Source: Cetobacterium sp. NK01
Lineage (GTDB): Bacteria > Fusobacteriota > Fusobacteriia > Fusobacteriales > Fusobacteriaceae
Assembly (NCBI RefSeq): GCF_024506395.1
Contig: NZ_JANIBO010000002.1
Coordinates: forward strand, 496,001-560,000
DNA: 64,000 nucleotides
Direction of reading: 5' to 3'
The notes beneath the pieces were generated by a model. That model searched no databases. It was not told the origin of the DNA and saw only the letters and a program-made list of their open reading frames with translations. Each line of letters starts with the position of its first letter. Positions within the stretch are counted from its first letter, which is position 1. Position numbers and translations under genes: made by a program. Shown here in pieces: positions 1 through 64,000 of this stretch.

Positions 1-71
1 CTTTTTTGATATTCTTCAACTACATTTTTCCCTTTAAAATGTAATTTTTCTAAACTTTCATATTCAATCAT
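1..71 (-). CDS. 5' end of an unidentified gene (runs off the window)
   Basis: An ATG at 71 reading leftward is preceded by an AGGAGGT-type ribosome site at 81-86, nine bases upstream. The frame stays open to the edge of the window, giving 23 complete codons that begin MIEYESLEKLHF. The fragment is too short to assign. The strong ribosome site and open frame make it likely to be a real gene start. Confidence 0.55.
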   Translation of the reverse strand, partial: MIEYESLEKLHFKGKNVVEEYQK

Positions 72-209
72 TTTATAAAAACCTCCTATATTATATTTAT
101 TTTTTATAATAACATATTTTAAAATATAAAAAAAGATAAAATTGATATTTAAAATAATGTTTTATAAAAATATTATATAAAATATAAATATTTTTATTTA
201 TTCTTAGTA

Positions 210-287
210 TTATTTATAATATTTTTTTATGTTTTCACTTTTAAGCTCTTCTTTTGTGAGATTATCAAAGTCTATACCAGATTCTTT
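210..287 (-). pseudogene. C-terminal remnant of a degraded gene
   Basis: Reading leftward, a coherent acidic/basic peptide tail (KESGIDFDNLTKEELKSE..., ending in KKYYK and a TAA at 210-212) is open for about 25 codons. It then runs into stops in all nearby upstream frames, and no start codon or ribosome site fits. It looks like the tail of a decayed protein. Apart from this, the 313 bases between 72 and 384 hold only AT-rich DNA in which I see nothing else. Confidence 0.25.
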
Positions 288-384
288 TCTTTATTATCAT
301 TGTCAATATGCTTTGTAATCACTAAATGTAACTAATAAATATAAATGATCTGAAGATTATTTTTTAGTTTGAGAGTCATGTTTT

Positions 385-597
385 TTGCCAGTAGGTTTGT
401 ATCCTGTATCTAGAGAAAACTCTGAAATTGAAAAATTAGAACTAGCAGAAACATCTTTAAAACTAACTTTTGGAATAAGAAAGATCATTATAACTGATGA
501 AGAGTTAGAAAGGTTAGAAGCTAAGTATAAAGAGTATATAAATGAAATGGGAGTTGACTTTGGTTTTGTATCATATCTTTTAGGAGCTGATGTATAA
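385..597 (+). pseudogene. Short hypothetical ORF, probably a gene remnant
   Basis: A 70-codon frame opens at a TTG (385) with no ribosome site. A nearby ATG (378) is in another frame, so the natural start has probably been lost. The product contains a plausible alpha/beta fragment (KLTFGIRKIIITDEELERL...) and ends FVSYLLGADV. It is followed at once by further broken frames. I recognise no family. It is best read as the 3' part of a decayed accessory gene, possibly phage-derived. Confidence 0.3.
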
Positions 598-598
598 A

Positions 599-904
599 AT
601 GGAATTTATAAGAGAAATTGAGTTAGAAAATTTTACTTTTGTTGAGTGTATGTATCTAAGTTATCAAAGTTAGGTTATAAACTACTTCCATATGAATCAC
701 ATTTTAAATTTAAAGGCCAAGAAGCTATAGATATTAGAGAAGAGGAAGAGAATGAAGCCAAGACATATAGCCGAGAAGTTGGGTTTAAAATCACAGACAG
801 TTAGAAATCAAATAAACAATATAAAGAATAAAATAAAAAAGCCACCTATATTTAATAATAAGATGGCTTTTATTATATTCATAACACAAAATATAAAGGT
901 ATAA
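599..904 (+). pseudogene. Frameshifted small gene with a helix-turn-helix-like tail
   Basis: An ATG at 599 opens a 24-codon frame (MEFIREIELENFTF...). Coding sense then jumps frame near 675 (LGYKLLPYESHFKFKGQEAIDIREEEEN...). It continues, in yet another frame, in a small ORF at 752-904 whose start MKPRHIAEKLGLKSQTVRNQ looks like a resolvase or sigma-type recognition helix. The pattern suggests one short gene broken by frameshifts. The 752-904 ORF could alternatively be a tiny real gene, but it reads through the terminator at 837-875, which argues against that. Confidence 0.3.
837..875 (+). terminator. Rho-independent terminator
   Basis: AAAAGCCA (837-844) pairs with TGGCTTTT (864-871) across a 19-base AT-rich loop, followed by TATTAT. 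It lies at the end of the decayed genes at 385-904 and probably served them. Confidence 0.5.
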
Positions 905-1070
905 GATACTAAGCTCCAGGTTACCAGCCCTTCACTGCTTCATATCCCTTCTATACACTAAGAATACAATATTTTAATCAATAAAGTAAAGAAATTTAAA
1001 AAAATATACTATAAAAAATTAAAGAAAAGAGTCTTCAGGATAGTAATTTTGGAAAATTTTTATTTAAAAA

Positions 1071-1207
1071 ATAACAAAATACAAAAAATAATAAGAACCT
1101 CTGGGGGGATAGAGGTTCTTATCTGGGGGGGATTAAATTATTTATTACTTTTAACACTTATTATAATATTTAGACCACAGGTTTTATAAAAAAGTTTTAA
1201 GATTTAT
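1071..1207. repeat. Long direct repeat, copy 1 (left edge of the defence island)
   Basis: These 137 bp are nearly identical and in the same orientation to 13449-13586. By eye I count four substitutions and one missing G. The unit holds a perfect 12-bp stem (ATAAGAACCTCT / AGAGGTTCTTAT) around a G-run loop, a second TCTGGGGGGGAT motif and an AT-rich tail. In both copies it lies just downstream of a leftward gene (here fic, ending at 1235). The two copies bracket about 12 kb of accessory genes. Confidence 0.9.
1075..1122 (-). terminator. Terminator hairpin inside repeat copy 1
   Basis: Arms at 1091-1102 and 1111-1122 form a perfect 12-bp stem with loop GGGGGGAT. Reading leftward the stem is followed by TATTATTTTTTG, so it is a good intrinsic terminator for the leftward fic gene. 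It is poor for rightward transcription, because a G-run follows the stem on that side. Confidence 0.6.
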
Positions 1208-1234
1208 AAAAATATTTTTAAAATAATATTCTTT

Positions 1235-1912
1235 TTATTTTGTAAAATTTAAATATCCATTTAAACTTTCAATTATACGATTATAAAAGAAATCATAGGC
1301 TTCTTCATAATCTCCATAGTAGCTTTTATCAAGAGCTTGATAGTATTCTAATATGTCAGTAGCTAAAACAGTTATAGGAGGATATCTAAGTTTTAGAAGT
1401 TCTAAATTAGTTAGTAATCTTGAAGTTCTACCGTTCTCATCAATGAAAGAGTGGATATTAATAAATTTACAAATAAATTCAATAATTCTGTTAATAGTAA
1501 CAGGTTCAGAAGTATACCAAGATAATAAAGTATGAATTTCTTGAGAAGTATCAATAGTTCTGTATTTACCTTTGTTAGTTCTATCAAGCCCATCTAAAAG
1601 TATGGCATGAACAGTTTTTATATTTTCTTCAGATAAAATTTCATTTGTTAAAGTTTCAATATAAATTAAAGCATTATAGTAGTTTCTAATTTCTAAATGA
1701 TCTTTTAAAGATTTTTTACCTACAGCTAAATTAGTTTCAATAACAAATCTAGTTTCCATTTCGGTAAGAGTATTTCCTTTGATAGCATTTGAGTTGTATG
1801 TGTTTTTAATTATATAATTTTCTTTTATTCTTTTTATTTCACCTTGATTAGGAGATTTCCTATGATTTAGTTCACGTTTTAATTCATAAATTTTCACTAA
1901 TTTATTATTCAT
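1235..1912 (-). CDS. Fic-domain protein with degenerate motifs
   Basis: A 225-residue Fic-fold protein. Fic proteins usually transfer AMP from ATP to a hydroxyl side chain of a target. The core motif at about residues 154-165 reads HSFIDENGRTSR. The catalytic His, the Phe, the acidic residue and NGR..R are present, but the Gly that normally precedes NGR is Glu. The N-terminal helix reads NSNAIKGNTLT, where relatives typically have IEGN; the Glu that clamps the active site in autoinhibited Fic proteins is Lys here. The start is set by GTGAGGT just upstream. There is no partner antitoxin gene beside it. Its 5' leader matches the malQ leader over 25 bases. It is clearly a Fic protein; activity and target are unknown. 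Confidence 0.8.
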   Translation of the reverse strand: MNNKLVKIYELKRELNHRKSPNQGEIKRIKENYIIKNTYNSNAIKGNTLTEMETRFVIETNLAVGKKSLKDHLEIRNYYNALIYIETLTNEILSEENIKTVHAILLDGLDRTNKGKYRTIDTSQEIHTLLSWYTSEPVTINRIIEFICKFINIHSFIDENGRTSRLLTNLELLKLRYPPITVLATDILEYYQALDKSYYGDYEEAYDFFYNRIIESLNGYLNFTK

Positions 1913-2034
1913 GAAAATACCTCACTTTTAATGGTTATAGTAGTATTATTTTATTTATATAAATACAATCTTAGAAGTATAATTAGATTAAAATAAAAAA
2001 GTGGATAATATGTATCCACTTAAAAGTATGTATT

Positions 2035-2400
2035 TTACTGAAGTAGGCCTTTGATTTCTGCTCCTTTTTTGTAATATAACTCTATATAACCAAGTGCAAA
2101 CATAATTTCACTTTGACTATAATTGTGGTTAGGGTTATTTTTTACGTGAGCGATTATATTTTGCGCTTTTTGATGAATTTCTTCAGACATAGTAGGGTTA
2201 TAAGTTGTATTATTAGTTACAGTTAAACCAGAGCCAAGAACTGATGTAATAAAAGGAACACCAGTAACTAAATCAACTAAATCTTTACAATGAAATTCTC
2301 TTTTTCCAAGTTGAGAACTGTAACTTTGTAAAAATGCATTGATTTCTTCAATAGACATATTTGATAATTTTTGTGTAACATTTGAGTAAGTTTTTTTCAT
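2035..2400 (-). CDS. Hypothetical protein, 121 residues
   Basis: I do not recognise the family. The product is soluble-looking, with a helical N-terminus (YSNVTQKLSNMSIEEINAFLQ), a glycine-rich hydrophobic middle (LVTGVPFITSVLGSGLTV) and a helical C-terminus ending KKGAEIKGLLQ. The hydrophobic middle might be a short membrane or toxin-like segment, but this is weak. The ATG at 2400 has a GGAGAAA ribosome site. The gene is monocistronic, between fic and the XRE/ImmA/PIN trio, with the same leftward orientation. The direct repeats at 2495-2544 lie about 95 bases upstream and could belong to its control region. Confidence 0.6.
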   Translation of the reverse strand: MKKTYSNVTQKLSNMSIEEINAFLQSYSSQLGKREFHCKDLVDLVTGVPFITSVLGSGLTVTNNTTYNPTMSEEIHQKAQNIIAHVKNNPNHNYSQSEIMFALGYIELYYKKGAEIKGLLQ

Positions 2401-2494
2401 GTAATTTCTCCTTTGGCCTTGCCAAAAATAAGAGAATATGATATTATAAAATTGTTAATGAGTTATAATACATATTCAAAAAGACAAAATGTAT

Positions 2495-2544
2495 AAATTT
2501 GGCGATTTATACAACCAATAAATATAAGCAAAATTTGGCGATTT
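2495..2544. promoter_or_regulatory. Twin AAATTTGGCGATTT elements, candidate operator
   Basis: The 14-mer AAATTTGGCGATTT occurs at 2495-2508 and again at 2531-2544, 36 bp apart. Each sits in a small inverted repeat around TTGGCG (ATAAAT...ATTTAT in the first, AAAAT...ATTTT in the second). The pair lies between the hypothetical gene at 2035-2400 and the toxin-like trio. It looks like two binding sites for one regulator, possibly the XRE protein encoded nearby. Confidence 0.4.
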
Positions 2545-2637
2545 TATTTATATTTAACCAATCTATATTAACAGCTGTGTGCTGATTATTTTCAGTTCTA
2601 TGAAAGAGTTTTTTATAAAATTAATTTCATAGTTTTT

Positions 2638-3210
2638 TTATTTTTTGTAGATTGAGTTATAGTAATCTTGAACAGAAATTTTAGGTAGCCATCTCCTTCT
2701 TCTAATCATTTCATTTTTAATTTTCTCTAATTCTTCAAAATTTTCTAATTGTTTTTCATAAGCAAAACAAAGAGCATCCATTGTTGTTATATTATTTATA
2801 TCTCCATTCTCGATAAAATAAAAGATATCTTTTAAATTATTACTTCCTGTATTGATAATATAGGTAGCTTTTTGGGATATAGCCAAGGTTAGCATTTGAA
2901 GTTCTCCTTCTCCAATAACTTTATTAAATTTGCTTAAAAAATCTTTTCTAATATTTTCCATTAAAGCTTCTTCTTCTGAGCCAAAAGCGATAGAAAGAGT
3001 TTTGATTTCATTATTAGTTAATAAATTTCTAAAATCATTATATACAGATTGGCCAACTCCTCCAGTATTAAGTGATTCTATTTCTTGTACTACAGCATCC
3101 GGAACATAAAGTCGATCCTTAAATAAATTAACTAGCAAATCTTTTTTTTTGGCCCATAAAAAAGAACATAAAAAATCATTGTCACATATAATCTTCGATG
3201 ATTCCATCAT
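2638..3210 (-). CDS. PIN-like domain protein, third gene of an XRE/ImmA trio
   Basis: A 190-residue protein laid out like a PIN-domain RNase. It has an N-terminal strand with Asp (IICDNDFL, about residues 8-14), VVQEIESL near 40, and GEGELQMLTLAIS in the middle. TYIINTGSNNLKDI follows, where active PIN proteins usually carry a further Asp (TDD). The basic RRRRW near the end could bind nucleic acid. The ATG at 3210 (or 3207) follows GAGGGGG and overlaps the preceding gene by 29 bases, so translation is probably coupled. In PIN toxin-antitoxin modules this protein is the RNase toxin. Whether this copy is active is uncertain, because one acidic position appears lost. Confidence 0.55.
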   Translation of the reverse strand: MMESSKIICDNDFLCSFLWAKKKDLLVNLFKDRLYVPDAVVQEIESLNTGGVGQSVYNDFRNLLTNNEIKTLSIAFGSEEEALMENIRKDFLSKFNKVIGEGELQMLTLAISQKATYIINTGSNNLKDIFYFIENGDINNITTMDALCFAYEKQLENFEELEKIKNEMIRRRRWLPKISVQDYYNSIYKK

Positions 3211-3940
3211 TTACCCCCTCAACAGTAGAGCTATCTAAACCGAATACAACATCTTCGAATCCCCCTTCGAGCAATAAAGACTCATATTTTCCAATTGTTA
3301 TTTTATTACTTTCAAAAGCTTTTTTAACTTCTTCAACATAGTTTGTTTTAGCAGAAAACTTTTCTTCTGTTGCATTATATAAATTTGTAAAAATTCCATT
3401 TAATAAAGCAAGATTATGAGCATTTAAATTTTTATATTCATTGGCTTTATCTTTAGAAATTAATTTTTCAAATTTCTCTAGACGAACAAGAACTGCTAGA
3501 TAACTCATTTTAAAATATGTAGATATTTCTATAATATCATCTTGTGTTAAATCATCTTTTTTTCTTCCAATACCTTTTTTTTCCAAATAATATTCTAAAG
3601 CTTCTTTAGGCATTATAAAGTATGAAGCAAAAGTATTAGCTTGAGTCTCTTTATCTTTGGAATATTTATTTAAATCGTAATCAAACATTAAATGGTAGTA
3701 TTCATGGGCTATTGTAAAATTTTGACGCCCTAAGCTATATGAAGTATTTACTAGTATAGCCATAGTATTATCATTACTTTTAGTACAAATACCAGATATT
3801 TTACTACTCATTTTTTTCTTTATAATTGAAATTCCTTGTTTTTTGAATAAAAGATTTTCAATATTTTCTATTGGCTCAAAAATATCTATTCCAAGTTTAT
3901 TCCTAGCATCAATAGCTAGGAATCGTTCTTTTTTATTCAT
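3182..3940 (-). CDS. ImmA/IrrE-family metallopeptidase
   Basis: A 252-residue protein with the zinc-peptidase motif H79-E80-Y-Y-H83 in a hydrophobic helix (FTIAHEYYHLMFDYD), followed by ETQANTFASYFIMP. That second stretch is the typical ImmA/IrrE region, whose Glu completes the metal site. Family members cleave a partner XRE-type repressor. The partner is almost certainly the gene directly upstream, whose TAA stop at 3941 touches this ATG and whose last codons carry the ribosome site. The C-terminal ~100 residues look helical and may recognise the repressor or the PIN-like protein encoded next. The pair plus PIN-like gene suggests a signal-responsive toxin or phage-defence switch. Confidence 0.8.
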   Translation of the reverse strand: MNKKERFLAIDARNKLGIDIFEPIENIENLLFKKQGISIIKKKMSSKISGICTKSNDNTMAILVNTSYSLGRQNFTIAHEYYHLMFDYDLNKYSKDKETQANTFASYFIMPKEALEYYLEKKGIGRKKDDLTQDDIIEISTYFKMSYLAVLVRLEKFEKLISKDKANEYKNLNAHNLALLNGIFTNLYNATEEKFSAKTNYVEEVKKAFESNKITIGKYESLLLEGGFEDVVFGLDSSTVEGVNDGIIEDYM

Positions 3941-4258
3941 TTACTTTACCTCCTCGGTATTAATTTTTTTTAAATCTGAAAGATTCATAACGAATTTGTT
4001 TAGCCATATTACTTGATTAAAATCTTCTTCAGAAATATCATCCTTTCTGTAAGCTACTTGAATTTTTTTTTCATATTTTCCATTTTTAAAATCTTCTAAT
4101 TCAATACCTAAAAAATTTAAAAGTTTTTTTAAATTTGTTACAGGAATTTCTCTTTTTCCGTGTTCGTAATAAGATATAACTTCTCTTTGAACACCAATTA
4201 TCTTTGCCACATCTTCTTGTGTTAAACCGTTAGTTTCCCTAAGTTTTTTAAGTTCCAT
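3941..4258 (-). CDS. XRE-family helix-turn-helix regulator
   Basis: A 105-residue DNA-binding repressor. Residues 1-60 are a classic XRE domain: MELKKLRETNGLTQEDVAKI, then VQREVISYYEHGKREIP and LKKLLNFLGIEL. A short acidic C-terminal tail is probably the site seen by the ImmA peptidase encoded next. An earlier TTG in frame exists, but it overlaps the GGAGGAGG ribosome site, so the ATG at 4258 is chosen. It heads the three-gene operon and probably represses its own promoter in 4259-4320. Confidence 0.8.
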   Translation of the reverse strand: MELKKLRETNGLTQEDVAKIIGVQREVISYYEHGKREIPVTNLKKLLNFLGIELEDFKNGKYEKKIQVAYRKDDISEEDFNQVIWLNKFVMNLSDLKKINTEEVK

Positions 4259-4521
4259 AGTCACTTCCTCCTCCAAGTTAATAAATTAATATTAACATCA
4301 TAATTATACAATCGTGTTACAAAAAAATCAAGTTTTTTATAAAAAAATAAAAAATAACGTAACATATTATTCTGAAAATATTGATAAATCCTTTTTATAT
4401 GTACGATAATTTAATAATAATTTAAGTTGAATTTATATTAAGATATTAAAAAATATAGTAGTTTACAATAAAATAAAAAGCTCTATAAAATTAATAAAAA
4501 TAATATTGAATTATAATTAGA

Positions 4522-4555
4522 AAAAAAGAGGTAGATTAATTTCTACCTCTTTTTT
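4522..4555 (-). terminator. Strong symmetrical terminator
   Basis: AAAAAAGAGGTAGA (4522-4535) pairs perfectly with TCTACCTCTTTTTT (4542-4555) around a 6-base loop. No rightward gene lies upstream. The natural client is therefore the small leftward ORF at 4622-4708, which supports that ORF being transcribed. The rest of 4259-4621 shows no other coding signal. Confidence 0.7.
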
Positions 4556-4621
4556 ATTAAGTTCAATCGTGAAATATCCCTCTGTATTAAATAGGTTACA
4601 CGTAGGTTACAAAATAATTTA

Positions 4622-4708
4622 TTAGATATTGAAAACCCTTATATTTACTAGAGGTAATGAGATTTCATTATGACCGTCCATGTCGTAGTACATTATTAAT
4701 TTTCTCAT
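4622..4708 (-). CDS. Small peptide gene, 28 residues
   Basis: A short leftward ORF starts at an ATG (4708) with a textbook AGGAGGAA ribosome site six or seven bases upstream. It encodes a 28-residue peptide beginning MRKLIMYYDMDGHNEISLPL and ending in a hydrophobic tail, with TAA at 4622-4624. A perfect terminator follows at 4522-4555, and a possible TTGACA-N17-TAAATT promoter lies upstream near 4790-4820. I do not recognise the peptide. It could be a small toxin, a leader or a signalling peptide. The complete set of expression signals makes it more credible than a chance ORF. Confidence 0.45.
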   Translation of the reverse strand: MRKLIMYYDMDGHNEISLPLVNIRVFNI

Positions 4709-4739
4709 ATTTCCTCCTTTTGATTAATTTAAGTTTATA

Positions 4740-4764
4740 GAAATCCTAATAAAATAAGGATTTC
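4740..4764. other. Small hairpin upstream of the peptide gene
   Basis: GAAATCCT (4740-4747) pairs with AGGATTTC (4757-4764) over a 9-base AT loop, about 30 bases upstream of the small ORF's ATG. No U-run follows on either strand, so it is more likely an operator or mRNA leader hairpin than a terminator. Confidence 0.3.
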
Positions 4765-4835
4765 TTAAATTCGGTTATTTTATAAAATTTACTATCTTTA
4801 ACAAAATTTGTCAATTAGATTTTTATTGAATAAAA

Positions 4836-4861
4836 AAGGATAACCATTTAAGATTATCCTT
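4836..4861 (-). terminator. Terminator of the gene at 4880-5623
   Basis: Read leftward, GGATAA and TTATCC arms enclose a 10-base loop and are followed by a TTTTTTATT run. It starts about 20 bases beyond the TAA of the upstream leftward gene. Confidence 0.6.
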
Positions 4862-4879
4862 CAAAATATTTTACGGTAT

Positions 4880-5623
4880 TTAAATTGATTTTAAATCTAT
4901 AACCTTTATATATGTGTTGTTTTTATCATTGAAATTACAATTATCCATTTCGTAAAGAGAAAAATCGGTAGAGGAGCAATCTATACAAGTATGAACTATA
5001 TCTTTAAAAGATGTTGGAGTAGTAGAATCAACTAAGGAAATTACATTAATTGAAAGTTCAATATAATCGTTACTTATAGGAGAAAGTGTTTTACCTAAAT
5101 TATAAGGAGGGTTTGTATCTCTTAAAAAAGTTCCTTCACATCTTAATAGTTCATCATCTTTATTATTTTTTAAAAATTTAGCTACGCAATCAGTTAGTAT
5201 GGTTAGAGCATTTAAAATTTCTTTATATGGTAATGTTGTAACTGTGGATAAAATAGATAAAATAGTATTTGTAAAATTTTGTTCTTTTATAGTTGAATTT
5301 ATAATTTGTTCAATTGTTTCACCAGTTTGTTGTATTGATTTATCACTTTCCATAACTAGTATGGAAGTAACTAAAAAATCACCTGGATTTTTAGGGGGAT
5401 ATACAAGAAAACCTTCACCAAATAAAGTGAAATTATCACCAACTGAAACTTTTGGGAAGGGGTGATAACTAAAATTAATTGAAGGCGAATTACAACTATT
5501 CCCATCTATAGATAGAGCAATTATATAGGGTTCATTGTATTTTTTTAAACTGAAGTCACTATTTTTTTTTAATTTAATCTTTGGAATACAGACAGCAATT
5601 TTATCAATATTTGGATTAAACAT
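4880..5623 (-). CDS. Hypothetical protein, 247 residues, beta-rich N-terminal domain
   Basis: I cannot name the family. Residues 1-95 alternate like a beta-sandwich (KIAVCIPKIKLKK, PYIIALSIDGNSC, VSVGDNFTLFGEGFLVYPP, FLVTSILVMESDKS) and contain a compact GDNFTLFGEGF turn. Residues 100-150 are helical, and the C-terminus is again strand-like with four cysteines. There is no signal peptide or membrane segment, so it is probably cytoplasmic. The ATG at 5623 follows AGGAGG closely, and the gene has its own terminator. It sits divergently beside the type I restriction operon, so a defence-related role is possible, but nothing in the sequence proves it. Confidence 0.6.
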   Translation of the reverse strand: MFNPNIDKIAVCIPKIKLKKNSDFSLKKYNEPYIIALSIDGNSCNSPSINFSYHPFPKVSVGDNFTLFGEGFLVYPPKNPGDFLVTSILVMESDKSIQQTGETIEQIINSTIKEQNFTNTILSILSTVTTLPYKEILNALTILTDCVAKFLKNNKDDELLRCEGTFLRDTNPPYNLGKTLSPISNDYIELSINVISLVDSTTPTSFKDIVHTCIDCSSTDFSLYEMDNCNFNDKNNTYIKVIDLKSI

Positions 5624-5798
5624 AAGAACCTCCTAACATAATGTAAGATACAAAATATATTAGATAATAGCTAAAATGGTTTTAAATATTAGACGGAATT
5701 AAAAATAAATATAGTTGTAAATTTTATAAATACTTTTAAAATAATTATTTTTTAGAGTTAGAAATTATGCTAGAGGAACCTAAATATGTTATTTTGAA

Positions 5799-5834
5799 AT
5801 CCTATATGATATAATAAAAGTAAAATTATAGGAT
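5799..5834. promoter_or_regulatory. Probable hsdM promoter with inverted repeat
   Basis: A TATAAT -10 box lies at 5810-5815, upstream of hsdM. ATCCTATA (5799-5806) and TATAGGAT (5827-5834) form an 8-bp inverted repeat around it, placed so that a bound protein would cover the start of transcription. No clean -35 box is seen at 17 bp, which fits an activated or repressed promoter. Confidence 0.4.
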
Positions 5835-5896
5835 GAAAGCAAGTAAATTTATGTAAGTTATAAAGTTACTTGATATGAATAAACGGAGGAAGAAAA

Positions 5897-7447
5897 ATGT
5901 CGAGTATAGCACAAAGAGCTGAATTACAATCACAGATTTGGAAAATAGCCAATGATGTCCGTGGTTCAATAGATGGATGGGATTTTAAGCAATACGTTTT
6001 AGGAACGTTATTTTATAGATTTATTAGTGAGAACTTCTCTAACTACATTGAGGCTGGAGATGATAGCTTTAAATATGCAGATTTAAGTGATGATGTTATC
6101 ACAGAGGATATTAAAGAGGATGCAATAAAAACAAAGGGATATTTTATTTATCCAAGCCAGCTGTTCATTAACATTGCTAAGAATGCAAACACTAATGAAA
6201 GCTTAAATACAGATTTAGCAGCAATTTTTTCAGCTATTGAAAGTTCTGCAAACGGTTATCCTTCTGAATCTGATATAAAAGGATTATTTGCTGATTTTGA
6301 TACTACAAGCAATAGATTAGGAAATACAGTTAAAGACAAAAATAGTCGTTTAGCTGCTGTTATTAAAGGTGTTGAAGGTCTTAACTTTGGAGAGTTTGAA
6401 GACAATCATATAGATCTATTTGGTGACGCATATGAGTTTTTAATCTCTAACTATGCTGCTAATGCAGGTAAATCTGGTGGAGAGTTCTTTACACCTCAAA
6501 GTGTATCAAAGCTTATTGCAAAATTAGCAACACATAATCAAGAAACAATTAATAAAATTTATGACCCTGCTGCTGGATCAGGTTCATTACTACTACAAGC
6601 TAAGAAGCAATTTGATGACCATATTATTGAAGATGGTTTCTATGGACAAGAGATTAATCACACAACATATAACCTTGCTCGTATGAATATGTTTTTACAT
6701 AATGTAAACTACGATAAGTTTGATATAGCATTAGGAAATACTCTTTTAGATCCACATTTTGGAGATGAAAAACCATTTGATGCTATTGTATCAAATCCAC
6801 CATATTCAGTTAATTGGATTGGTAGTGATGATCCAACTCTTATCAATGATGAACGTTTTGCTCCTGCTGGAGTGTTAGCACCAAAATCTAAAGCAGACTT
6901 TGCTTTTGTACTTCACTGTTTAAATTATCTTTCTAGTAAAGGTCGTGCTGCTATAGTTTGTTTCCCTGGAATATTCTATCGTGGTGGAGCAGAGCAGAAA
7001 ATTAGAAAGTATCTAATTGAGAATAACTTTGTTGAAACAGTTATATCGTTAGCACCTAACCTTTTCTTTGGTACTTCAATAGCTGTTAATATACTAATTC
7101 TTTCTAAACATAAAGCTGATTCTAAAACTCAATTTATAGATGCTAGTGGAGAGGACTTCTTCAAGAAAGAAACGAATAATAACATTTTAACAGAGGAGCA
7201 CATTGAAGAAATTTTAAGAATATTTGACACTAAAGAGGATATTGATCATGTTTCAAAATCTGTTGATAATTCTAAAATAGCTGAAGAGAATTATAATCTT
7301 TCTGTAAATACTTATGTAGAAGCTAAAGATACAAGAGAGGTTATAGATATAAAAGAACTAAACACTAAAATAAAAGCAACAGTAAGCAATATAGATAGAC
7401 TTCGTATTGAAATAGATAAGATAATTGCAGAGATTGAGGTGGAGTAA
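5897..7447 (+). CDS. hsdM: Type I restriction-modification methyltransferase subunit
   Basis: A 516-residue N6-adenine methylase subunit. It pairs with HsdS to methylate the recognition site and with HsdR for cleavage. An N-terminal helical domain ([19 protein letters not shown]) leads to [16 protein letters not shown], the S-adenosylmethionine motif [13 protein letters not shown] at about 223-235, and the catalytic NPPY at about 301-304. The C-terminal helices would contact HsdS. Length is normal for the family. The ATG has a CGGAGGAAG site. It is the first gene of a five-gene operon and ends 2 bases before fic. It uses CGT arginine codons often, unlike the core genes in this window, which suggests acquisition from elsewhere. 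Confidence 0.95.
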
Positions 7448-7449
7448 GA

Positions 7450-8055
7450 ATGACTTTAGAAAATAAACTGAATATTACTAGCCAGATAGAGCTTTCAAAA
7501 GTAGAAGAGAAAATTAGTAAACAAAAAGCTAAGCAACTCTTTGACTCTGGAGATATTAATAAAGTTCAGATAGGAACGTTTGAAGGGCTTCAATACATTC
7601 ACAAATATCTATTTGAAGATATATATGATTTTGCTGGGAAAATAAGAAAGGTTAATATAGCTAAAAACAACTTTCGTTTTGCACCACTAATGTATCTTGA
7701 ACACTCGTTAAAATATATAGATACTATGCCACAAACAACATTTGAAGAAATTATTGAGAAATATGTGGAGATGAATATTGCTCATCCTTTCCGTGAAGGG
7801 AATGGAAGAGCAACTCGTATATGGCTTGATTTAATATTAAAAGAAAATATTAAACAAATAATTGATTGGAATTTAGTTGATAAAGATGAGTATCTATCAG
7901 CTATGGAGAGAAGTGTTATTAAAGATATTGAGATTAAACATTTTTTAAAACAAGCTCTTACAACTGAAATCAATGACCGTAACCTATTCATGAAGGGTAT
8001 AGATGTTAGTTACTACTATGAAGGTTACAGCGAATATAGCACAGAGGAGGTCTAA
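7450..8055 (+). CDS. fic: Fic protein embedded in the hsd operon
   Basis: A 201-residue Fic protein with a complete active motif HPFREGNGRATR (H112 to R123) and the usual upstream helix (IHKYLFEDIYDFAGKIRKVNI). The C-terminal tail holds S187-Y-Y-Y-E191-G192, matching the inhibitory [S/T]xxxE[G/N] helix of single-domain (class III) Fic enzymes, whose Glu blocks productive ATP binding. It should therefore be an AMP-transferring enzyme held off by its own tail. It begins 2 bases after hsdM with AGGTGGAG as ribosome site and ends just before hsdS. Its target may be part of the restriction complex or the host. Fic genes within hsd operons are known, but their role is not settled. Confidence 0.9.
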   Translation: MTLENKLNITSQIELSKVEEKISKQKAKQLFDSGDINKVQIGTFEGLQYIHKYLFEDIYDFAGKIRKVNIAKNNFRFAPLMYLEHSLKYIDTMPQTTFEEIIEKYVEMNIAHPFREGNGRATRIWLDLILKENIKQIIDWNLVDKDEYLSAMERSVIKDIEIKHFLKQALTTEINDRNLFMKGIDVSYYYEGYSEYSTEEV

Positions 8056-8056
8056 G

Positions 8057-9241
8057 ATGAGTAAGTTACAGCAATTAATAGATGAACTATGTCCTGATGG
8101 AGTAGAGTACAGCTATTTAGAAGAAATATTAGATTATGAACAACCGACAAAATATATAGTTAAAGATACAAATTATAATGATAGTTTTAAAATACCTGTT
8201 TTAACAGCTGGACAATCATTTATCTTAGGATACACAGATGAAGAATCAGGTATTTATGAAGCTACTAAAGAAAATCCAACTATAATCTTTGATGATTTTA
8301 CAACATCTTTTCATTGGGTAGATTTTAATTTTAAAATTAAATCATCTGCTATGAAAATGTTGAGAATAAATTTAAATGAAATTAAAAATATATCTTTTAG
8401 GTATGTTTATCATTGTATGAAAAATATAACATATAATCCTGTTGATCATTCGAGACAGTGGATTGGAAAATATTCCAAATTCCAAATCCCCCTACCACCA
8501 TTACCAGTACAAGAGGAGATTGTGCGTATTTTAGATACATTTACAGAGCTTACAACAGAGCTTACAACAGAGCTTACAACAGAGCTTACAATGAGAAAAC
8601 AGCAGTATGAATATTATAGAGATAGTTTATTAAATAAAAATAAACAACAAAATAATGTAGTGCTTAAAAGTATAGTTAAAAAAGGATGTTCAGGAGGAAC
8701 TCCTAAAAAAGGAGAAGAAAAATTTTATTTAAATGGAACAGTTCCTTGGTTAAGGACACAGGATGTTAAATTTAATGAAATTTTTAAAATTGATAGTTTT
8801 ATAACTGAAGAGGCAGTAAAAAAAACGTCTGCAAAATGGATTCCAGCAAACTGTGTAATTGTTGCTATTTCAGGTGCTACAGCAGGTAGATGTGCAATAA
8901 ACAAAATTCCAACAACAACAAATCAGCACTGCTATAATATGGAAATAGATGAAACTAAAGCTCTTTATAAATATATATATTATTGTGTTTGTAGTCAATA
9001 TGAAGAACTACTTTCGAGAAAACAAGGTGCAAGAGGCGATCTAAATTCATCTTTAATACTAGGAATATCTATTCCTTTACCTTCTCTTAAAGAACAACAA
9101 CGTATCGTTGATATACTTGATCGTTTTGATACTCTTGTGAATGATATTAAAACTGGATTACCAGCAGAGATAGAAGCAAGAAAACAGCAATATGAATACT
9201 ATAGAGACAAACTACTTACATTTAAAAAGTTGGAGAAATAG
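8057..9241 (+). CDS. hsdS: Type I restriction specificity subunit
   Basis: A 394-residue DNA-recognition subunit with two variable target-recognition halves (about 20-150 and 215-335). Each is followed by a conserved helix region: IPLPPLPVQEEIVRILDTF and ISIPLPSLKEQQRIVDILDRF, each then leading to RKQQYEYYRD. The first conserved region contains four exact 12-bp repeats (8543-8590) coding four TELT units, in the same position as the TAEL repeats of EcoR124-type HsdS. The frame extends upstream to 8003, but GGAGG at 8046-8050 and MSKLQQLIDELCPDGV mark the ATG at 8057 as the start. It follows fic by one base. Confidence 0.93.
   Translation: MSKLQQLIDELCPDGVEYSYLEEILDYEQPTKYIVKDTNYNDSFKIPVLTAGQSFILGYTDEESGIYEATKENPTIIFDDFTTSFHWVDFNFKIKSSAMKMLRINLNEIKNISFRYVYHCMKNITYNPVDHSRQWIGKYSKFQIPLPPLPVQEEIVRILDTFTELTTELTTELTTELTMRKQQYEYYRDSLLNKNKQQNNVVLKSIVKKGCSGGTPKKGEEKFYLNGTVPWLRTQDVKFNEIFKIDSFITEEAVKKTSAKWIPANCVIVAISGATAGRCAINKIPTTTNQHCYNMEIDETKALYKYIYYCVCSQYEELLSRKQGARGDLNSSLILGISIPLPSLKEQQRIVDILDRFDTLVNDIKTGLPAEIEARKQQYEYYRDKLLTFKKLEK
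8543..8590 (+). repeat. Four 12-bp tandem repeats in hsdS
   Basis: The unit ACAGAGCTTACA occurs four times in perfect tandem (8543, 8555, 8567, 8579) and codes TELT-TELT-TELT-TELT. Because 12 bp is four codons, gain or loss of a unit keeps the frame and changes only the length of the linker between the two recognition halves. Confidence 0.95.
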
Positions 9242-9242
9242 T

Positions 9243-10277
9243 ATGGAAAATGAAAAAATAAATGAATTGGAATTAGTAGAAAATCTATATGTTAGAGTAA
9301 AAAATATTTTAGAAAATGGTCGTGCTAAAGCATTTAAAGTTGTAAATACTGTTATGATAGAAAGTTATTGGAATATTGGTAAAGAGATTATTGAGGAAGA
9401 GCAAAGAGGGGAAAACCGAGCTGAATATGGGAAATATGTAATCCAATCTATCTCTGAAAAACTAACAAAAGAGTTTGGAAAAGGTTATTCAAAACAAAAT
9501 CTATGGTATATGAAACAATTTTATCTAACTTTTCCAATTCTCCACTCAGTGCGTGGAGAATTGAGTTGGACACACTATAGACTTTTGATGAAATTAAAAA
9601 ATAATGATATTCGTAATTTCTATATGATTGAAACAATCGAAAATAATTGGTCATCAAGAGAATTAGATAGACAGATAAGCTCTCTGCTATACGAAAGAAT
9701 TAAGATGAGTAAAGATCCTGTTACAGTAAAAGAACTTTCAGTAGTTGGACAAAAAGTAGAAACAGCTCACGATATTATAAAAAGTCCTATGGTTTTTGAA
9801 TTTTTAGGAAAAGGAGATTACACAATATCTGTAGAAAGTGATTTAGAATCTGCTCTTATGGATAAGCTTCAGCTTTTTCTTCTTGAGTTAGGAAAGGGAT
9901 TTTCTTTTGTTGGTAGACAAAAAAGAATTAATATAGATGGCGATAACTATTATATTGACTTAGTTTTCTATAACTATATTTTAAAATGTTTTGTTTTGAT
10001 TGACTTGAAAATGGGAAAATTAACTCATAGAGATATAGGACAAATGGATTTTTACGTACGTTATTATGAAAAAGAGATACGTTTAGATGGGGATAATCCA
10101 ACTATAGGATTGCTTCTTTGTTCAGATAAAAATGATTCAATGGTTAAATATACATTACTAGATGATAGTAAAAATATATTTGCATCTAAATATCAATTTT
10201 ACTTCCCAACAGAAGATGAATTGATAGAAGAGTTGGAAAGAGAAAAGTTAAGTTTAGAATTAGAATATAACGACTAA
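9243..10277 (+). CDS. DUF1016/YhcG-type PD-(D/E)xK nuclease-like protein
   Basis: A 344-residue protein of the DUF1016 (YhcG) family. The N-terminal helical domain covers about 15-165 ([62 protein letters not shown]). The C-terminal domain is PD-(D/E)xK-like: YYIDLVFYN, then [26 protein letters not shown], where D and IDLK supply the likely metal-binding residues. The open frame begins at 9192, but the ATG at 9243, one base past the hsdS stop, matches the family start. It sits between hsdS and hsdR in the operon, so it may add a second nuclease or a regulatory function. The precise role of the family is unclear. Confidence 0.85.
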
Positions 10278-10293
10278 AACAAAGGGGAATTTT

Positions 10294-13200
10294 ATGGCTG
10301 AATATAAACCAATTACAGAAACCAATAACTTTATAGTTTTAGATAAATACAATAAAATAGCTCAACAAGGTGTAAGTTATCAAACAGAAGCTCAATTAGA
10401 AGCTGAACTTATAAGAGACTTACAAAATCAAGGTTATGAATACTTACCTAAGCTTATCAATACAAAAGAGATGTTAAAAAATATTAGAATACAACTAGAA
10501 AATCTTAATGAAGTTAAATTTCTAGATTCTGAGTGGAAAAGATTTTGTGAGGAATATTTAGATAAACCAAGTGATAACTATATAGATAAAACTCGTAAAA
10601 TTCATGATGATTATATTTATGATTTTACCTTTGATGATGGTCATCTCAAAAATATTTATCTTCTTGATAAGAAAAATATGAGTAGAAATAAGTTGCAGGT
10701 TATTTCACAGTTCCAACAAAAGGGAACTAGCAGTAATCGTTATGATGTAACAATTCTAGTTAATGGATTGCCTTTAATTCAAGTAGAACTAAAGAAACGT
10801 GGAATTGCTATTCGTGAAGCATTTAACCAAGTTAATAGATACACTAAAGAGAGCTTTAATGCTGATAACTCTTTATTTAAATATCTTCAGATTTGTGTAA
10901 TTTCAAATGGTACAGATACAAGATACTTTGCTAACACTACTAAAAGAGATAAAAATAGTTTTGACTTTACTATGAACTGGGCAAAATCTGATAACACTCT
11001 TATTAGAGATTTAAAAGATTTTACTGCAACATTTTTTCAAAAGAATACACTATTAGATATACTGTTACACTACTCTGTTTTTGATTCTAATAACATACTG
11101 TTAATTATGAGACCGTATCAAATAGCTGCAACAGAAAGAATCTTATGGAAGATAAAAAGTTCGTATTTAGCTAAAAAATGGAAGACTCTTGAAAGTGGCG
11201 GGTATATCTGGCATACCACAGGATCAGGAAAAACTTTAACAAGTTTTAAAGCAGCTCGTTTAGCTACAGAGTTAGATTTTATAGATAAAGTATTCTTTGT
11301 TGTAGATAGAAAAGATTTAGATTATCAGACAATGAAAGAGTATCAACGTTTTTCACCAGATAGTGTCAATGGATCTGAAAATACTGCTGGACTTAAAAGA
11401 AACGTTGAGAAAGATGATAATAAAATCATTGTAACTACTATTCAAAAGTTAAATAATCTAATTAAAACTGAAGCAGACTTACCAATATATGACAAGCAAG
11501 TTGTCTTTATTTTTGATGAAGCTCATCGTTCACAATTTGGTGAAGCTCAAAAAAATATTGCTAAGAAATTTAAGAAGTACTATCAATTTGGATTTACTGG
11601 AACACCAATATTTCCAGAAAATGCTTTAGGTTCTGAAACTACTGCAAGTGTATTTGGTACAGAGTTACACTCATATGTTATAACTGATGCAATTAGAGAT
11701 GAGAAGGTTCTTAAATTTAAAGTTGATTATAATGATGTACGTCCTAAGTTTAAATCTCTTGAGAAGGAGCAGGATGAGGATAAACTAACTTCTGAAGAAG
11801 CAAAGGTAGCTTTTTTACATCCAGAAAGAATCAAGGAAATATCTCAATATATTTTGAATAACTTTAAAATAAAAACCCATCGAACATATAATGGTGAAAA
11901 AGGATTTAATGCAATGTTTACTGTAAGTAGCGTTGAGGCAGCAAAACTTTATTATGAAACATTAACAAATTTACAAAAGAACAGAGAGAAACCTTTAAAG
12001 ATAGCAACTATCTTTTCTTTTGCAGCTAATGAGGAACAAAACTCCAAAGGAGATATAGGTGATGAAACTTTTGAGCCTTCAGCAATGAATCAAAGTGCAA
12101 AGGAGTTTTTAATCTCTGCTATTAATGACTATAATACAATGTTTAAAACAAACTTTGGAATTGATAGTAAAGAGTTCCAAAACTATTATCGTGATCTTGC
12201 TAATAGAGTAAGAAAGCAAGAGATTGATTTATTAATTGTAGTTGGGATGTTTTTAACTGGATTTGATGCTCCAACATTAAATACCTTGTTTGTTGATAAG
12301 AACTTACGTTATCATGGATTAATACAAGCATTCTCAAGAACAAACCGTATCTACGATTCTACAAAGACTTTTGGAAATATAGTTACTTTTAGAGATTTAG
12401 AAGCAGCAACAATAGATGCTATAACTCTATTTGGTGATAAGAATACAAAGAATGTAGTTCTTGAAAAAAGTTATAAAGAATACATGGAAGGGTTCACTGA
12501 TATTAGTACAGGTGCAGCTCGTCGTGGATACATAGAAGTAGTTAGAGAGTTGAATTCTCGTTTCCCTAATGTTGATGATATCGTCACTGAAAGAGATAAA
12601 AAGGATTTTGCTAAACTATTTGGTGAATATTTAAGAGTTGAAAACATATTGCAGAATTATGATGAGTTTACAAGATTAAAAGCTTTACAATCTCTTGATA
12701 TGGACGATTCTAAAATGGTTGAAGAGTTCAAAAGTATGTATTATGTAACTGATGAAGATATAGAGAACATGAAAAAAATTGAAATGCCTAAAGAAAGAGT
12801 AGTTCAAGATTATCGTTCTACATATAATGATATTCGTGAGTGGCTTCGTCGTGAGAAGAAGGGGACAGTTGGAGAAGATTCTACACTCCAATGGGATGAT
12901 ATCGTTTTTGAAGTAGATCTTTTGAAATCTCAAGAGATAAACTTAGACTATATTCTTGAATTAATTTTTGATAAACATAAAAAAGTAAAAAGTAAGGATG
13001 TATTGATTGGAGATGTACGTCGTTTAATTAGATCAAGTACAGGAAATCGTGCAAAAGAAAGTTTAATAGTGGACTTTATCAATAATACTGATCTAGATAA
13101 ATTTGATGATAAGGCTAGTATCATAGAAGCATTTTTTTCATTTGCTCAAATGGAACAAGTGAAAGAAGCTGAAGAGTTGATAAAAGAAGAAAAACTCAAT

Positions 13201-13392
13201 ACTGATGCAGCTAAAAGATATATACTGACATCACTAAAGAAAGAACAAGCTAGTGATAATGGAACTGAATTAAACGAAATCATTCCTAAGATGAGCCCTC
13301 TTAATCCTAACTACTTAACTAAAAAAAGCACTGTATTCCAGAAAATATCTGCCTTTGTGGAAAAGTTTAAAGGAATTGGTGACAGAATTTAA
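10294..13392 (+). CDS. hsdR: Type I restriction endonuclease / translocase subunit
   Basis: A 1032-residue motor and nuclease subunit. The N-terminal nuclease domain has the catalytic stretch [10 protein letters not shown] at about 160-170. The SF2 helicase core has Walker [12 protein letters not shown] at about 307-317, motif II DEAH at about 408-411, GFTGTPIF (motif III region) and [10 protein letters not shown] (motif VI). The helical C-terminus would bind HsdM/HsdS. It translocates DNA from unmethylated sites and cuts at a distance. The length is typical and no frame damage is seen. The ribosome site is AAAGGGG, 16 bases after the DUF1016 gene, and this is the last gene of the operon. CGT arginine codons are again common. 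Confidence 0.95.
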
Positions 13393-13448
13393 TCTTTTGG
13401 CTTAGTGCAGGATTTATTTTGAGAAAGCCAACTATATATCTTGCTATT

Positions 13449-13586
13449 ATAACAAAATACAAAAAATAATAAGAACCTCTGGGGGGGATAGAGGTTCTTA
13501 TCTGGGGGGGATTAAATTATTTATTACTTTTAACACTTATTATAATATTTAGACTATAGGTTTTAGAAAAAAGTTTTAAAATTTAT
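13449..13586. repeat. Long direct repeat, copy 2 (right edge of the defence island)
   Basis: Near-identical partner of 1071-1207, in the same orientation. It contains the same 12-bp stem (arms 13469-13480 and 13490-13501) with a G7 loop instead of G6. This copy starts 57 bases after the hsdR stop and runs into the last codons of the leftward cat gene (stop at 13576). Both copies therefore lie at the tail of a leftward gene, where the hairpin followed by TATTATTTTTTG would terminate transcription. Confidence 0.9.
13453..13501 (-). terminator. Terminator hairpin inside repeat copy 2
   Basis: A perfect 12-bp stem, ATAAGAACCTCT / AGAGGTTCTTAT, with loop GGGGGGGAT and a U-rich run when read leftward. 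It sits about 75 bases past the stop of the leftward cat gene. Confidence 0.6.
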
Positions 13587-14232
13587 TTTTTTCAATTAGA
13601 AAAGTAATGTCGTTATCAATAAGTTCTTGTAATTTCTCTATAAATCTACAGAGATGAAACCCATCGCATACAGCATGATGCACTTGAATAGAAAGAGGTA
13701 TTAAGTATTTATTATTTTCTAAAATAAATTTTCCAAAAGTAAATATTGGAAGATAATAATCATAGCCATTTTTTAAATTTAAATTGAATCCATCGAAAGT
13801 ATTCCAAGGAATCATAGAAATTGGAAAGGTATTTTCAGGAATATTTTCTTTTCCAAGCAGTTTTGTAGTTTTTGTATATTCAGACGTATCAAAAATATAG
13901 GAGTTATAAAATTCAGAGTAGGATTCTATATTATCACTCCAGATATTAGTAAATAATTCATTTTCTTTTTTTAAATAAGTGTAGCAAGGATATAAGGTTT
14001 TATAAACTCCTAAAACACCTTTATCATTTTTATTTATTCTAAATTCTTCAAATTGGTTAACGGCTTTAGTTAAAGAAAATATTAAAGCAGGATACACTTT
14101 TAAATTTAATTTCTTTATATTAGTTATATCTATTTTAGTTGTTAAACTCATTGTACAAGGGGTATTTTTTGAAAATTGTTCATAATATTCTCTTCTTTTC
14201 CATTTTTCAATATCAATCTCTTTAAAAAACAT
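13576..14232 (-). CDS. cat: Chloramphenicol O-acetyltransferase (CatA type)
   Basis: A 218-residue trimeric acetyl-CoA-dependent acetyltransferase. The catalytic signature QVHHAVCDGFHLCRFIEKLQ (His at about 185-186) and the substrate-pocket stretch PWNTFDGFNLNLKNGYDYYLPIFTFGKF are both present. The N-terminal PCTMSLTTKIDITNIK also matches the family. Length equals that of classical Cat enzymes. The ATG at 14232 has a GGAGAAT site. The gene stands alone, with its end inside repeat copy 2 next to the restriction island. It may confer chloramphenicol resistance or act on another substrate; many chromosomal copies are xenobiotic acetyltransferases of unknown natural role. Confidence 0.88.
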   Translation of the reverse strand: MFFKEIDIEKWKRREYYEQFSKNTPCTMSLTTKIDITNIKKLNLKVYPALIFSLTKAVNQFEEFRINKNDKGVLGVYKTLYPCYTYLKKENELFTNIWSDNIESYSEFYNSYIFDTSEYTKTTKLLGKENIPENTFPISMIPWNTFDGFNLNLKNGYDYYLPIFTFGKFILENNKYLIPLSIQVHHAVCDGFHLCRFIEKLQELIDNDITFLIEKNKF

Positions 14233-14405
14233 ATAATTCTCCTTTAAACTATTAATTTTAAACGATATTATACAGTATCATCTAAATTTAAATTTTACAA
14301 TTTAAAAGTTAGATCTTGTTCTATTAAAAAAATTATTATATTTTGTATATAAAGAAAAAAGGATTATACTATAGAAATAGTTATATTCAATATAGGAGGT
14401 GAATC

Positions 14406-14642
14406 TTGAAAATATTAGTATCAATTTTAATTAATATTCTTAGTGTTCTGTATGTTTTAAAGATATCACAGTTAGGGTATAACGTATTAGATTTAATAAA
14501 TGGATTGATTTTTACTTTTAGCTTTGGATTTGGAATCCCAATAGTTTTTAGTGGCATACTAACAATTATAATTTTGTTATCTCCAGGAATCTTAACGTAT
14601 TATTTATATAAATATTTTATTAAATTTTTTAAAAAAAGATAA
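14406..14642 (+). CDS. Small membrane protein, 78 residues
   Basis: The family is not recognised. The product is almost wholly hydrophobic, with two or three membrane spans (about 2-20, 27-50 and 51-72) and a positively charged tail KFFKKR, which would place the C-terminus in the cytoplasm. Translation starts at TTG (14406), seven bases after a strong AGGAGGT site; no ATG is available. It stands alone between cat and the nrd operon, whose control region starts about 85 bases later. Confidence 0.6.
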   Translation: MKILVSILINILSVLYVLKISQLGYNVLDLINGLIFTFSFGFGIPIVFSGILTIIILLSPGILTYYLYKYFIKFFKKR

Positions 14643-14724
14643 TTTAAATAAAAAGACATACCATATAAAAGTACACTATTTTAATATAAAAAAATCGTTG
14701 AAAAAATCTGGAAATTATGCAATA

Positions 14725-14740
14725 ATACTATATATAGTGA
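14725..14740 (+). promoter_or_regulatory. NrdR box 1
   Basis: The 16-mer centred at 14732/14733 contains ACTATATATAGT and fits the NrdR consensus acaCwAtATaTwGtgt in its whole core (C-T-A-T-A|T-A-T-A-G). It is the distal half of a tandem pair. Confidence 0.85.
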
Positions 14741-14755
14741 AAATAAAAAGAAGCT

Positions 14756-14771
14756 ACACAATATATTGTGT
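14756..14771 (+). promoter_or_regulatory. NrdR box 2
   Basis: ACACAATATATTGTGT is a perfect 16-bp palindrome and a full match to the NrdR box. Its centre is 31 bp from that of box 1, which is three helical turns and the normal spacing for cooperative NrdR binding. It ends 14 bases before the ATG of the first gene, so repression when dATP is plentiful is the expected mode. Confidence 0.92.
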
Positions 14772-14785
14772 TTAGGAGGCGTAGA

Positions 14786-14989
14786 ATGATAAAGGTATTT
14801 GGAAAAGAAGATTGTAGTAAGTGTGAGACTTTAAAGAAAATTTTAGATGATAAAGGTCTTGAATATGAGTATACTCAGGATTTAAAAACACTTATGATCG
14901 TAGCAAGTAAGGCTAGAATTATGAGTGCACCTGTTGTTGAAAAAGATGGTAAATACTATTCTATGGAAAGCTTCTTAGAGGTTTTATAA
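14786..14989 (+). CDS. Glutaredoxin-like (NrdH-like) electron donor
   Basis: A 67-residue thioredoxin-fold protein. The redox motif C9-S-K-C12 lies at the end of the first strand (MIKVFGKEDCSKC). The cis-proline region reads SAPVVEKDGKYYSM. It would reduce the C-terminal cysteine pair of the ribonucleotide reductase encoded directly downstream. The frame could extend to GTG 14768, but that codon lies inside NrdR box 2, and GGAGG at 14775-14779 points to the ATG at 14786. Its TAA is followed immediately by the nrdA ATG, so the two are translationally coupled. Confidence 0.85.
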   Translation: MIKVFGKEDCSKCETLKKILDDKGLEYEYTQDLKTLMIVASKARIMSAPVVEKDGKYYSMESFLEVL

Positions 14990-17236
14990 ATGAGACAGGT
15001 TATAAATAGAGCTGGAATAAGGGAAAATTTAGATATAACAAAAATAAGAGAGAAACTTTTAAGAGCTTGTGATAATTTAGAAGTTAATATGGTTGAATTA
15101 GAAAGTCATATAGAATCAATATATGCAGAGAATATAACAACAAAAAAAATTCAGGAATCTCTTATAAATCAGGCTGTTTCTATGACAAGTTTTGAAGAAA
15201 GTGACTGGACATATGTTGCAGGAAGACTTTTAATGATGGAGACAGAAAGAGAGGTTTTCCACAAAAGAGGATTCTCTTATGGAGAGCTTTATAAAAGTAT
15301 AAAAACTTTAGTAGAAATTGGAATTTATGATAATAGACTTTTAGATTATACTGTAGATGAGGTTGAGGAGCTAGAGAAAGTTATAGATACGTCGAGAGAT
15401 ATGATGTATGATTATGCTGGAGCGAATATGTTTGTAAATAGATATTTGTTAAAGTATGATGGAAAGATTTATGAGTTACCTCAAGAGGTATTTATGTGTA
15501 TATCTATGCTTTTAGCTATAAATGAAAAAGATAAAGTAGCTGTAGCAAAAAGATTTTACGAAGCATTGTCACTTAAAAAGATATCTTTAGCCACTCCAAT
15601 TTTAGCTAATTTAAGAGTACCAAATGGAAATCTATCATCATGCTTTATAACAGCTATGGATGATAATATAGAATCTATTTTTTACAATATAGATACTGTT
15701 GCAAAAATTAGTAAGAATGGTGGAGGAGTAGGATTAAATATCTCTAGAATTAGAGCAAAAAATTCTATGGTAAACGGATATTATAATGCTAGTGGAGGAG
15801 TTGTTCCTTGGGTAAAAATTGTAAATGATACAGCAGTAGCTGTAAATCAGCAGGGAAGAAGAGCTGGAGCGGTAACTGTAGCACTAGACTCATGGCATTT
15901 AGATATAGAAACATTTTTAGAACTTCAAACAGAAAATGGAGATCAAAGAGGAAAAGCATATGATATCTATCCTCAAGTTGTTCTTTCAGATCTTTTTATG
16001 AAAAGAGTGGAAGAGGATTTACCGTGGACTTTAGTTGACCCTTATGAAATTAGAAAAAAATATGGTGTTGAACTATGTGAAGTTTATGGAGAAAAATTTG
16101 AAGAGTTATACTTAACTATAGAAAAGGATGAAAACTTACAGTTAAGAAAAGTTATAAAGGCTAGAGAGTTATTTAAAGAGATTATGAAAGTTCAAATAGA
16201 AACAGGAATGCCTTATATATTTTTCAAAGATAGAGCAAATCTAATGAATCACAACAGTCATGTGGGAATGATAGGAAATGGAAATCTATGTATGGAAAGT
16301 TTTTCTAACTTCTCACCAAGTGTAAACTTTAAAGAGGATACTGTTGGAGAAAATGGAGTTAGAACAACAAAATTAGGTGAAGTTCACACTTGTAACTTAG
16401 TTTCTATGAACTTAGCTGAGTTAGAAAGAGATGAGTTAGAAAATATTGTAGATATATCTGTTAGAATCCTTGATAATACAATTGATTTAACAAGAACTCC
16501 TATAAAAGAGTCAGATAAGCATAACTTAGCTTATAGAACAATTGGTGTTGGAGTTATGGGACTTGCAGACTATTTAGCAAAAGAGTTTATGATATATGAT
16601 GAGTCATTAGAAGAGATAGATGAACTTTTCCAAGAGATAGCTATGTATAGTATAAAATCTTCAGCTCTTTTAGCAAAAGATAGAGGAGCTTATCCAATGT
16701 TTAAAGGATCTTTGTGGGATGAAGGGATATTTTTCCAAAAAAATAAAGATTGGTATATGGAAAATTCAAAGTTTGGAAAAGAGTGGGAAGAGGTATTTAA
16801 TTTAGTTAAGATGTATGGATTAAGAAATGGTGAGTTAACAGCAGTTGCACCAAATACATCAACATCTTTACTTATGGGATCAACAGCATCTGTAAACCCT
16901 ACGTTCTCTAGATTCTATATAGAGAAGAATCAAAAGGGTGCTGTTCCAAGAGTTGTTAAACATCTGAAAGATAGAGCTTGGTTCTATCCAGAGTTTAAAA
17001 ATGTAAATCCTCAAACATATGTAAAAATAATGAGTAGAATAGGAAAATGGATAACTCAGGGAGTTTCTATGGAGCTTATTTTTGATTTAAATAAAGATAT
17101 TAAAGCTAAAGATATATATGATACTTTCATGACAGCGTGGAAAGAGGGATGTAAATCAGTTTATTATATAAGAACAATTCAAAGAAATACAAATATAATA
17201 AATGAAAAAGAGGAGTGTGAAAGCTGCAGTGGATAG
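14990..17236 (+). CDS. nrdA: Class Ia ribonucleoside-diphosphate reductase, alpha subunit
   Basis: A 748-residue catalytic subunit that reduces ribonucleotides to deoxyribonucleotides. It has an N-terminal ATP-cone (about 1-90, RQVINRAGIRENLDITKIRE), which senses ATP/dATP. The barrel holds all expected cysteines: C218 (NLSSCF), the thiyl-radical C434 in NLCMES, and C468 (HTCNL). The tail pair C743-E-S-C746 shuttles electrons from the glutaredoxin. The substrate-site loop APNTSTSLLMGSTASVNP is intact. It is the middle gene of the operon, controlled by the NrdR boxes upstream, and its end overlaps the start of nrdB. Confidence 0.96.
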   Translation: MRQVINRAGIRENLDITKIREKLLRACDNLEVNMVELESHIESIYAENITTKKIQESLINQAVSMTSFEESDWTYVAGRLLMMETEREVFHKRGFSYGELYKSIKTLVEIGIYDNRLLDYTVDEVEELEKVIDTSRDMMYDYAGANMFVNRYLLKYDGKIYELPQEVFMCISMLLAINEKDKVAVAKRFYEALSLKKISLATPILANLRVPNGNLSSCFITAMDDNIESIFYNIDTVAKISKNGGGVGLNISRIRAKNSMVNGYYNASGGVVPWVKIVNDTAVAVNQQGRRAGAVTVALDSWHLDIETFLELQTENGDQRGKAYDIYPQVVLSDLFMKRVEEDLPWTLVDPYEIRKKYGVELCEVYGEKFEELYLTIEKDENLQLRKVIKARELFKEIMKVQIETGMPYIFFKDRANLMNHNSHVGMIGNGNLCMESFSNFSPSVNFKEDTVGENGVRTTKLGEVHTCNLVSMNLAELERDELENIVDISVRILDNTIDLTRTPIKESDKHNLAYRTIGVGVMGLADYLAKEFMIYDESLEEIDELFQEIAMYSIKSSALLAKDRGAYPMFKGSLWDEGIFFQKNKDWYMENSKFGKEWEEVFNLVKMYGLRNGELTAVAPNTSTSLLMGSTASVNPTFSRFYIEKNQKGAVPRVVKHLKDRAWFYPEFKNVNPQTYVKIMSRIGKWITQGVSMELIFDLNKDIKAKDIYDTFMTAWKEGCKSVYYIRTIQRNTNIINEKEECESCSG

Positions 17237-18263
17237 AAAAAAACTTTTTAATCCTCTAGGAGATGATTCTTTATCAGAAAGAAAAGTGATAAAGGGAGAT
17301 AGTACAAATATATTTAATTTGAATAATGTTAAATATCAATGGGCAAATCATCTTTATAGAACAATGATGGGAAACTTTTGGATTCCAGAAAAAATAGATT
17401 TAACTCAAGATAAAAACGATTATAAAAATTTAACTGATGAAGAGAAAGAAGCTTATGATGGAATACTTTCGTTTCTAATATTTTTAGATAGTATTCAAAC
17501 AAATAATATTCCAAATGTTTCAGATTATATAACTGCTCCAGAGATAAATTTGATTCTATCAATACAGACTTTCCAAGAAGCTATTCACTCTCAGTCGTAT
17601 CAATATATAATTGAATCTATTCTACCAAAGGAGATTAGAAACTCAATATATGATAAATGGAGAGAGGATAAAGTTCTATTTGAAAGAAATAGTTATATAG
17701 CAAAAATATATCAAAGTTTCTTAGAAAATCCTAGTGATGAAAATTTTGCAAGAGTTATAATAGCTGACTACCTTTTAGAGGCTATATATTTTTATAATGG
17801 ATTTAACTTCTTCTATCTTTTAGCAAGTAGAAATAGAATGATGGGGACTTCTGATATAATAAAACTTATCAATAGGGATGAGCTATCACATGTAGTTATA
17901 TTCCAACAGTTAATAAGAGAGATTAAAAATGAAAATAAAGATTTCTTTAATGATGAATTAATATATGATATGTTTAAAAAAGCTGTGCAGCAAGAGATCA
18001 GTTGGACAAATCATATAATAGGAAATGGAATACTAGGTATAACAGAGGATACAACAGAGAGATACACAAAGTGGTTAGCTAATGAGAGATTGAAAGCTAT
18101 AGGATTAAATCCAATCTACGAAGGGTATGAAAAGAATCCTTATAGACATTTAGAAAAGTTTGCTGATACAGAGGGAGAAGGAAACGTAAAAGCTAACTTC
18201 TTCGAAGGAACAGTTACTAGTTATAATATGAGTTCATCTGTAGAGGGATGGGACGAGTTTTAA
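17229..18263 (+). CDS. nrdB: Class Ia ribonucleotide reductase, beta (radical) subunit
   Basis: A 344-residue di-iron, tyrosyl-radical subunit. It has the iron ligand Asp in FLDSIQTNN, then FQEAIHSQSYQYI with E-x-x-H and the radical tyrosine four residues later (about E117, H120, Y124). The second ligand set is in YLLEAIYFYNGF and RDELSHVVIFQ. The radical Tyr is present, so this is not a class Ic enzyme. The frame extends to an ATG at 17202, but AGAGGAG at 17209-17215 lies inside that extension and favours the GTG at 17229 (VDRKKLFNPLGDD); either way it overlaps nrdA. The ATG alternative would add nine residues. Confidence 0.93.
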   Translation: MDRKKLFNPLGDDSLSERKVIKGDSTNIFNLNNVKYQWANHLYRTMMGNFWIPEKIDLTQDKNDYKNLTDEEKEAYDGILSFLIFLDSIQTNNIPNVSDYITAPEINLILSIQTFQEAIHSQSYQYIIESILPKEIRNSIYDKWREDKVLFERNSYIAKIYQSFLENPSDENFARVIIADYLLEAIYFYNGFNFFYLLASRNRMMGTSDIIKLINRDELSHVVIFQQLIREIKNENKDFFNDELIYDMFKKAVQQEISWTNHIIGNGILGITEDTTERYTKWLANERLKAIGLNPIYEGYEKNPYRHLEKFADTEGEGNVKANFFEGTVTSYNMSSSVEGWDEF

Positions 18264-18267
18264 AAAT

Positions 18268-18302
18268 AAAATGGGATGGTTTTGTTAAGCCATCCCATTT
18301 TT
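18268..18302 (+). terminator. Terminator of the nrd operon
   Basis: AAAATGGGATGG (18268-18279) pairs with CCATCCCATTTT (18290-18301), followed by T residues, directly after nrdB. Because malQ converges on it from the right, it probably serves both directions. Confidence 0.85.
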
Positions 18303-18322
18303 AATGTTTATAAAATTATAAA

Positions 18323-19822
18323 TTAACGTTGATATTTCATTGTAATATCTGATATTTTTTTAGAAAGACCTTCATCTAAAGAATCTTTATTTATTCTCCA
18401 AATCCAGTTATTACCTAAAGTAGAAGGGGTATTCATTCTAGCTGAATCTCCTAAACCTAAGAAATCTTGCATAGGTGCTATTACAAGTTGAGAGTTAGAA
18501 CTCCAAAGAGCTTCAATAAACTTCCAATTTATACTTTCAGATGGGGTATTTTTATTGTTTAAAAAGCTATTAAGATAGCTATCGCAAAACTCTTTATCAT
18601 TTTTATTTACAGTTTCATACCATCCAACAACTGTTTGGTTATCATGAGTTCCTGTATATGCAACACTTTTTTTAGGATATTTATGTGGTAGATAATCACT
18701 TTCTTCTCTTGAATCAAAAGCAAATTCTAATATTTTCATTCCAGGAAATCCAGAATCTTTTAAAAGTTTATGAACTTTTGGTGTAAGAAATCCAAGGTCT
18801 TCTGCAATAATATCTAAATCTCCTAAAGAGCTTTTGATACTATTAAAGAGCTTCATTCCAGGACCATTTTCCCATTTACCAAATCTTGCAGTTTTTGCTT
18901 TAGCAGGAATAGCCCAGAAAGACTCAAATCCTCTAAAATGATCAATTCTAACAGTATCATAAAGTTTGAAACAACTTTTAATTCTTTTAATCCACCATTT
19001 GAAGTTATCTTTTTCAATATATTTCCAATTGTAAAGTACATTTCCCCATAGTTGTCCATCAGAACTGAAAGCATCAGGAGGACACCCAGCAACTTTTGTA
19101 GGTTGTAACTTTTTATCAAAGCAAAACATATTAGGATTTTCCCAAGTATCAGCACTATCAGTAGCTATAAAAATAGGAATATCTCCAATAATTTTTATTC
19201 CTTTATTATTAGCATAGGATTTTAATTCGTTCCATTGCTTGTCAAATAGATATTGTAAGAAAATGTGGAAGTTAATTTCATCTTCAAGTTCAAGTTTAGC
19301 TTTTTTTAAAGTTTTCTTATCTCTAAATTTATAATCTCTAGGCCAATTTAACCAAGAGTCACCATTGAATTTATTTTTGATAGCCATATAAAGTGCATAA
19401 TTATCAAGCCACCAAATATTTTTATTTTTAAAATTATTTAAAGATACCAATGAATATTTATTTTTAAAGTTTAAGAAAGCTTTCTTTAAAACACTATATC
19501 TTTCTGTATATAATTTATCATACTGTATATTTGATATAGAATTTAATTCAGATAAAGATTTAAGATCGTCTTTAGTTAAAATATCTAATTCTATTAAAGA
19601 GTTTAAATCTATAAAATATGGGTTACCTGCAAAAGCGGAGAAGGATTGATAAGGAGAATCACCATAACCAGTCACTCCCATTGGAAGAATTTGCCAATAT
19701 TTTTGATGACTTTTTTCTAAAAAATCAACAAACTCATAGGCACATTTTCCAAAATCACCAATTCCATATTCGCCAGGTAGTGATGTTATATGTAAAAGAA
19801 TACCGCTTGATCTATCTTTCAT
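18323..19822 (-). CDS. malQ: 4-alpha-glucanotransferase (amylomaltase)
   Basis: A 499-residue GH77 enzyme that shuffles glucan chains between maltodextrins in the cytoplasm. It opens with RSSGILLHITSLPGEYGIGDFG. It carries the nucleophile region VRIDHFRGFESFWAIP, the acid/base region DIIAEDLGFLTP and YTGTHDNQTVVGWY. Length is typical. It is the distal gene of the leftward malQ side of the maltodextrin cluster, after the porin gene and a hairpin. The 25-base stretch around its start (19818-19842), with GTGAGGT as ribosome site, is identical to that of the fic gene at 1912. It works with the phosphorylase gene at 26291. Confidence 0.95.
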   Translation of the reverse strand: MKDRSSGILLHITSLPGEYGIGDFGKCAYEFVDFLEKSHQKYWQILPMGVTGYGDSPYQSFSAFAGNPYFIDLNSLIELDILTKDDLKSLSELNSISNIQYDKLYTERYSVLKKAFLNFKNKYSLVSLNNFKNKNIWWLDNYALYMAIKNKFNGDSWLNWPRDYKFRDKKTLKKAKLELEDEINFHIFLQYLFDKQWNELKSYANNKGIKIIGDIPIFIATDSADTWENPNMFCFDKKLQPTKVAGCPPDAFSSDGQLWGNVLYNWKYIEKDNFKWWIKRIKSCFKLYDTVRIDHFRGFESFWAIPAKAKTARFGKWENGPGMKLFNSIKSSLGDLDIIAEDLGFLTPKVHKLLKDSGFPGMKILEFAFDSREESDYLPHKYPKKSVAYTGTHDNQTVVGWYETVNKNDKEFCDSYLNSFLNNKNTPSESINWKFIEALWSSNSQLVIAPMQDFLGLGDSARMNTPSTLGNNWIWRINKDSLDEGLSKKISDITMKYQR

Positions 19823-19852
19823 GAAAATACCTCACTTTTAATTTATTGTAAA

Positions 19853-19881
19853 TGAGGCACCAACGGGAGGAAGGTGCCTCA
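19853..19881 (-). terminator. Intergenic hairpin between porin gene and malQ
   Basis: TGAGGCACC (19853-19861) pairs with GGTGCCTCA (19873-19881), a 9-bp GC-rich stem with an 11-base loop, after the porin stop. Only a weak U-run follows leftward, so it may be an attenuator that lets some transcription reach malQ. Confidence 0.6.
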
Positions 19882-19912
19882 AAAGGGAAATTATTATATA
19901 AAATATATTATA

Positions 19913-21364
19913 TTAGAACCAAACTTCTGCTTGAACTCCAACATTTACTCCATTTTTTCCACTATAAGAGTTTAAATCAGATTGGAAAGATTTTTGATAG
20001 TCATTATCCCATCCAGCCCAAGTAACAAATGTTCTAATTTCAGGTCTAGCCCAGAAGTCATTTGAATTTAACTTAAATGTTGGTGCAAATGTAAGCTTAT
20101 AAAGGTTTCCATCTACATCTTTATTGTTATCTTTTTCCTCTGTTACATAGTAGTAACCAGCTTCAAATTGAAGCTCGAAGTTTTCATTGATTTTATAAAC
20201 TGGTCTAGCTACAACACTAACCCAAGTAGATTTTAATCCGTCAACATCAACAGAGTAATGTTCTCCTTGAGGATTTAAAAGATCTGCATTGTAATTAAAT
20301 TTACTATTTTTATTATGCTGAGCAACAACTGTTGTGAATAAATCCCACTTTTCATTGATAGGTAAAACTCCAAAAGTACCAAGTCTAGCAGATAGTGCAT
20401 CATCTAAATTATTTTCAGCCCATGCACCAGCTTTTCCTAAACCATCTCCTGCATTAAGTCCATAACCAACTTGTGCAAAAATTTTCGAGAATCCTTTACC
20501 ACTCCAGTAGTATCCAGGTGTATTATAGAATATTCCCAGTTGTAAACCATAATCAGCAGCATTATATGTGCTAAAGTCCCCGTGACCATTGTTTATAGTT
20601 CTATTTTCATTATCTTTAGAAAAAGCAGCTCCTAAGTCGAACTCCCAAGAACCGATGTCATATCTAGCAAGTAAATTTACAACATTTAAACCATCCTCTT
20701 TTGAAGAGTTAGAAACAGGACCAACAGAATCATAACTATCGTAATCTCTAGCTATAACTCCTAAATCTAACATTCCATCTCCAATTTTTATATTATCTAT
20801 TCCAGCTCCAGTTCCTGAATAGTCAGTAAAATAGAAATCTGTTATATGGATATCTCTTCTATTATAGAATCTTTTACCAGCCCAAATTACAGATTCCTTG
20901 AAAGCTCCTGAAAATACTGGAAGATTTCCCATTTCAGCATAAGCTTGTCTTAAAGCAACTCCATCATTCCAATCATTATAATCGTCAGTTCCTTTAGCAA
21001 ACATGATATGCCACTTAGACCAAGAACCATTGTCTAGATAGAAATTTTTAACTAATTCAGCTTCAATATAAGTATCGCTTTCGTTACCAAGTCTTCCAAC
21101 TCCATTTTTATTAAATACTTTCCCTTTTTTTAAATCATTATTTGCATTTAAAAGAAGTCCAGATCTACCATATCCATGAAATTCAAAACTTGGATGTTCT
21201 TGATTATACTCTAATTTAGCAATTCTATCCTCTAAAGCTGATACATCATAAGAAGCTGTAACAACTTCAGGAGTTTGAACTACCTCTTTGGCAAAAGTTT
21301 TTTCTCCAACTGTTCCAGCAAGGATGATACAAGATAAAAGTGTAAGAACTTTGTTAATTTTCAT
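19913..21364 (-). CDS. lamB: LamB-type maltoporin
   Basis: A 483-residue outer-membrane porin for maltodextrins. It has a signal peptide (MKINKVLTLLSCIILAGTV..., cleavage near TFAKE), a short coiled coil (VSALEDRIAKLEYNQ), then FEFHGYGRSGLLLNANND and a long run of alternating beta-strands, ending VGVQAEVWF with the terminal Phe needed for outer-membrane assembly. GKRFYNRRDIHITDFYF is the LamB-like channel segment. It is divergent from malEFG with a shared operator region, and a matching TGTTGTA-N7-TACAACA site lies 35-55 bases before its ATG. It is good evidence that the organism has two membranes. Confidence 0.88.
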   Translation of the reverse strand: MKINKVLTLLSCIILAGTVGEKTFAKEVVQTPEVVTASYDVSALEDRIAKLEYNQEHPSFEFHGYGRSGLLLNANNDLKKGKVFNKNGVGRLGNESDTYIEAELVKNFYLDNGSWSKWHIMFAKGTDDYNDWNDGVALRQAYAEMGNLPVFSGAFKESVIWAGKRFYNRRDIHITDFYFTDYSGTGAGIDNIKIGDGMLDLGVIARDYDSYDSVGPVSNSSKEDGLNVVNLLARYDIGSWEFDLGAAFSKDNENRTINNGHGDFSTYNAADYGLQLGIFYNTPGYYWSGKGFSKIFAQVGYGLNAGDGLGKAGAWAENNLDDALSARLGTFGVLPINEKWDLFTTVVAQHNKNSKFNYNADLLNPQGEHYSVDVDGLKSTWVSVVARPVYKINENFELQFEAGYYYVTEEKDNNKDVDGNLYKLTFAPTFKLNSNDFWARPEIRTFVTWAGWDNDYQKSFQSDLNSYSGKNGVNVGVQAEVWF

Positions 21365-21398
21365 AAATTTGACTCCCCCTGTATTTTATTTTTTTGTT

Positions 21399-21419
21399 TG
21401 TTGTAAAACTGATACAACA
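21399..21419 (-). promoter_or_regulatory. Mal operator 1, in front of lamB
   Basis: TGTTGTA (21399-21405) and TACAACA (21413-21419) form a 7-bp inverted repeat with a 7-base centre, 35-55 bases upstream of the lamB ATG. It has the same arms and spacing as the site before malE. Confidence 0.65.
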
Positions 21420-21530
21420 TTTCATACCAATATATTTATAACATTTTTTTTAATTTGTCAATAATAAAACTAAAATTTCTTAAAAAAAACATAAAAATAA
21501 AAAAAAGTACATATTTTTTTTAAAAAACTA

Positions 21531-21559
21531 TTGACTATTGTTAAAAAATGAGGTAATAA
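21531..21559 (+). promoter_or_regulatory. malE promoter
   Basis: TTGACT (21531-21536) is followed after 17 bases by TAATAA (21554-21559). The operator at 21562-21584 starts just past the -10 box, covering the expected transcription start. Confidence 0.6.
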
Positions 21560-21561
21560 TA

Positions 21562-21584
21562 TTGTTGTATTTAAAGTACAACAA
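21562..21584 (+). promoter_or_regulatory. Mal operator 2, in front of malE
   Basis: TTGTTGTA (21562-21569) and TACAACAA (21577-21584) form a perfect 8-bp inverted repeat with a 7-base centre. Its position just after the -10 box implies repression. The likely binder is the TrmB-family protein encoded at 24649, although that link is an inference. Confidence 0.7.
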
Positions 21585-21602
21585 AAATCAAGGAGGGGTA
21601 AA

Positions 21603-22841
21603 ATGAGAAACATTTTAAAAAAACCGCTATTAGTATTAGCAGCAGGAACATTATTTTCAACAATAGCTTTAGGTAAAGCCACTGAAATAACTTTATGGGA
21701 ACAGATGGAACCAGCAGTAAGACCTACTTACATAAAAATAGTTGATGAATTTATGAAAAAGAATCCAGATGTTAAGGTAAATGTAGTTCATTATTCCAAT
21801 GAAGATTTAAGAACTCAGTTTCAAAATGCATCTTTAGCAGGTCAGGGTCCAGATATAGTTTATGGTCCAAATGATAATATAGGAATTTTTATGGTTTCAG
21901 ATTTAATCAAGCCAATTGATAAAGTTGTATCTAAGGATTTAATTCAAAAATTTAATGAAGGAGCTTTAAAAAGTGGTATGTATGATAATCAATTATATCT
22001 ACTACCAGAGTTCTTAGGAAATCAAATAGCTCTTTTATACAATAAAGATATGGTAGCTAATGCACCAAAAAATTGGGAAGAGTTTTTAAAAATAGCACAG
22101 GCAAATAGAGCTGTAGACGCAAAGGACAAAGCTAATTCTAAATATGGATTCCTATATAATGAAAAAGAACCATTTTGGTTTGTAGGATTCTATAATGGAT
22201 TTGGAGGAGAAATTTTTGATAGCAAAAATAATCCTACTCTAGATAACAAAGCTATGGTAGATGCTTTAACTTTTGTAAGAGATATTAGAGCAAAGTACGA
22301 CTTAGGAGAAGCAGGAATGGATTACGATATTGCTTCTCAACTGTTTAAACAAAAGAAAGCTGCTATGATATTAAATGGAGCATGGTCTTGGAAAGAATAT
22401 GAGGATGCAGGAATAAACTTAGGAGTAGCTCCTATGCCAATTCCTTCAAAAAATGGTTATGCATTATTTACAAATGCATCTAAAGGATATTCATTATCAG
22501 AAAATACATCAGATAAGAAAACAGAGGCTTTAAATAAGTTCTTTGATTATATTTTCTCTCCAGAGATAAATGCAGAAATTTCTTTAAATCAATCACAAGC
22601 TCCAGGAATAGAGGCAGCTAGAGAATTGCCACAAGTTAAAAACGATAAATTAATGCAAGATTCAATTGAGACAATTAAATATACTGTTCCTATGCCAGTT
22701 GTGCCAGAAATGAGAGCTATCTGGGATGCTATGAGACCGAACTTAGAAGCTGTTTTAAATGGAAAAATGACTCCAGAAGATGCAGCTAAAAAGATGCAAA
22801 AAGATGCAGTAGACGGAATTAAAATTATTAAAGGTGAGTAA
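21603..22841 (+). CDS. malE: Maltodextrin ABC transporter, periplasmic binding protein
   Basis: A 412-residue solute-binding protein of the MalE family. It has a signal peptide with AxA-like end (LFSTIALGKATE) and no lipobox Cys, so it is periplasmic and not a lipoprotein. Mature features include ITLWEQMEPAVRPTYIKIVDEFMKKNPDV, GPDIVYGPNDNIG, KKAAMILNGAWSWKEY and VPEMRAIWDAMRPNLEAVLNGKMTPEDAAKKM. It hands maltodextrins to MalF/MalG. The ribosome site GGAGGGG is strong. It is the first gene of the malEFG-trmB-lipoprotein-glgP transcript. A hairpin after the stop may raise its expression relative to malF. Confidence 0.93.
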   Translation: MRNILKKPLLVLAAGTLFSTIALGKATEITLWEQMEPAVRPTYIKIVDEFMKKNPDVKVNVVHYSNEDLRTQFQNASLAGQGPDIVYGPNDNIGIFMVSDLIKPIDKVVSKDLIQKFNEGALKSGMYDNQLYLLPEFLGNQIALLYNKDMVANAPKNWEEFLKIAQANRAVDAKDKANSKYGFLYNEKEPFWFVGFYNGFGGEIFDSKNNPTLDNKAMVDALTFVRDIRAKYDLGEAGMDYDIASQLFKQKKAAMILNGAWSWKEYEDAGINLGVAPMPIPSKNGYALFTNASKGYSLSENTSDKKTEALNKFFDYIFSPEINAEISLNQSQAPGIEAARELPQVKNDKLMQDSIETIKYTVPMPVVPEMRAIWDAMRPNLEAVLNGKMTPEDAAKKMQKDAVDGIKIIKGE

Positions 22842-22849
22842 TTAAATTG

Positions 22850-22874
22850 AGAGGTTGGATTTTATCCAACCTCT
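22850..22874 (+). terminator. malE-malF intercistronic hairpin
   Basis: AGAGGTTGGAT (22850-22860) pairs perfectly with ATCCAACCTCT (22864-22874) over a 3-base loop, with little U-run after it. It probably protects malE mRNA or only partly terminates, as seen between binding-protein and permease genes elsewhere. Confidence 0.7.
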
Positions 22875-22894
22875 AAAATTAAAAGGAGACGATT

Positions 22895-23785
22895 ATGAGT
22901 GGAAAAGGAAGACTAGTAGGTAAAAATACACCATATTTATTTATAGCACCAGCTTTTATAGTGATGGCAATAATGGTATTTTATCCTTTAGGTTATGGAT
23001 TTTGGTTATCTTTAACAAATATGAGTTTAAGAACATTTAAAAATCCTGGTTTTGTAGGATTACAAAATTATATTAGAGTATTTCAAGATCCAGAAGTATT
23101 AGCAACTTTTATTAGAACTATAATTTGGACTTTTGTAAACGTATTTTTTCATGTAACTATTGGATTATTTTTAGCAATATTACTGAATAGAAAACTACCA
23201 GGAAAATCTATTTTGAGAGTTTTTCTTATAATTCCTTGGGCAATGCCTCAATATATAGCAGCTCTTACTTGGAAAGGTATGTTTAATCAAAATTTTGGAG
23301 CTATAAATTTAATGTTAGGTTGGTTTGGAATACAAAATCTACCTTGGTTAAGTGATCCAAAGCTGACTTTTTATGCAGCAATAATAACAAATATTTGGTT
23401 GGGATTCCCATTTATGATGATGATAACATTAGGAGGATTACAATCAATTCCAGCGGAATTATATGAAGCAGCTGACATAGATGGTGCTAGTCCTTGGAGT
23501 AAATTTAAAGATATAACACTACCTTTATTAAAGCCAACTCTAACACCTGCAATTATATTAGGAACAATTTGGACGTTTAATATGTTAAATATCATAATCA
23601 TTTTAGCTGGTGGATATGGAAACAAAGAAACACAGATATTAGTAACAGATGTTTATAGATTGGCATTTAATTTCTATAGATATGGATTTGCAGCAGCGTA
23701 TTCAGTATTAATATTCCTATTTTTACTTGTATTCTCTGTAATATATGTAAGAAAGAGCAATATTTTTAAGGAGGAGTCAAGATGA
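22895..23785 (+). CDS. malF: Maltodextrin ABC transporter permease
   Basis: A 296-residue inner-membrane permease with about six membrane spans. The ATPase-docking EAA loop reads LYEAADIDGASPWSKFKDITLPLLKP (about 190-215). It lacks the large periplasmic loop of enterobacterial MalF, as in most other bacteria. It follows malE with an AAGGAGACG ribosome site and overlaps malG by four bases (ATGA), so the two permeases are translated together. No ATPase gene is nearby, so a MalK/MsmX-type subunit must come from elsewhere. Confidence 0.93.
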   Translation: MSGKGRLVGKNTPYLFIAPAFIVMAIMVFYPLGYGFWLSLTNMSLRTFKNPGFVGLQNYIRVFQDPEVLATFIRTIIWTFVNVFFHVTIGLFLAILLNRKLPGKSILRVFLIIPWAMPQYIAALTWKGMFNQNFGAINLMLGWFGIQNLPWLSDPKLTFYAAIITNIWLGFPFMMMITLGGLQSIPAELYEAADIDGASPWSKFKDITLPLLKPTLTPAIILGTIWTFNMLNIIIILAGGYGNKETQILVTDVYRLAFNFYRYGFAAAYSVLIFLFLLVFSVIYVRKSNIFKEESR

Positions 23786-24639
23786 TTGAAAAGAACATTC
23801 ATTTTGAGAAAAATGACAGTTGGAAGAAAATAATTGGAATTTACACAATATTAATAATCTTTTGTTTGATAACTTTATATCCCCTATTAAATGTTTTATC
23901 TGTAGCTTTAAGACCGGGAGACCAATTGTTTTCAACAAGTTTAAGAATAATACCTGAAGATGCTACTTTAGATAACTTCAGAAAAGCTATATTTGAAACG
24001 GATCTTTTAATTTGGTTAAAAAACTCTCTTATTATCTCAACATTAACAGCTATAATAGGAGTATTTATATCAATAACTGCAGGATATGCATTTTCTAGAT
24101 TTTCATTTTGGGGAAGAAAAGTTGGTATGATGACATTTTTAGTAACACAGATGTTTCCAGCACCAATGTTATTGTTACCAATGTTCATAATATTAGTAAG
24201 ATTGAAATTAATGAACAGCTTTTTAGGATTACTAATTCCTTATGTGGCAGTGTCTGTACCTTTTTCAGTTTGGATGTTAAAGGGATATTTTGATACAATA
24301 CCTAAATCATTAGAAGAAAGTGCATATATTGATGGTTGCAAAGTTTGGCAAGTTATGTATAAAATAGTGTTGCCAGTTTCAACTCCAGCCCTTGCAATAA
24401 CTGCTTTATTTTCTTTTATGACAGCATGGTCTGAGTTTGTAATAGCAAGAATAATTTTAACATCAGCAGAAAAGTTAACTCTACCAGTTGGACTAGTTAA
24501 TCTTCAAGGTTCTTTTAGTGCAGAGTGGGGAACATATTCAGCAGCTGCACTAATAACAAGTGTACCAGTTGTAATACTGTTTATTAGTCTATCAAGATAT
24601 CTTGTAGGTGGATTAACTGTTGGAGGAGTTAAAGAGTAG
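23782..24639 (+). CDS. malG: Maltodextrin ABC transporter permease
   Basis: A 285-residue second permease with six membrane spans and the EAA loop SLEESAYIDGCKVWQVMYKIVLPVSTP. The C-terminus is GGLTVGGVKE, close to that of MalG proteins. It overlaps malF by four bases and is followed nine bases later by the TrmB-family regulator gene. It forms the channel with MalF. Confidence 0.93.
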   Translation: MIEKNIHFEKNDSWKKIIGIYTILIIFCLITLYPLLNVLSVALRPGDQLFSTSLRIIPEDATLDNFRKAIFETDLLIWLKNSLIISTLTAIIGVFISITAGYAFSRFSFWGRKVGMMTFLVTQMFPAPMLLLPMFIILVRLKLMNSFLGLLIPYVAVSVPFSVWMLKGYFDTIPKSLEESAYIDGCKVWQVMYKIVLPVSTPALAITALFSFMTAWSEFVIARIILTSAEKLTLPVGLVNLQGSFSAEWGTYSAAALITSVPVVILFISLSRYLVGGLTVGGVKE

Positions 24640-24648
24640 GAGGATATT

Positions 24649-25422
24649 TTGATAGAAAATGAAAAAATTTTAGAAAATTTAGAAAAAATTGGATTTGGAA
24701 GAAAAGAGGCTGAGGTATTTTTAGAACTTATAAAAAACCCAGGATCTAATGGATCTCAAATCGCAAAAGCTTTGGGTTACCCTAGAACAACAGTTTATCA
24801 AAACTTAGATATTTTACAAAAAAAAGGGTATATAAACTCATATTTAGATAAAGAGATAACTTTATATGAAGCAATTGATTTAAATGAGCTTTTTGAAAAT
24901 TATAAAAAAGAGGTAAGTACAGCCACAAAATTTTTAAAAGATGAACTTAATAAAGTTGAAGTTAGTGGCAAACAAAAACAATTTTATAATTTAAACTCAT
25001 TTGAAGATGTTAAAGATAGATTTAGAAATATCTTAAAAAGAGCTGAAAAAATTGTGTATATAAATACTAATTTAGATCTATTTGAATTTGAAAAAGATTT
25101 CAAAAGATTAAAAGAAAAGGGTGTTAGAGTTATACTATTTAGTTTTAATAAAATAGATTATGATAGTCTTGGCGTTGAAACATATATAAGAGATAGTTTT
25201 AATTTTAATATAACTAATTCAGAAAAAAGAATTATGGTAGCTGTTGATTTATTTGCAGCAATAATTGCTAGTAACTATGAAGGTGAATTTTGTGGAACAT
25301 ATTCTGAAAATAAACTTTTAATTAATATAGTTACTGAACATATAAAAAATGATATTCACTTAATGAAATTAGAAAATAGATTTGGGAAGGATATCAATAA
25401 AATAATAACATTAGATTTTTAA
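24649..25422 (+). CDS. TrmB-family sugar-responsive regulator
   Basis: A 257-residue transcription factor. A winged helix lies at about 8-75 (RKEAEVFLELIKNPGSNGSQIAKALGYPRTTVYQNLDILQKKGYI). A coiled linker follows, then a C-terminal phospholipase-D-like sensor half (RFRNILKRAEKIVYINTNLDLFEFEKDFKRLKEKGVRVILF). TrmB proteins control maltose and trehalose transport in archaea and some bacteria. Translation starts at TTG (24649), seven bases after AGGAGG. Its place inside the mal operon makes it the best candidate to bind the TGTTGTA-N7-TACAACA sites before malE and lamB. Confidence 0.85.
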   Translation: MIENEKILENLEKIGFGRKEAEVFLELIKNPGSNGSQIAKALGYPRTTVYQNLDILQKKGYINSYLDKEITLYEAIDLNELFENYKKEVSTATKFLKDELNKVEVSGKQKQFYNLNSFEDVKDRFRNILKRAEKIVYINTNLDLFEFEKDFKRLKEKGVRVILFSFNKIDYDSLGVETYIRDSFNFNITNSEKRIMVAVDLFAAIIASNYEGEFCGTYSENKLLINIVTEHIKNDIHLMKLENRFGKDINKIITLDF

Positions 25423-25440
25423 AAAAGAGAGGGGAGTTAG

Positions 25441-26271
25441 ATGAAAAATCTATTTTTTTTAGGAGCTTTATTATCGACAGTTGTAATAACAGGTTGTACA
25501 CCAACAACACCAATAAAAGAGAATACTTCTATAGTAAAAGAACAAGGAGTTAAAATATATGGTGTGAAGGATACTACTTCAAGGGATTATCCATTAATAT
25601 TAAAAAATAATGAGATATCAACAGACAAATTTTTTATGAATATTTCATTTAATAAGGATAGTATTGATGTTTCAATAAAAAATATATCTAAAGACGTTAT
25701 TTTTATAAATTGGTCAGATACAAAATATATAGGATTTAATGGAAAAGAGCAAAGACTTTTTGATATGAATGAAAAATCTAAAGGATTCTATACAAAAGCT
25801 TTAGACTTTGGATTAAGACCTGGAGAATCTACATCAGCAAAATTAGTTCCTATTGATAATTTAAAAGTTTTATTTGGAACTTCGGCAAGTTCTCAGGATA
25901 TCTTTATTGATAAATCTTTATTTGAAGGAGAAAAATTAACAAGAGATTATGCACAAATGATTATTCCTATAAACCTTGACTCTAAAAAAGGACCAATAAT
26001 AACACCAAATATATATTTTGGAAATGGTGTTAATTCTAAAGAGGTACATCAATTATTACAAACTAAAGTGAATAAAAAAATAGTTAAATCTAATCCACAA
26101 GAAGCATCAGAATTAAAAAATATAAAGGCTGAAAACAATAAACTAAGCAACGAAATAAATAATAAAGATGAGATAATTAAGCAGCTAAAAGAGAAAGCTA
26201 GATTAAAGGCTGAATTAGAGAAAAAAGAGTTAGAGATTCAAGAACTTATGAAAAAACTAAATGAAAAATAA
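25441..26271 (+). CDS. Lipoprotein of unknown function in the mal operon
   Basis: A 276-residue protein with a lipoprotein signal (MKNLFFLGALLSTVVITGC; the lipid-carrying Cys is residue 19) and a Thr/Pro-rich start. A beta-rich middle domain (FFMNISFNKDSIDVSIKNISKDVIFINW) resembles a DUF4352-like or immunoglobulin-like sandwich only in general form. The last ~55 residues are a charged coiled coil (LKNIKAENNKLSNEINNKDE...). It would sit in the inner or outer membrane, facing the periplasm. It is co-transcribed with maltodextrin genes, but no specific role is visible. Confidence 0.75.
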   Translation: MKNLFFLGALLSTVVITGCTPTTPIKENTSIVKEQGVKIYGVKDTTSRDYPLILKNNEISTDKFFMNISFNKDSIDVSIKNISKDVIFINWSDTKYIGFNGKEQRLFDMNEKSKGFYTKALDFGLRPGESTSAKLVPIDNLKVLFGTSASSQDIFIDKSLFEGEKLTRDYAQMIIPINLDSKKGPIITPNIYFGNGVNSKEVHQLLQTKVNKKIVKSNPQEASELKNIKAENNKLSNEINNKDEIIKQLKEKARLKAELEKKELEIQELMKKLNEK

Positions 26272-26290
26272 TAAGTGAGGAGAATAGAAT

Positions 26291-28672
26291 ATGCTAATTG
26301 AGAAAAATCTTTTAAAAGGTAGAATAGAAAAACAGGTAGAAATTTTATTTAATAAAAGTATAGATGAGGCAAACTCTTTTGAAATTTACCAAGGACTGAG
26401 TAAGGCTTTAATTGAAACAATTTCTAAGAATTGGTTAGAAACTAGAAAAAAATATGAAAGCGGTAAACAAGCCTTTTATTTCTCAGCAGAATTTTTAATG
26501 GGAAGAGCTCTAGGGAATAATTTGATAAATTTAGGAGTTGAAAAAGAAGTAAAAGAGATATTAAAAGAGCTTGGATTGGATATAAATATAGTTGAAGACG
26601 CCGAAGAGGATGCAGGGTTAGGAAATGGTGGACTTGGAAGATTAGCTGCATGTTTTATGGATTCTTTAGTAACTTTAGATCTACCAGGACAAGGATATGG
26701 AATTAAATATAAAAATGGAATTTTTAAGCAAAAAATAGTTGATGGATTCCAAATTGAAACTCCAGAAACTTGGTTAAAATATGGTGATGTTTGGACAATA
26801 TGTAGACCATTTGACGAAGTTATAGTTGAATTTGGTGATAGTAAAGTTAGAGCAGTTCCTTATGATATGCCAATAATAGGGTATGGAACTGAGAATGTGA
26901 ACACTCTTAGATTATGGGAAGCTAAATCTATAAATGAGTTAGATTTAAAGGCTTTTAATGATCAAAATTATGATAAAGCTTTAAAGGAAGTTAATGAGGC
27001 AGAGGACATATCTAGAATTTTATACCCTAATGATTCAACAAATGAGGGGAAAAAACTTAGATTAAAACAGCAGTATTTCTTTACATCTGCATCATTACAA
27101 GATATAGTAAGAAAATTTAAGAGATTACATGGAACTGATTTTGGAAAATTACCAGAATTTGTATCAATTCAACTAAATGATACTCATCCAGTAATTGCAA
27201 TACCAGAACTTATGAGAATTTTATGTGATATAGAGGGTCTATTATGGAAAGATGCATGGAAAATTGTAGAGAAAACATTTGCATATACAAACCATACAAT
27301 ATTATCAGAAGCATTGGAAAAATGGTGGATTGGACTTTATGAAGAGGTAGTTCCTAGAATATTTCAAATAACAGAAAGAATTCACTTTCAATTTTTAGAT
27401 CTTTTAGAAGAAAAATATCCAAATGATAGAGCTAAGAGAGAGAGAATGTCAATAATCCAAGGTGATTTAATACACATGGCATGGCTGGCTATATATGGAT
27501 CTTTTGCAACTAATGGAGTTGCAGCATTGCATACAGATATTTTAAAGCATATAGAGTTAAAAGAGTGGTATGAGCTGTTTCCAGAAAGATTTTTAAATAA
27601 AACAAATGGAATAACTCAAAGAAGATGGCTACTTCAATGTAATCCAGAATTATCTAATTTAATAACTGAATTAATTGGAGATAGATGGGTTACAGATTTT
27701 TCTCAAATGAAAAACTTAGAAAGATATTCAGCAGATAAGTCGATTATTGAAAATTTCTTAGATATAAAATTAGAAAAGAAAAAACAATTAGCAAAATATA
27801 TTGAAGAAACTCAAGGAATAAAAATCAATCCAGATTCAATTTTTGATATTCAGATAAAAAGATTACATGAATATAAGAGACAACTTCTAAATATATTTCA
27901 TATTTTAGATTTATATTATAGATTAAAAGAGAATCCAAATTTAGAAATTCATCCTGTAACATATATATTTGGAGCAAAATCTGCTCCAGGATATATGAGA
28001 GCTAAAGGGACAATTAGATTAATCAATGAGGTAGCAAATCTTATAAATAATGATAAAGATATTAAAGATATGATAAAAGTTGTATTTATAGAAAATTACA
28101 ATGTTTCAGTTGCTCAACTTTTATTCCCAGCAGCAGATATATCAGAACAAATATCAACAGCTGGAAAAGAGGCTTCAGGAACTGGAAATATGAAATTTAT
28201 GATAAATGGAGCTTTAACTTTTGGAACTTTAGATGGAGCTAATGTTGAAATTGTTGAAGAGGCTGGAATAGAGAATAACTATATTTTTGGATTGAAAGTT
28301 GAAGATATAGAAAAGTTTAAAAAAGAGGGATACGATCCGAATATTCCTTATAAAAATACAGTTGGATTAAAAAGAGTTGTAGATGCTCTAATAGACGGGA
28401 CATTAAATGATGAAGGAACAGGACTTTATAAAGAGTTATATGATTCATTATTAAAAGGAGCTTCTTGGCACAAACCAGATCAATATTTTGTGTTACAAGA
28501 TTTTGAGGCGTTTAGAGAAACACAAGAGAGAATAAATAAAGAGTTTTCTAATAGAGAAGATTGGGGAAGGAAAGCTTGGATAAATATTTCAAATGGTGGT
28601 AAGTTTTCATCAGATAGAACAATAGATGAATATGCAAAAGAAATTTGGAAAATCGCCCCTCAAAGAATTTAA
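26291..28672 (+). CDS. glgP: Glycogen/maltodextrin phosphorylase
   Basis: A 793-residue GT35 phosphorylase that releases glucose 1-phosphate from alpha-1,4-glucans. It has AEFLMGRALGNNLINLG and EDAGLGNGGLGRLAACFMDS near the N-terminus, IQLNDTHPVIAIPELMR in the middle, and the pyridoxal-phosphate region KEASGTGNMKFMINGALTFG near the C-terminus, with the Lys that binds the cofactor. It is shorter than eukaryotic enzymes and typical of bacterial GlgP/MalP. It is the last gene of the mal operon, and a terminator follows. Together with MalQ it degrades imported maltodextrins and possibly stored glycogen. Confidence 0.95.
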   Translation: MLIEKNLLKGRIEKQVEILFNKSIDEANSFEIYQGLSKALIETISKNWLETRKKYESGKQAFYFSAEFLMGRALGNNLINLGVEKEVKEILKELGLDINIVEDAEEDAGLGNGGLGRLAACFMDSLVTLDLPGQGYGIKYKNGIFKQKIVDGFQIETPETWLKYGDVWTICRPFDEVIVEFGDSKVRAVPYDMPIIGYGTENVNTLRLWEAKSINELDLKAFNDQNYDKALKEVNEAEDISRILYPNDSTNEGKKLRLKQQYFFTSASLQDIVRKFKRLHGTDFGKLPEFVSIQLNDTHPVIAIPELMRILCDIEGLLWKDAWKIVEKTFAYTNHTILSEALEKWWIGLYEEVVPRIFQITERIHFQFLDLLEEKYPNDRAKRERMSIIQGDLIHMAWLAIYGSFATNGVAALHTDILKHIELKEWYELFPERFLNKTNGITQRRWLLQCNPELSNLITELIGDRWVTDFSQMKNLERYSADKSIIENFLDIKLEKKKQLAKYIEETQGIKINPDSIFDIQIKRLHEYKRQLLNIFHILDLYYRLKENPNLEIHPVTYIFGAKSAPGYMRAKGTIRLINEVANLINNDKDIKDMIKVVFIENYNVSVAQLLFPAADISEQISTAGKEASGTGNMKFMINGALTFGTLDGANVEIVEEAGIENNYIFGLKVEDIEKFKKEGYDPNIPYKNTVGLKRVVDALIDGTLNDEGTGLYKELYDSLLKGASWHKPDQYFVLQDFEAFRETQERINKEFSNREDWGRKAWINISNGGKFSSDRTIDEYAKEIWKIAPQRI

Positions 28673-28679
28673 TATAAAT

Positions 28680-28709
28680 AAAAACTACCATATATTTATG
28701 GTAGTTTTT
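28680..28709 (+). terminator. Terminator after glgP
   Basis: AAAAACTACCATA (28680-28692) pairs perfectly with TATGGTAGTTTTT (28697-28709) around a 4-base loop. This is a strong intrinsic terminator. Confidence 0.9.
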
Positions 28710-28735
28710 GTCTATTAAAAATTAGGAGTTGAAAG

Positions 28736-29332
28736 ATGAAAATACTTGCAGTTAGTGACGAGGCAACATTGGAGAGATATTCTCCTGAAGTTTTAAAAGA
28801 GATGTTTAAGGATATAGAACTAATAATATCTTGTGGTGATGTGAGCAATAGATATTTAGATTATCTTTTTACTGTTTTAAATAAAGAGTTAATCTATGTT
28901 AATGGAAATCATATATACGCAGGTGACCATGATATAAGTTTTTGTAAAAATTTAGATGGTGGAGAGAACTGTACTGTAAAGGGAATAAAAGTTGTAGGAT
29001 TTGATGGAAGTCAGAGATATTCAATGGGGGCACATCAATATAGTGAAAAAGATGTTTTCTTTATGGTGATGAAAAGCTATTTAAAAACAATGTTTAAAAC
29101 CGTGGATTTAGTTATTAGTCATTCTCCAGTAGGGGGAATAAATGAAGGAGATGATCCAATACATAAGGGGTTTAATAGTTATAGAAAAGCTATAGATCTC
29201 TTAAAACCAAAATATTGGTTACATGGACATATTCATTTAAAAAGTCATCATGAGATTCAAGAGGGACAGTTAGAAAATACAAGAATAATCAATGTTTTTG
29301 GATACAAAGTTTTAGATTTAGATTTTTCTTAA
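28736..29332 (+). CDS. Metallophosphoesterase family protein
   Basis: A 198-residue calcineurin-type phosphoesterase: ISCGDVSNRYL, VNGNHIYAGDHD (GNH motif), LVISHSPVGG and WLHGHIHLKSHH (GHxH). The first metal motif reads SDEATL in place of SDxH, as in a Firmicutes-type subgroup I recall with SDEE. It would hydrolyse a phosphoester; the substrate is unknown. It is followed by the 562-residue ParB-like gene eight bases after its stop, so the two are probably an operon. Confidence 0.82.
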   Translation: MKILAVSDEATLERYSPEVLKEMFKDIELIISCGDVSNRYLDYLFTVLNKELIYVNGNHIYAGDHDISFCKNLDGGENCTVKGIKVVGFDGSQRYSMGAHQYSEKDVFFMVMKSYLKTMFKTVDLVISHSPVGGINEGDDPIHKGFNSYRKAIDLLKPKYWLHGHIHLKSHHEIQEGQLENTRIINVFGYKVLDLDFS

Positions 29333-29341
29333 GGAGGAAAA

Positions 29342-31030
29342 TTGAAGTACAATATAGATAAAGAGGATGCAGAATTAGCTTTTAAAAAAGCATTAAGGAA
29401 AACAAGATTTAATTTTTTTGATAGAGAGAGTAAAAAAATTAAGGAGTTTAGTATAGTAGAAAAAGAGAATCAACTTTCTAATAAAATTTATTTAGGAGTA
29501 AGGGAAGTACCTTTAACTAAAGTAGTTGGAACTGTAGAAAAAGCTCAAGATTTTGATAAAGATTTTAATCCATTGAGAGAGGAATCTAAGGGAAGATGGT
29601 GTTCTGTATATATAAAATATTTAGAAAGTGGTAGTTTACCTCCAGTAATTTTATATAAAGTAAGAGAAGAATACTATGTTTATGATGGGAACCATCGAAT
29701 TTCAGTAGCTAAAAGTTTAAATTTTCATTCCATAGAAGCAGAGGTATATGAATTTTTTTCTCAAAATAACGAAGAGCTTGATAGACTTTCTAGAGAGAGA
29801 TTTAGTTTTGAAAAAGAGAGTGGTTTAAATAATATTGAGTGCTCAAAGGTTGAGAATTATAAAGAGTTAAGAGATGAGGTAAGAAAATTTTCAGAGGGTT
29901 ATTTTTTAGGAGATGAAAATTTTGAAAAAGCTACAACTTGGTATCAACGAGTTTTTATTCCAGTTGTAAATATATTAATTGCTAATTTTAAAAATTTAGA
30001 AAATGAAAATAACGGTGATATTTTTGTAGAGTATCTAAAATATAAAAATAGTTATAAATTAGGAAATAAATATCAAAAAGGTTATATAAATACTTTAGTA
30101 GATTATTTAAATAGAAATAAAATACTAATATTAAAAGACTTAAAGACTGATATAAAATTAGATAGTTTTTTAATTGATGATTTTAGAAAACTATACTATA
30201 TAGATAAGATCATATTTTACACAGATGATACAAAAGGAAAGATAAAAGCCATAAGAGAGTATTCTAAAAAACCTTTTAGAAGAGAAACTTTAATAATTGG
30301 AGAGATTGCACTTTTTAGTTTGAGAAATAATATTCCCGGTTTTATTGTAGGAATGCAACGATGGTTTGAGCAAGTTTATAATTTTTATAAAAATGAAATC
30401 ATCTTAAAATCAAAGCAATTAAATTTGAAGTTTGAAGATTTAAATTTAGATGAAGTAGCTGAAGATTGTATAAGATATTCAAGATACTATAGAAAAAAAT
30501 CCAATAAATTATTAACTAAGAGAGAACTTATATATAGCTATATTTTAGATATTTATCTACCTATTTTTGTTATGTTTCAAGAGAGTGAAGTAGAAAAAAA
30601 TAGAAATCAACAATATCTGAAAATAAGTCAAAGTTATCTTTATTATACAAGGTATGGAGGAACAGACAATTTAAGAGAGTTTATAGAAAAAAATATATTA
30701 AATAAAGATGAGTATAAAATAGGAGACTTTACTTTAACTAAAAATATAACATTTAATTATAATTTAGATAAAGAGTTAGAAAATTATTGGATTTTAAAAA
30801 ATTATGGTGGAACACAAAACTATGAAACTATATATCATCTAAAAGAGTATGCTAAGTTTTTAAATTTAAATACATTGCAAGATGAAAATAAAAAATTTCA
30901 AGAGGATATAGAAAAGTTAATAAAAAATAGAGAGATTTTAATTCAATATAATAATAATAGGATTTTAAATGTTATAAGAGGAAAATGGGAGCAATACACT
31001 TTTGTAGATTATTATGGAACTTTAGTATAA
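29342..31030 (+). CDS. Large protein with ParB/sulfiredoxin-like N-terminal domain
   Basis: A 562-residue soluble protein. Residues ~45-140 hold a ParB-N/Srx-like fold: VREVPLTKVVGTV, WCSVYIKYLESGSLPPVILYKV, then YVYDGNHRISVAKSLNFHSIEAEVYEF, in which DGNHRISVAK is the family's key motif (nucleotide or phosphoryl binding in relatives). The remaining ~400 residues are helical, rich in Tyr, Lys and Glu, and unrecognised. It starts at TTG (29342) after AGGAGGAAAA. It is coupled to the upstream phosphoesterase gene, which may hint at shared nucleotide chemistry. The function is unknown. Confidence 0.7.
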   Translation: MKYNIDKEDAELAFKKALRKTRFNFFDRESKKIKEFSIVEKENQLSNKIYLGVREVPLTKVVGTVEKAQDFDKDFNPLREESKGRWCSVYIKYLESGSLPPVILYKVREEYYVYDGNHRISVAKSLNFHSIEAEVYEFFSQNNEELDRLSRERFSFEKESGLNNIECSKVENYKELRDEVRKFSEGYFLGDENFEKATTWYQRVFIPVVNILIANFKNLENENNGDIFVEYLKYKNSYKLGNKYQKGYINTLVDYLNRNKILILKDLKTDIKLDSFLIDDFRKLYYIDKIIFYTDDTKGKIKAIREYSKKPFRRETLIIGEIALFSLRNNIPGFIVGMQRWFEQVYNFYKNEIILKSKQLNLKFEDLNLDEVAEDCIRYSRYYRKKSNKLLTKRELIYSYILDIYLPIFVMFQESEVEKNRNQQYLKISQSYLYYTRYGGTDNLREFIEKNILNKDEYKIGDFTLTKNITFNYNLDKELENYWILKNYGGTQNYETIYHLKEYAKFLNLNTLQDENKKFQEDIEKLIKNREILIQYNNNRILNVIRGKWEQYTFVDYYGTLV

Positions 31031-31056
31031 AGGGAACTTTTAAAAGTTCCCTTTTT
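31029..31056. terminator. Bidirectional terminator
   Basis: AAAGGGAACTTTT and AAAAGTTCCCTTT form a perfect continuous palindrome between the rightward ParB-like gene and the leftward L,D-transpeptidase gene, with A/T runs on both sides. Confidence 0.85.
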
Positions 31057-31068
31057 ATATATTAAAAA

Positions 31069-32013
31069 TTAATCAATAACAATAAATAATGATTTATCAA
31101 CTTCTGCCCAGTTATATACAAATTGAGCGTGGGAAGCTGATGATCTAACACACATATGAGAAATAGGAAGAGATCCTAAAGAGTTGCTGTATTCAATAAT
31201 ACTTGTTCTTGGAAGGTCCACAGGGAAACCGTGAAAATAACCTCCACCAGAAAATCTTGTAGCATATGGAGAGTAACCACCAGGTTCAGACTCATTTCCA
31301 AACTTCATGTAATCCATTCTTCTTAATTTGTTTTGAGCAACAAAAACTCCCAGAGGTGTTGCATAGCTATATGGTAGTTTATCTTTACCAGTGGTAATAG
31401 GGTTTTTACTTCTAACCTTCCATACATTTCCAACTCTTTCAAGAGTGACTACATTCTGAAAAGTTCTATTTATAATAACAACTTTATTAAATCTTCTAGC
31501 TGAAAGAGTTTCAATATATCTATTAGGTATATACCAGATTCCATCAATATCTTTAAGTTGAACTTTAGAAAAATTTCCATTTCGAGATAAAATTTTTATT
31601 AAACTTCCGTCCCAAGCATATCTTTCAGGTTGATTTAAATTATTTTCTGAATATAGTGGAATTCCTTGATTTCTTCTAACACCGTATATATCTGATTCAG
31701 GAGAAGATTTCATTTGAATAGTAGGTCTAGGTTTTCCATTGACATTTTTATAATTTTTTAAAGATCCTAAGCTATACTGATCGTTTACAAAACCATCGAC
31801 ATTATCCAAAATATTTGATATTTTTACCCAATCATAACTTCTATGTTGAGTATAATTATCTCCAATTCGTACTACATAGTTATCAGGTAAAGTGTACTTA
31901 TCGTATAAAAGTTCTTTTTCAATAATAGCTGATTTAGAAAATGCAAATAGTGTAAACAGAAAAAAAACTGTAGTTACTTTAAGATTAAAAAGCTTTATCA
32001 TAAATTTCACCAT
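31069..32013 (-). CDS. L,D-transpeptidase-like (YkuD-fold) exported protein
   Basis: A 314-residue protein with an N-terminal signal (MIKLFNLKVTTVFFLFTLFAFSKSA). A middle SH3-like region covers about 100-170 (PERYAWDGSLIKILSRNGNFSKVQL). The C-terminal YkuD-like catalytic domain has GYFHGFPVDLPR and SHMCVRSSASHAQFVYNWAEV. The catalytic Cys and the preceding His are present, but the usual SHGC reads SHMC. Family members form 3-3 peptidoglycan crosslinks or attach proteins to the wall. A preceding in-frame start MVKF exists; the second Met (MIKLF) fits the signal peptide equally well. It is monocistronic. Confidence 0.8.
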   Translation of the reverse strand: MVKFMIKLFNLKVTTVFFLFTLFAFSKSAIIEKELLYDKYTLPDNYVVRIGDNYTQHRSYDWVKISNILDNVDGFVNDQYSLGSLKNYKNVNGKPRPTIQMKSSPESDIYGVRRNQGIPLYSENNLNQPERYAWDGSLIKILSRNGNFSKVQLKDIDGIWYIPNRYIETLSARRFNKVVIINRTFQNVVTLERVGNVWKVRSKNPITTGKDKLPYSYATPLGVFVAQNKLRRMDYMKFGNESEPGGYSPYATRFSGGGYFHGFPVDLPRTSIIEYSNSLGSLPISHMCVRSSASHAQFVYNWAEVDKSLFIVID

Positions 32014-32133
32014 CCTTTATATTTAGAAGTATTTTACAAAATAAACTAACACTCTCCTTCTATAAAATTAAAATTAAAGGAAAAAAAAATTAAAAAAGAA
32101 TAAAAAAATATAGATGAAAATGGAGGTAAGGTA

Positions 32134-34209
32134 ATGAATATACAAACAACATGTAGTTTTTGTGCCACAGGATGTAATTTAGAATTTCAAGTGGAAAATA
32201 ATGAAATAAAATCTTGTAAACCAGTGTTAACACATCCTGTTAATAAAGGATTGGCGTGTATTAAAGGAAGAAATATAGCTTATCAAAATTCAATGGAGCA
32301 TAGAGTTAATACTCCTTTATTAAGAGATGAAAATGGGAAAATGAATCCTATATCTTGGGAGAAAGCTTATAAAATCATAGCAGAAAAATTTATAGATATA
32401 AATAATAAGTATGGAAAAGGTTCTTTAGCTTTTTTAAGTACAGGGCAAATACCTTTGGAAGAGATGGCAATTTTAGGTTATGTAGGAAGATTTGGAATGG
32501 GAATGGAGGGAGATGGAAATACAAGATTGTGTATGGCAACAGCAGCAGTATCATATAATCAATCTTTTGGATTTGATGCACCGCCATATTCTTGGAATGA
32601 TTTAATGACAACAGATTTAGCTATTTTTATAGGATCTAATCCAGCTATAAGTCATCCTGTTCCTTGGTGGAGATTGAGAAAAGAAAATAAAAATGTAGAG
32701 TTAGTTGTAATAGATCCAAGAAAAACAGAAACAGCAAAAGATGCAAACTTATGGATACCTGTAAAATTAAAAGGAGATCTATTTTTACTTTATACATTAG
32801 CTAATTATTTAATTGAGAAAAATTATATTGATGAGGAGTTTGCTAAAGAAAAAATAGATAATTTTGAAGAGTTTAAAAATTTTGTATCAGATTATACCCT
32901 AGACAAATTAGAAGAGCATTGTGGAATAGATAAAGATGTATTAATAAATTTAGCAGAAAAAATACATGCAAAAGAGAAAGTTTCATTTTGGTGGACAATG
33001 GGAGTAAATCAGAGTTATGAGGCAACAAGAACAGCAGAAGCTATTGTAAATATATGTTTTTTAATAAAAGCTATTGGGAAAGAGGGAACTGGACCAAACT
33101 CTTTAACAGGGCAATGTAACGCAATGGGTTCAAGACTTTATAGTGCTGAAACTTGTCTATTTGCAGGAAGAAAATTTAATCTAGAAGAGGATAGAAAAAA
33201 AATAGCAAATATATTAGAAATTAAAGATGATTTAATACCAAATCGACCAACATTAGCATTTAATGAAATTATAGAAAAGGTGGAAACAAAAGATATAAGA
33301 GGACTGTGGATAATTGCAACAAATCCAATGGTATCTTATCCTCACAATACAACTATGAAAGATTTTAACTCTAAAGTAGATTTTTTAGTAGTGCAGGATA
33401 TATATTATGATACAGAAACAGCTCAAGAAGCAGATCTATTTTTACCAACGGCCACATCTCTAGAAAAAGAAGGGACTTTTATCAATACAGAAAGAAGATT
33501 AGGTGCTGTTCAAAAAGTTGTTGAACCTCCAGAAGGAATAAAAAGTGATTATGAAATTATATTAGAAATTGGAAAAGCATTAGGTTTAGCTGAAAAATTA
33601 AAATTAGAAAAATGGAATACTCCAAAAGATGCTTTTAATCTAATGAAAGCTATATCAGAAGGTATGCCTTGTGATATAACAGGAGTAGAGTATGACGATT
33701 TAAAAAATAGTAATGGTATTCAGTGGCCATTAAGAAAAGGTGAAAAACTAGAAAATGATTATAGAATTTTATTTGAAGATTATAAATTTTATACAGAAAA
33801 TAATAAAGGTAAATTTATATTTGAAATGCCACAAGAGTATCCAGAAATTCCAAATGAAGAATACCCATTTTATTTAATAACAGGTAGAGGAGGAGTAGGA
33901 CTTTGGCATACACTAACAAGAACTAGAAATATGCCTATAGTTCAACACACATATCCAAATGAAGATTATTTATTAATAAGCAATGACGATGCAACTGATT
34001 TAAATTTAAAAGATGAGGATCTAGTACTAGTGACATCAAAAAATGGACAATGTAATATAAAAGTTAAAATAAGTGATGAAGTATTAAAGGGACAAGTATT
34101 TATATCTATGCATTATAATGTTGCTAATAGATTAACAGATCCTCTTTATGATCCCTACTCAAAAGAACCATCTTATAAATATGCAACAGTTAATATAAAA
34201 AAAATTTAA
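32134..34209 (+). CDS. Mo-bisMGD oxidoreductase, NasA/NarB-type nitrate reductase
   Basis: A 691-residue catalytic subunit. Its N-terminal [4Fe-4S] ligands are C7-x2-C10-x3-C14 and C42. The stretch GNTRLCMATAAVSYNQSFGFDAPP contains C133, the likely molybdenum ligand, as in assimilatory-type nitrate reductases. Further cofactor-binding stretches are FIGSNPAISHP, SLTGQCNAMGSR and the C-terminal RGGVGLWHTLTRTRN. There is no Tat signal, so it is cytoplasmic. It is followed by a TDT-family transporter gene and then by mobAB/moeA (opposite strand), which make its cofactor. It has no ferredoxin or FAD partner gene of its own, unlike the second copy at 45797. The substrate is nitrate by inference. 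Confidence 0.75.
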   Translation: MNIQTTCSFCATGCNLEFQVENNEIKSCKPVLTHPVNKGLACIKGRNIAYQNSMEHRVNTPLLRDENGKMNPISWEKAYKIIAEKFIDINNKYGKGSLAFLSTGQIPLEEMAILGYVGRFGMGMEGDGNTRLCMATAAVSYNQSFGFDAPPYSWNDLMTTDLAIFIGSNPAISHPVPWWRLRKENKNVELVVIDPRKTETAKDANLWIPVKLKGDLFLLYTLANYLIEKNYIDEEFAKEKIDNFEEFKNFVSDYTLDKLEEHCGIDKDVLINLAEKIHAKEKVSFWWTMGVNQSYEATRTAEAIVNICFLIKAIGKEGTGPNSLTGQCNAMGSRLYSAETCLFAGRKFNLEEDRKKIANILEIKDDLIPNRPTLAFNEIIEKVETKDIRGLWIIATNPMVSYPHNTTMKDFNSKVDFLVVQDIYYDTETAQEADLFLPTATSLEKEGTFINTERRLGAVQKVVEPPEGIKSDYEIILEIGKALGLAEKLKLEKWNTPKDAFNLMKAISEGMPCDITGVEYDDLKNSNGIQWPLRKGEKLENDYRILFEDYKFYTENNKGKFIFEMPQEYPEIPNEEYPFYLITGRGGVGLWHTLTRTRNMPIVQHTYPNEDYLLISNDDATDLNLKDEDLVLVTSKNGQCNIKVKISDEVLKGQVFISMHYNVANRLTDPLYDPYSKEPSYKYATVNIKKI

Positions 34210-34225
34210 AAACTTTGGAGGATAT

Positions 34226-35149
34226 ATGGCAGGAGAGAGTTTAGTAGACAGATTAAAAAAGTATCCATCAGGAGCTTCAGCTTTAGGACTTGGTATAGTT
34301 GGTTTAGGTTCAGCTTGGGAAGGGATAGGTTATAAATACGGAGAATATATATTTATAATAACAATATTAATATCTTTAATTTTAGTAGGTGGTTATATTT
34401 GTAAAATAATATTTTGTTATAACTCTTTTTTAGATGATATAAAGGATACTATGAGAGGAGCAGTTATAACATCTTTAGACATGGCAATTTTAATAATATC
34501 TACATATATATATAGATATAATCCTGAAGTAGGAAGAATGATATGGTTTATAGCTTCTTTAGTTCATCTTATTATCTGGTTTACATTTACTTATTATAGA
34601 ATAAAATTAGGAAAGCTTTTAGAATTTCATTTTGGATGGTTTGTTACATATGGTGGAATAATAACAGTAGCTGTAACTGCTAAAAATATGGGATTTGATC
34701 CATGGGCTAAATCATTTTGGTGGATAGGACTTATTTCAATTATTGTTTTGCTTCCAATTATAATAATAAGGGGAATAAGACTTGGATTTGAAAATAAATA
34801 TAGAATTACTATTCCAGTGGTAGCGGCACCAGTAAATCTTTTATTAGCAGGGTATTTAAGTGGAATTTTTAATGTAAATCAAACAGTGGCATGTCTTTTA
34901 GCAATAGCTGCTTTTACAGGAACATTTACAGCTTGGATGGGAGTTCTTAGAGCAAAAGCGTTACCTTTTGCTCCAACTTTTGCAGCATTTACATTCCCTT
35001 TAACAATAAGTGTAACAGCTGCAACAAGATTTGGAAAATTATATTCAAGTTTTTCTTTTCTAGCTTGGATTGAAATAGCAGTGACTACAATATCAGTTTT
35101 ATATACTATTTATAGATTTATAGAATTTTATTTTTTAAAAAAAGATTAA
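34226..35149 (+). CDS. TDT/TehA-SLAC1-family anion transporter
   Basis: A 307-residue membrane protein with about ten spans. It starts RLKKYPSGASALGLGIVGLGSAWE and ends with PFAPTFAAFTFPLTISVTAATRF, both typical of the tellurite-resistance/dicarboxylate transporter family that includes SLAC1 anion channels. It is coupled to the nitrate-reductase-like gene 16 bases upstream. A second family member (43149) sits beside the second reductase. A role in nitrate or nitrite movement is therefore more likely here than tellurite or C4-acid transport. Confidence 0.78.
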   Translation: MAGESLVDRLKKYPSGASALGLGIVGLGSAWEGIGYKYGEYIFIITILISLILVGGYICKIIFCYNSFLDDIKDTMRGAVITSLDMAILIISTYIYRYNPEVGRMIWFIASLVHLIIWFTFTYYRIKLGKLLEFHFGWFVTYGGIITVAVTAKNMGFDPWAKSFWWIGLISIIVLLPIIIIRGIRLGFENKYRITIPVVAAPVNLLLAGYLSGIFNVNQTVACLLAIAAFTGTFTAWMGVLRAKALPFAPTFAAFTFPLTISVTAATRFGKLYSSFSFLAWIEIAVTTISVLYTIYRFIEFYFLKKD

Positions 35150-35154
35150 CTAAG

Positions 35155-35195
35155 AAAAAGATGGCCTATTTTATTATATTAGGCCATCTTTTTTT
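35155..35195. terminator. Bidirectional terminator overlapping the mobAB stop
   Basis: AAAAAGATGGCCTA (35155-35168) pairs with TAGGCCATCTTTTT (35180-35193). The right arm encodes the last codons of mobAB (KKDGLI), so coding sequence and terminator share DNA. Confidence 0.85.
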
Positions 35196-36268
35196 GATAT
35201 ATTGATTATTTTATCAAAAATAGTTTCAGTATCATTTATGTCTACAATATCTAGATCACCACTATTTTCAATAGATTTTAAGTCGCTTACTAAAAATTTT
35301 AGATTATTTTTATTAGATTGACTAACTGTTGAAACATCTTTTCTAATAACCTCTATTTTAGGAAAATCACTATTTTTAAATCCCTCTAAAATTATAAAAT
35401 CATAATCTTTAAAATATTGAAGATAAAAATTTAAACTTTTTTCAGGAGAGTTTTCTAAAAACATATACTTACTTTTAGAAAATATTAGTGTTCCTGAAGC
35501 TCCAGATTTAACATGTTTATCAGTATCAGAATCTAAGTTGTCCATTTGAAAATCATGTCCATCATGTTTAATTGTTCCAACTTTAAATCCTTTTTCTACA
35601 AATTTCTTTAAAAGCTTAGTTATTAAAGTTGTTTTTCCAGAGTTTTTAACACCAGAGATTGCAAAAAAATTGGTATTTTTATTTTTAAATAAAGAGTTAA
35701 AATCTTCAGGAGTATTTATATTTTTTAAAATCTCTTTATCATCAAAAATAGTGTATTTTAAATCAATAAATTTAACATCAAGTTTTTCTATGAGATTTAA
35801 AACTTTAAAGTCCTTATTTTCAATAGCATCTTTAATTATAGGAAGAGCTTTTTTAGTATATATCCCAAGGAGGGGATGAATAAAACCATCTTTATCTTTA
35901 ACTATAAAAGCATCGTGGTAAGGAGAAACGAAACTTGATATATATTCTATAAAATCTTTTGTTAAATTTGGAACATCACATGGAAGAGTGAAAATATAAT
36001 CTAAATCACTTTCAGAAATTCCTTTATATAGTCCAGAGATAGGACCAATTTCTTGAAAATCATCATCAACTCTAATAAAATCTTCACTTATAATATTTTG
36101 ATTACTATTTAAAGATAGATAGATTTTACTAAAATCAGAAAAAAGAGTTTTTAATCTATCTAAAAAAGTTATATTATTATATTTAAGTAAAGCTTTATTG
36201 CAATAATTCATTCGACTTCCTTTACCCCCAGCTAAGATTAAAACATTAATATCTTTAATTTTAATCAA
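35174..36268 (-). CDS. mobAB: Fused MobA-MobB molybdenum cofactor protein
   Basis: A 364-residue fusion. Residues ~1-195 are MobA, the molybdopterin guanylyltransferase (VLILAGGKGSRMNYCNKALL, then LPCDVPNLTKDF), which makes the guanine-dinucleotide form of the cofactor. Residues ~200-364 are MobB, a P-loop GTP-binding adaptor (FAISGVKNSGKTTLITKLLKKF, GTIKHDGHDF). The ATG overlaps the end of moeA by 8 bases, so the two are coupled. The product supplies Mo-bisMGD to the two reductases in this window. Confidence 0.92.
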   Translation of the reverse strand: MIKIKDINVLILAGGKGSRMNYCNKALLKYNNITFLDRLKTLFSDFSKIYLSLNSNQNIISEDFIRVDDDFQEIGPISGLYKGISESDLDYIFTLPCDVPNLTKDFIEYISSFVSPYHDAFIVKDKDGFIHPLLGIYTKKALPIIKDAIENKDFKVLNLIEKLDVKFIDLKYTIFDDKEILKNINTPEDFNSLFKNKNTNFFAISGVKNSGKTTLITKLLKKFVEKGFKVGTIKHDGHDFQMDNLDSDTDKHVKSGASGTLIFSKSKYMFLENSPEKSLNFYLQYFKDYDFIILEGFKNSDFPKIEVIRKDVSTVSQSNKNNLKFLVSDLKSIENSGDLDIVDINDTETIFDKIINISKKDGLI

Positions 36269-37475
36269 TTAAAATCACCTTAACCTTATCCCCTTCTTTT
36301 AAAGCTGGAGTATCTGGTAAAATTTCAACAATGGCATTTTTTCCAATAAGAGATGAAATACTACCTGAAGAATGTTTGTCATCGTTTAAAAAAACATTTC
36401 CATCATTAAAATATCCTCTAATAAATCTTCGTTTAGAAGATTTTTTATTAAAGCCACCTTTAACTATAGCAACTGTAGAGTTAGTATTTTTTATACTATT
36501 AAGACTCATTTTTGATAAAATAGGTCTTCCAAGAAGTTCAAAATTAACTAAAGATGCAAAAGGATTACCAGAAAGAGAAAGGATAAGCTTTTCATCTTTT
36601 TTAGAGGCTAGAACAGGAGTTCCAGGCTGAATATTAATTTTCCAAAATAGTCTTTTAGCACCAAGTTCTTTAATTACGTCATGCATAATATCTTTTTTTC
36701 CCACTGAAACCCCTCCAGTAGTTATTAAGAAGTCAATATTTTTAAGTTCTTTAGAAATGAAATTAGCAACACAAACTGAGTCATCGCTCATAGGAGGATA
36801 CATAACTCCATCTAACCCTAAATGTTTTAGTTTGCTAATAAGAGTAAAAAGGTTACTGTTATAGATTTTGCCTTTTTCTAAGGGCGTCCCTGGCATAAGT
36901 AATTCACTTCCAAGACTCAAAATACCGACTTTAGGTTTTTTAAACACTTTAATAGAGTTTATTCCTAAAGAGGCAAGAACACCAATATGATTATATGTGA
37001 TGATCTCTCCTGTTTTTATAACAATTTCTCCAACTTTTAAATCTTCACCTAAAAAACAAAAGTTTTCAAACTCTTTTAACTCTCTATAGACTTTTAAAAC
37101 TTTAGTATTTTCATCAAAGAATACTTCCTCTTGTTTTATAACACAGTTACAGTTGTTTGGAATGGGAGCTCCAGTCATTATTCTAAAAGCTTCTTTAGGC
37201 TTAAAATTTTCTTCTGAAAAATCTCCAGCAAAGATTTCAGAAATTACTTTAAAAACAGCGGGATTTTCTTTTGTGGCTCCTAAGGTATCTAAATTATTAA
37301 AGGTAAATCCATCTAAGGGAGAACGATTAAATGGTGGATTATTCAGAGGAGAAATTATATCCTCAGCCAAAACAAATCCTAAACTATCTAAAATATATTT
37401 TTCTTCTATTTCTTTTAAGGGTTTTACATTTTCTAATAAAATTTCAATTGCATTTTCTAAATTGATTTGCTCCAT
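36261..37475 (-). CDS. moeA: Molybdopterin molybdenumtransferase
   Basis: A 404-residue MoeA, which inserts molybdate into adenylated molybdopterin. It has NNPPFNRSPLDGFTF near 40-55, RIMTGAPIP, the LSLGSELLMPG region, TTGGVSVGKKDIMHDV and LILSLSGNPFASLVNFE, all in family order; the C-terminal beta-barrel follows. It is the first gene of the leftward moeA-mobAB operon, with a GGAGGTG site before the ATG at 37475. It probably starts from the AT-rich region that holds the palindrome at 37556-37572. Confidence 0.93.
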   Translation of the reverse strand: MEQINLENAIEILLENVKPLKEIEEKYILDSLGFVLAEDIISPLNNPPFNRSPLDGFTFNNLDTLGATKENPAVFKVISEIFAGDFSEENFKPKEAFRIMTGAPIPNNCNCVIKQEEVFFDENTKVLKVYRELKEFENFCFLGEDLKVGEIVIKTGEIITYNHIGVLASLGINSIKVFKKPKVGILSLGSELLMPGTPLEKGKIYNSNLFTLISKLKHLGLDGVMYPPMSDDSVCVANFISKELKNIDFLITTGGVSVGKKDIMHDVIKELGAKRLFWKINIQPGTPVLASKKDEKLILSLSGNPFASLVNFELLGRPILSKMSLNSIKNTNSTVAIVKGGFNKKSSKRRFIRGYFNDGNVFLNDDKHSSGSISSLIGKNAIVEILPDTPALKEGDKVKVILID

Positions 37476-37540
37476 ATTTTCACCTCCATTGAAATTTACA
37501 GCTATTAGTAATTATAACATATTTTAGAGTTATTAATCAA

Positions 37541-37572
37541 AGTGTATTACAAAGTGTATTACAATGTAATAC
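37541..37572. promoter_or_regulatory. Tandem repeat and palindrome upstream of moeA
   Basis: AGTGTATTACAA occurs twice in tandem (37541-37552, 37553-37564). The second copy runs into GTAATAC, making the palindrome GTATTAC-AAT-GTAATAC (37556-37572). It is about 70-100 bases upstream of moeA and looks like an operator. The rest of 37476-37882 is AT-rich. It also holds a 16-codon ORF (ATG near 37593) and the leader of the LacI-type gene, but no recognised riboswitch. Confidence 0.4.
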
Positions 37573-37882
37573 AACGCCTAAAATAGGGGTTTTATGAGCT
37601 TATACGACGAAAATTTATGGAGTGATAAATCCTTAAGGAAATAAAAAATAAAAGCTTTAAAATTAGTTTAAAACAGTCATTTTTATGGACTTTTTCAAAA
37701 AAAATATCAAAAAAAAATAATTGTTTTTTAAAAGGACACTTTTTTATAAAAAGTAACATTTTAAAAGTACAAAAAAGTGGGTTTCGAGTATATATACAGG
37801 TATCTTTATTAAAAAAAATTTTGTAAATATTGAAAATTTAGATATAATATAGAAAATAGAAAAGATAAGGGAGCGTCAACTG

Positions 37883-38854
37883 ATGAAAGTAACAATAAAA
37901 GAGATTGCAGCAGATGCGGGGGTATCAGTTTCAACAGTTTCAAGAGTAATATCTAACAATCCAAAAATAAGTGAGAGTACAAAAGAGAAAGTTAGAGAAT
38001 CTATTGAAAGATTAAACTATAAACCCAATATAATGGCAAGAGGATTGGTAAAAAAAAGAACAGGGATTTTAGGTGTGATAATGCCAAAAGAAGCAATAAC
38101 ACTTTTCTCTAGCCCATTTTTTATAGAAGTGATGCAAGGGATTAGTTTCAAAGGGAAAGAAAGAGACTATTATATAATGTATGATTTTTGTAAAAATGAA
38201 AAAGAGGAGTATGAAGGAACAAAAAAATTGGTAGAAAGTGGATTAGTTGACGGAATTTGTTTAATGTCCACAAGAAAACAGGATAAAAGTATAAAATACT
38301 TAAAAGAACTAGAGTTTCCATTTGTAATTGTAGGAGAGCCAGAGGAAAAAGACGGGGTTTCATGGGTAGATAATAACAATTTAAAGGCAACTTATGACAT
38401 GGTAAAAAAGGTTATTCCAAAAGGGGAAACAGATGCAGTTTTTATTGGGGGAGATAAAAACTTAACTGTGACAGTTAATAGAGTTGAAGGGTTTAAAAAA
38501 GCTTGTAAAGAACTGAAAATAGAAAGTCATGTATATCTAGGAAAAGATTTTTCTAGAGAAGAGGGTTTTAGGTTGGCAGAAATAAGTTTTTCAGAAAGAA
38601 ATTGTAAAAATTTTATAATATCAGATGATAATCTTTTAAAAGGATTTTTAGAGTATTTAGAAAAGTTTCATATAGAAAATATAAATATAGGAAGCTTTAA
38701 TAGAACAAATTTAAAAGGTATTTGGAAGAATAAAGTTTTTTTACTGGATATAAAACCTGAAAAACTAGGAGTAGAGGCAGTTAATATATTGATAGATAAT
38801 ATTTTAGAAGAGTCAAAAATGAACAGCAAAGTTGTAGATATAGAATTAAATTAA
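37883..38854 (+). CDS. LacI-family transcriptional repressor
   Basis: A 323-residue regulator. The helix-turn-helix and hinge helix are at 1-60 (VTIKEIAADAGVSVSTVSRVISNNPKISESTKEKVRESIERLNY KPN, shown in two parts). The effector-binding domain follows (RTGILGVIMP, FGGDKNLTVTVNRVEGFKKACKE-like region, GVEAVNILIDNI). It closely resembles the MalR branch. It is transcribed in the same direction as the alpha-glucoside PTS operon downstream, separated by a terminator and by a perfect GCAAACGTTTGC operator, its probable target. A maltose- or trehalose-type effector is likely. Confidence 0.9.
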   Translation: MKVTIKEIAADAGVSVSTVSRVISNNPKISESTKEKVRESIERLNYKPNIMARGLVKKRTGILGVIMPKEAITLFSSPFFIEVMQGISFKGKERDYYIMYDFCKNEKEEYEGTKKLVESGLVDGICLMSTRKQDKSIKYLKELEFPFVIVGEPEEKDGVSWVDNNNLKATYDMVKKVIPKGETDAVFIGGDKNLTVTVNRVEGFKKACKELKIESHVYLGKDFSREEGFRLAEISFSERNCKNFIISDDNLLKGFLEYLEKFHIENINIGSFNRTNLKGIWKNKVFLLDIKPEKLGVEAVNILIDNILEESKMNSKVVDIELN

Positions 38855-38895
38855 GTTGTAAAAGAGGTTGTAATACTTTTTTTACAACTTTTTTG
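38853..38895 (+). terminator. Terminator after the LacI-type gene
   Basis: AAGTTGTAAA (38853-38862) pairs with TTTACAACTT (38881-38890), followed by TTTTGTTTTG. Confidence 0.75.
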
Positions 38896-38904
38896 TTTTG
38901 TATC

Positions 38905-38933
38905 TAGACAAATATAAATTTTAATGTTAAAAT
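38905..38933 (+). promoter_or_regulatory. Promoter of the PTS alpha-glucoside operon
   Basis: TAGACA (38905-38910), a 17-base spacer and TAAAAT (38928-38933). The LacI operator starts 12 bases after the -10 box. Confidence 0.65.
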
Positions 38934-38944
38934 AAGAAAAAAGA

Positions 38945-38956
38945 GCAAACGTTTGC
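38945..38956 (+). promoter_or_regulatory. LacI-type operator
   Basis: GCAAACGTTTGC is a perfect 12-bp palindrome with the central CG typical of LacI-family operators. It covers about +5 to +16 of the expected transcript, so a bound repressor would block initiation or early elongation. The regulator gene is directly upstream. Confidence 0.85.
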
Positions 38957-38990
38957 ACAAAGATGCAAAAATTTTAAGGAGAGAGTTAAA

Positions 38991-40640
38991 ATGTGGTGGA
39001 AAGAATTAATTGGATACCAAATTTATCCAAGAAGCTTTAAAGATTCCAACGGGGATGGAATTGGAGATATAAATGGAATAATAGAAAAATTAGATTATTT
39101 AAAAGAATTGGGAATTGATTTAATTTGGGTTTCACCATTTTTTAAAAGTCCTAATGATGATAACGGTTATGATATAAGTGATTATAGAGATATTTTAGAA
39201 GAGTTTGGAACAATGGAAGATTTTGATAGACTTTTAGAAGAAACTCATAAAAGAGAGATGAAATTAATAATAGATCTTGTTATAAATCATACAAGTGACG
39301 AGCACCCTTGGTTTATAGAAGCAAAAGAGTCTAAAGATAGTCCAAAGCGTGATTGGTATATTTGGAGAGAAGGAAAAAATGATGAAGAACCAAACAATTG
39401 GGAGAGCATTTTTAAAGGATCTGCTTGGGAAAAATGTGAAAAAACAGATGAATATTATTTACATCTATTTTCTAGAAAGCAACCAGATCTAAACTGGGAA
39501 AATGAAGAGATGCGAAAAGAAATTTATAATATGATGAACTGGTGGTTAGATAAGGGAATAGATGGATTTAGAGTAGATGCCATAAGTCATATAAAAAAGG
39601 CTGATGGATTCCCAGATATGCCAAATCCTGAAAAGAAAAAATTTGTAGATTCTTTTGATATGCATATGAATGTAAATGGAATTCAAAATTACTTAAAAGA
39701 GTTAAAGGAAAATACTTTTGATAAATATGATATAGTAACTGTTGGAGAAGCAAATGGAGTAGATGCAGAAAATGCAGATGAATGGGTTGGAAGTGAAAAT
39801 GGAAAGTTCAATATGATATTCCAATTTGAACATCTGAAATTATGGGATTATGAAGGTGATACAGAATTTTGTCCAAAGGCATACAAAGATGTTTTAAATA
39901 AATGGCAAGTCTCTTTAGAAGGAAAGGGCTGGAATGCACTTTTTATTGAAAATCACGATATTCCTAGAAGTACATCAACATGGGGAAATGATGGTAAATA
40001 CTGGTTAGAATCAGCAAAAGCGTTTGCAACAACATATTTTTTACAAAAGGGAACTCCATTTATCTATCAAGGTCAAGAGATTGGAATGACAAATACAATA
40101 TTTAATTCTCTTTCAGAGTTTCAAGATGTAAAGAGTGTAAACGAAGGAAAAGAGAAATTAGAGGCTGGGATGTGTGAAAAAGAAGTTTTAGAGATTTTAT
40201 CGAATACTTCTAGAGACAATGCTAGAACTCCAATGCAATGGAATAATCAACTAAATGGTGGATTTACTTCAGGAACACCTTGGTTAAAAGTAAATGAAAA
40301 CTATAAAAAAATTAATGTAGAAGATCAGATAAAGGATAAAAATTCAATATATAATCACTATAAAAAATTGATATCTTTAAAGAAAAATAATAAAACTTTA
40401 ACTCACGGAAAATTTAAATTAGTTTTAGAAGAGGATAAACATATATTTGCTTATCTTAGAGAGTTAGATGGAGAGAGATATTTAATTTTATCTAATCTTA
40501 GTGAAAATGAAAAAACTTTAAATCTTTCAGAATTTAATATAAAAAATGAAGATATTATAATATCTAATTATAAAACAATTGATAAAAAGCTAGAAAATTA
40601 TATTGTAAGACCATATGAAAGTGTAGTTTATAAAATCTAA
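38991..40640 (+). CDS. GH13 alpha-glucosidase / phospho-alpha-glucosidase type enzyme
   Basis: A 549-residue cytoplasmic GH13 enzyme of the oligo-1,6-glucosidase / trehalose-6-phosphate hydrolase group. It starts WWKELIGYQIYPRSFKDSNGDGIGDI. The conserved regions are LIIDLVINHTSDEH, GFRVDAISHI (nucleophile Asp), VTVGEANGV (acid/base Glu) and FIENHDIPRS. Length is typical. It is first in an operon with a glucose/maltose-type PTS transporter. Because that transporter delivers phosphorylated disaccharide, the natural substrate could be a phosphorylated or plain alpha-glucoside. The sequence alone does not decide between maltose, isomaltose and trehalose 6-phosphate. Confidence 0.88.
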   Translation: MWWKELIGYQIYPRSFKDSNGDGIGDINGIIEKLDYLKELGIDLIWVSPFFKSPNDDNGYDISDYRDILEEFGTMEDFDRLLEETHKREMKLIIDLVINHTSDEHPWFIEAKESKDSPKRDWYIWREGKNDEEPNNWESIFKGSAWEKCEKTDEYYLHLFSRKQPDLNWENEEMRKEIYNMMNWWLDKGIDGFRVDAISHIKKADGFPDMPNPEKKKFVDSFDMHMNVNGIQNYLKELKENTFDKYDIVTVGEANGVDAENADEWVGSENGKFNMIFQFEHLKLWDYEGDTEFCPKAYKDVLNKWQVSLEGKGWNALFIENHDIPRSTSTWGNDGKYWLESAKAFATTYFLQKGTPFIYQGQEIGMTNTIFNSLSEFQDVKSVNEGKEKLEAGMCEKEVLEILSNTSRDNARTPMQWNNQLNGGFTSGTPWLKVNENYKKINVEDQIKDKNSIYNHYKKLISLKKNNKTLTHGKFKLVLEEDKHIFAYLRELDGERYLILSNLSENEKTLNLSEFNIKNEDIIISNYKTIDKKLENYIVRPYESVVYKI

Positions 40641-40662
40641 TTAATATAGGGGAGAAGTTAAA

Positions 40663-42300
40663 ATGAAAAAGAAAAGTTTAATATCATTTGATTTTTGGCA
40701 AAAATTAGGAAAAGCTTTAATAGTTGTAATAGCAGTTATGCCTGCAGCGGGACTTATGGTATCAATAGGAAAACTTCTTGGGACAAGTGGTTTATCTATG
40801 ATTGGAAGAATAATAGAGGATATGGGATGGGGAGTTATAGTAAATTTAAATATTCTTTTTGCAGCAGCTATTGGAGGATCATGGGCAAAAGAAAAAGCTG
40901 GAGGAGCTTTTGCAGGGGTTATAGCTTTTATATTAACAAATAGAATAACAGGAGCTATATTTGGAATAAATTCAGCGATGTTGAATAATCCAGAAGCAGT
41001 TATTACATCGTTAACAGGACAAGAGCTATTAGTAAAGAATTATTTTACAATGGTTATGGGAGCACCATCTTTAAATATGGGAGTTTTTGTGGGGATACTT
41101 TCAGGATTTTTAGGAGCAGTGCTATTTAATAAATATCAAAATTTTGATAAACTACCAAAATCTTTAGCATTTTTTAATGGAAAAAGATTTGTACCATTTG
41201 TGGTAATATTTGGGTCATTTGTTATGGCAACAATTTTAGCATTAGTATGGCCATTTGTTCAGTGGGGACTAAACAGCTTTGGAGAATGGATTGCAACTTC
41301 TAGAAATACAGCACCAGTAATAGCACCATTTATATATGGAGCTTTAGAGAGATTGTTATTACCATTTGGATTACATCATATGCTAACAATTCCTATGAAT
41401 TATACAGAACTAGGTGGAACATATCAAGTTTTAACAGGAACTGCAGTGGGAAGTACAATTGCTGGACAAGATCCAATCTGGCTAGCTTGGATAACTGATT
41501 TAAATAACTTGAAAGCAGCAGGAGATATGACGGGATATAAAAATCTTTTAGATACAGTTGTTCCAGCTAGATTTAAAGCTGGTCAAGTAATATTGTCAAC
41601 TGCCTCTCTTTTAGGAATTGGATTAGCTATGCTAAATAATGTTGATAGCGATAAAAAAACACAGTATAAAACAATATTTATCTCTTCAATGTTAGCTGTA
41701 TTTTTAACAGGAGTAACAGAGCCAATTGAATTTATGTTTATGTTTGTGGCACCAGTATTATATGTAGCTTATGCAATTTTAACAGGACTTGCCTTTGCTC
41801 TAGTGGATATAATCTCTTTAAGAGTTCACTCTTTTGGATTTTTAGAACTACTTTCTCGTATACCTTTAATGATGAAGGCGGGATTATATAAAGATTTAAT
41901 AAACTTTGTAATAGTAAGTGGAGGATTTTTCTTTGCAAACTACTGGTTGTTCAATGTAATTATAAAAAAATATGATTTACCAACTCCAGGAAGAAGAGGA
42001 AATTATATTGACGAAGAGGAAGAGAGTAGTGATGAAAAAGTAAAAACAACTGGTGATCAAGAGGAGATTCCAGTTAGAATAATTGAGCTTCTTGGAGGAA
42101 GAGAAAATATAGTTGAAGTAGATGCATGTATGACAAGACTTAGAGTTACTGTAAAAAATGCAGAAGCAGTTGGAGATAAAACTATGTGGAAGAAAACAGG
42201 ATCTATAGGACTAATAATAAAAGATTGTGGAGTCCAGGCTATCTATGGTCCTAAAGCAGATATACTAAAATGTAAAATAATTGATATACTAGGGAGATAA
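40663..42300 (+). CDS. PTS EIICB transporter, glucose/maltose family
   Basis: A 545-residue fused permease. The IIC part covers about 10-440 (FWQKLGKALIVVIAVMPAAGLMVSIG, LERLLLPFGLHHMLTIPMNY, FLTGVTEPIEFMFMF). The IIB part covers about 465-545, with the phosphorylated Cys in EVDACMTRLRVTV. No IIA domain is attached or encoded nearby, so a general IIA (Crr-like) protein must donate phosphate. It follows the glucosidase gene by 22 bases with a GGGGAG site. It most resembles MalX/MalT-type maltose or glucose transporters. Confidence 0.9.
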   Translation: MKKKSLISFDFWQKLGKALIVVIAVMPAAGLMVSIGKLLGTSGLSMIGRIIEDMGWGVIVNLNILFAAAIGGSWAKEKAGGAFAGVIAFILTNRITGAIFGINSAMLNNPEAVITSLTGQELLVKNYFTMVMGAPSLNMGVFVGILSGFLGAVLFNKYQNFDKLPKSLAFFNGKRFVPFVVIFGSFVMATILALVWPFVQWGLNSFGEWIATSRNTAPVIAPFIYGALERLLLPFGLHHMLTIPMNYTELGGTYQVLTGTAVGSTIAGQDPIWLAWITDLNNLKAAGDMTGYKNLLDTVVPARFKAGQVILSTASLLGIGLAMLNNVDSDKKTQYKTIFISSMLAVFLTGVTEPIEFMFMFVAPVLYVAYAILTGLAFALVDIISLRVHSFGFLELLSRIPLMMKAGLYKDLINFVIVSGGFFFANYWLFNVIIKKYDLPTPGRRGNYIDEEEESSDEKVKTTGDQEEIPVRIIELLGGRENIVEVDACMTRLRVTVKNAEAVGDKTMWKKTGSIGLIIKDCGVQAIYGPKADILKCKIIDILGR

Positions 42301-42308
42301 AATTTAAA

Positions 42309-43097
42309 ATGAAACTATTAACACTAAACTGTCACTCTTGGCAGGAAAAGAATCAAATAGATAAAATGAAATACTTAGCAAAAATAATATTAGAAGAAAA
42401 TTACGATATAATAGCTTTACAAGAGGTAAATCAATTAAAAGAGGATAAAATTTTATATGAGGATATAAGAGAGGGGAATTTTATAGATTTACTATGTAAA
42501 GAATTAAAAAAACAAGAAGCTGAGTATAATTATAGATGGGATTATCATCATGTTGGGTATGATATATTTCATGAAGGAACAGGCATTCTTTTCAAAGGAG
42601 AGGCAAAAGAGACTTTTGGAGATTTTATAGGCGTTATTAAAGATACAAACTTTTGGAAAACTAGAAAATTTACAATGGTTTCAAAAATAGTTTCTGGGGA
42701 GATAATAGATTTTTATAGTTGTCATATGGGATGGTGGAATGATAGTGATAATCCATTTGAAAAACAGATAGATGATCTATTGGATTTTGCCAATGAAAGA
42801 GGAAATAGATATTTTTTAATGGGGGATTTTAATAATAGTGCAGATATAAAGGGTGAAGGGTATGATTATCTTTTAAAAAGAGGTTTAAAGGATACATATG
42901 TAGAAGCTTTAAAAAAAGATGATGGTATAACAGTTCCAGGACTTATTGCTGGCTGGGAAGGAAAGTGTAGTAGCCCAAAAAGAATTGATTTTATATTTAC
43001 CAATAAAGAGTGCAGTGTAAAGTCAAGTGAAGTTATTTTTAATGGAAAAAATAAAGATGTTATTTCAGATCACTTTGGGGTAACTATAGAGATATAA
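42309..43097 (+). CDS. Endonuclease/exonuclease/phosphatase-fold hydrolase
   Basis: A 262-residue EEP-superfamily protein: LLTLNCHSW, YDIIALQEVNQL (catalytic Glu), CHMGWWND, RYFLMGDFNN (Asp/Asn) and VISDHFGVTIEI (final Asp-His). The set is complete, so it should be an active metal-dependent phosphoesterase. It is co-transcribed with the glucosidase and PTS genes 8 bases after the latter, which hints at a sugar-phosphate or related ester as substrate instead of DNA. Confidence 0.82.
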   Translation: MKLLTLNCHSWQEKNQIDKMKYLAKIILEENYDIIALQEVNQLKEDKILYEDIREGNFIDLLCKELKKQEAEYNYRWDYHHVGYDIFHEGTGILFKGEAKETFGDFIGVIKDTNFWKTRKFTMVSKIVSGEIIDFYSCHMGWWNDSDNPFEKQIDDLLDFANERGNRYFLMGDFNNSADIKGEGYDYLLKRGLKDTYVEALKKDDGITVPGLIAGWEGKCSSPKRIDFIFTNKECSVKSSEVIFNGKNKDVISDHFGVTIEI

Positions 43098-43101
43098 AAA
43101 C

Positions 43102-43137
43102 AAAAGGATTGAGCTAAAGTGTAGCTCAATCCTTTTT
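43102..43137. terminator. Bidirectional terminator
   Basis: AAAAGGATTGAGCTA (43102-43116) and TAGCTCAATCCTTTTT (43122-43137) form a long perfect stem between the rightward PTS operon and the leftward molybdoenzyme operon. Confidence 0.9.
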
Positions 43138-43148
43138 CTATTTGTTTT

Positions 43149-44090
43149 TTATTTAGCTGAAGGTTTAACTTTTTTTAAGAAGTTATAGAAAACGAATACT
43201 ATGATTCCTGTTGTAACATAAAGTTGAATACCAGCAATATTTCTGACAACGTTAGAGTATACAGGTAGATTTATACTAGCTAAGTAAGCACTCATTCTAA
43301 AAGAAGCTACAGTTCCAACGGCCATAGGGAAGGTAGTTCCTGCAAAACCAGGGTGGAAATTAAAGCTAAAGAATTTAGGAATACTTAAAAGTATTGAAAT
43401 AAGTGTTACAAAGACAATTCCATATAGGAAGAGTGCAATATACATGTTAGGCTCTTTAACCACATTTAAATAACCAATAGCACAAAGACTTGAAGGTGCT
43501 AATAAAATAGCTTTTGTATGATAAACCATATCAGGTAAAGGTTTTATAATTAATCTTCTAATCATAAATGGAATTATTGTGAAAAATACAAGTACTCCAT
43601 AAATTAAAACCCACTTAGAAATAACTGGTTCATCCATAGCTCCACCTACAACTATAGAAACCATAATTCCGTTATAAGTTACAAACCAACTTGGAACAAA
43701 AGTATCAATGTTAAAGTTTTTTATAACATTTCTATAGGTAAAAATGCATATAGCAAAAGCATGAAAAAATACACCAAAAAGCCAAAGATTCTTTCCTAAA
43801 AAAGGACTGTATGGAAGCAAAAATGCTCCAATAATCATAGCTAACATAGAGTATGTACCATATAAACTAGCAGGAATTGTATTGTTATACTCAGCTAGAA
43901 AGGCCTCTTTATGTCTAAAAATCTTTATAGTTGCTAAAATAAATACTACAATACCAATAATCATGAAGATATTTCTAAGGTAAGTAAAATTTAGTAATAA
44001 AAAGGCATTGGCAAGAGTGCACGCCCCAACAGTTGTAGCAATAGCCCCAACAGGGAAACGCTCTAACCTATCAATTGTCTCTTTAATCAT
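43149..44090 (-). CDS. TDT/TehA-SLAC1-family anion transporter, second copy
   Basis: A 313-residue membrane protein with about ten spans. It starts RLERFPVGAIATTVGACTLANAF and has FHPGFAGTTFPMAVGTVASFRMS near the C-terminus, which aligns with PFAPTFAAFTFPLTISVTAATRF of the copy at 34226. It is the last gene of the second nitrate-reductase-like operon, 17 bases after the FAD reductase gene. Two independent pairings of this family with the same enzyme type suggest that it moves the enzyme's substrate or product, nitrate or nitrite. Confidence 0.78.
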   Translation of the reverse strand: MIKETIDRLERFPVGAIATTVGACTLANAFLLLNFTYLRNIFMIIGIVVFILATIKIFRHKEAFLAEYNNTIPASLYGTYSMLAMIIGAFLLPYSPFLGKNLWLFGVFFHAFAICIFTYRNVIKNFNIDTFVPSWFVTYNGIMVSIVVGGAMDEPVISKWVLIYGVLVFFTIIPFMIRRLIIKPLPDMVYHTKAILLAPSSLCAIGYLNVVKEPNMYIALFLYGIVFVTLISILLSIPKFFSFNFHPGFAGTTFPMAVGTVASFRMSAYLASINLPVYSNVVRNIAGIQLYVTTGIIVFVFYNFLKKVKPSAK

Positions 44091-44107
44091 TATAATCTCC
44101 TTATATT

Positions 44108-45370
44108 TTATTTTTTATACTCAAACTCAAGTTCAGAATTTATATTGAAGAAATCAGAGTAATCAATTTTAAAAATTGATTTTTTAATTTTTGAGATATC
44201 AATATTAAGTCTGATTAGTTGTGTTAAAACACCAGTGTATGAAAGGTCTCCCTGAATAATAGCACCATATATTTTACCATCTTTATGAGCAATTTTTTTG
44301 TAGACACCATCTCTTTCTCTAATAGAATCAATAATCATTCCCTCTGTCTTTTCGTAAATATGTAAACAACCTAAAGATAAAGTTGGAATATCAAAGAAGT
44401 TCATAGTTGACTTAGCAAAGAAAAAGTCATCCATAACTCTAGTTTTTCCTGCCATATTTGAAGTGGCAGCTATACCCTCTTTTACTGCAACAGACCAGAT
44501 AGTACCATTGCCACTAATATCTCCAGCTCCATACACATCTTTAACATTAGTTTCACCTTTTTCATTAAAAAGAAGTCCAATTTTATTGTATTCTATTGAT
44601 GTATTTTCTAAAAACTCCACATTTGGTTTTACTCCGGCGCAAACAATAACTAAATCAGCTAGAAGCTCAACATCTCTACCATCATCTAATAAACTTAAAG
44701 AGTTAATTAGATTAGGATTTTTTGGATTTATATTTAGTTTTGTAACTTTTGAATCAAAGAATAGTTTTACACCATGTTCAACTAATTTTTTTTCATAAGT
44801 TATAGATGCTTCTTTGTCCAGTTGTAATGGTAGTAATCTATTAGACATTTCAACTAAAGATAGATTAGCATGGACATTTTTATTATGAATAAGGCCACTA
44901 ATTGCGTCCATACCAATTAAACCTGCACCAATGACAACAATGTTTTTTGCTCTTGCAGCAATCTCTATAATTTTATTACAGTCATCTAAAGATTTTAATC
45001 CCACAACATTTTCTTTCCCATTTATATTCTCAATAGGTGGAAAAAATGGTCTAGATCCAGAAGCAATTAAAACTTTATCGTATGAAACAACTTCATTGTC
45101 ATCTAAAGTAATAGTTTTCTCCTTTTCATTTAAAGAGATAACCTCTCTTCCTTTAAGCCAGTTGATATTGTTTTTTTCAAAGAAATCTTTATCTACAAAA
45201 TTGATACCATCTAAATCCCTCATTCCTCCAATGTAGTGGTGAAGTATACATCTTGAGTAGATATTAGTATCTTTAGATATTAATATAATCTCTGCATTTT
45301 TATCTAAAGCTCTTAAGTTTTCAGCTCCATTAATACCAGCTGCAGAAGCTCCAATTATAACATATTTCAT
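44108..45370 (-). CDS. FAD-dependent NAD(P)H oxidoreductase, reductase partner
   Basis: A 420-residue pyridine-nucleotide-disulfide-type reductase without the disulfide. It has an N-terminal FAD site (YVIIGASAAGINGAENLRAL), LIASGSRPFFPP, an NAD(P)H site at about 143-175 (IVVIGAGLIGMDAISGL) and a second FAD contact, DVYGAGDISG. It resembles the N-terminal half of NasB/NirB and rubredoxin reductases. Its ATG shares a base with the ferredoxin stop (TAATG), so the two are coupled. It would pass electrons from NAD(P)H to the ferredoxin subunit and on to the molybdoenzyme. Confidence 0.88.
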   Translation of the reverse strand: MKYVIIGASAAGINGAENLRALDKNAEIILISKDTNIYSRCILHHYIGGMRDLDGINFVDKDFFEKNNINWLKGREVISLNEKEKTITLDDNEVVSYDKVLIASGSRPFFPPIENINGKENVVGLKSLDDCNKIIEIAARAKNIVVIGAGLIGMDAISGLIHNKNVHANLSLVEMSNRLLPLQLDKEASITYEKKLVEHGVKLFFDSKVTKLNINPKNPNLINSLSLLDDGRDVELLADLVIVCAGVKPNVEFLENTSIEYNKIGLLFNEKGETNVKDVYGAGDISGNGTIWSVAVKEGIAATSNMAGKTRVMDDFFFAKSTMNFFDIPTLSLGCLHIYEKTEGMIIDSIRERDGVYKKIAHKDGKIYGAIIQGDLSYTGVLTQLIRLNIDISKIKKSIFKIDYSDFFNINSELEFEYKK

Positions 45371-45777
45371 TATTTTACCTCCTCAAGAGTAATTGCAGCC
45401 ATAGGACATTTAGCAACACATTGTGGTCCATCAGGATCATGGCTACACATATCACATTTCATAATCTCTTTTTTAGTTGCTTTATCCTCTTTTAAAGTTC
45501 CATATGGGCAAGCCATTATGCACATATAACAACTAGCACATTTGTTTTTATCATAAGTGACATATCCTGTTTCAGAATCTTTTCTCATAGCTCCACTCAT
45601 ACAAGTATAAACACACTCAGGAAGATCACAATTTCTACAAAAGATTGGAGAAAATTTAAAATCACTACTTAAAACAACTCTATTTCTAGAGTCAGCAGAA
45701 TCGTGAGAAACTAAGCAGGCACTAACACAAGTTAAGCAACCGATACATTTACTTCTATCTATTTTTATTCTTTTCAA
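45370..45777 (-). CDS. Four-cluster [4Fe-4S] ferredoxin subunit
   Basis: A 135-residue electron-transfer subunit of the HycB/DmsB type. Sixteen cysteines fall into four sets: CIGCLTCVSAC, CRNCDLPECVYTC, CASCYMCIMAC and CDMCSHDPDGPQCVAKC, enough for four cubane clusters. The frame extends to 45858, but AGGAGAG next to the TTG at 45777 (LKRIKIDRSKC) is the better start and removes an overlap with the reductase gene. It lies between the molybdoenzyme and FAD reductase genes, and so does its role. Confidence 0.9.
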   Translation of the reverse strand: MKRIKIDRSKCIGCLTCVSACLVSHDSADSRNRVVLSSDFKFSPIFCRNCDLPECVYTCMSGAMRKDSETGYVTYDKNKCASCYMCIMACPYGTLKEDKATKKEIMKCDMCSHDPDGPQCVAKCPMAAITLEEVK

Positions 45778-45796
45778 TTTAATCTCTCCTTTGCTT

Positions 45797-47866
45797 TTAG
45801 ATTTTTTCAATAGAAACTGGAGCATATTTGTATGAAGGCTCCTTAGAGTATGGATCATATATAGAAAGTGTTAAATTATTTGTTTCTATATAATGAATAG
45901 GTGCGTATAAAACATCATGAGGTAAATTATCAGTAGTCAATGCTAAGAACTTACTACTTCTACCATTTATAGATTTAACTAAAACTTCATCTTGTGATTC
46001 AATACCAAGCTCTTCACCAAGAGTTTTAGAGATATAGATATATGAGTTATCTGAAGTTGAATCATTAACATATGTAATCTCTTTTGTTCTAGTTTGAGTA
46101 TGCCACTGTCCAACAGTTCCTCTTCCAGTATTTAAAACGTAAGGATAAGTTTCATTTGTAGGAACAGGATTTTCTGCTACATCTTCAAATACAAATTTAA
46201 CTTTTTTATTAGGTGTATAGTACTCTCCATTTTCAAATAATCTTCTCTCGTTATCAACTAAAGTTTCACCCTCTTTAAATGGCCATTGAACACCATATCC
46301 ATTTTCTAGAAGTTTATAGCTAACTCCAGTCATATCACAAGGAGTATCCTTTGTAACTTTAACCATTTTATTGAAAACTGCTTCAGGAGTTTCCCATCCA
46401 TCTAAAAGATCTCCCATACCTAAAGCTTTTCCAACATTGTATATAACTTCAAAATCACTAAAAGATCCTTCAGGTTTAGGAATAACAGGATTTAATTTAG
46501 ATATTCTTCTTTCTGTATTAATAAGTGTTCCCTCTTTTTCTATTCCAGAAACTACTGGTAAGAAAAGGTCTGCAAGTTCAGAACTATCAGTATTTGGATA
46601 TAGATCTTGTACAACAAAAAGATCTAACTTTTCAATCGCTTCTGCAAATTGAGTGTTGTTAGTCCAAGAGTGTCTCGGGTTTGTACAAAGAATCCAAAGT
46701 GCTTTTATCTCTCCAGAAATTATTTTTTCAATAATAACATTGTAAGGAAGAGTAGGTTTTGTTGGGAAAATAGCTGGGTCTAATCCTAAAGCATCTCCAA
46801 CAATCTTTCTCTTGGCCTCATCAGTGTACTCTCCACCACCGTATAATCCAGTTGTGTTACTGAAAAGACGAGATCCCATGGCATTACATTGACCTGTAAT
46901 AGAGTTAGCTCCAGTTCCAGGTCTACCTATATTTCCAGTCATAACAGCTAAGTTAATTATACCTTGAGCAGTTCTAACAGCTTGATAACTTTGGTTGATT
47001 CCCATAGTCCACCAGAAAGATACAGCATCTCCTTCATGAATAAGTTTAGCTAAAGTTAAAAATTCATCCTTAGTTATTCCCACTTTTTCCTCTATATCAT
47101 CAATAGAGAATTTCGAAACATGCTCTTTAAATGTATCAAAATTTTCTGAATATTTTTCAATATAGTTATTATCAATCCAGTTATTTTTAATTAAATAGTT
47201 AGCAATAGTGTAATATAAAACAATATCACTCTTAGGTTTTATGCAGAAGAAATAATCAGCGTTTTGAGCTGTTTCACTTTTTCGAACATCAATAACAATA
47301 ACTTTCTTATTTTTATTTTTACGTACTCTATCCCAAATGATAGGGTGAGCAACAACAGGGTTAGCTCCAGTAAAAATAATAGTATCAGAAAGCTCTAAAT
47401 CGTTTAGTGTATAAGGAGGAGCATCAAATCCAAAGCTTTGTTTATGTGCAACAACAGATGTAGCCATACAAAGTCTAGTATTTCCATCAAGTTGTCCACC
47501 TACAAAGTTTCTAAAAACATGACCAACTAAAGCCATCTCTTCTAAAGCTAGTTGTCCAGTACTTATACAAGCTACACTTTCTTTTCCATGTTTCTCAACA
47601 ATTGCTTTTAGTTTCTCACTAAAAAAACTATAAGCTTTATCCCATGAAATCTCCTCTCTTCCATTTGTAGTTTTCAATAAGGGATTTTTAGGAAAATCAC
47701 CTGATGTAAGTTGTTTATCTAGATTTAGACCTTTAATACAACTAAATCCTTTATTCACTGGATATTTTTCTGTAGGAATAACTTTTTTAATTTTATTGTC
47801 TTCAACGTAGAAATCCATGTTACATGCTAACGAACAGTAGTTGCAAGTTGTTTGAATTTTATTCAT
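45797..47866 (-). CDS. Mo-bisMGD oxidoreductase, NasA/NarB-type, second copy
   Basis: A 689-residue enzyme closely related to the one at 32134. It has [4Fe-4S] ligands C8, C11, C15 and C43, and the likely Mo ligand C133 in GNTRLCMATSVVAHKQSFGFDAPP. SITGQCNAMGSRLF and the C-terminal RGTVGQWHTQTRTKE are also present. There is no Tat signal. It is the first gene of the operon reductase-ferredoxin-FAD protein-TDT transporter, which resembles the clostridial fermentative nitrate reductase arrangement. It probably uses nitrate as an electron sink. No nitrite reductase is in the window. The ribosome site is AGGAGGAG. Confidence 0.78.
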   Translation of the reverse strand: MNKIQTTCNYCSLACNMDFYVEDNKIKKVIPTEKYPVNKGFSCIKGLNLDKQLTSGDFPKNPLLKTTNGREEISWDKAYSFFSEKLKAIVEKHGKESVACISTGQLALEEMALVGHVFRNFVGGQLDGNTRLCMATSVVAHKQSFGFDAPPYTLNDLELSDTIIFTGANPVVAHPIIWDRVRKNKNKKVIVIDVRKSETAQNADYFFCIKPKSDIVLYYTIANYLIKNNWIDNNYIEKYSENFDTFKEHVSKFSIDDIEEKVGITKDEFLTLAKLIHEGDAVSFWWTMGINQSYQAVRTAQGIINLAVMTGNIGRPGTGANSITGQCNAMGSRLFSNTTGLYGGGEYTDEAKRKIVGDALGLDPAIFPTKPTLPYNVIIEKIISGEIKALWILCTNPRHSWTNNTQFAEAIEKLDLFVVQDLYPNTDSSELADLFLPVVSGIEKEGTLINTERRISKLNPVIPKPEGSFSDFEVIYNVGKALGMGDLLDGWETPEAVFNKMVKVTKDTPCDMTGVSYKLLENGYGVQWPFKEGETLVDNERRLFENGEYYTPNKKVKFVFEDVAENPVPTNETYPYVLNTGRGTVGQWHTQTRTKEITYVNDSTSDNSYIYISKTLGEELGIESQDEVLVKSINGRSSKFLALTTDNLPHDVLYAPIHYIETNNLTLSIYDPYSKEPSYKYAPVSIEKI

Positions 47867-47885
47867 ATTCTCTCCTCCTTGGTAT

Positions 47886-47913
47886 ACAAGTATTTATATA
47901 TAATAATACTTGT
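47886..47913 (-). promoter_or_regulatory. Inverted repeat before the second reductase operon
   Basis: ACAAGTATT (47886-47894) and AATACTTGT (47905-47913) form a 9-bp inverted repeat with a 10-base AT centre, 20-47 bases upstream of the reductase ATG. It is a candidate operator for a nitrate- or redox-responsive regulator. No such site is seen before the first copy at 32134. Confidence 0.45.
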
Positions 47914-47917
47914 TAAT

Positions 47918-47951
47918 AAAAAATAGTAGTGTGATTTTAGTCACACTACTA
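47918..47951 (-). terminator. Terminator of the rbs operon
   Basis: TAGTAGTGTGA (47924-47934) pairs perfectly with TCACACTACTA (47941-47951). Reading leftward a run of T residues follows, about 40 bases after the rbsB stop. Confidence 0.85.
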
Positions 47952-47988
47952 TAAAAAAGGTTAAAATTAATTCTAAAAATGTTTAAAA

Positions 47989-48867
47989 CTATTGTGTTAT
48001 AAGTTCTAGTTCAACAGGCATAAACTGTGGAACTGTTTCCTTTTTTACAATTTTATCAGCTGCTTCAATTCCTTTAGCACCAATCTCTGCTGGTTTTTGA
48101 GCAACAGTTGCAGCAAGTTTACCCTCTTTAACAGCTTTCACTGCATCTTCAGTGGCATCAAAACCAACGATTATAACATCAGTTTTTCCAGATGCTTCAA
48201 TAGCTTTTAGAGCTCCAAGGGCCATCTCATCATTATGAGCGAAAACAGCATTAACTTCAGGCTGAGCTTGTAAAATATTTTCCATAACATTAAGTCCTTT
48301 AGTTCTATCAAAATCAGCAGCTTGTTTCGCAACGATATCTAGTTTATTCTGAGCAACCTTGTTAAATCCTTCTCCTCTATCACGAGCAGCAGTTGTACCA
48401 GGGATTCCTTCTAACTCTACAACTTTATTATTTTTTCCATTTAATTTTTCAACTATGAAGTTTCCAGCTAACTCTCCACCAGCAACGTTATCAGAAGCGA
48501 TGTGAGTAACTACTTTTCCACCATTAGATGCTCTATCTAAAGTTACCACTGGAACTTTATTACGGTTAGCAGCTTTAACAGCTGATACAACAGCATCAGA
48601 ATCAGTTGGATTTATTAAAAGAACATCGATACCTTTAACAAGTAGATCTTCAACATTTCCTAACTCTTTAGAAGGATCATTTTGAGAATCTAAAACAACA
48701 ATCTCATGTCCCATCTCTTTTGCTTTAGAAACAGCTCCCTCTTTAAGAGTAACAAAGAAAGGATTATCCTGTGTAGAAACAACTAATCCTACTTTAGCAG
48801 CTTCAGCAATTGTCCCCATACCTAAAGCAAGAACCATAAGTCCTAAAAATCTTAATTTGTTTTTCAT
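47989..48867 (-). CDS. rbsB: Ribose ABC transporter, periplasmic binding protein
   Basis: A 292-residue binding protein. It has a signal peptide ([25 protein letters not shown]), then [52 protein letters not shown] and [27 protein letters not shown], all typical of RbsB. The frame opens at 48885, but GGGTGG before the ATG at 48867 and the signal peptide define the start. It is the last gene of rbsKDACB, before the terminator. Confidence 0.95.
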
Positions 48868-48890
48868 AATTATTACACCACCCATAAAAT

Positions 48891-49817
48891 TTATTTAGAA
48901 GATTTTTTATCGATTAAAACAGCGATAAGAATTACTAAAGCTTTAACCATCATCTGATAGTAAGATGATACATTTAAAAGATTTAGAGCGTTTCCTAGAA
49001 CACCAATAATAATTGCTCCAAGAGCAGTTCCAGCAATAGTTCCAACTCCACCAGCAAGAGATGTTCCACCTAGAACAACTGCAGCAATAGCATCAAGTTC
49101 ATACCCAGATCCAGCAGTAGGTTGAGCAGAACCAAGTCTAGAAGTTACGATAACTCCAGCTAAAGCTGAAAGAGCTCCACAAACACCATAAACTAAAGTT
49201 TTATATTTAGATGTATTTACTCCTGAAAGTTTAGTAGCTTCTTCATTTCCACCAATAGCATAGATATATCTACCAAATTTTATATTATTTAGTATATAGT
49301 ATCCAGCAATGAAAAGAGCAATCATAATATATATTGGAATAGGAATATCAAAGAAGTAACCTCCACCAATATTATCAAAGAAATCTCCACCATCTCTTAC
49401 AGGGATTGGCTTACCATCAGTGAAAACTAAAGTAGCTCCCCTTAAAAGAGTCATAGTAACTAAAGTAACTATGAACGGTTGAAGTTTAGCATACGATATA
49501 AGTAAACCATTAAAGATTCCAAAAAGTCCACCAATAACAATGGCAATAACAATAGCTAAAATTGGATTTACACCATTAGCTATTAAACTTGCTCCAAAAG
49601 CTCCAGTTAAAGCTAAAATAGAACCAACAGAAAGATCAATTCCACCTGTTAAAATAACTAAAGTCATTCCAATAGCAATAACTGAATTTATAGACGTTTG
49701 TCTTAAAACGTTTAAGATATTATTAACTGATAAAAACCTTGGGTTTAAAAATGAAACTATTATAGAGAAAACAATTAAACCAATTAGAGGCTTATTGTTA
49801 TATATTTTTTTTAACAT
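48891..49817 (-). CDS. rbsC: Ribose ABC transporter permease
   Basis: A 308-residue permease with eight or more membrane spans. It has [25 protein letters not shown] and [16 protein letters not shown] near the N-terminus, and [31 protein letters not shown] in the C-terminal half, all family hallmarks. It lies between rbsA (3-base gap) and rbsB. Confidence 0.95.
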
Positions 49818-49820
49818 TAT

Positions 49821-51311
49821 TTATTCAACTCCTACTGCATATCTCATTATTTTTTCTTGAGTGAACTCATCTTTAGATAGAGTTCCACTTATTTTGTGTT
49901 CATGGATAACCATAATTCTATCGCTTAGTCCCATTACTTCTGGCATTTCAGAAGATATCATAATAATACTAAGACCTTTTTTCTTTAGCTCATTAATAAC
50001 ATCATAGATCTCTTTTTTAGCACCAACGTCAACTCCTCTAGTTGGTTCATCTAAAATTAAAATTTTAGGATTAGTTAAAAGAGCTTTTGCAATAGCTACT
50101 TTTTGTTGGTTTCCACCACTTAAGTTTTTAATAATTTGATTAGGTGAAGGAGTTTTTACTCCAAATTTTTCAATATATTCATCAACAGATTTGTTTTCAG
50201 CATTTTTATTTAAACCTAATCTAGTTGAGAAGAATTTTAAAGATGAAAGAGTCATATTTTCTTTAACACTTAATCCTAATACAAGTCCATCTCCTTTTCT
50301 ATCTTCTGAAACGTAGGCGATTCCATGGTTTACACCAGATTCAGGAGATTCAATAGAAACCTCCTGTCCCTCTATAAAAACTTTACCAGAGGATTTTTTA
50401 TAATATCCATAAATAGTTTTTACAAGTTCACTTCTTCCAGCTCCCATAAGACCAGCAATACCTAAAATCTCTCCCTTTTTCAAAGTGAAAGAGGCATCTT
50501 TAACATATTTACCACAAAGGTTTTCAACTTTTAAAACCTCAGCTCCAGGAGTTACAGAAACATTTGGGAACTGCTCACTTAAAGTTCTTCCAACCATTTT
50601 TTCAATAATATAGTTTTCATCAATATCTTTAACTTCAGCTTCAGAGATAAACTTACCATCTCTTAAAACAGTTATATCATCACAAATAGCAGGAATCTCT
50701 TTTAATCTATGAGATATGTAAATAATACTTTTCCCTTCTGATGTAAGCTCTCTAATAACCTTGAAAAGACTTTCAGTTTCCTTATCAGTTAATGCATCTG
50801 TAGGTTCATCCATAACAATAAGTTTAGCGTTTTGTGAAAGAGCTTTGGCAATTTCAACCATTTGCATCTTACCTATTGTTAAATCTTTTATTAAAGTTTT
50901 TTCACTGTCTTCAACATTAAGAAGATCTAAAATAGATCTAGCTTCTCTATGCATAAGATTCCAATCTATTTTTCCAAAACTGTTTGTAAGTTCTCTTCCT
51001 AAAAATATATTCTCAGTTATACTCATATGTTGAATTAGATTTAACTCTTGGTGAATAATAGCAATACCAGCTTCTTGAGAATCTTTAGTTCCTTTAAAAG
51101 TAACTTCATGTCCATGATAGAAAACAGTTCCTGAATCTTTACTGTAGATACCAGTCATTATTTTCATAAGTGTTGATTTTCCAGCACCGTTTTCTCCCAT
51201 CAAAGCCATAACTCTTCCTTTATAAGCGTTTAAACAAGCACCGTCTAGGGCTTTTACACCTGGGAAAGATTTACAGATATCTTTCATTTGTAAAACAATC
51301 TCTTTATTCAT
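49821..51311 (-). CDS. rbsA: Ribose ABC transporter ATPase, double domain
   Basis: A 496-residue protein with two ABC domains. The first has Walker [10 protein letters not shown] (about 37-45) and Walker [10 protein letters not shown]. The second has the altered P-loop [10 protein letters not shown], the signature [15 protein letters not shown] and [19 protein letters not shown]. This is the usual RbsA pattern, in which the second P-loop lacks the conserved Lys. It powers RbsC with RbsB. It sits one base from rbsD. Confidence 0.96.
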
Positions 51312-51719
51312 TTAGAAAACTACTCCTGACTTTAAAATAATATTTGCATATGGAGTACACTCTCCAGTTCTAACAATTGCTTCACTTTCTTTTGTAATCT
51401 CTTTAAACTCTGTATGAGAAACCTCAACAATTTTAGGGTTCATTCCATTTTTTTGGAAAGTTTCTAAAATTTCGTTGTAAACTTTAGGATTAATAGTTTT
51501 AATTTCAGAGGCTAAAACAATCTCTTCAACCATCATTTCACTTAAAATTGCATCTAAAGTTTTTATAAAGCTAGGGTATCCAGCTTCAATAGCTAAATCT
51601 ATTCTTTTTACACCTTTTGGAAATGGAAGTCCAGCATCACAAAGTGTAATATGAGATGTATGACCTATTTTAGCAATCTCATAAGAAAGTTCACTATTTA
51701 AAAGTTTTCCTTTTTTCAT
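51312..51719 (-). CDS. rbsD: D-ribose pyranase
   Basis: A 135-residue enzyme that converts beta-pyranose ribose to the furanose form for the kinase. MKKGKLLNSELSYEIAKIGHTSHITLCDAGLPFP contains the catalytic His region, and the end reads RTGECTPYANIILKSGVVF, a full family match. It lies between rbsK (3-base gap) and rbsA. Confidence 0.96.
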   Translation of the reverse strand: MKKGKLLNSELSYEIAKIGHTSHITLCDAGLPFPKGVKRIDLAIEAGYPSFIKTLDAILSEMMVEEIVLASEIKTINPKVYNEILETFQKNGMNPKIVEVSHTEFKEITKESEAIVRTGECTPYANIILKSGVVF

Positions 51720-51722
51720 AAT

Positions 51723-52634
51723 CTATTCTCCTTTAAAATTTAATACTTCTTCAAGAGTTGGTATCGAAGTTTGAGCACCAATTCTAGTAACAGATATAGC
51801 AGCAACTTTAGTTCCTCTATCTATAGCTTCTTCAAAAGTTAGACCAGAAGCAAGTCCATTTACAAAACCACCAATGAAACTATCTCCAGCAGCAGTTGTA
51901 TCAATAGCTTTAACTTTATAAGCAGGGAATGATCTTCTCTCTGTTTTACTTATAAACATACATCCTTTACTTCCTAAAGTAACGATAAGTCCTTTAACAC
52001 CTTTGTCTAAAAGGATGTTAGCAGCATTTATTACGCTTTCCTCATCAGTAACAGGTATTCCAGATAAAATCTCTAACTCTGTTTCATTAGGAATTATGTA
52101 ATCAGAATTTGAGATAATCTCTTCATCTAATTTATTAGCAGGAGCAGGATTTAAAATAGTTATTTTTCCAAGCTCTTTAGCTTTCTTTAATGAATATTTA
52201 ACTGTTTCCATAGGGATTTCAAGTTGAGTAACAAGAATATCACAGTTTTTAATAGTATCTAAATGTCTATCTATATAAGAGTTATCCACTTGGTAGTTAG
52301 CTCCTGGAACAACAATAATTCTATTTTGTCCGTTATCTTCTACTATGATTTTAGCAATACCCGTAGCTTCATCACAATATTCTATATTAGAAACATCAAC
52401 TCCATCTTTTTTCATAGAATCTAAAAGAATATCTCCCATACCCTCTTTTCCTATTTTTCCTAGCATAGAAACTGGAGATTTCATCTTCCCCATAGCAACA
52501 GCTTGGTTAGCTCCTTTTCCACCAGGGATTTGCATGAACTTTTTACCTAAAAGAGTTTCACCACCACGAGGTGCTCTTTCACAAATTGTAACTAAATCCA
52601 TGTTAATGCTTCCAACAACAACAATTTTTTTCAT
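51723..52634 (-). CDS. rbsK: Ribokinase
   Basis: A 303-residue PfkB-family kinase that makes ribose 5-phosphate. It has VVGSINMDLVTICERAPRGGET, PGGKGANQAVAMGKM, TLGSKGCMFI and the catalytic DTTAAGDSFIGGFVNGL (Asp base in GDS; the common G of TTGAGD is A here). It is the first gene of rbsKDACB, and AAGGAGAT precedes the ATG. No rbsR is adjacent. Confidence 0.95.
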   Translation of the reverse strand: MKKIVVVGSINMDLVTICERAPRGGETLLGKKFMQIPGGKGANQAVAMGKMKSPVSMLGKIGKEGMGDILLDSMKKDGVDVSNIEYCDEATGIAKIIVEDNGQNRIIVVPGANYQVDNSYIDRHLDTIKNCDILVTQLEIPMETVKYSLKKAKELGKITILNPAPANKLDEEIISNSDYIIPNETELEILSGIPVTDEESVINAANILLDKGVKGLIVTLGSKGCMFISKTERRSFPAYKVKAIDTTAAGDSFIGGFVNGLASGLTFEEAIDRGTKVAAISVTRIGAQTSIPTLEEVLNFKGE

Positions 52635-52670
52635 TTTAAAATCTCCTTAAAAAATAATTATTCCGATCAA

Positions 52671-52684
52671 ATAGTGTACACAAT
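52671..52684 (-). promoter_or_regulatory. Short palindrome in the rbs promoter region
   Basis: GTGTACAC (52674-52681), flanked by A/T-rich half matches, lies about 40 bases upstream of rbsK in the leftward promoter region. It may be part of an operator. It is short, so chance occurrence cannot be excluded. Confidence 0.25.
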
Positions 52685-52749
52685 AAGTTTAAAAAATACT
52701 CTATACAATTAATTTAGCACACTAAAAAAGCAATGTCAATAAAATAAAA

Positions 52750-52773
52750 ACTGAAACTTTGTGAAAAGTTTCA
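52750..52773 (-). terminator. Terminator of the gene at 52787-53518
   Basis: CTGAAACTTT and AAAGTTTCAG arms (about 52750-52773) with a 4-base loop, followed leftward by TTTTTATTTTA. Confidence 0.75.
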
Positions 52774-52786
52774 GTAATTTTTAGTG

Positions 52787-53518
52787 TTATTTAGTTGGAA
52801 TAGTTACTTCAACACGATTTTCATATGCATTTTTTAGTGCACCTAAAATATCCCCATGACTGTCTCTTAAACTCATTGTAGCTCCAGCAGTGATATCAGC
52901 AACTTCTTTTTTCTCAGCTTCAGTTAATTTACTATATTTTTCTTTATCTTTTTCATTTCTACTATTTTCTTTTAGAGGTCTACCATTAACGTCTGAATAT
53001 AATTTTGTGAAAATGATTTCTAATTCATCAACTGTTTTTCCCTTGAATTTTTCTTGGAAAAAATCCATTTGTTCATCCCATTCATTTTTAGGATTCATCC
53101 CATAGGTAGCTCCACGCTCTCTTTTAGTTTTCCAATTATCAACTTCATTAGTTGCATTAGCAGGAGTATTTTCAGTTTTACCTACAACTTTTTTTGTTTT
53201 ATGATCAGTTAAGTTATACCCTTCAGTTCCAGGCCAACCTGAAAAATGTGGCATACTTTCACCATCATAATTAGGTGAGCTAACTTCTAAAGCATCGACT
53301 ACAGCATTTATAATTTTTCCATCAGCATCAAAAAGTACAGCAGCATCTACATAGTTAAAGCTATAAACTTGTTGTCCCTCGCTATCTTTACCAGGACCAA
53401 CTCTAAAGTTTGTTGAATGTCCTAAACCTTGATATACTTTTGTTTCAGCTGCAAAAGAGGTTATTGATCCGCAAATTAGAAGGGCGGAAAAAGATAAGGG
53501 TAACCATTTTTTTATCAT
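52787..53518 (-). CDS. Exported protein with FMN-binding-like repeats and a flavinylation-like motif
   Basis: A 243-residue exported protein with a signal peptide (IKKWLPLSFSALLICGSITSFAAETK). It has two FMN_bind-like halves. The first reads VYQGLGHSTNFRVGPGKD..DAAVLFDADGKIINAVVDALEV. The second ends VADITAGATMSLRDSHGDILGALKNAYENRVEVTIP. DITAGAT fits the DxxSGAT-like site at which ApbE attaches FMN to Thr, with Ala in place of Ser. It could be a periplasmic redox protein. The frame opens at a GTG (53527), but AGGAG is placed for the ATG at 53518. It is monocistronic, and divergent from gadB. Confidence 0.6.
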   Translation of the reverse strand: MIKKWLPLSFSALLICGSITSFAAETKVYQGLGHSTNFRVGPGKDSEGQQVYSFNYVDAAVLFDADGKIINAVVDALEVSSPNYDGESMPHFSGWPGTEGYNLTDHKTKKVVGKTENTPANATNEVDNWKTKRERGATYGMNPKNEWDEQMDFFQEKFKGKTVDELEIIFTKLYSDVNGRPLKENSRNEKDKEKYSKLTEAEKKEVADITAGATMSLRDSHGDILGALKNAYENRVEVTIPTK

Positions 53519-53672
53519 TAAAATCACTCCTTTTGAAAATAGAATAGTTGCTAGTTATTACCTATATACTTTATTTTTTTAAAAAAAACAAGAAAAAAAT
53601 TTTTTATAAAGGAATTTCAATAAATAAGAAGAATAATTGAGCATAGAAAATAAATTAAAATAGGAGGTTTTT

Positions 53673-55133
53673 ATGTTACACAAAAGAAAAGTTGGAGAAG
53701 AAAAAGAAAATGAATATCAATTTGCTCCTGACAGTTCAACAACACCATTATTTGGAAGTTATGAATCAGCTCATGTGTTACCAAGAGAAAAAATGAATGA
53801 TAAGGCTATTAATCCAGATATAGCATATAGATTAATAGCAGATGAAATGATGCATGATGGAAATCCAAGATATAACTTAGCAACATTTGTTCAAACATAT
53901 ATGGAACCAGAAGCAAAGCAAGTTATGATAGATGCAATTGCTACAAATGCAATAGATAAAGCTGAATATCCACAAACAACAGAAGTGGAAAAAAGATGTG
54001 TTAATATTATTGCAGATTTATGGCATGCTCCAGCTGATGAAGAATACATGGGAACTTCCACAGTTGGTTCATCAGAAGCATGTATGCTAGGTGGAATGGC
54101 AATGAAGTTTAGATGGAGAAAAAGAGCGGCAGCTTTAGGAATAGATATAAACGCTAAAAAGCCAAATTTAGTAGTAAGTTCAGGATTCCAAGTAGTTTGG
54201 GAAAAGTTTTGCGTATATTGGGATGTAGAATTAAGAGAGATTCCTATGAAATCTTTAGATGAGTTATATCTTGATCCAAAAGATGCAGTAGCAGCTTGTG
54301 ATGAGTATACAATAGGAATAGTACCAATAATGGGTATAACATACACAGGAACATTTGATGATATAGTTGCTCTTGATAAAGAGTTAGAAGAGTATAATAA
54401 AACAGCTAAATTATCAGTGCCAATTCACGTAGATGCAGCTTCAGGAGGTCTATATTTACCATTTGTAAATCCAGAATTACCTTGGGATTTCAGATTAAAA
54501 AATGTAGTTTCAATAAGTACATCAGGACATAAGTTTGGATTAGTTTATCCAGGTCTAGGATGGGTAATGTGGAGAGATAAACAGTATTTACCTGAGGAGT
54601 TACTATTTAAAGTAGCATATTTAGGAGCTTTTGAACCAACATTCCAAATAAACTTCTCAAGACCAGGAAGCCAAATATGGGCTCAATATTACAACTTTGT
54701 AAGATGGGGTAAAGAAGGATATAAAGCTGTACATGAAAAATCAAGAGATGTAGGGTTATTCTTAGTAAAAGGACTAGAAAAATTAGGAATATTTAAAATA
54801 TTAAATAATGGAGAAAATATTCCTATTGTTTCTTGGATGTTAAAAGATGATCCAAAAAGAGCATGGACAGAGTATGATCTATCAGATAGATTAAGATATT
54901 ACGGATGGCAATTACCAGCTTATCCATTACCAAAAAATTTAGAAAATGTAACACTGATGAGAGTTTTAGCAAGAGCTGACCAAAGTATGGAACAAATTTC
55001 ATTACTACTTCAAGATATGAAAGAATCAATAGATTATTTAGATAAACATATGACAGTGAAAAAAGAGATTGAAAAAACTGAGGACCATGTAGCTGGTTAT
55101 ACTCATACAGAAAAAAGATTATTGAAAAAATAG
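53673..55133 (+). CDS. gadB: Glutamate decarboxylase
   Basis: A 486-residue pyridoxal-phosphate enzyme that turns glutamate into GABA and uses up a cytoplasmic proton. It has GTSTVGSSEACMLGGMAMKFRWR, PIHVDAASGGLYLPFV and SISTSGHKFGLVYPGLGW, with the cofactor Lys at about 287. The C-terminus ends in a His-containing tail (DHVAGYTHTEKRLLKK), as in GadB, where it plugs the active site at neutral pH. It is followed by an APC-family transporter gene 20 bases on. GadC and a glutaminase are encoded 6-8 kb downstream on the same strand. Confidence 0.97.
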   Translation: MLHKRKVGEEKENEYQFAPDSSTTPLFGSYESAHVLPREKMNDKAINPDIAYRLIADEMMHDGNPRYNLATFVQTYMEPEAKQVMIDAIATNAIDKAEYPQTTEVEKRCVNIIADLWHAPADEEYMGTSTVGSSEACMLGGMAMKFRWRKRAAALGIDINAKKPNLVVSSGFQVVWEKFCVYWDVELREIPMKSLDELYLDPKDAVAACDEYTIGIVPIMGITYTGTFDDIVALDKELEEYNKTAKLSVPIHVDAASGGLYLPFVNPELPWDFRLKNVVSISTSGHKFGLVYPGLGWVMWRDKQYLPEELLFKVAYLGAFEPTFQINFSRPGSQIWAQYYNFVRWGKEGYKAVHEKSRDVGLFLVKGLEKLGIFKILNNGENIPIVSWMLKDDPKRAWTEYDLSDRLRYYGWQLPAYPLPKNLENVTLMRVLARADQSMEQISLLLQDMKESIDYLDKHMTVKKEIEKTEDHVAGYTHTEKRLLKK

Positions 55134-55153
55134 CTTAAAAAAGAGGTGTACTT

Positions 55154-56449
55154 ATGGAAGAGTTAACAAGTAATAAACTTGGCTTTTGGAGTATTTTCTT
55201 TTTAGGAATAAATTCAATAATTGGATCAGGAATATTTCTTTTACCCAATAAAGCTTATGCAGATGTAGGATTAGCTAGTTTAATAGTAATTTTAATAAAT
55301 GCTATTTTAGCACTATTTTTAGCTCTTTGTTTTGCTGAAACAGCAAGTATATTTGATAAAAATGGATCGTCATTTGTTTATGCTAAGGAAGCTTATGGAA
55401 ATTTTGTGGGATTTGAAATAGGAATTTTTGCATGGTTTATAGGAATTGTAAGCTGGTCAGCAGAAATTCAAGGGTTTTTAACAGCTTTAGGGGGAGTATA
55501 CCCCCTAGCTGTTGATCCTTATTACAATAAGGTTTTCGTTATAGCTATTGGAGTTTTCTTAGGTGTGTTAAATTATTTAGGAGTTAAGTTTTCAAAAATA
55601 TTAAATAATTTAATAACAGTTAGCAAATTATTACCACTGTTACTTTTTGTTTTTGTAGGAATATTTTTTATAAAGGGATCAGATTTTATGCCACTGATTC
55701 CCAAAATAGAGTTAGGACTTTCTACTGGAAATTTAGGAGTGGCTACATTGGTTATATTTTATGCTTTTACAGGATTTGACTTACTAGCTGTAGCAGCAGA
55801 GGATATGGAAAATCCAACTAAGAATTTACCAAAAGCAATAATTTGGGTTATGGTATTCTGTTCAATTTTTTATTTATTAGTTATGATAGTTTGTATTGGA
55901 CTATTAGGTCCTAAATTAGGAATGACATCTGTTCCAATAGCATCAGCAACAGCAGCAGTATTTGGAAGCTCAGGTTTTCTTTTTATTACAATTGCAACGT
56001 TAGTTTCAATAGGTGGAATAACTATAGCACTTTCTTTTATTGCTCCAAGATCAATTCAAGCTTTAGCAGATAGTAAATATGTTCCTGAATTATTTAATAA
56101 AAAGGGAAGATTTGGAACGGCAGGATTTGCAATTTTATTAACAACAGCAATAACAATAAGTTTAGCTTTGTATGGAAATTTTATTTTTTTAGCTAGTCTT
56201 ACAGTTATAGCACGTTTAATTGAATTTATATCAACTGCTGGATCTGTTCTTGTTTTTAGAAAAAGAAAATTAAAAGCTCTGTATAAAATACCATTAGGAC
56301 CTATTGTTCCTATAATTGCAATAGTTCTTTCAATATGGTTATTAAGTCATTCATCTTATGAGAATCTATTTTTTATAGTGATTGGACTTGTTATTGGAGC
56401 TGTACTATATATAACTTATGCAAAAAAACAAATGGAAAAACAACAATAA
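55154..56449 (+). CDS. APC-superfamily amino acid/polyamine antiporter
   Basis: A 431-residue transporter with about twelve membrane spans. The substrate-binding motif in span 1 reads NSIIGSGIFLLPNKAY, as in the basic amino acid/polyamine antiporter group (AdiC, CadB, PotE). FYAFTGFDLLAVAAEDMENPTKNLPKA is the span-6 region. It is coupled to gadB and converges on the agmatine genes. It could exchange agmatine for putrescine, or an amino acid for GABA. The dedicated GadC at 61495 makes the polyamine option more attractive, without proving it. Confidence 0.82.
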   Translation: MEELTSNKLGFWSIFFLGINSIIGSGIFLLPNKAYADVGLASLIVILINAILALFLALCFAETASIFDKNGSSFVYAKEAYGNFVGFEIGIFAWFIGIVSWSAEIQGFLTALGGVYPLAVDPYYNKVFVIAIGVFLGVLNYLGVKFSKILNNLITVSKLLPLLLFVFVGIFFIKGSDFMPLIPKIELGLSTGNLGVATLVIFYAFTGFDLLAVAAEDMENPTKNLPKAIIWVMVFCSIFYLLVMIVCIGLLGPKLGMTSVPIASATAAVFGSSGFLFITIATLVSIGGITIALSFIAPRSIQALADSKYVPELFNKKGRFGTAGFAILLTTAITISLALYGNFIFLASLTVIARLIEFISTAGSVLVFRKRKLKALYKIPLGPIVPIIAIVLSIWLLSHSSYENLFFIVIGLVIGAVLYITYAKKQMEKQQ

Positions 56450-56484
56450 AAAAAGGATGTAATTCTTCAACTACATCCTTTTTT
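56449..56484. terminator. Bidirectional terminator
   Basis: AAAAAAGGATGTA and TACATCCTTTTTT arms around a 10-base loop, between the rightward transporter gene and the leftward agmatine operon. Confidence 0.88.
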
Positions 56485-56486
56485 AT

Positions 56487-57368
56487 TTATTTAAATTTAT
56501 GTTCGCCATCAAGAGTTAAAATAGCGTCATATAGATCTGGTCTTCTATCTCTAAATAATCCCCAGAAAGATCTGTAATCATCAATTGCTTTTAAATCTAG
56601 TTCAGCTATAGCAAATCCTTCTGAATCTCTATCCATTTCTGAAATTTTAGCACCAGTATGATCTGCAATAAATGATGAACCATAGAATTTAACTCCCACT
56701 TCATCAACATATTCTTGTCCAGTTCTGTTAGCACATACTAATGGTGTTAAATTAGCTCCAGCATGACCTTGCATAACTCTTTGCCAGTGATCTTTTGTAT
56801 CCATAGTAGGGTCACTTGGTTCTGATCCAATAGCTGTTGGATAGAATAAAATTTCAGCACCCATTAATGCCATGCATCTTGCAGATTCAGGGAACCACTG
56901 ATCCCAGCATATAGCAACTCCTATTTTAGCATATTTAGTTTCCCAAACTTTAAATCCAGTATCTCCAATATTAAAATAGAATTTCTCTTGGTATCCACTT
57001 ACATCATGTGGTATATGACTTTTTCTATAAATACCTAGAATTTCTCCATCAGCATCTATTATAGCAATAGAGTTATATCTTGCACCATGTTTTCTTTCAT
57101 AAAAACTTATTGGAAGAACAACTTGTAACTCCTTTGCAACTTTTTTAAAATGATTAACTGCAGTATCTAACTCTAACTCTGTAGCAAACTGCATGTATTC
57201 AGCTTTTTCTTTTGCACAAAAATAAACTCTTTCAAAAAGTTCAGAAAGTAATATTATTTGAGCACCTTCTGCAGCTGCTGCTCTAACTTGCTTTTCAGCT
57301 TTTTTTATATTTTCATCAACATCCCATCCAAAAGACATTTGTATTGCTGCTACTTTTACTTTTTTCAT
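56487..57368 (-). CDS. aguB: N-carbamoylputrescine amidase
   Basis: A 293-residue nitrilase-family hydrolase that converts N-carbamoylputrescine to putrescine, CO2 and ammonia. The Glu-Lys-Cys triad lies in LLSELFERVYFCAKE, YRKSHIPHD and VAICWDQWFPE. The sequence PTAIGSEP..DHWQRVMQGHAGANLTPLVCANRTG is characteristic of AguB. The open frame begins at 57434, inside aguA, but AGGAGG and MKKVKVAAIQ fix the ATG at 57368. It is the second gene of aguAB. Confidence 0.95.
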   Translation of the reverse strand: MKKVKVAAIQMSFGWDVDENIKKAEKQVRAAAAEGAQIILLSELFERVYFCAKEKAEYMQFATELELDTAVNHFKKVAKELQVVLPISFYERKHGARYNSIAIIDADGEILGIYRKSHIPHDVSGYQEKFYFNIGDTGFKVWETKYAKIGVAICWDQWFPESARCMALMGAEILFYPTAIGSEPSDPTMDTKDHWQRVMQGHAGANLTPLVCANRTGQEYVDEVGVKFYGSSFIADHTGAKISEMDRDSEGFAIAELDLKAIDDYRSFWGLFRDRRPDLYDAILTLDGEHKFK

Positions 57369-57385
57369 TTTAATCCTCCTTGTTA

Positions 57386-58453
57386 TTAAAAGCTTTTTCC
57401 ATATGGCATTTGTTGAGTGATACAGTGAACACAACCACCACCAAGAATAATAGGCATTCCATCAACAGGAACCACTTTTCTATCTGGGTAAACTTTTTGA
57501 ATTAATTCTAATGCTTTTTTATCAGTTTCTTTAGCATCTCCTCCAAATATAGGAACAATAACTGCTCCTGTTACAGGAAGATAGTTAATATAGCTTAGTG
57601 TTAAAAGCTGCCCATCATAATATCTAATAGGAGGTTTTTCAATTTCAATAATTTCAAAAGGCATTCCACTAGATCTATCTTTAAACTCTTTTAAAGTTTT
57701 CATATTTTCTTGAAAAATTTCATAATCAGGATCGTGTTTATCATAACAAGCTTGAATCATTATGACACCTGGCTTTACAAAACAAGCAGTATTGTCAACA
57801 TGTCCATCAGTTAAGTCGCCATATAATCCAGATTTTAACCAAATAATTTGCTCTGCACCTAAGTATTCTTTTAGAAGAGTTGTAATCTGTTCTTTTGTGA
57901 AATTAGGGTTTCTAGATTGAGTGATTATTGCTGATTCTGTAGTTAAAATAGTTCCTTGACCATCAGAATGAATTCCACCACCTTCTAAAGATAACGGTGA
58001 AGTAAAAATAGGTGTATCATAAAAAATACCTAAGTGATAAGGAACTTTTCCATCGTTATAATGAGGTTGATATTTTTCACCATAAGAATTAAATCGCCAT
58101 TTAACACCAGCAACTTCTTGCTTATCATTTAATAAAAAAGTAGGGCCATTATCTCTAACCCAAGAATCATCAATGGGAAGAGATAAAACCTTTACTTTTT
58201 CTCCACACATCTCTTTAACTTCATTTAAAAGTTCAGCAGGAGCAATCATAACTAACTCTTCGAATTCAGCGATTGTTTTAGCAACATGGGCGTAACCTAC
58301 TTTAGCAGCATCAACTCCATTTGGCCAAATAGAAGTGCCACCATTTTTTCCATCTCTAACGGGCCACTGCATAAAAGTACGTCTTCTTTTTTCCCATTCT
58401 CCAGGCATTCTGTAGCCGAGTTCTTTGGGTGTTTTATCAAAACTTCCAAACAT
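57386..58453 (-). CDS. aguA: Agmatine deiminase
   Basis: A 355-residue guanidino-group hydrolase that converts agmatine to N-carbamoylputrescine and ammonia. It has TPKELGYRMPGEWEKRRRTFMQWP, DDSWVRDNGPTFLL, LEGGGIHSDGQGTILTTESA, GDLTDGHVDNTACFV and ILGGGCVHCITQQMPYGKSF, with the catalytic Cys in HCITQQ. Relatives usually have GGGNIHCITQQ; the N-I to C-V change puts a second Cys three residues before the catalytic one. The ATG at 58453 follows AGGAGGTTTGT. Ammonia release would help acid resistance. Confidence 0.96.
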   Translation of the reverse strand: MFGSFDKTPKELGYRMPGEWEKRRRTFMQWPVRDGKNGGTSIWPNGVDAAKVGYAHVAKTIAEFEELVMIAPAELLNEVKEMCGEKVKVLSLPIDDSWVRDNGPTFLLNDKQEVAGVKWRFNSYGEKYQPHYNDGKVPYHLGIFYDTPIFTSPLSLEGGGIHSDGQGTILTTESAIITQSRNPNFTKEQITTLLKEYLGAEQIIWLKSGLYGDLTDGHVDNTACFVKPGVIMIQACYDKHDPDYEIFQENMKTLKEFKDRSSGMPFEIIEIEKPPIRYYDGQLLTLSYINYLPVTGAVIVPIFGGDAKETDKKALELIQKVYPDRKVVPVDGMPIILGGGCVHCITQQMPYGKSF

Positions 58454-58624
58454 AATACAAACCTCCTAAGTATAAAATAACAATTTATTTAAATTATTCA
58501 TTCTATTTAAGAAATTTCTTTTTTATTTGATAAAAAAACTAATAAAATTTAAAAAGATATAAAATTTCAAGGAAAAGAACATAGATAGCGGAATATTTAA
58601 GTAAAATATAATTGGGTGATAGAT

Positions 58625-59413
58625 ATGGATAATCTAAGAGAGGATTTAACTGTCATTAATGAAAATGACATTTTATATTTAGCAAGTTATGTGGGGAAGT
58701 TGATATTAGAATCAGGAGGAGAAACTTACAGAGCTGAAGATATGGTTGATAAGATCTGTAATCACTATGGACTTGAATCTAACTCTTTTGCTGTGCTATC
58801 GAGTATTTTAACAACTATAAGAGGAAGAGAGAGAAGATTTTTTACAAATATAGAAAAAATTAGAATGAGAACTATAAATGTAGAAAAGATATCTAAATTA
58901 AGTTCTTTAGTAAGGGATATAGAGAGCTACAAATTTAAAGAGTTTTTAGAAAAAGTTAAAGAGATAGATGATGAAAAACCTTATAGATTTTTCTATGTTT
59001 TAATAGGAAACTGTATAGCAGCAGGAGCTTTTGCGTATTATTTTGGTGGAGATAGAGGTAGTTGTATAGCTTCTATAATTGGGGCGATATCAGTGTCTTT
59101 TTTAGGATATTTTTCAGCTAAATTAATGATAAATAAATTCTTTTTAAACTTAGTTGGAGGAATGGCTTGCTCATTTTCAGCATATATCTGTTTTTTATTA
59201 GGAATAATACCTGAAATTTCAGTAACTATAATTTCAACATTAATGTTACTTGTACCAGGAATTGCTTTTACAAATTCAATTCGTGACTTAATAACAGGAG
59301 ATTTGGTTTCTGGAATTGCCAGAGGAGTGGAAGCTTTTATGGTGGGAACAGCCTTAGCTATAGGATCAGGAATAACCTTATCTATAATAAAAACATTAGG
59401 AGGTCTATTGTGA
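58625..59413 (+). CDS. ThrE-type exporter, N-terminal half (DUF1212)
   Basis: A 262-residue membrane protein. A soluble N-terminal part (YLASYVGKLILESGGETYRAEDMVDKICNHYGL..FAVLSSILTTI) precedes about five membrane spans, including SVTIISTLMLLVPGIAFTNSIRDLITGDLVSGIARG, the ThrE signature. In two-gene systems this half works with a small DUF3815 protein, encoded next with a 4-base overlap. It may export an amino acid or dicarboxylic acid such as threonine, serine or succinate. A GTG at 58616 is in frame, but GGGTGAT is placed for the ATG at 58625. Confidence 0.82.
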   Translation: MDNLREDLTVINENDILYLASYVGKLILESGGETYRAEDMVDKICNHYGLESNSFAVLSSILTTIRGRERRFFTNIEKIRMRTINVEKISKLSSLVRDIESYKFKEFLEKVKEIDDEKPYRFFYVLIGNCIAAGAFAYYFGGDRGSCIASIIGAISVSFLGYFSAKLMINKFFLNLVGGMACSFSAYICFLLGIIPEISVTIISTLMLLVPGIAFTNSIRDLITGDLVSGIARGVEAFMVGTALAIGSGITLSIIKTLGGLL

Positions 59414-59865
59414 GTACTATAATAGTCCAAGTTATAGCATCAATTGTTGCAACATATGGATTTGGAATAATATTTAATGTTCGAGGGAAGAAAAATTTAT
59501 ATGGTAGTTTTGGAGCAGGAATTGGTTGGTTGGTATATAGCTTGTTGAGTGCAAGAGGATTTACATATTTTATTTCATACACAGCGGCATCATCTACAAT
59601 AACTATTTATTCAGAAATTTTATCGAGAAGATTAAAAGTACCCACTGTTTCATTTTTATACCCAAGTATGATCCCCTTAGTTCCAGGAGGTGGAATCTAT
59701 TATACTATGTATTACATAGTTCAGGATAATATTTCAGGAGCTGTAGGCAAGGGAATTGAAACTTTTATTATTTCAGGGTCAATAGCCATTGGAATTCTTA
59801 CAGTTTCAACGTTCTCTCAAATTTATTATTATATAGTAAAAAAGAAAGCAAACGAAAATTTATAA
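59410..59865 (+). CDS. ThrE-type exporter, C-terminal half (DUF3815)
   Basis: A 151-residue membrane protein with about four spans. VRGKKNLYGSFGAGIGWLVY and TVSFLYPSMIPLVPGGGIYYTMYYIVQDN match the small partner of split threonine/serine exporters. It starts at GTG (59410), overlapping the stop of the first half by four bases, so the two halves are made together. It is followed 13 bases later by the ClC gene. Confidence 0.85.
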   Translation: MSTIIVQVIASIVATYGFGIIFNVRGKKNLYGSFGAGIGWLVYSLLSARGFTYFISYTAASSTITIYSEILSRRLKVPTVSFLYPSMIPLVPGGGIYYTMYYIVQDNISGAVGKGIETFIISGSIAIGILTVSTFSQIYYYIVKKKANENL

Positions 59866-59878
59866 AAGGAGTTTTATT

Positions 59879-61390
59879 ATGGGAATTTTAAAAGTTTATA
59901 TACTAGCTATTTTAACGGGATTTGTGACTGGACTTGTAACCATACCCTATAGATGGCTAATAGAAAAATCGATTTATATAAGGGATTTTATTTTTAATTT
60001 AAATAATCCAATTTACTATTTAGTTTTAGGTTTTTTAGGGATATATATAATTGGTGTACTTATAAGTAAAATGGTTGAAGAGATGCCGGTAATAACAGGA
60101 AGTGGTATTCCTCAAGCAAGAGCACAAATATATGGAAGAATAAAAGTAAAAAATCCAATAAAAGGTATAGTTTTAAAATTCTTAGGAGGAGTTTCAGGTA
60201 TATCTGCTGGATTTTCCCTTGGAAGAGAAGGACCTTCAGTCCAAATGGGAGCTCTTATTGGAGAGACAGTGTCTCAAGTATTTAAAGTTGATAGAGTAGA
60301 GAGAAAATATTTGATAATGAGTGGAGCGGGAGCTGGGTTATCTTCAGCTTTTACAGCACCTCTTGCTTCTGCAATTTTTATAGCTGAAGAGTTACAGAAA
60401 TATTTTAATTCAAGATTAACAATTTTTTCGTTTTTAGGTTCAATAGTTTCAGGTTATATGGCCGCTAAATTTTTTGTAAAAAATGATTATTTAAATATAG
60501 CTATTAATTATCCAGAAAATTTAAATTATTTTGAATATTTTTATATATGTATAGCATTTGCAATTTTTATGAGTTTTGTAGGTAAAAGTTTTTCTTTTCT
60601 TTTGATTTATTTTCAAAAATTAAATGGAAAAATAAAAATTTCAAAATATATTAAAATATTTTTTTATACATTGATGGTTGTTATAATTGGAGTTTTCTAT
60701 AAGGATTTAACAGCTGGAGGAGAAAGTTTTTTAATAAGAGAGGGAATGGTTAATGACTTATCTATAGTAGCTTTAATATTTTTTATAATTTTAAAGTTAT
60801 TATTTACAACATTATCTTATTCTACAGGATTTCCTGGAGGTATTTTTTTACCTCTTTTGGTAATTGGAGGATTATCAGGAAAATTATTTGGATTAATACT
60901 TCTATATTTTAATATTATAGATGTTGGTAATTTAGGAGTTTTTATATTTTTAGGTATGGCTTCAGCTTTTGTTGTAGTTGTAAGATCTCCAGCTACAGGA
61001 ATTATATTGATATTGGAGATGACATGGGATTTCAGTCTTCTTCCAAGTATGGTTATTGTTGTTGGATTGGCGTATACAGTGAGTAATCTAATGGGAATTG
61101 AACCAATATATGATCTTTTATATAAACCTTTAATAGAAAAAGATGATAATGATGAAGTTGTAGAAATGGTTTTTGAAGTGGGAAGTGAATCTTATTTAAT
61201 CGGTGAACAGTTGAACCAGATAGATTTACCTGGAAATTTAAAAATAGGTTCAATAGAAAGAAAAGGAGAGTTGATTAAAATAGATGAAACAACTGAAGTA
61301 CAAAAAAATGACATAATAGGGATTCCTACCAAAAAAAGAGACATTGAAAAGTTTTATGATTCACTAAGATCCTTAGCACAGGAAAATTAG
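59879..61390 (+). CDS. ClC-family chloride/proton exchanger with TrkA-C domain
   Basis: A 503-residue ClC protein with the selectivity motifs GSGIP (about 74-78), GREGP (about 115-119, with the gating Glu) and GGIFLP (about 320). The proton-path Glu also appears present (IAEELQKYF). It should therefore be a 2 Cl-/H+ exchanger, not a channel. The last ~75 residues are a TrkA-C-like regulatory domain (SESYLIGEQLNQIDLPGNLKIGSIERKGE). Exchangers of this type support decarboxylase-based acid resistance by removing excess positive charge, which fits the GadB/GadC neighbours. Confidence 0.92.
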   Translation: MGILKVYILAILTGFVTGLVTIPYRWLIEKSIYIRDFIFNLNNPIYYLVLGFLGIYIIGVLISKMVEEMPVITGSGIPQARAQIYGRIKVKNPIKGIVLKFLGGVSGISAGFSLGREGPSVQMGALIGETVSQVFKVDRVERKYLIMSGAGAGLSSAFTAPLASAIFIAEELQKYFNSRLTIFSFLGSIVSGYMAAKFFVKNDYLNIAINYPENLNYFEYFYICIAFAIFMSFVGKSFSFLLIYFQKLNGKIKISKYIKIFFYTLMVVIIGVFYKDLTAGGESFLIREGMVNDLSIVALIFFIILKLLFTTLSYSTGFPGGIFLPLLVIGGLSGKLFGLILLYFNIIDVGNLGVFIFLGMASAFVVVVRSPATGIILILEMTWDFSLLPSMVIVVGLAYTVSNLMGIEPIYDLLYKPLIEKDDNDEVVEMVFEVGSESYLIGEQLNQIDLPGNLKIGSIERKGELIKIDETTEVQKNDIIGIPTKKRDIEKFYDSLRSLAQEN

Positions 61391-61494
61391 TAACAAGAGA
61401 TTAAAATAAAAAAGTTATAATTTTTCAGAAGGAAATGTTCTTCTAAAGATGAACAATAGGGTAACAATAAAAAAATTTATAGGAGGATTCAATT

Positions 61495-63114
61495 ATGGAT
61501 GCTAATACTAGTGCAACAAAAAAACAGTTGACATTATTTGGATTTTTCACAATAACAGCTTCAATGGTTATGGCTGTTTATGAATATCCAAGTTTTGCAA
61601 CATCTGGATTTTCTTTGTTATTCTTTTTACTTTTTGGTGGTTTGTTTTGGTTTATTCCAGTAGCTCTTTGCGCAGCTGAAATGGCAACAATTCCAGGATG
61701 GGAAACAGGAGGAGTTTTAACATGGGTTTCTAATTCCTTAGGTGAACGTTGGGGATTTGCGGCAGTATTCTATCAGTTTTTCCAAATAACTGTAGGATAT
61801 ATAACAATGTTATACTTTATAAATGGTTCAATCTCTTATGTTTTAGATTGGCCAGCTTTAAATGTAAATCCACATTTAAAATTAATATCAATATTAATTG
61901 TATTTTGGCTGCTAACATTCTCTCAATTGGGAGGAACAAAATACACAGCTAAAATAGCAAGAACTGGATTTATTTTTGGTATTGTTATACCAGCTATAGT
62001 ATTAATCGGATTGGCTTTAGCTTATATAATTGGTGGAAACCCAATACATATGGAAGTTAGTTGGGATGCGTTTTTCCCTGATTTTACAAAAGTTAACTCT
62101 TTAGTAATATTAGTTTCGTTTATTTTAAGTTATATGGGAGTTGAGGCATCAGCATCTCATGCTAATGAGATGGAAAATCCTAAGAAACAATATCCTTTTG
62201 CAATTTTTATTTTAGTTATAGTTGCAATTATGATAAGTTCAGCTGGAGGTTTATCAATAGCAACAGTTATTCCTTTAAATGAATTAAACTTAAGTTCTGG
62301 AGTAAACCAAACATTTGATATATTGGTAACACATTACGGTAGTAATTTACATTGGATAGTTAGAATAATAGCAGCGTTTATAGCTTTAGGTGTTTTAGGT
62401 GAGGTAAGTGCTTGGATAGTAGGACCTTCAAGAGCTATGTATGTAGCGGCACAAAGAGGAATTTTACCTCCAATATTTAAAAAAGTTAATAAACATGACG
62501 TTCCAGTTCCTTTAGTAATGTTCCAAGGTGTAGTTGTTACTATATGGGCAATTGTATTAACAATTGGTGGTGGAGGAAATAACATGTCCTTCATGACTGC
62601 TATGTCTTTAACAGTTGTTATCTATTTAATGACTTATTTCCTATTATTTATAGGTTATTTAACATTAGTTTTAAAAAGAAAACCTACAGATGCTCAAGCA
62701 GGATATCAAATTCCAGGTGGAGTTGTATTTAAATGTATCGTAGGAGCAATAGGATTTTTAACATCATTACTTGCATTTGTTATATCTTTCTTCCCTCCAG
62801 ATAATATACCTGGTGGAAATACAGGAGAGTATGAGACTATTCTAACAATAGGATTTATAGTTGTTTTAGTTCTTCCATTCATAATATATGAGTTTAGAGA
62901 TAAGAAGAATGCTGTAGCAATAGAGCCTACTAGAATAACAGTTGACAATGCTCCAGAGCACCACTTCTTTGGACATCCAAAAGCAAGAGGTGAGTTCCAT
63001 ATTACTCCGCATCCAGATGATGTTATGCAACAAGATGATGAACCAAAAAAAGTTGATGATGCAAAACAAGTAGAAAATAAAACAGATTCTAATGAAGAAA
63101 AAGAACAAAAGTAA
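61495..63114 (+). CDS. gadC: Glutamate:GABA antiporter
   Basis: A 539-residue APC-family antiporter with about twelve spans. Its N-terminus (LTLFGFFTITASMVMAVYEYPSFATSGFSLLFFLL) and VWWIVGPSRAMYVAAQRGILPP-like region (EVSAWIVGPSRAMYVAAQ) match GadC. The soluble C-terminal tail after about residue 470 includes DNAPEHHFFGHPKARGEFHITPHP, equivalent to the His-rich C-plug that closes the E. coli protein above pH 6.5, then a long acidic extension. The ribosome site is AGGAGG. It imports glutamate and exports GABA, and the glutaminase gene follows 25 bases later. Confidence 0.94.
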   Translation: MDANTSATKKQLTLFGFFTITASMVMAVYEYPSFATSGFSLLFFLLFGGLFWFIPVALCAAEMATIPGWETGGVLTWVSNSLGERWGFAAVFYQFFQITVGYITMLYFINGSISYVLDWPALNVNPHLKLISILIVFWLLTFSQLGGTKYTAKIARTGFIFGIVIPAIVLIGLALAYIIGGNPIHMEVSWDAFFPDFTKVNSLVILVSFILSYMGVEASASHANEMENPKKQYPFAIFILVIVAIMISSAGGLSIATVIPLNELNLSSGVNQTFDILVTHYGSNLHWIVRIIAAFIALGVLGEVSAWIVGPSRAMYVAAQRGILPPIFKKVNKHDVPVPLVMFQGVVVTIWAIVLTIGGGGNNMSFMTAMSLTVVIYLMTYFLLFIGYLTLVLKRKPTDAQAGYQIPGGVVFKCIVGAIGFLTSLLAFVISFFPPDNIPGGNTGEYETILTIGFIVVLVLPFIIYEFRDKKNAVAIEPTRITVDNAPEHHFFGHPKARGEFHITPHPDDVMQQDDEPKKVDDAKQVENKTDSNEEKEQK

Positions 63115-63139
63115 AGTTTTTTAAATTTGGAGGCAGGAA

Positions 63140-64000
63140 ATGACTCAAGATATATTAAATAAAATAGTAGAAAATAATAAAAAAGTGATATCTCAAGGTA
63201 CTGTAGCAACATATATTCCAGAACTGGCTAAGGTAGATAAAAATTACTTAGGTGTTGTTATTGCATTTCCAGATGGAACGATGTTGTCAGCAGGAGATAC
63301 AAAGATTAGATTTGCTATAGAAAGTATATCTAAAACAGTTGTTTTAACTCTTGCTTTATTGGATAATGGAGAGGAAGAGGTTTTTAAACATGTTCATAAG
63401 GAACCTTCAGGAGATGCCTTTAACTCAATAAAAAAAATAGAAACAGAACCTGATCACTTGCCAAGAAATCCATTTATTAATGCAGGAGCTATTATGACAG
63501 CTTCTTTAATAAAAGGTAGTACTCCAGAAGAGAAATTTAATAGAATTCTAAGCTTTATGAAAAAGATAAGTGAAGATGAAACTTTAGAATTAGCCACAGA
63601 TATCTATTTAAGTGAAAAAGAAACTGGAGATACAAATAGAGGGTTAGCTTATTATATGAAAGGACAGGGTGTTTTAAAAGGTAATGTAGAAGAGATTCTA
63701 GATGTTTACTTTAAACAGTGTTCAATATATGTAACAACAGAGAGTTTAGCTAAAATTGCAAGATTCTTTGCAAGTGGTGGAATTTTATCTACAGGAGAGA
63801 GAGTTATTCCCAAAAAATATGCACAGATAGTAAATGGGCTGATTGCAACATGTGGAATGTATGATCAAAGTGGTGAATACTTAGATAATATAGGAATTCC
63901 AGGAAAATCAGGAGTTGGCGGAGGGATAATCTCTCCAGTATCTAGCAAAAAAATAGGTATAGCAGTATTTGGTCCATCTTTAGATAAAGAGGGAAATAGT
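63140..64000 (+). CDS. glsA: Glutaminase (3' end beyond the window)
   Basis: The first 287 codons of a glutaminase that converts glutamine to glutamate and ammonia. It has IPELAKVDKNYLGVVIAFPDGTMLSAGDT, IESISKT with the serine-lysine catalytic pair (S-x-x-K), PRNPFINAGAIMTASLI, LATCGMYDQSGEYLDNIGIPGKSGVGGGI and AVFGPSLDKEGNS. About 15-20 residues are probably missing. GGAGG lies before the ATG at 63140. It forms an operon with gadC: the enzyme feeds glutamate to GadB, and its ammonia buffers the cytoplasm (the E. coli YbaS pattern). Confidence 0.95.
   Translation, partial: MTQDILNKIVENNKKVISQGTVATYIPELAKVDKNYLGVVIAFPDGTMLSAGDTKIRFAIESISKTVVLTLALLDNGEEEVFKHVHKEPSGDAFNSIKKIETEPDHLPRNPFINAGAIMTASLIKGSTPEEKFNRILSFMKKISEDETLELATDIYLSEKETGDTNRGLAYYMKGQGVLKGNVEEILDVYFKQCSIYVTTESLAKIARFFASGGILSTGERVIPKKYAQIVNGLIATCGMYDQSGEYLDNIGIPGKSGVGGGIISPVSSKKIGIAVFGPSLDKEGNS

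Follow-up and report, generated by a model that had tools for sequence, protein, structure and literature searches.

The analysed stretch of Cetobacterium sp. NK01 DNA (64,000 nucleotides, hereafter the window) carries a type I restriction-modification operon in the order hsdM-fic-hsdS-DUF1016-hsdR, in which every frame is complete (Table 1). Pfam matches and the complete open frames indicated that hsdM, hsdS and hsdR are intact and grouped, with accessory genes between them. HsdS residues 12-393 could be aligned by phmmer to the EcoR124 HsdS (7bst_A), and the predicted HsdS model (mean pLDDT 89.4, pTM 0.67) retrieved EcoR124I (7bst) as its first PDB match in Foldseek. A preliminary description of this DNA had named the gene as an hsdS of EcoR124-type design, which this full-length homology bears out. 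We are highly confident that the locus encodes a restriction-modification system of EcoR124 type (type IC), intact and belonging to the class in which repeats set the target spacer. The assignment to type IC is by homology, whereas the class was classically delimited through genetic complementation or antigenic cross-reaction among its members.

Table 1. Features of the type I restriction-modification operon (positions are those of the window)
Feature	Position	Strand	Evidence and remarks
hsdM, type I N6-adenine methyltransferase subunit	5897..7447	+	Pfam N6_Mtase 3.6e-117, HsdM_N; orthologues 96-98% identical in three sister genomes
fic-domain gene between hsdM and hsdS	7450..8055	+	Pfam Fic 1.3e-13; equivalent position in G006 and G001
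hsdS, EcoR124-type specificity subunit, 394 aa	8057..9241	+	phmmer 7bst_A E 1.5e-97; Methylase_S 7.6e-37; Foldseek 7bst_A E 4.5e-28
N-terminal region containing target recognition domain 1 (TRD1)	8057..8527	+	51% identical to EcoR124I HsdS (169 columns)
12-bp array, four units of ACAGAGCTTACA	8543..8590	+	four TELT; in first linker helix (residues 149-193 of the predicted model)
Target recognition domain 2 (TRD2)	8645..9109	+	32% identity to EcoR124I TRD2; 47% to G006 TRD1
Second linker, ILDRFDTLVNDIKTGLPAEIEARKQQYEYYR	9113..9205	+	31 aa, like first linker, without tandem repeats
DUF1016/YhcG PDDEXK nuclease, hsdS-hsdR gap	9243..10277	+	YhcG_C 2.2e-55, DUF1016_N 5e-47
hsdR with EcoR124-type C-terminal domain	10294..13392	+	EcoR124_C 9.8e-67, HSDR_N, SWI2_SNF2

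Within the operon, the Fic-domain gene matched the PADLOC candidate family PDC-S04 and was conserved in two sister genomes. The content of the hsdS-hsdR gap varied: the DUF1016 nuclease gene lies there in the window, a pair of AAA-ATPase_like and PDDEXK_9 genes in the sister genome G006 (L095 4971-6623), and a gene for a Rep3_C-type protein in the sister genome G001 (L096 6494-7627). As the sister species share conserved hsdM, fic and hsdR genes but differ in these, the gap constitutes a slot for accessory genes inside the operon. A literature search on DUF1016 and Fic genes in type I operons returned nothing on point. Directly after the operon, a gene of the chloramphenicol acetyltransferase family (CAT, 2.4e-68) occupies positions 13576-14232 of the minus strand.

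The array in hsdS consists of four perfect 12-bp units, in frame with the gene, plus one further matching base. Tandem Repeats Finder reported it at 8543-8591 (period 12, 4.1 copies, 100% matches) with the top score, and it was the sole array in the window with more than 2.2 copies. It encodes HsdS residues 163-178 in the context ILDTF-TELT-TELT-TELT-TELT-MRKQQYEYYR. In the predicted model, these residues lie inside one continuous helix that runs between TRD1 and TRD2. The four perfect TELT-coding copies and their place in the linker between the two recognition halves of HsdS, both of which had been described from the letters of the sequence, were thus confirmed. Collapse of the array during assembly is unlikely at a length of 48 bp.

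The N-terminal part of HsdS is close enough to EcoR124I, a GAA reader, that the first half-site is likely GAA, as read by the related EcoR124I domain. For TRD2 there was no close enough relative of known specificity, EcoR124I being only distantly similar, and a half-site prediction was dropped. The likeness of TRD2 to TRD1 of the G006 HsdS (L095 8462-8911) represents an apparent movement of a domain between positions. A direct repeat common to both linkers of the window HsdS (8562-8622 and 9147-9207, 72%) could serve such domain movement. Structurally, the second linker of this family is paired with the helix of the first. We also considered an hsdS inversion system and rejected it: no second hsdS was found at the locus, the sole other match in the genome having 30% identity and lying on a separate contig, and no long inverted repeats were found within hsdS.

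The classic systems have two or three copies, and four had been held to exceed them; this claim did not survive a comparison of linker lengths. The repeat counts used for EcoR124 omit the first, degenerate unit. EcoR124I (L094, with a linker identical to that of 7bst), which is termed a form with two repeats (TAEL), has an ILD-to-YYR distance of 27 residues, as compared with 31 for the three-TAEL alleles of E. coli. The window linker likewise spans 31 residues from ILD to YYR and reads TEL-TTEL-TTEL-TTEL-T, so that, counted in the classic way, it comprises three repeats and a leading unit, which here matches the rest. Measured between these fixed anchors, it is equivalent in length to the linker of EcoR124II (three TAEL plus a leading TAL). 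As the counts mix two conventions, the contrast of four with two or three is a counting artefact, and the comparison shows how including or leaving out the first, degenerate unit alters a copy count.

The copy number was also ordinary among relatives. When 52 arrays (relatives and window) were compared, four units were found in 28, three in 22, two in one and five in one, with the counts shifting in four-residue steps. Four units are therefore the modal state, and the copy number of the window array is unexceptional. The hsdS of E. coli NT1F10 (L115 421-1656) has five TAEL and a linker of 39 residues; the adjoining hsdM is annotated as incomplete, and inactivity of the system may be what allows so long a linker to persist.

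Whole-unit differences were present between close relatives. The preliminary description had proposed counting the units in sister strains, and at the level of species this count distinguished the window from its neighbors: the sister genomes G006 and G001 (HsdM 98% and 96% identical, respectively) carry three units as against four in the window, the comparison being one between species, each pair with differing recognition domains and not isogenic, with the window species represented by one genome. The units of G006 are identical to those of the window, and the flanks differ at only 3 of 54 bases on the left and 1 of 28 on the right, indicating that the difference between four and three units is an exact 12-bp indel. 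Sister species with four and with three units offer a neat natural comparison. In G001, units 2 and 3 are of the TAEL type, GCAGAGCTTACA, whereas the window and G006 arrays repeat their first unit throughout, a uniformity that probably reflects homogenisation. The genome G022, from a different genus of the same family, has four internally identical units, ACAGAGCTGACA, with another leucine codon. Across the family, the same residue was encoded by the same codon in 94% of comparisons between units of one array and in 41% of comparisons between arrays. A still closer pair came from E. coli, where the hsdS genes of EC24 and 2017.15.01CC (L116 and L120) are identical at every base but for one 12-bp unit (three versus two TAEL); the longer form had exact matches in three genomes of the collection, one of them EC24, and the form shorter by 12 bp had whole-gene matches in five. 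As natural material, this pair is clean enough to test spacer switching directly. Taken together, these patterns are good evidence for turnover and fit repeated duplication and loss of the array units.

A reading without any duplication or slippage would be that the identical units merely reflect selection for the TELT peptide in a genome with biased codons. The genome is AT-rich and has few favoured codons, as this reading would have it, but the E and L codons of the TELT units are not the favoured ones (GAG 0.32, CTT 0.21). With codon usage taken from the 43 long ORFs of the window, the probability that four TELT units share all their codons by chance was ~3e-4, and that of this particular codon set ~1e-7. 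Since the shared codons are so improbable, the array exceeds what either chance or protein-level selection alone would give. Furthermore, unit codons differ between lineages and hardly within arrays, most arrays being without mixed synonymous codons. We therefore regard selection with biased codons as a very improbable source of the identical units.

How often the number of units changes at present is a separate matter, because a single past expansion would suffice to give units of identical codons, even if no switching occurs today. The array might be a fixed structural linker, in which four units are a preferred helix length kept under selection and no switching occurs on a relevant time scale; this concerns switching only and is compatible with a spacer-setting role. 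Its attraction lies in the modal count of four units (28 of 52 arrays), in the equal length of the array linker and the non-repetitive second linker (31 aa), and in a review according to which three TAEL are apparently the optimum (PMC3874165). It is less easily reconciled with three units in a nearly identical flank in sister genomes of the same genus, with perfect codon identity, which implies recent expansion or homogenisation, or with the change of unit number in otherwise identical E. coli genes. In M. pneumoniae, moreover, the number of TELS/AELS units in hsdS varies by strain and changes between passages (PMC4537597). We hold a fixed linker to be a real possibility, though somewhat short of an even chance. 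At the other extreme, the locus might be a true phasevarion, in which unit changes at a high rate produce mixed populations that differ in methylation and gene expression. The design of the array permits unit changes, but four units make a short array; the slippage rate falls with array length. The passage-dependent copy number in M. pneumoniae and the report of simple sequence repeats (SSRs) in 7.9% of hsdS genes (PMC7394358) speak for such a system, against which one E. coli study reports type I methylation without an effect on gene regulation (PMC8287963). On this evidence a phasevarion seems unlikely. The corresponding picture of an active switch, with populations holding three-, four- and five-unit hsdS alleles, distinct methylomes and differing phage resistance or gene expression, is likewise one that we doubt.

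The role that we favor for the array, that of setting the spacer, follows a known mechanism. In EcoR124, an increase from two to three TAEL shifts the spacer of the target from N6 to N7, the N7 spacer being that of EcoR124II (review, PMC3874165), and in NgoAV an increase from one to two LEAT likewise shifts it from N6 to N7, as determined by SMRT sequencing (PMC6789123). The expectation that whole-unit changes alter the spacer length in frame was judged right, this being the classic EcoR124 mechanism. In the window HsdS, the array codes for some four and a half turns of the first predicted linker helix, one of two that hold the DNA-recognition domains apart. The number of units would then set the length of the helix and the spacing of the domains, and through these the N-spacer between the two halves of the target. 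This allele would correspond to the longer, N7-class spacing, with the first half of the target probably GAA, and a one-unit change in either direction, through slippage or unequal crossing-over, would keep the frame and shift the spacer by 1 bp. For the window species, the spacer length, the target and the biologically relevant frequency of unit changes are what we infer.

The mechanism, the unit size, its position and the copy range are all already known, and with this locus a mechanism familiar since the 1980s gains one more lineage. The closest known systems are EcoR124I and EcoR124II (EcoR124/3), of type IC, which have in common with the window the full-length HsdS homology, the position of the array, the 12-bp unit and an EcoR124-type HsdR, EcoR124II also having a linker of equal length. 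They differ in the unit, which is TAEL in EcoR124 and TTEL (TELT) in the window, where the first unit is no longer degenerate, as well as in TRD2 and in the fic and DUF1016 genes inside the window operon. NgoAV of Neisseria gonorrhoeae likewise has tetrapeptide repeats (LEAT) whose number is linked to spacer length, but there a poly-G tract in addition truncates HsdS, and none was noted in the window hsdS. The hsdS genes of Mycoplasma pneumoniae likewise carry 12-bp in-frame repeats in the first helix, coding for TELS, a peptide almost identical to the window TELT (PMC4537597); copy numbers there reach 33 and the hsdS genes are numerous, whereas the window has one gene with four copies.
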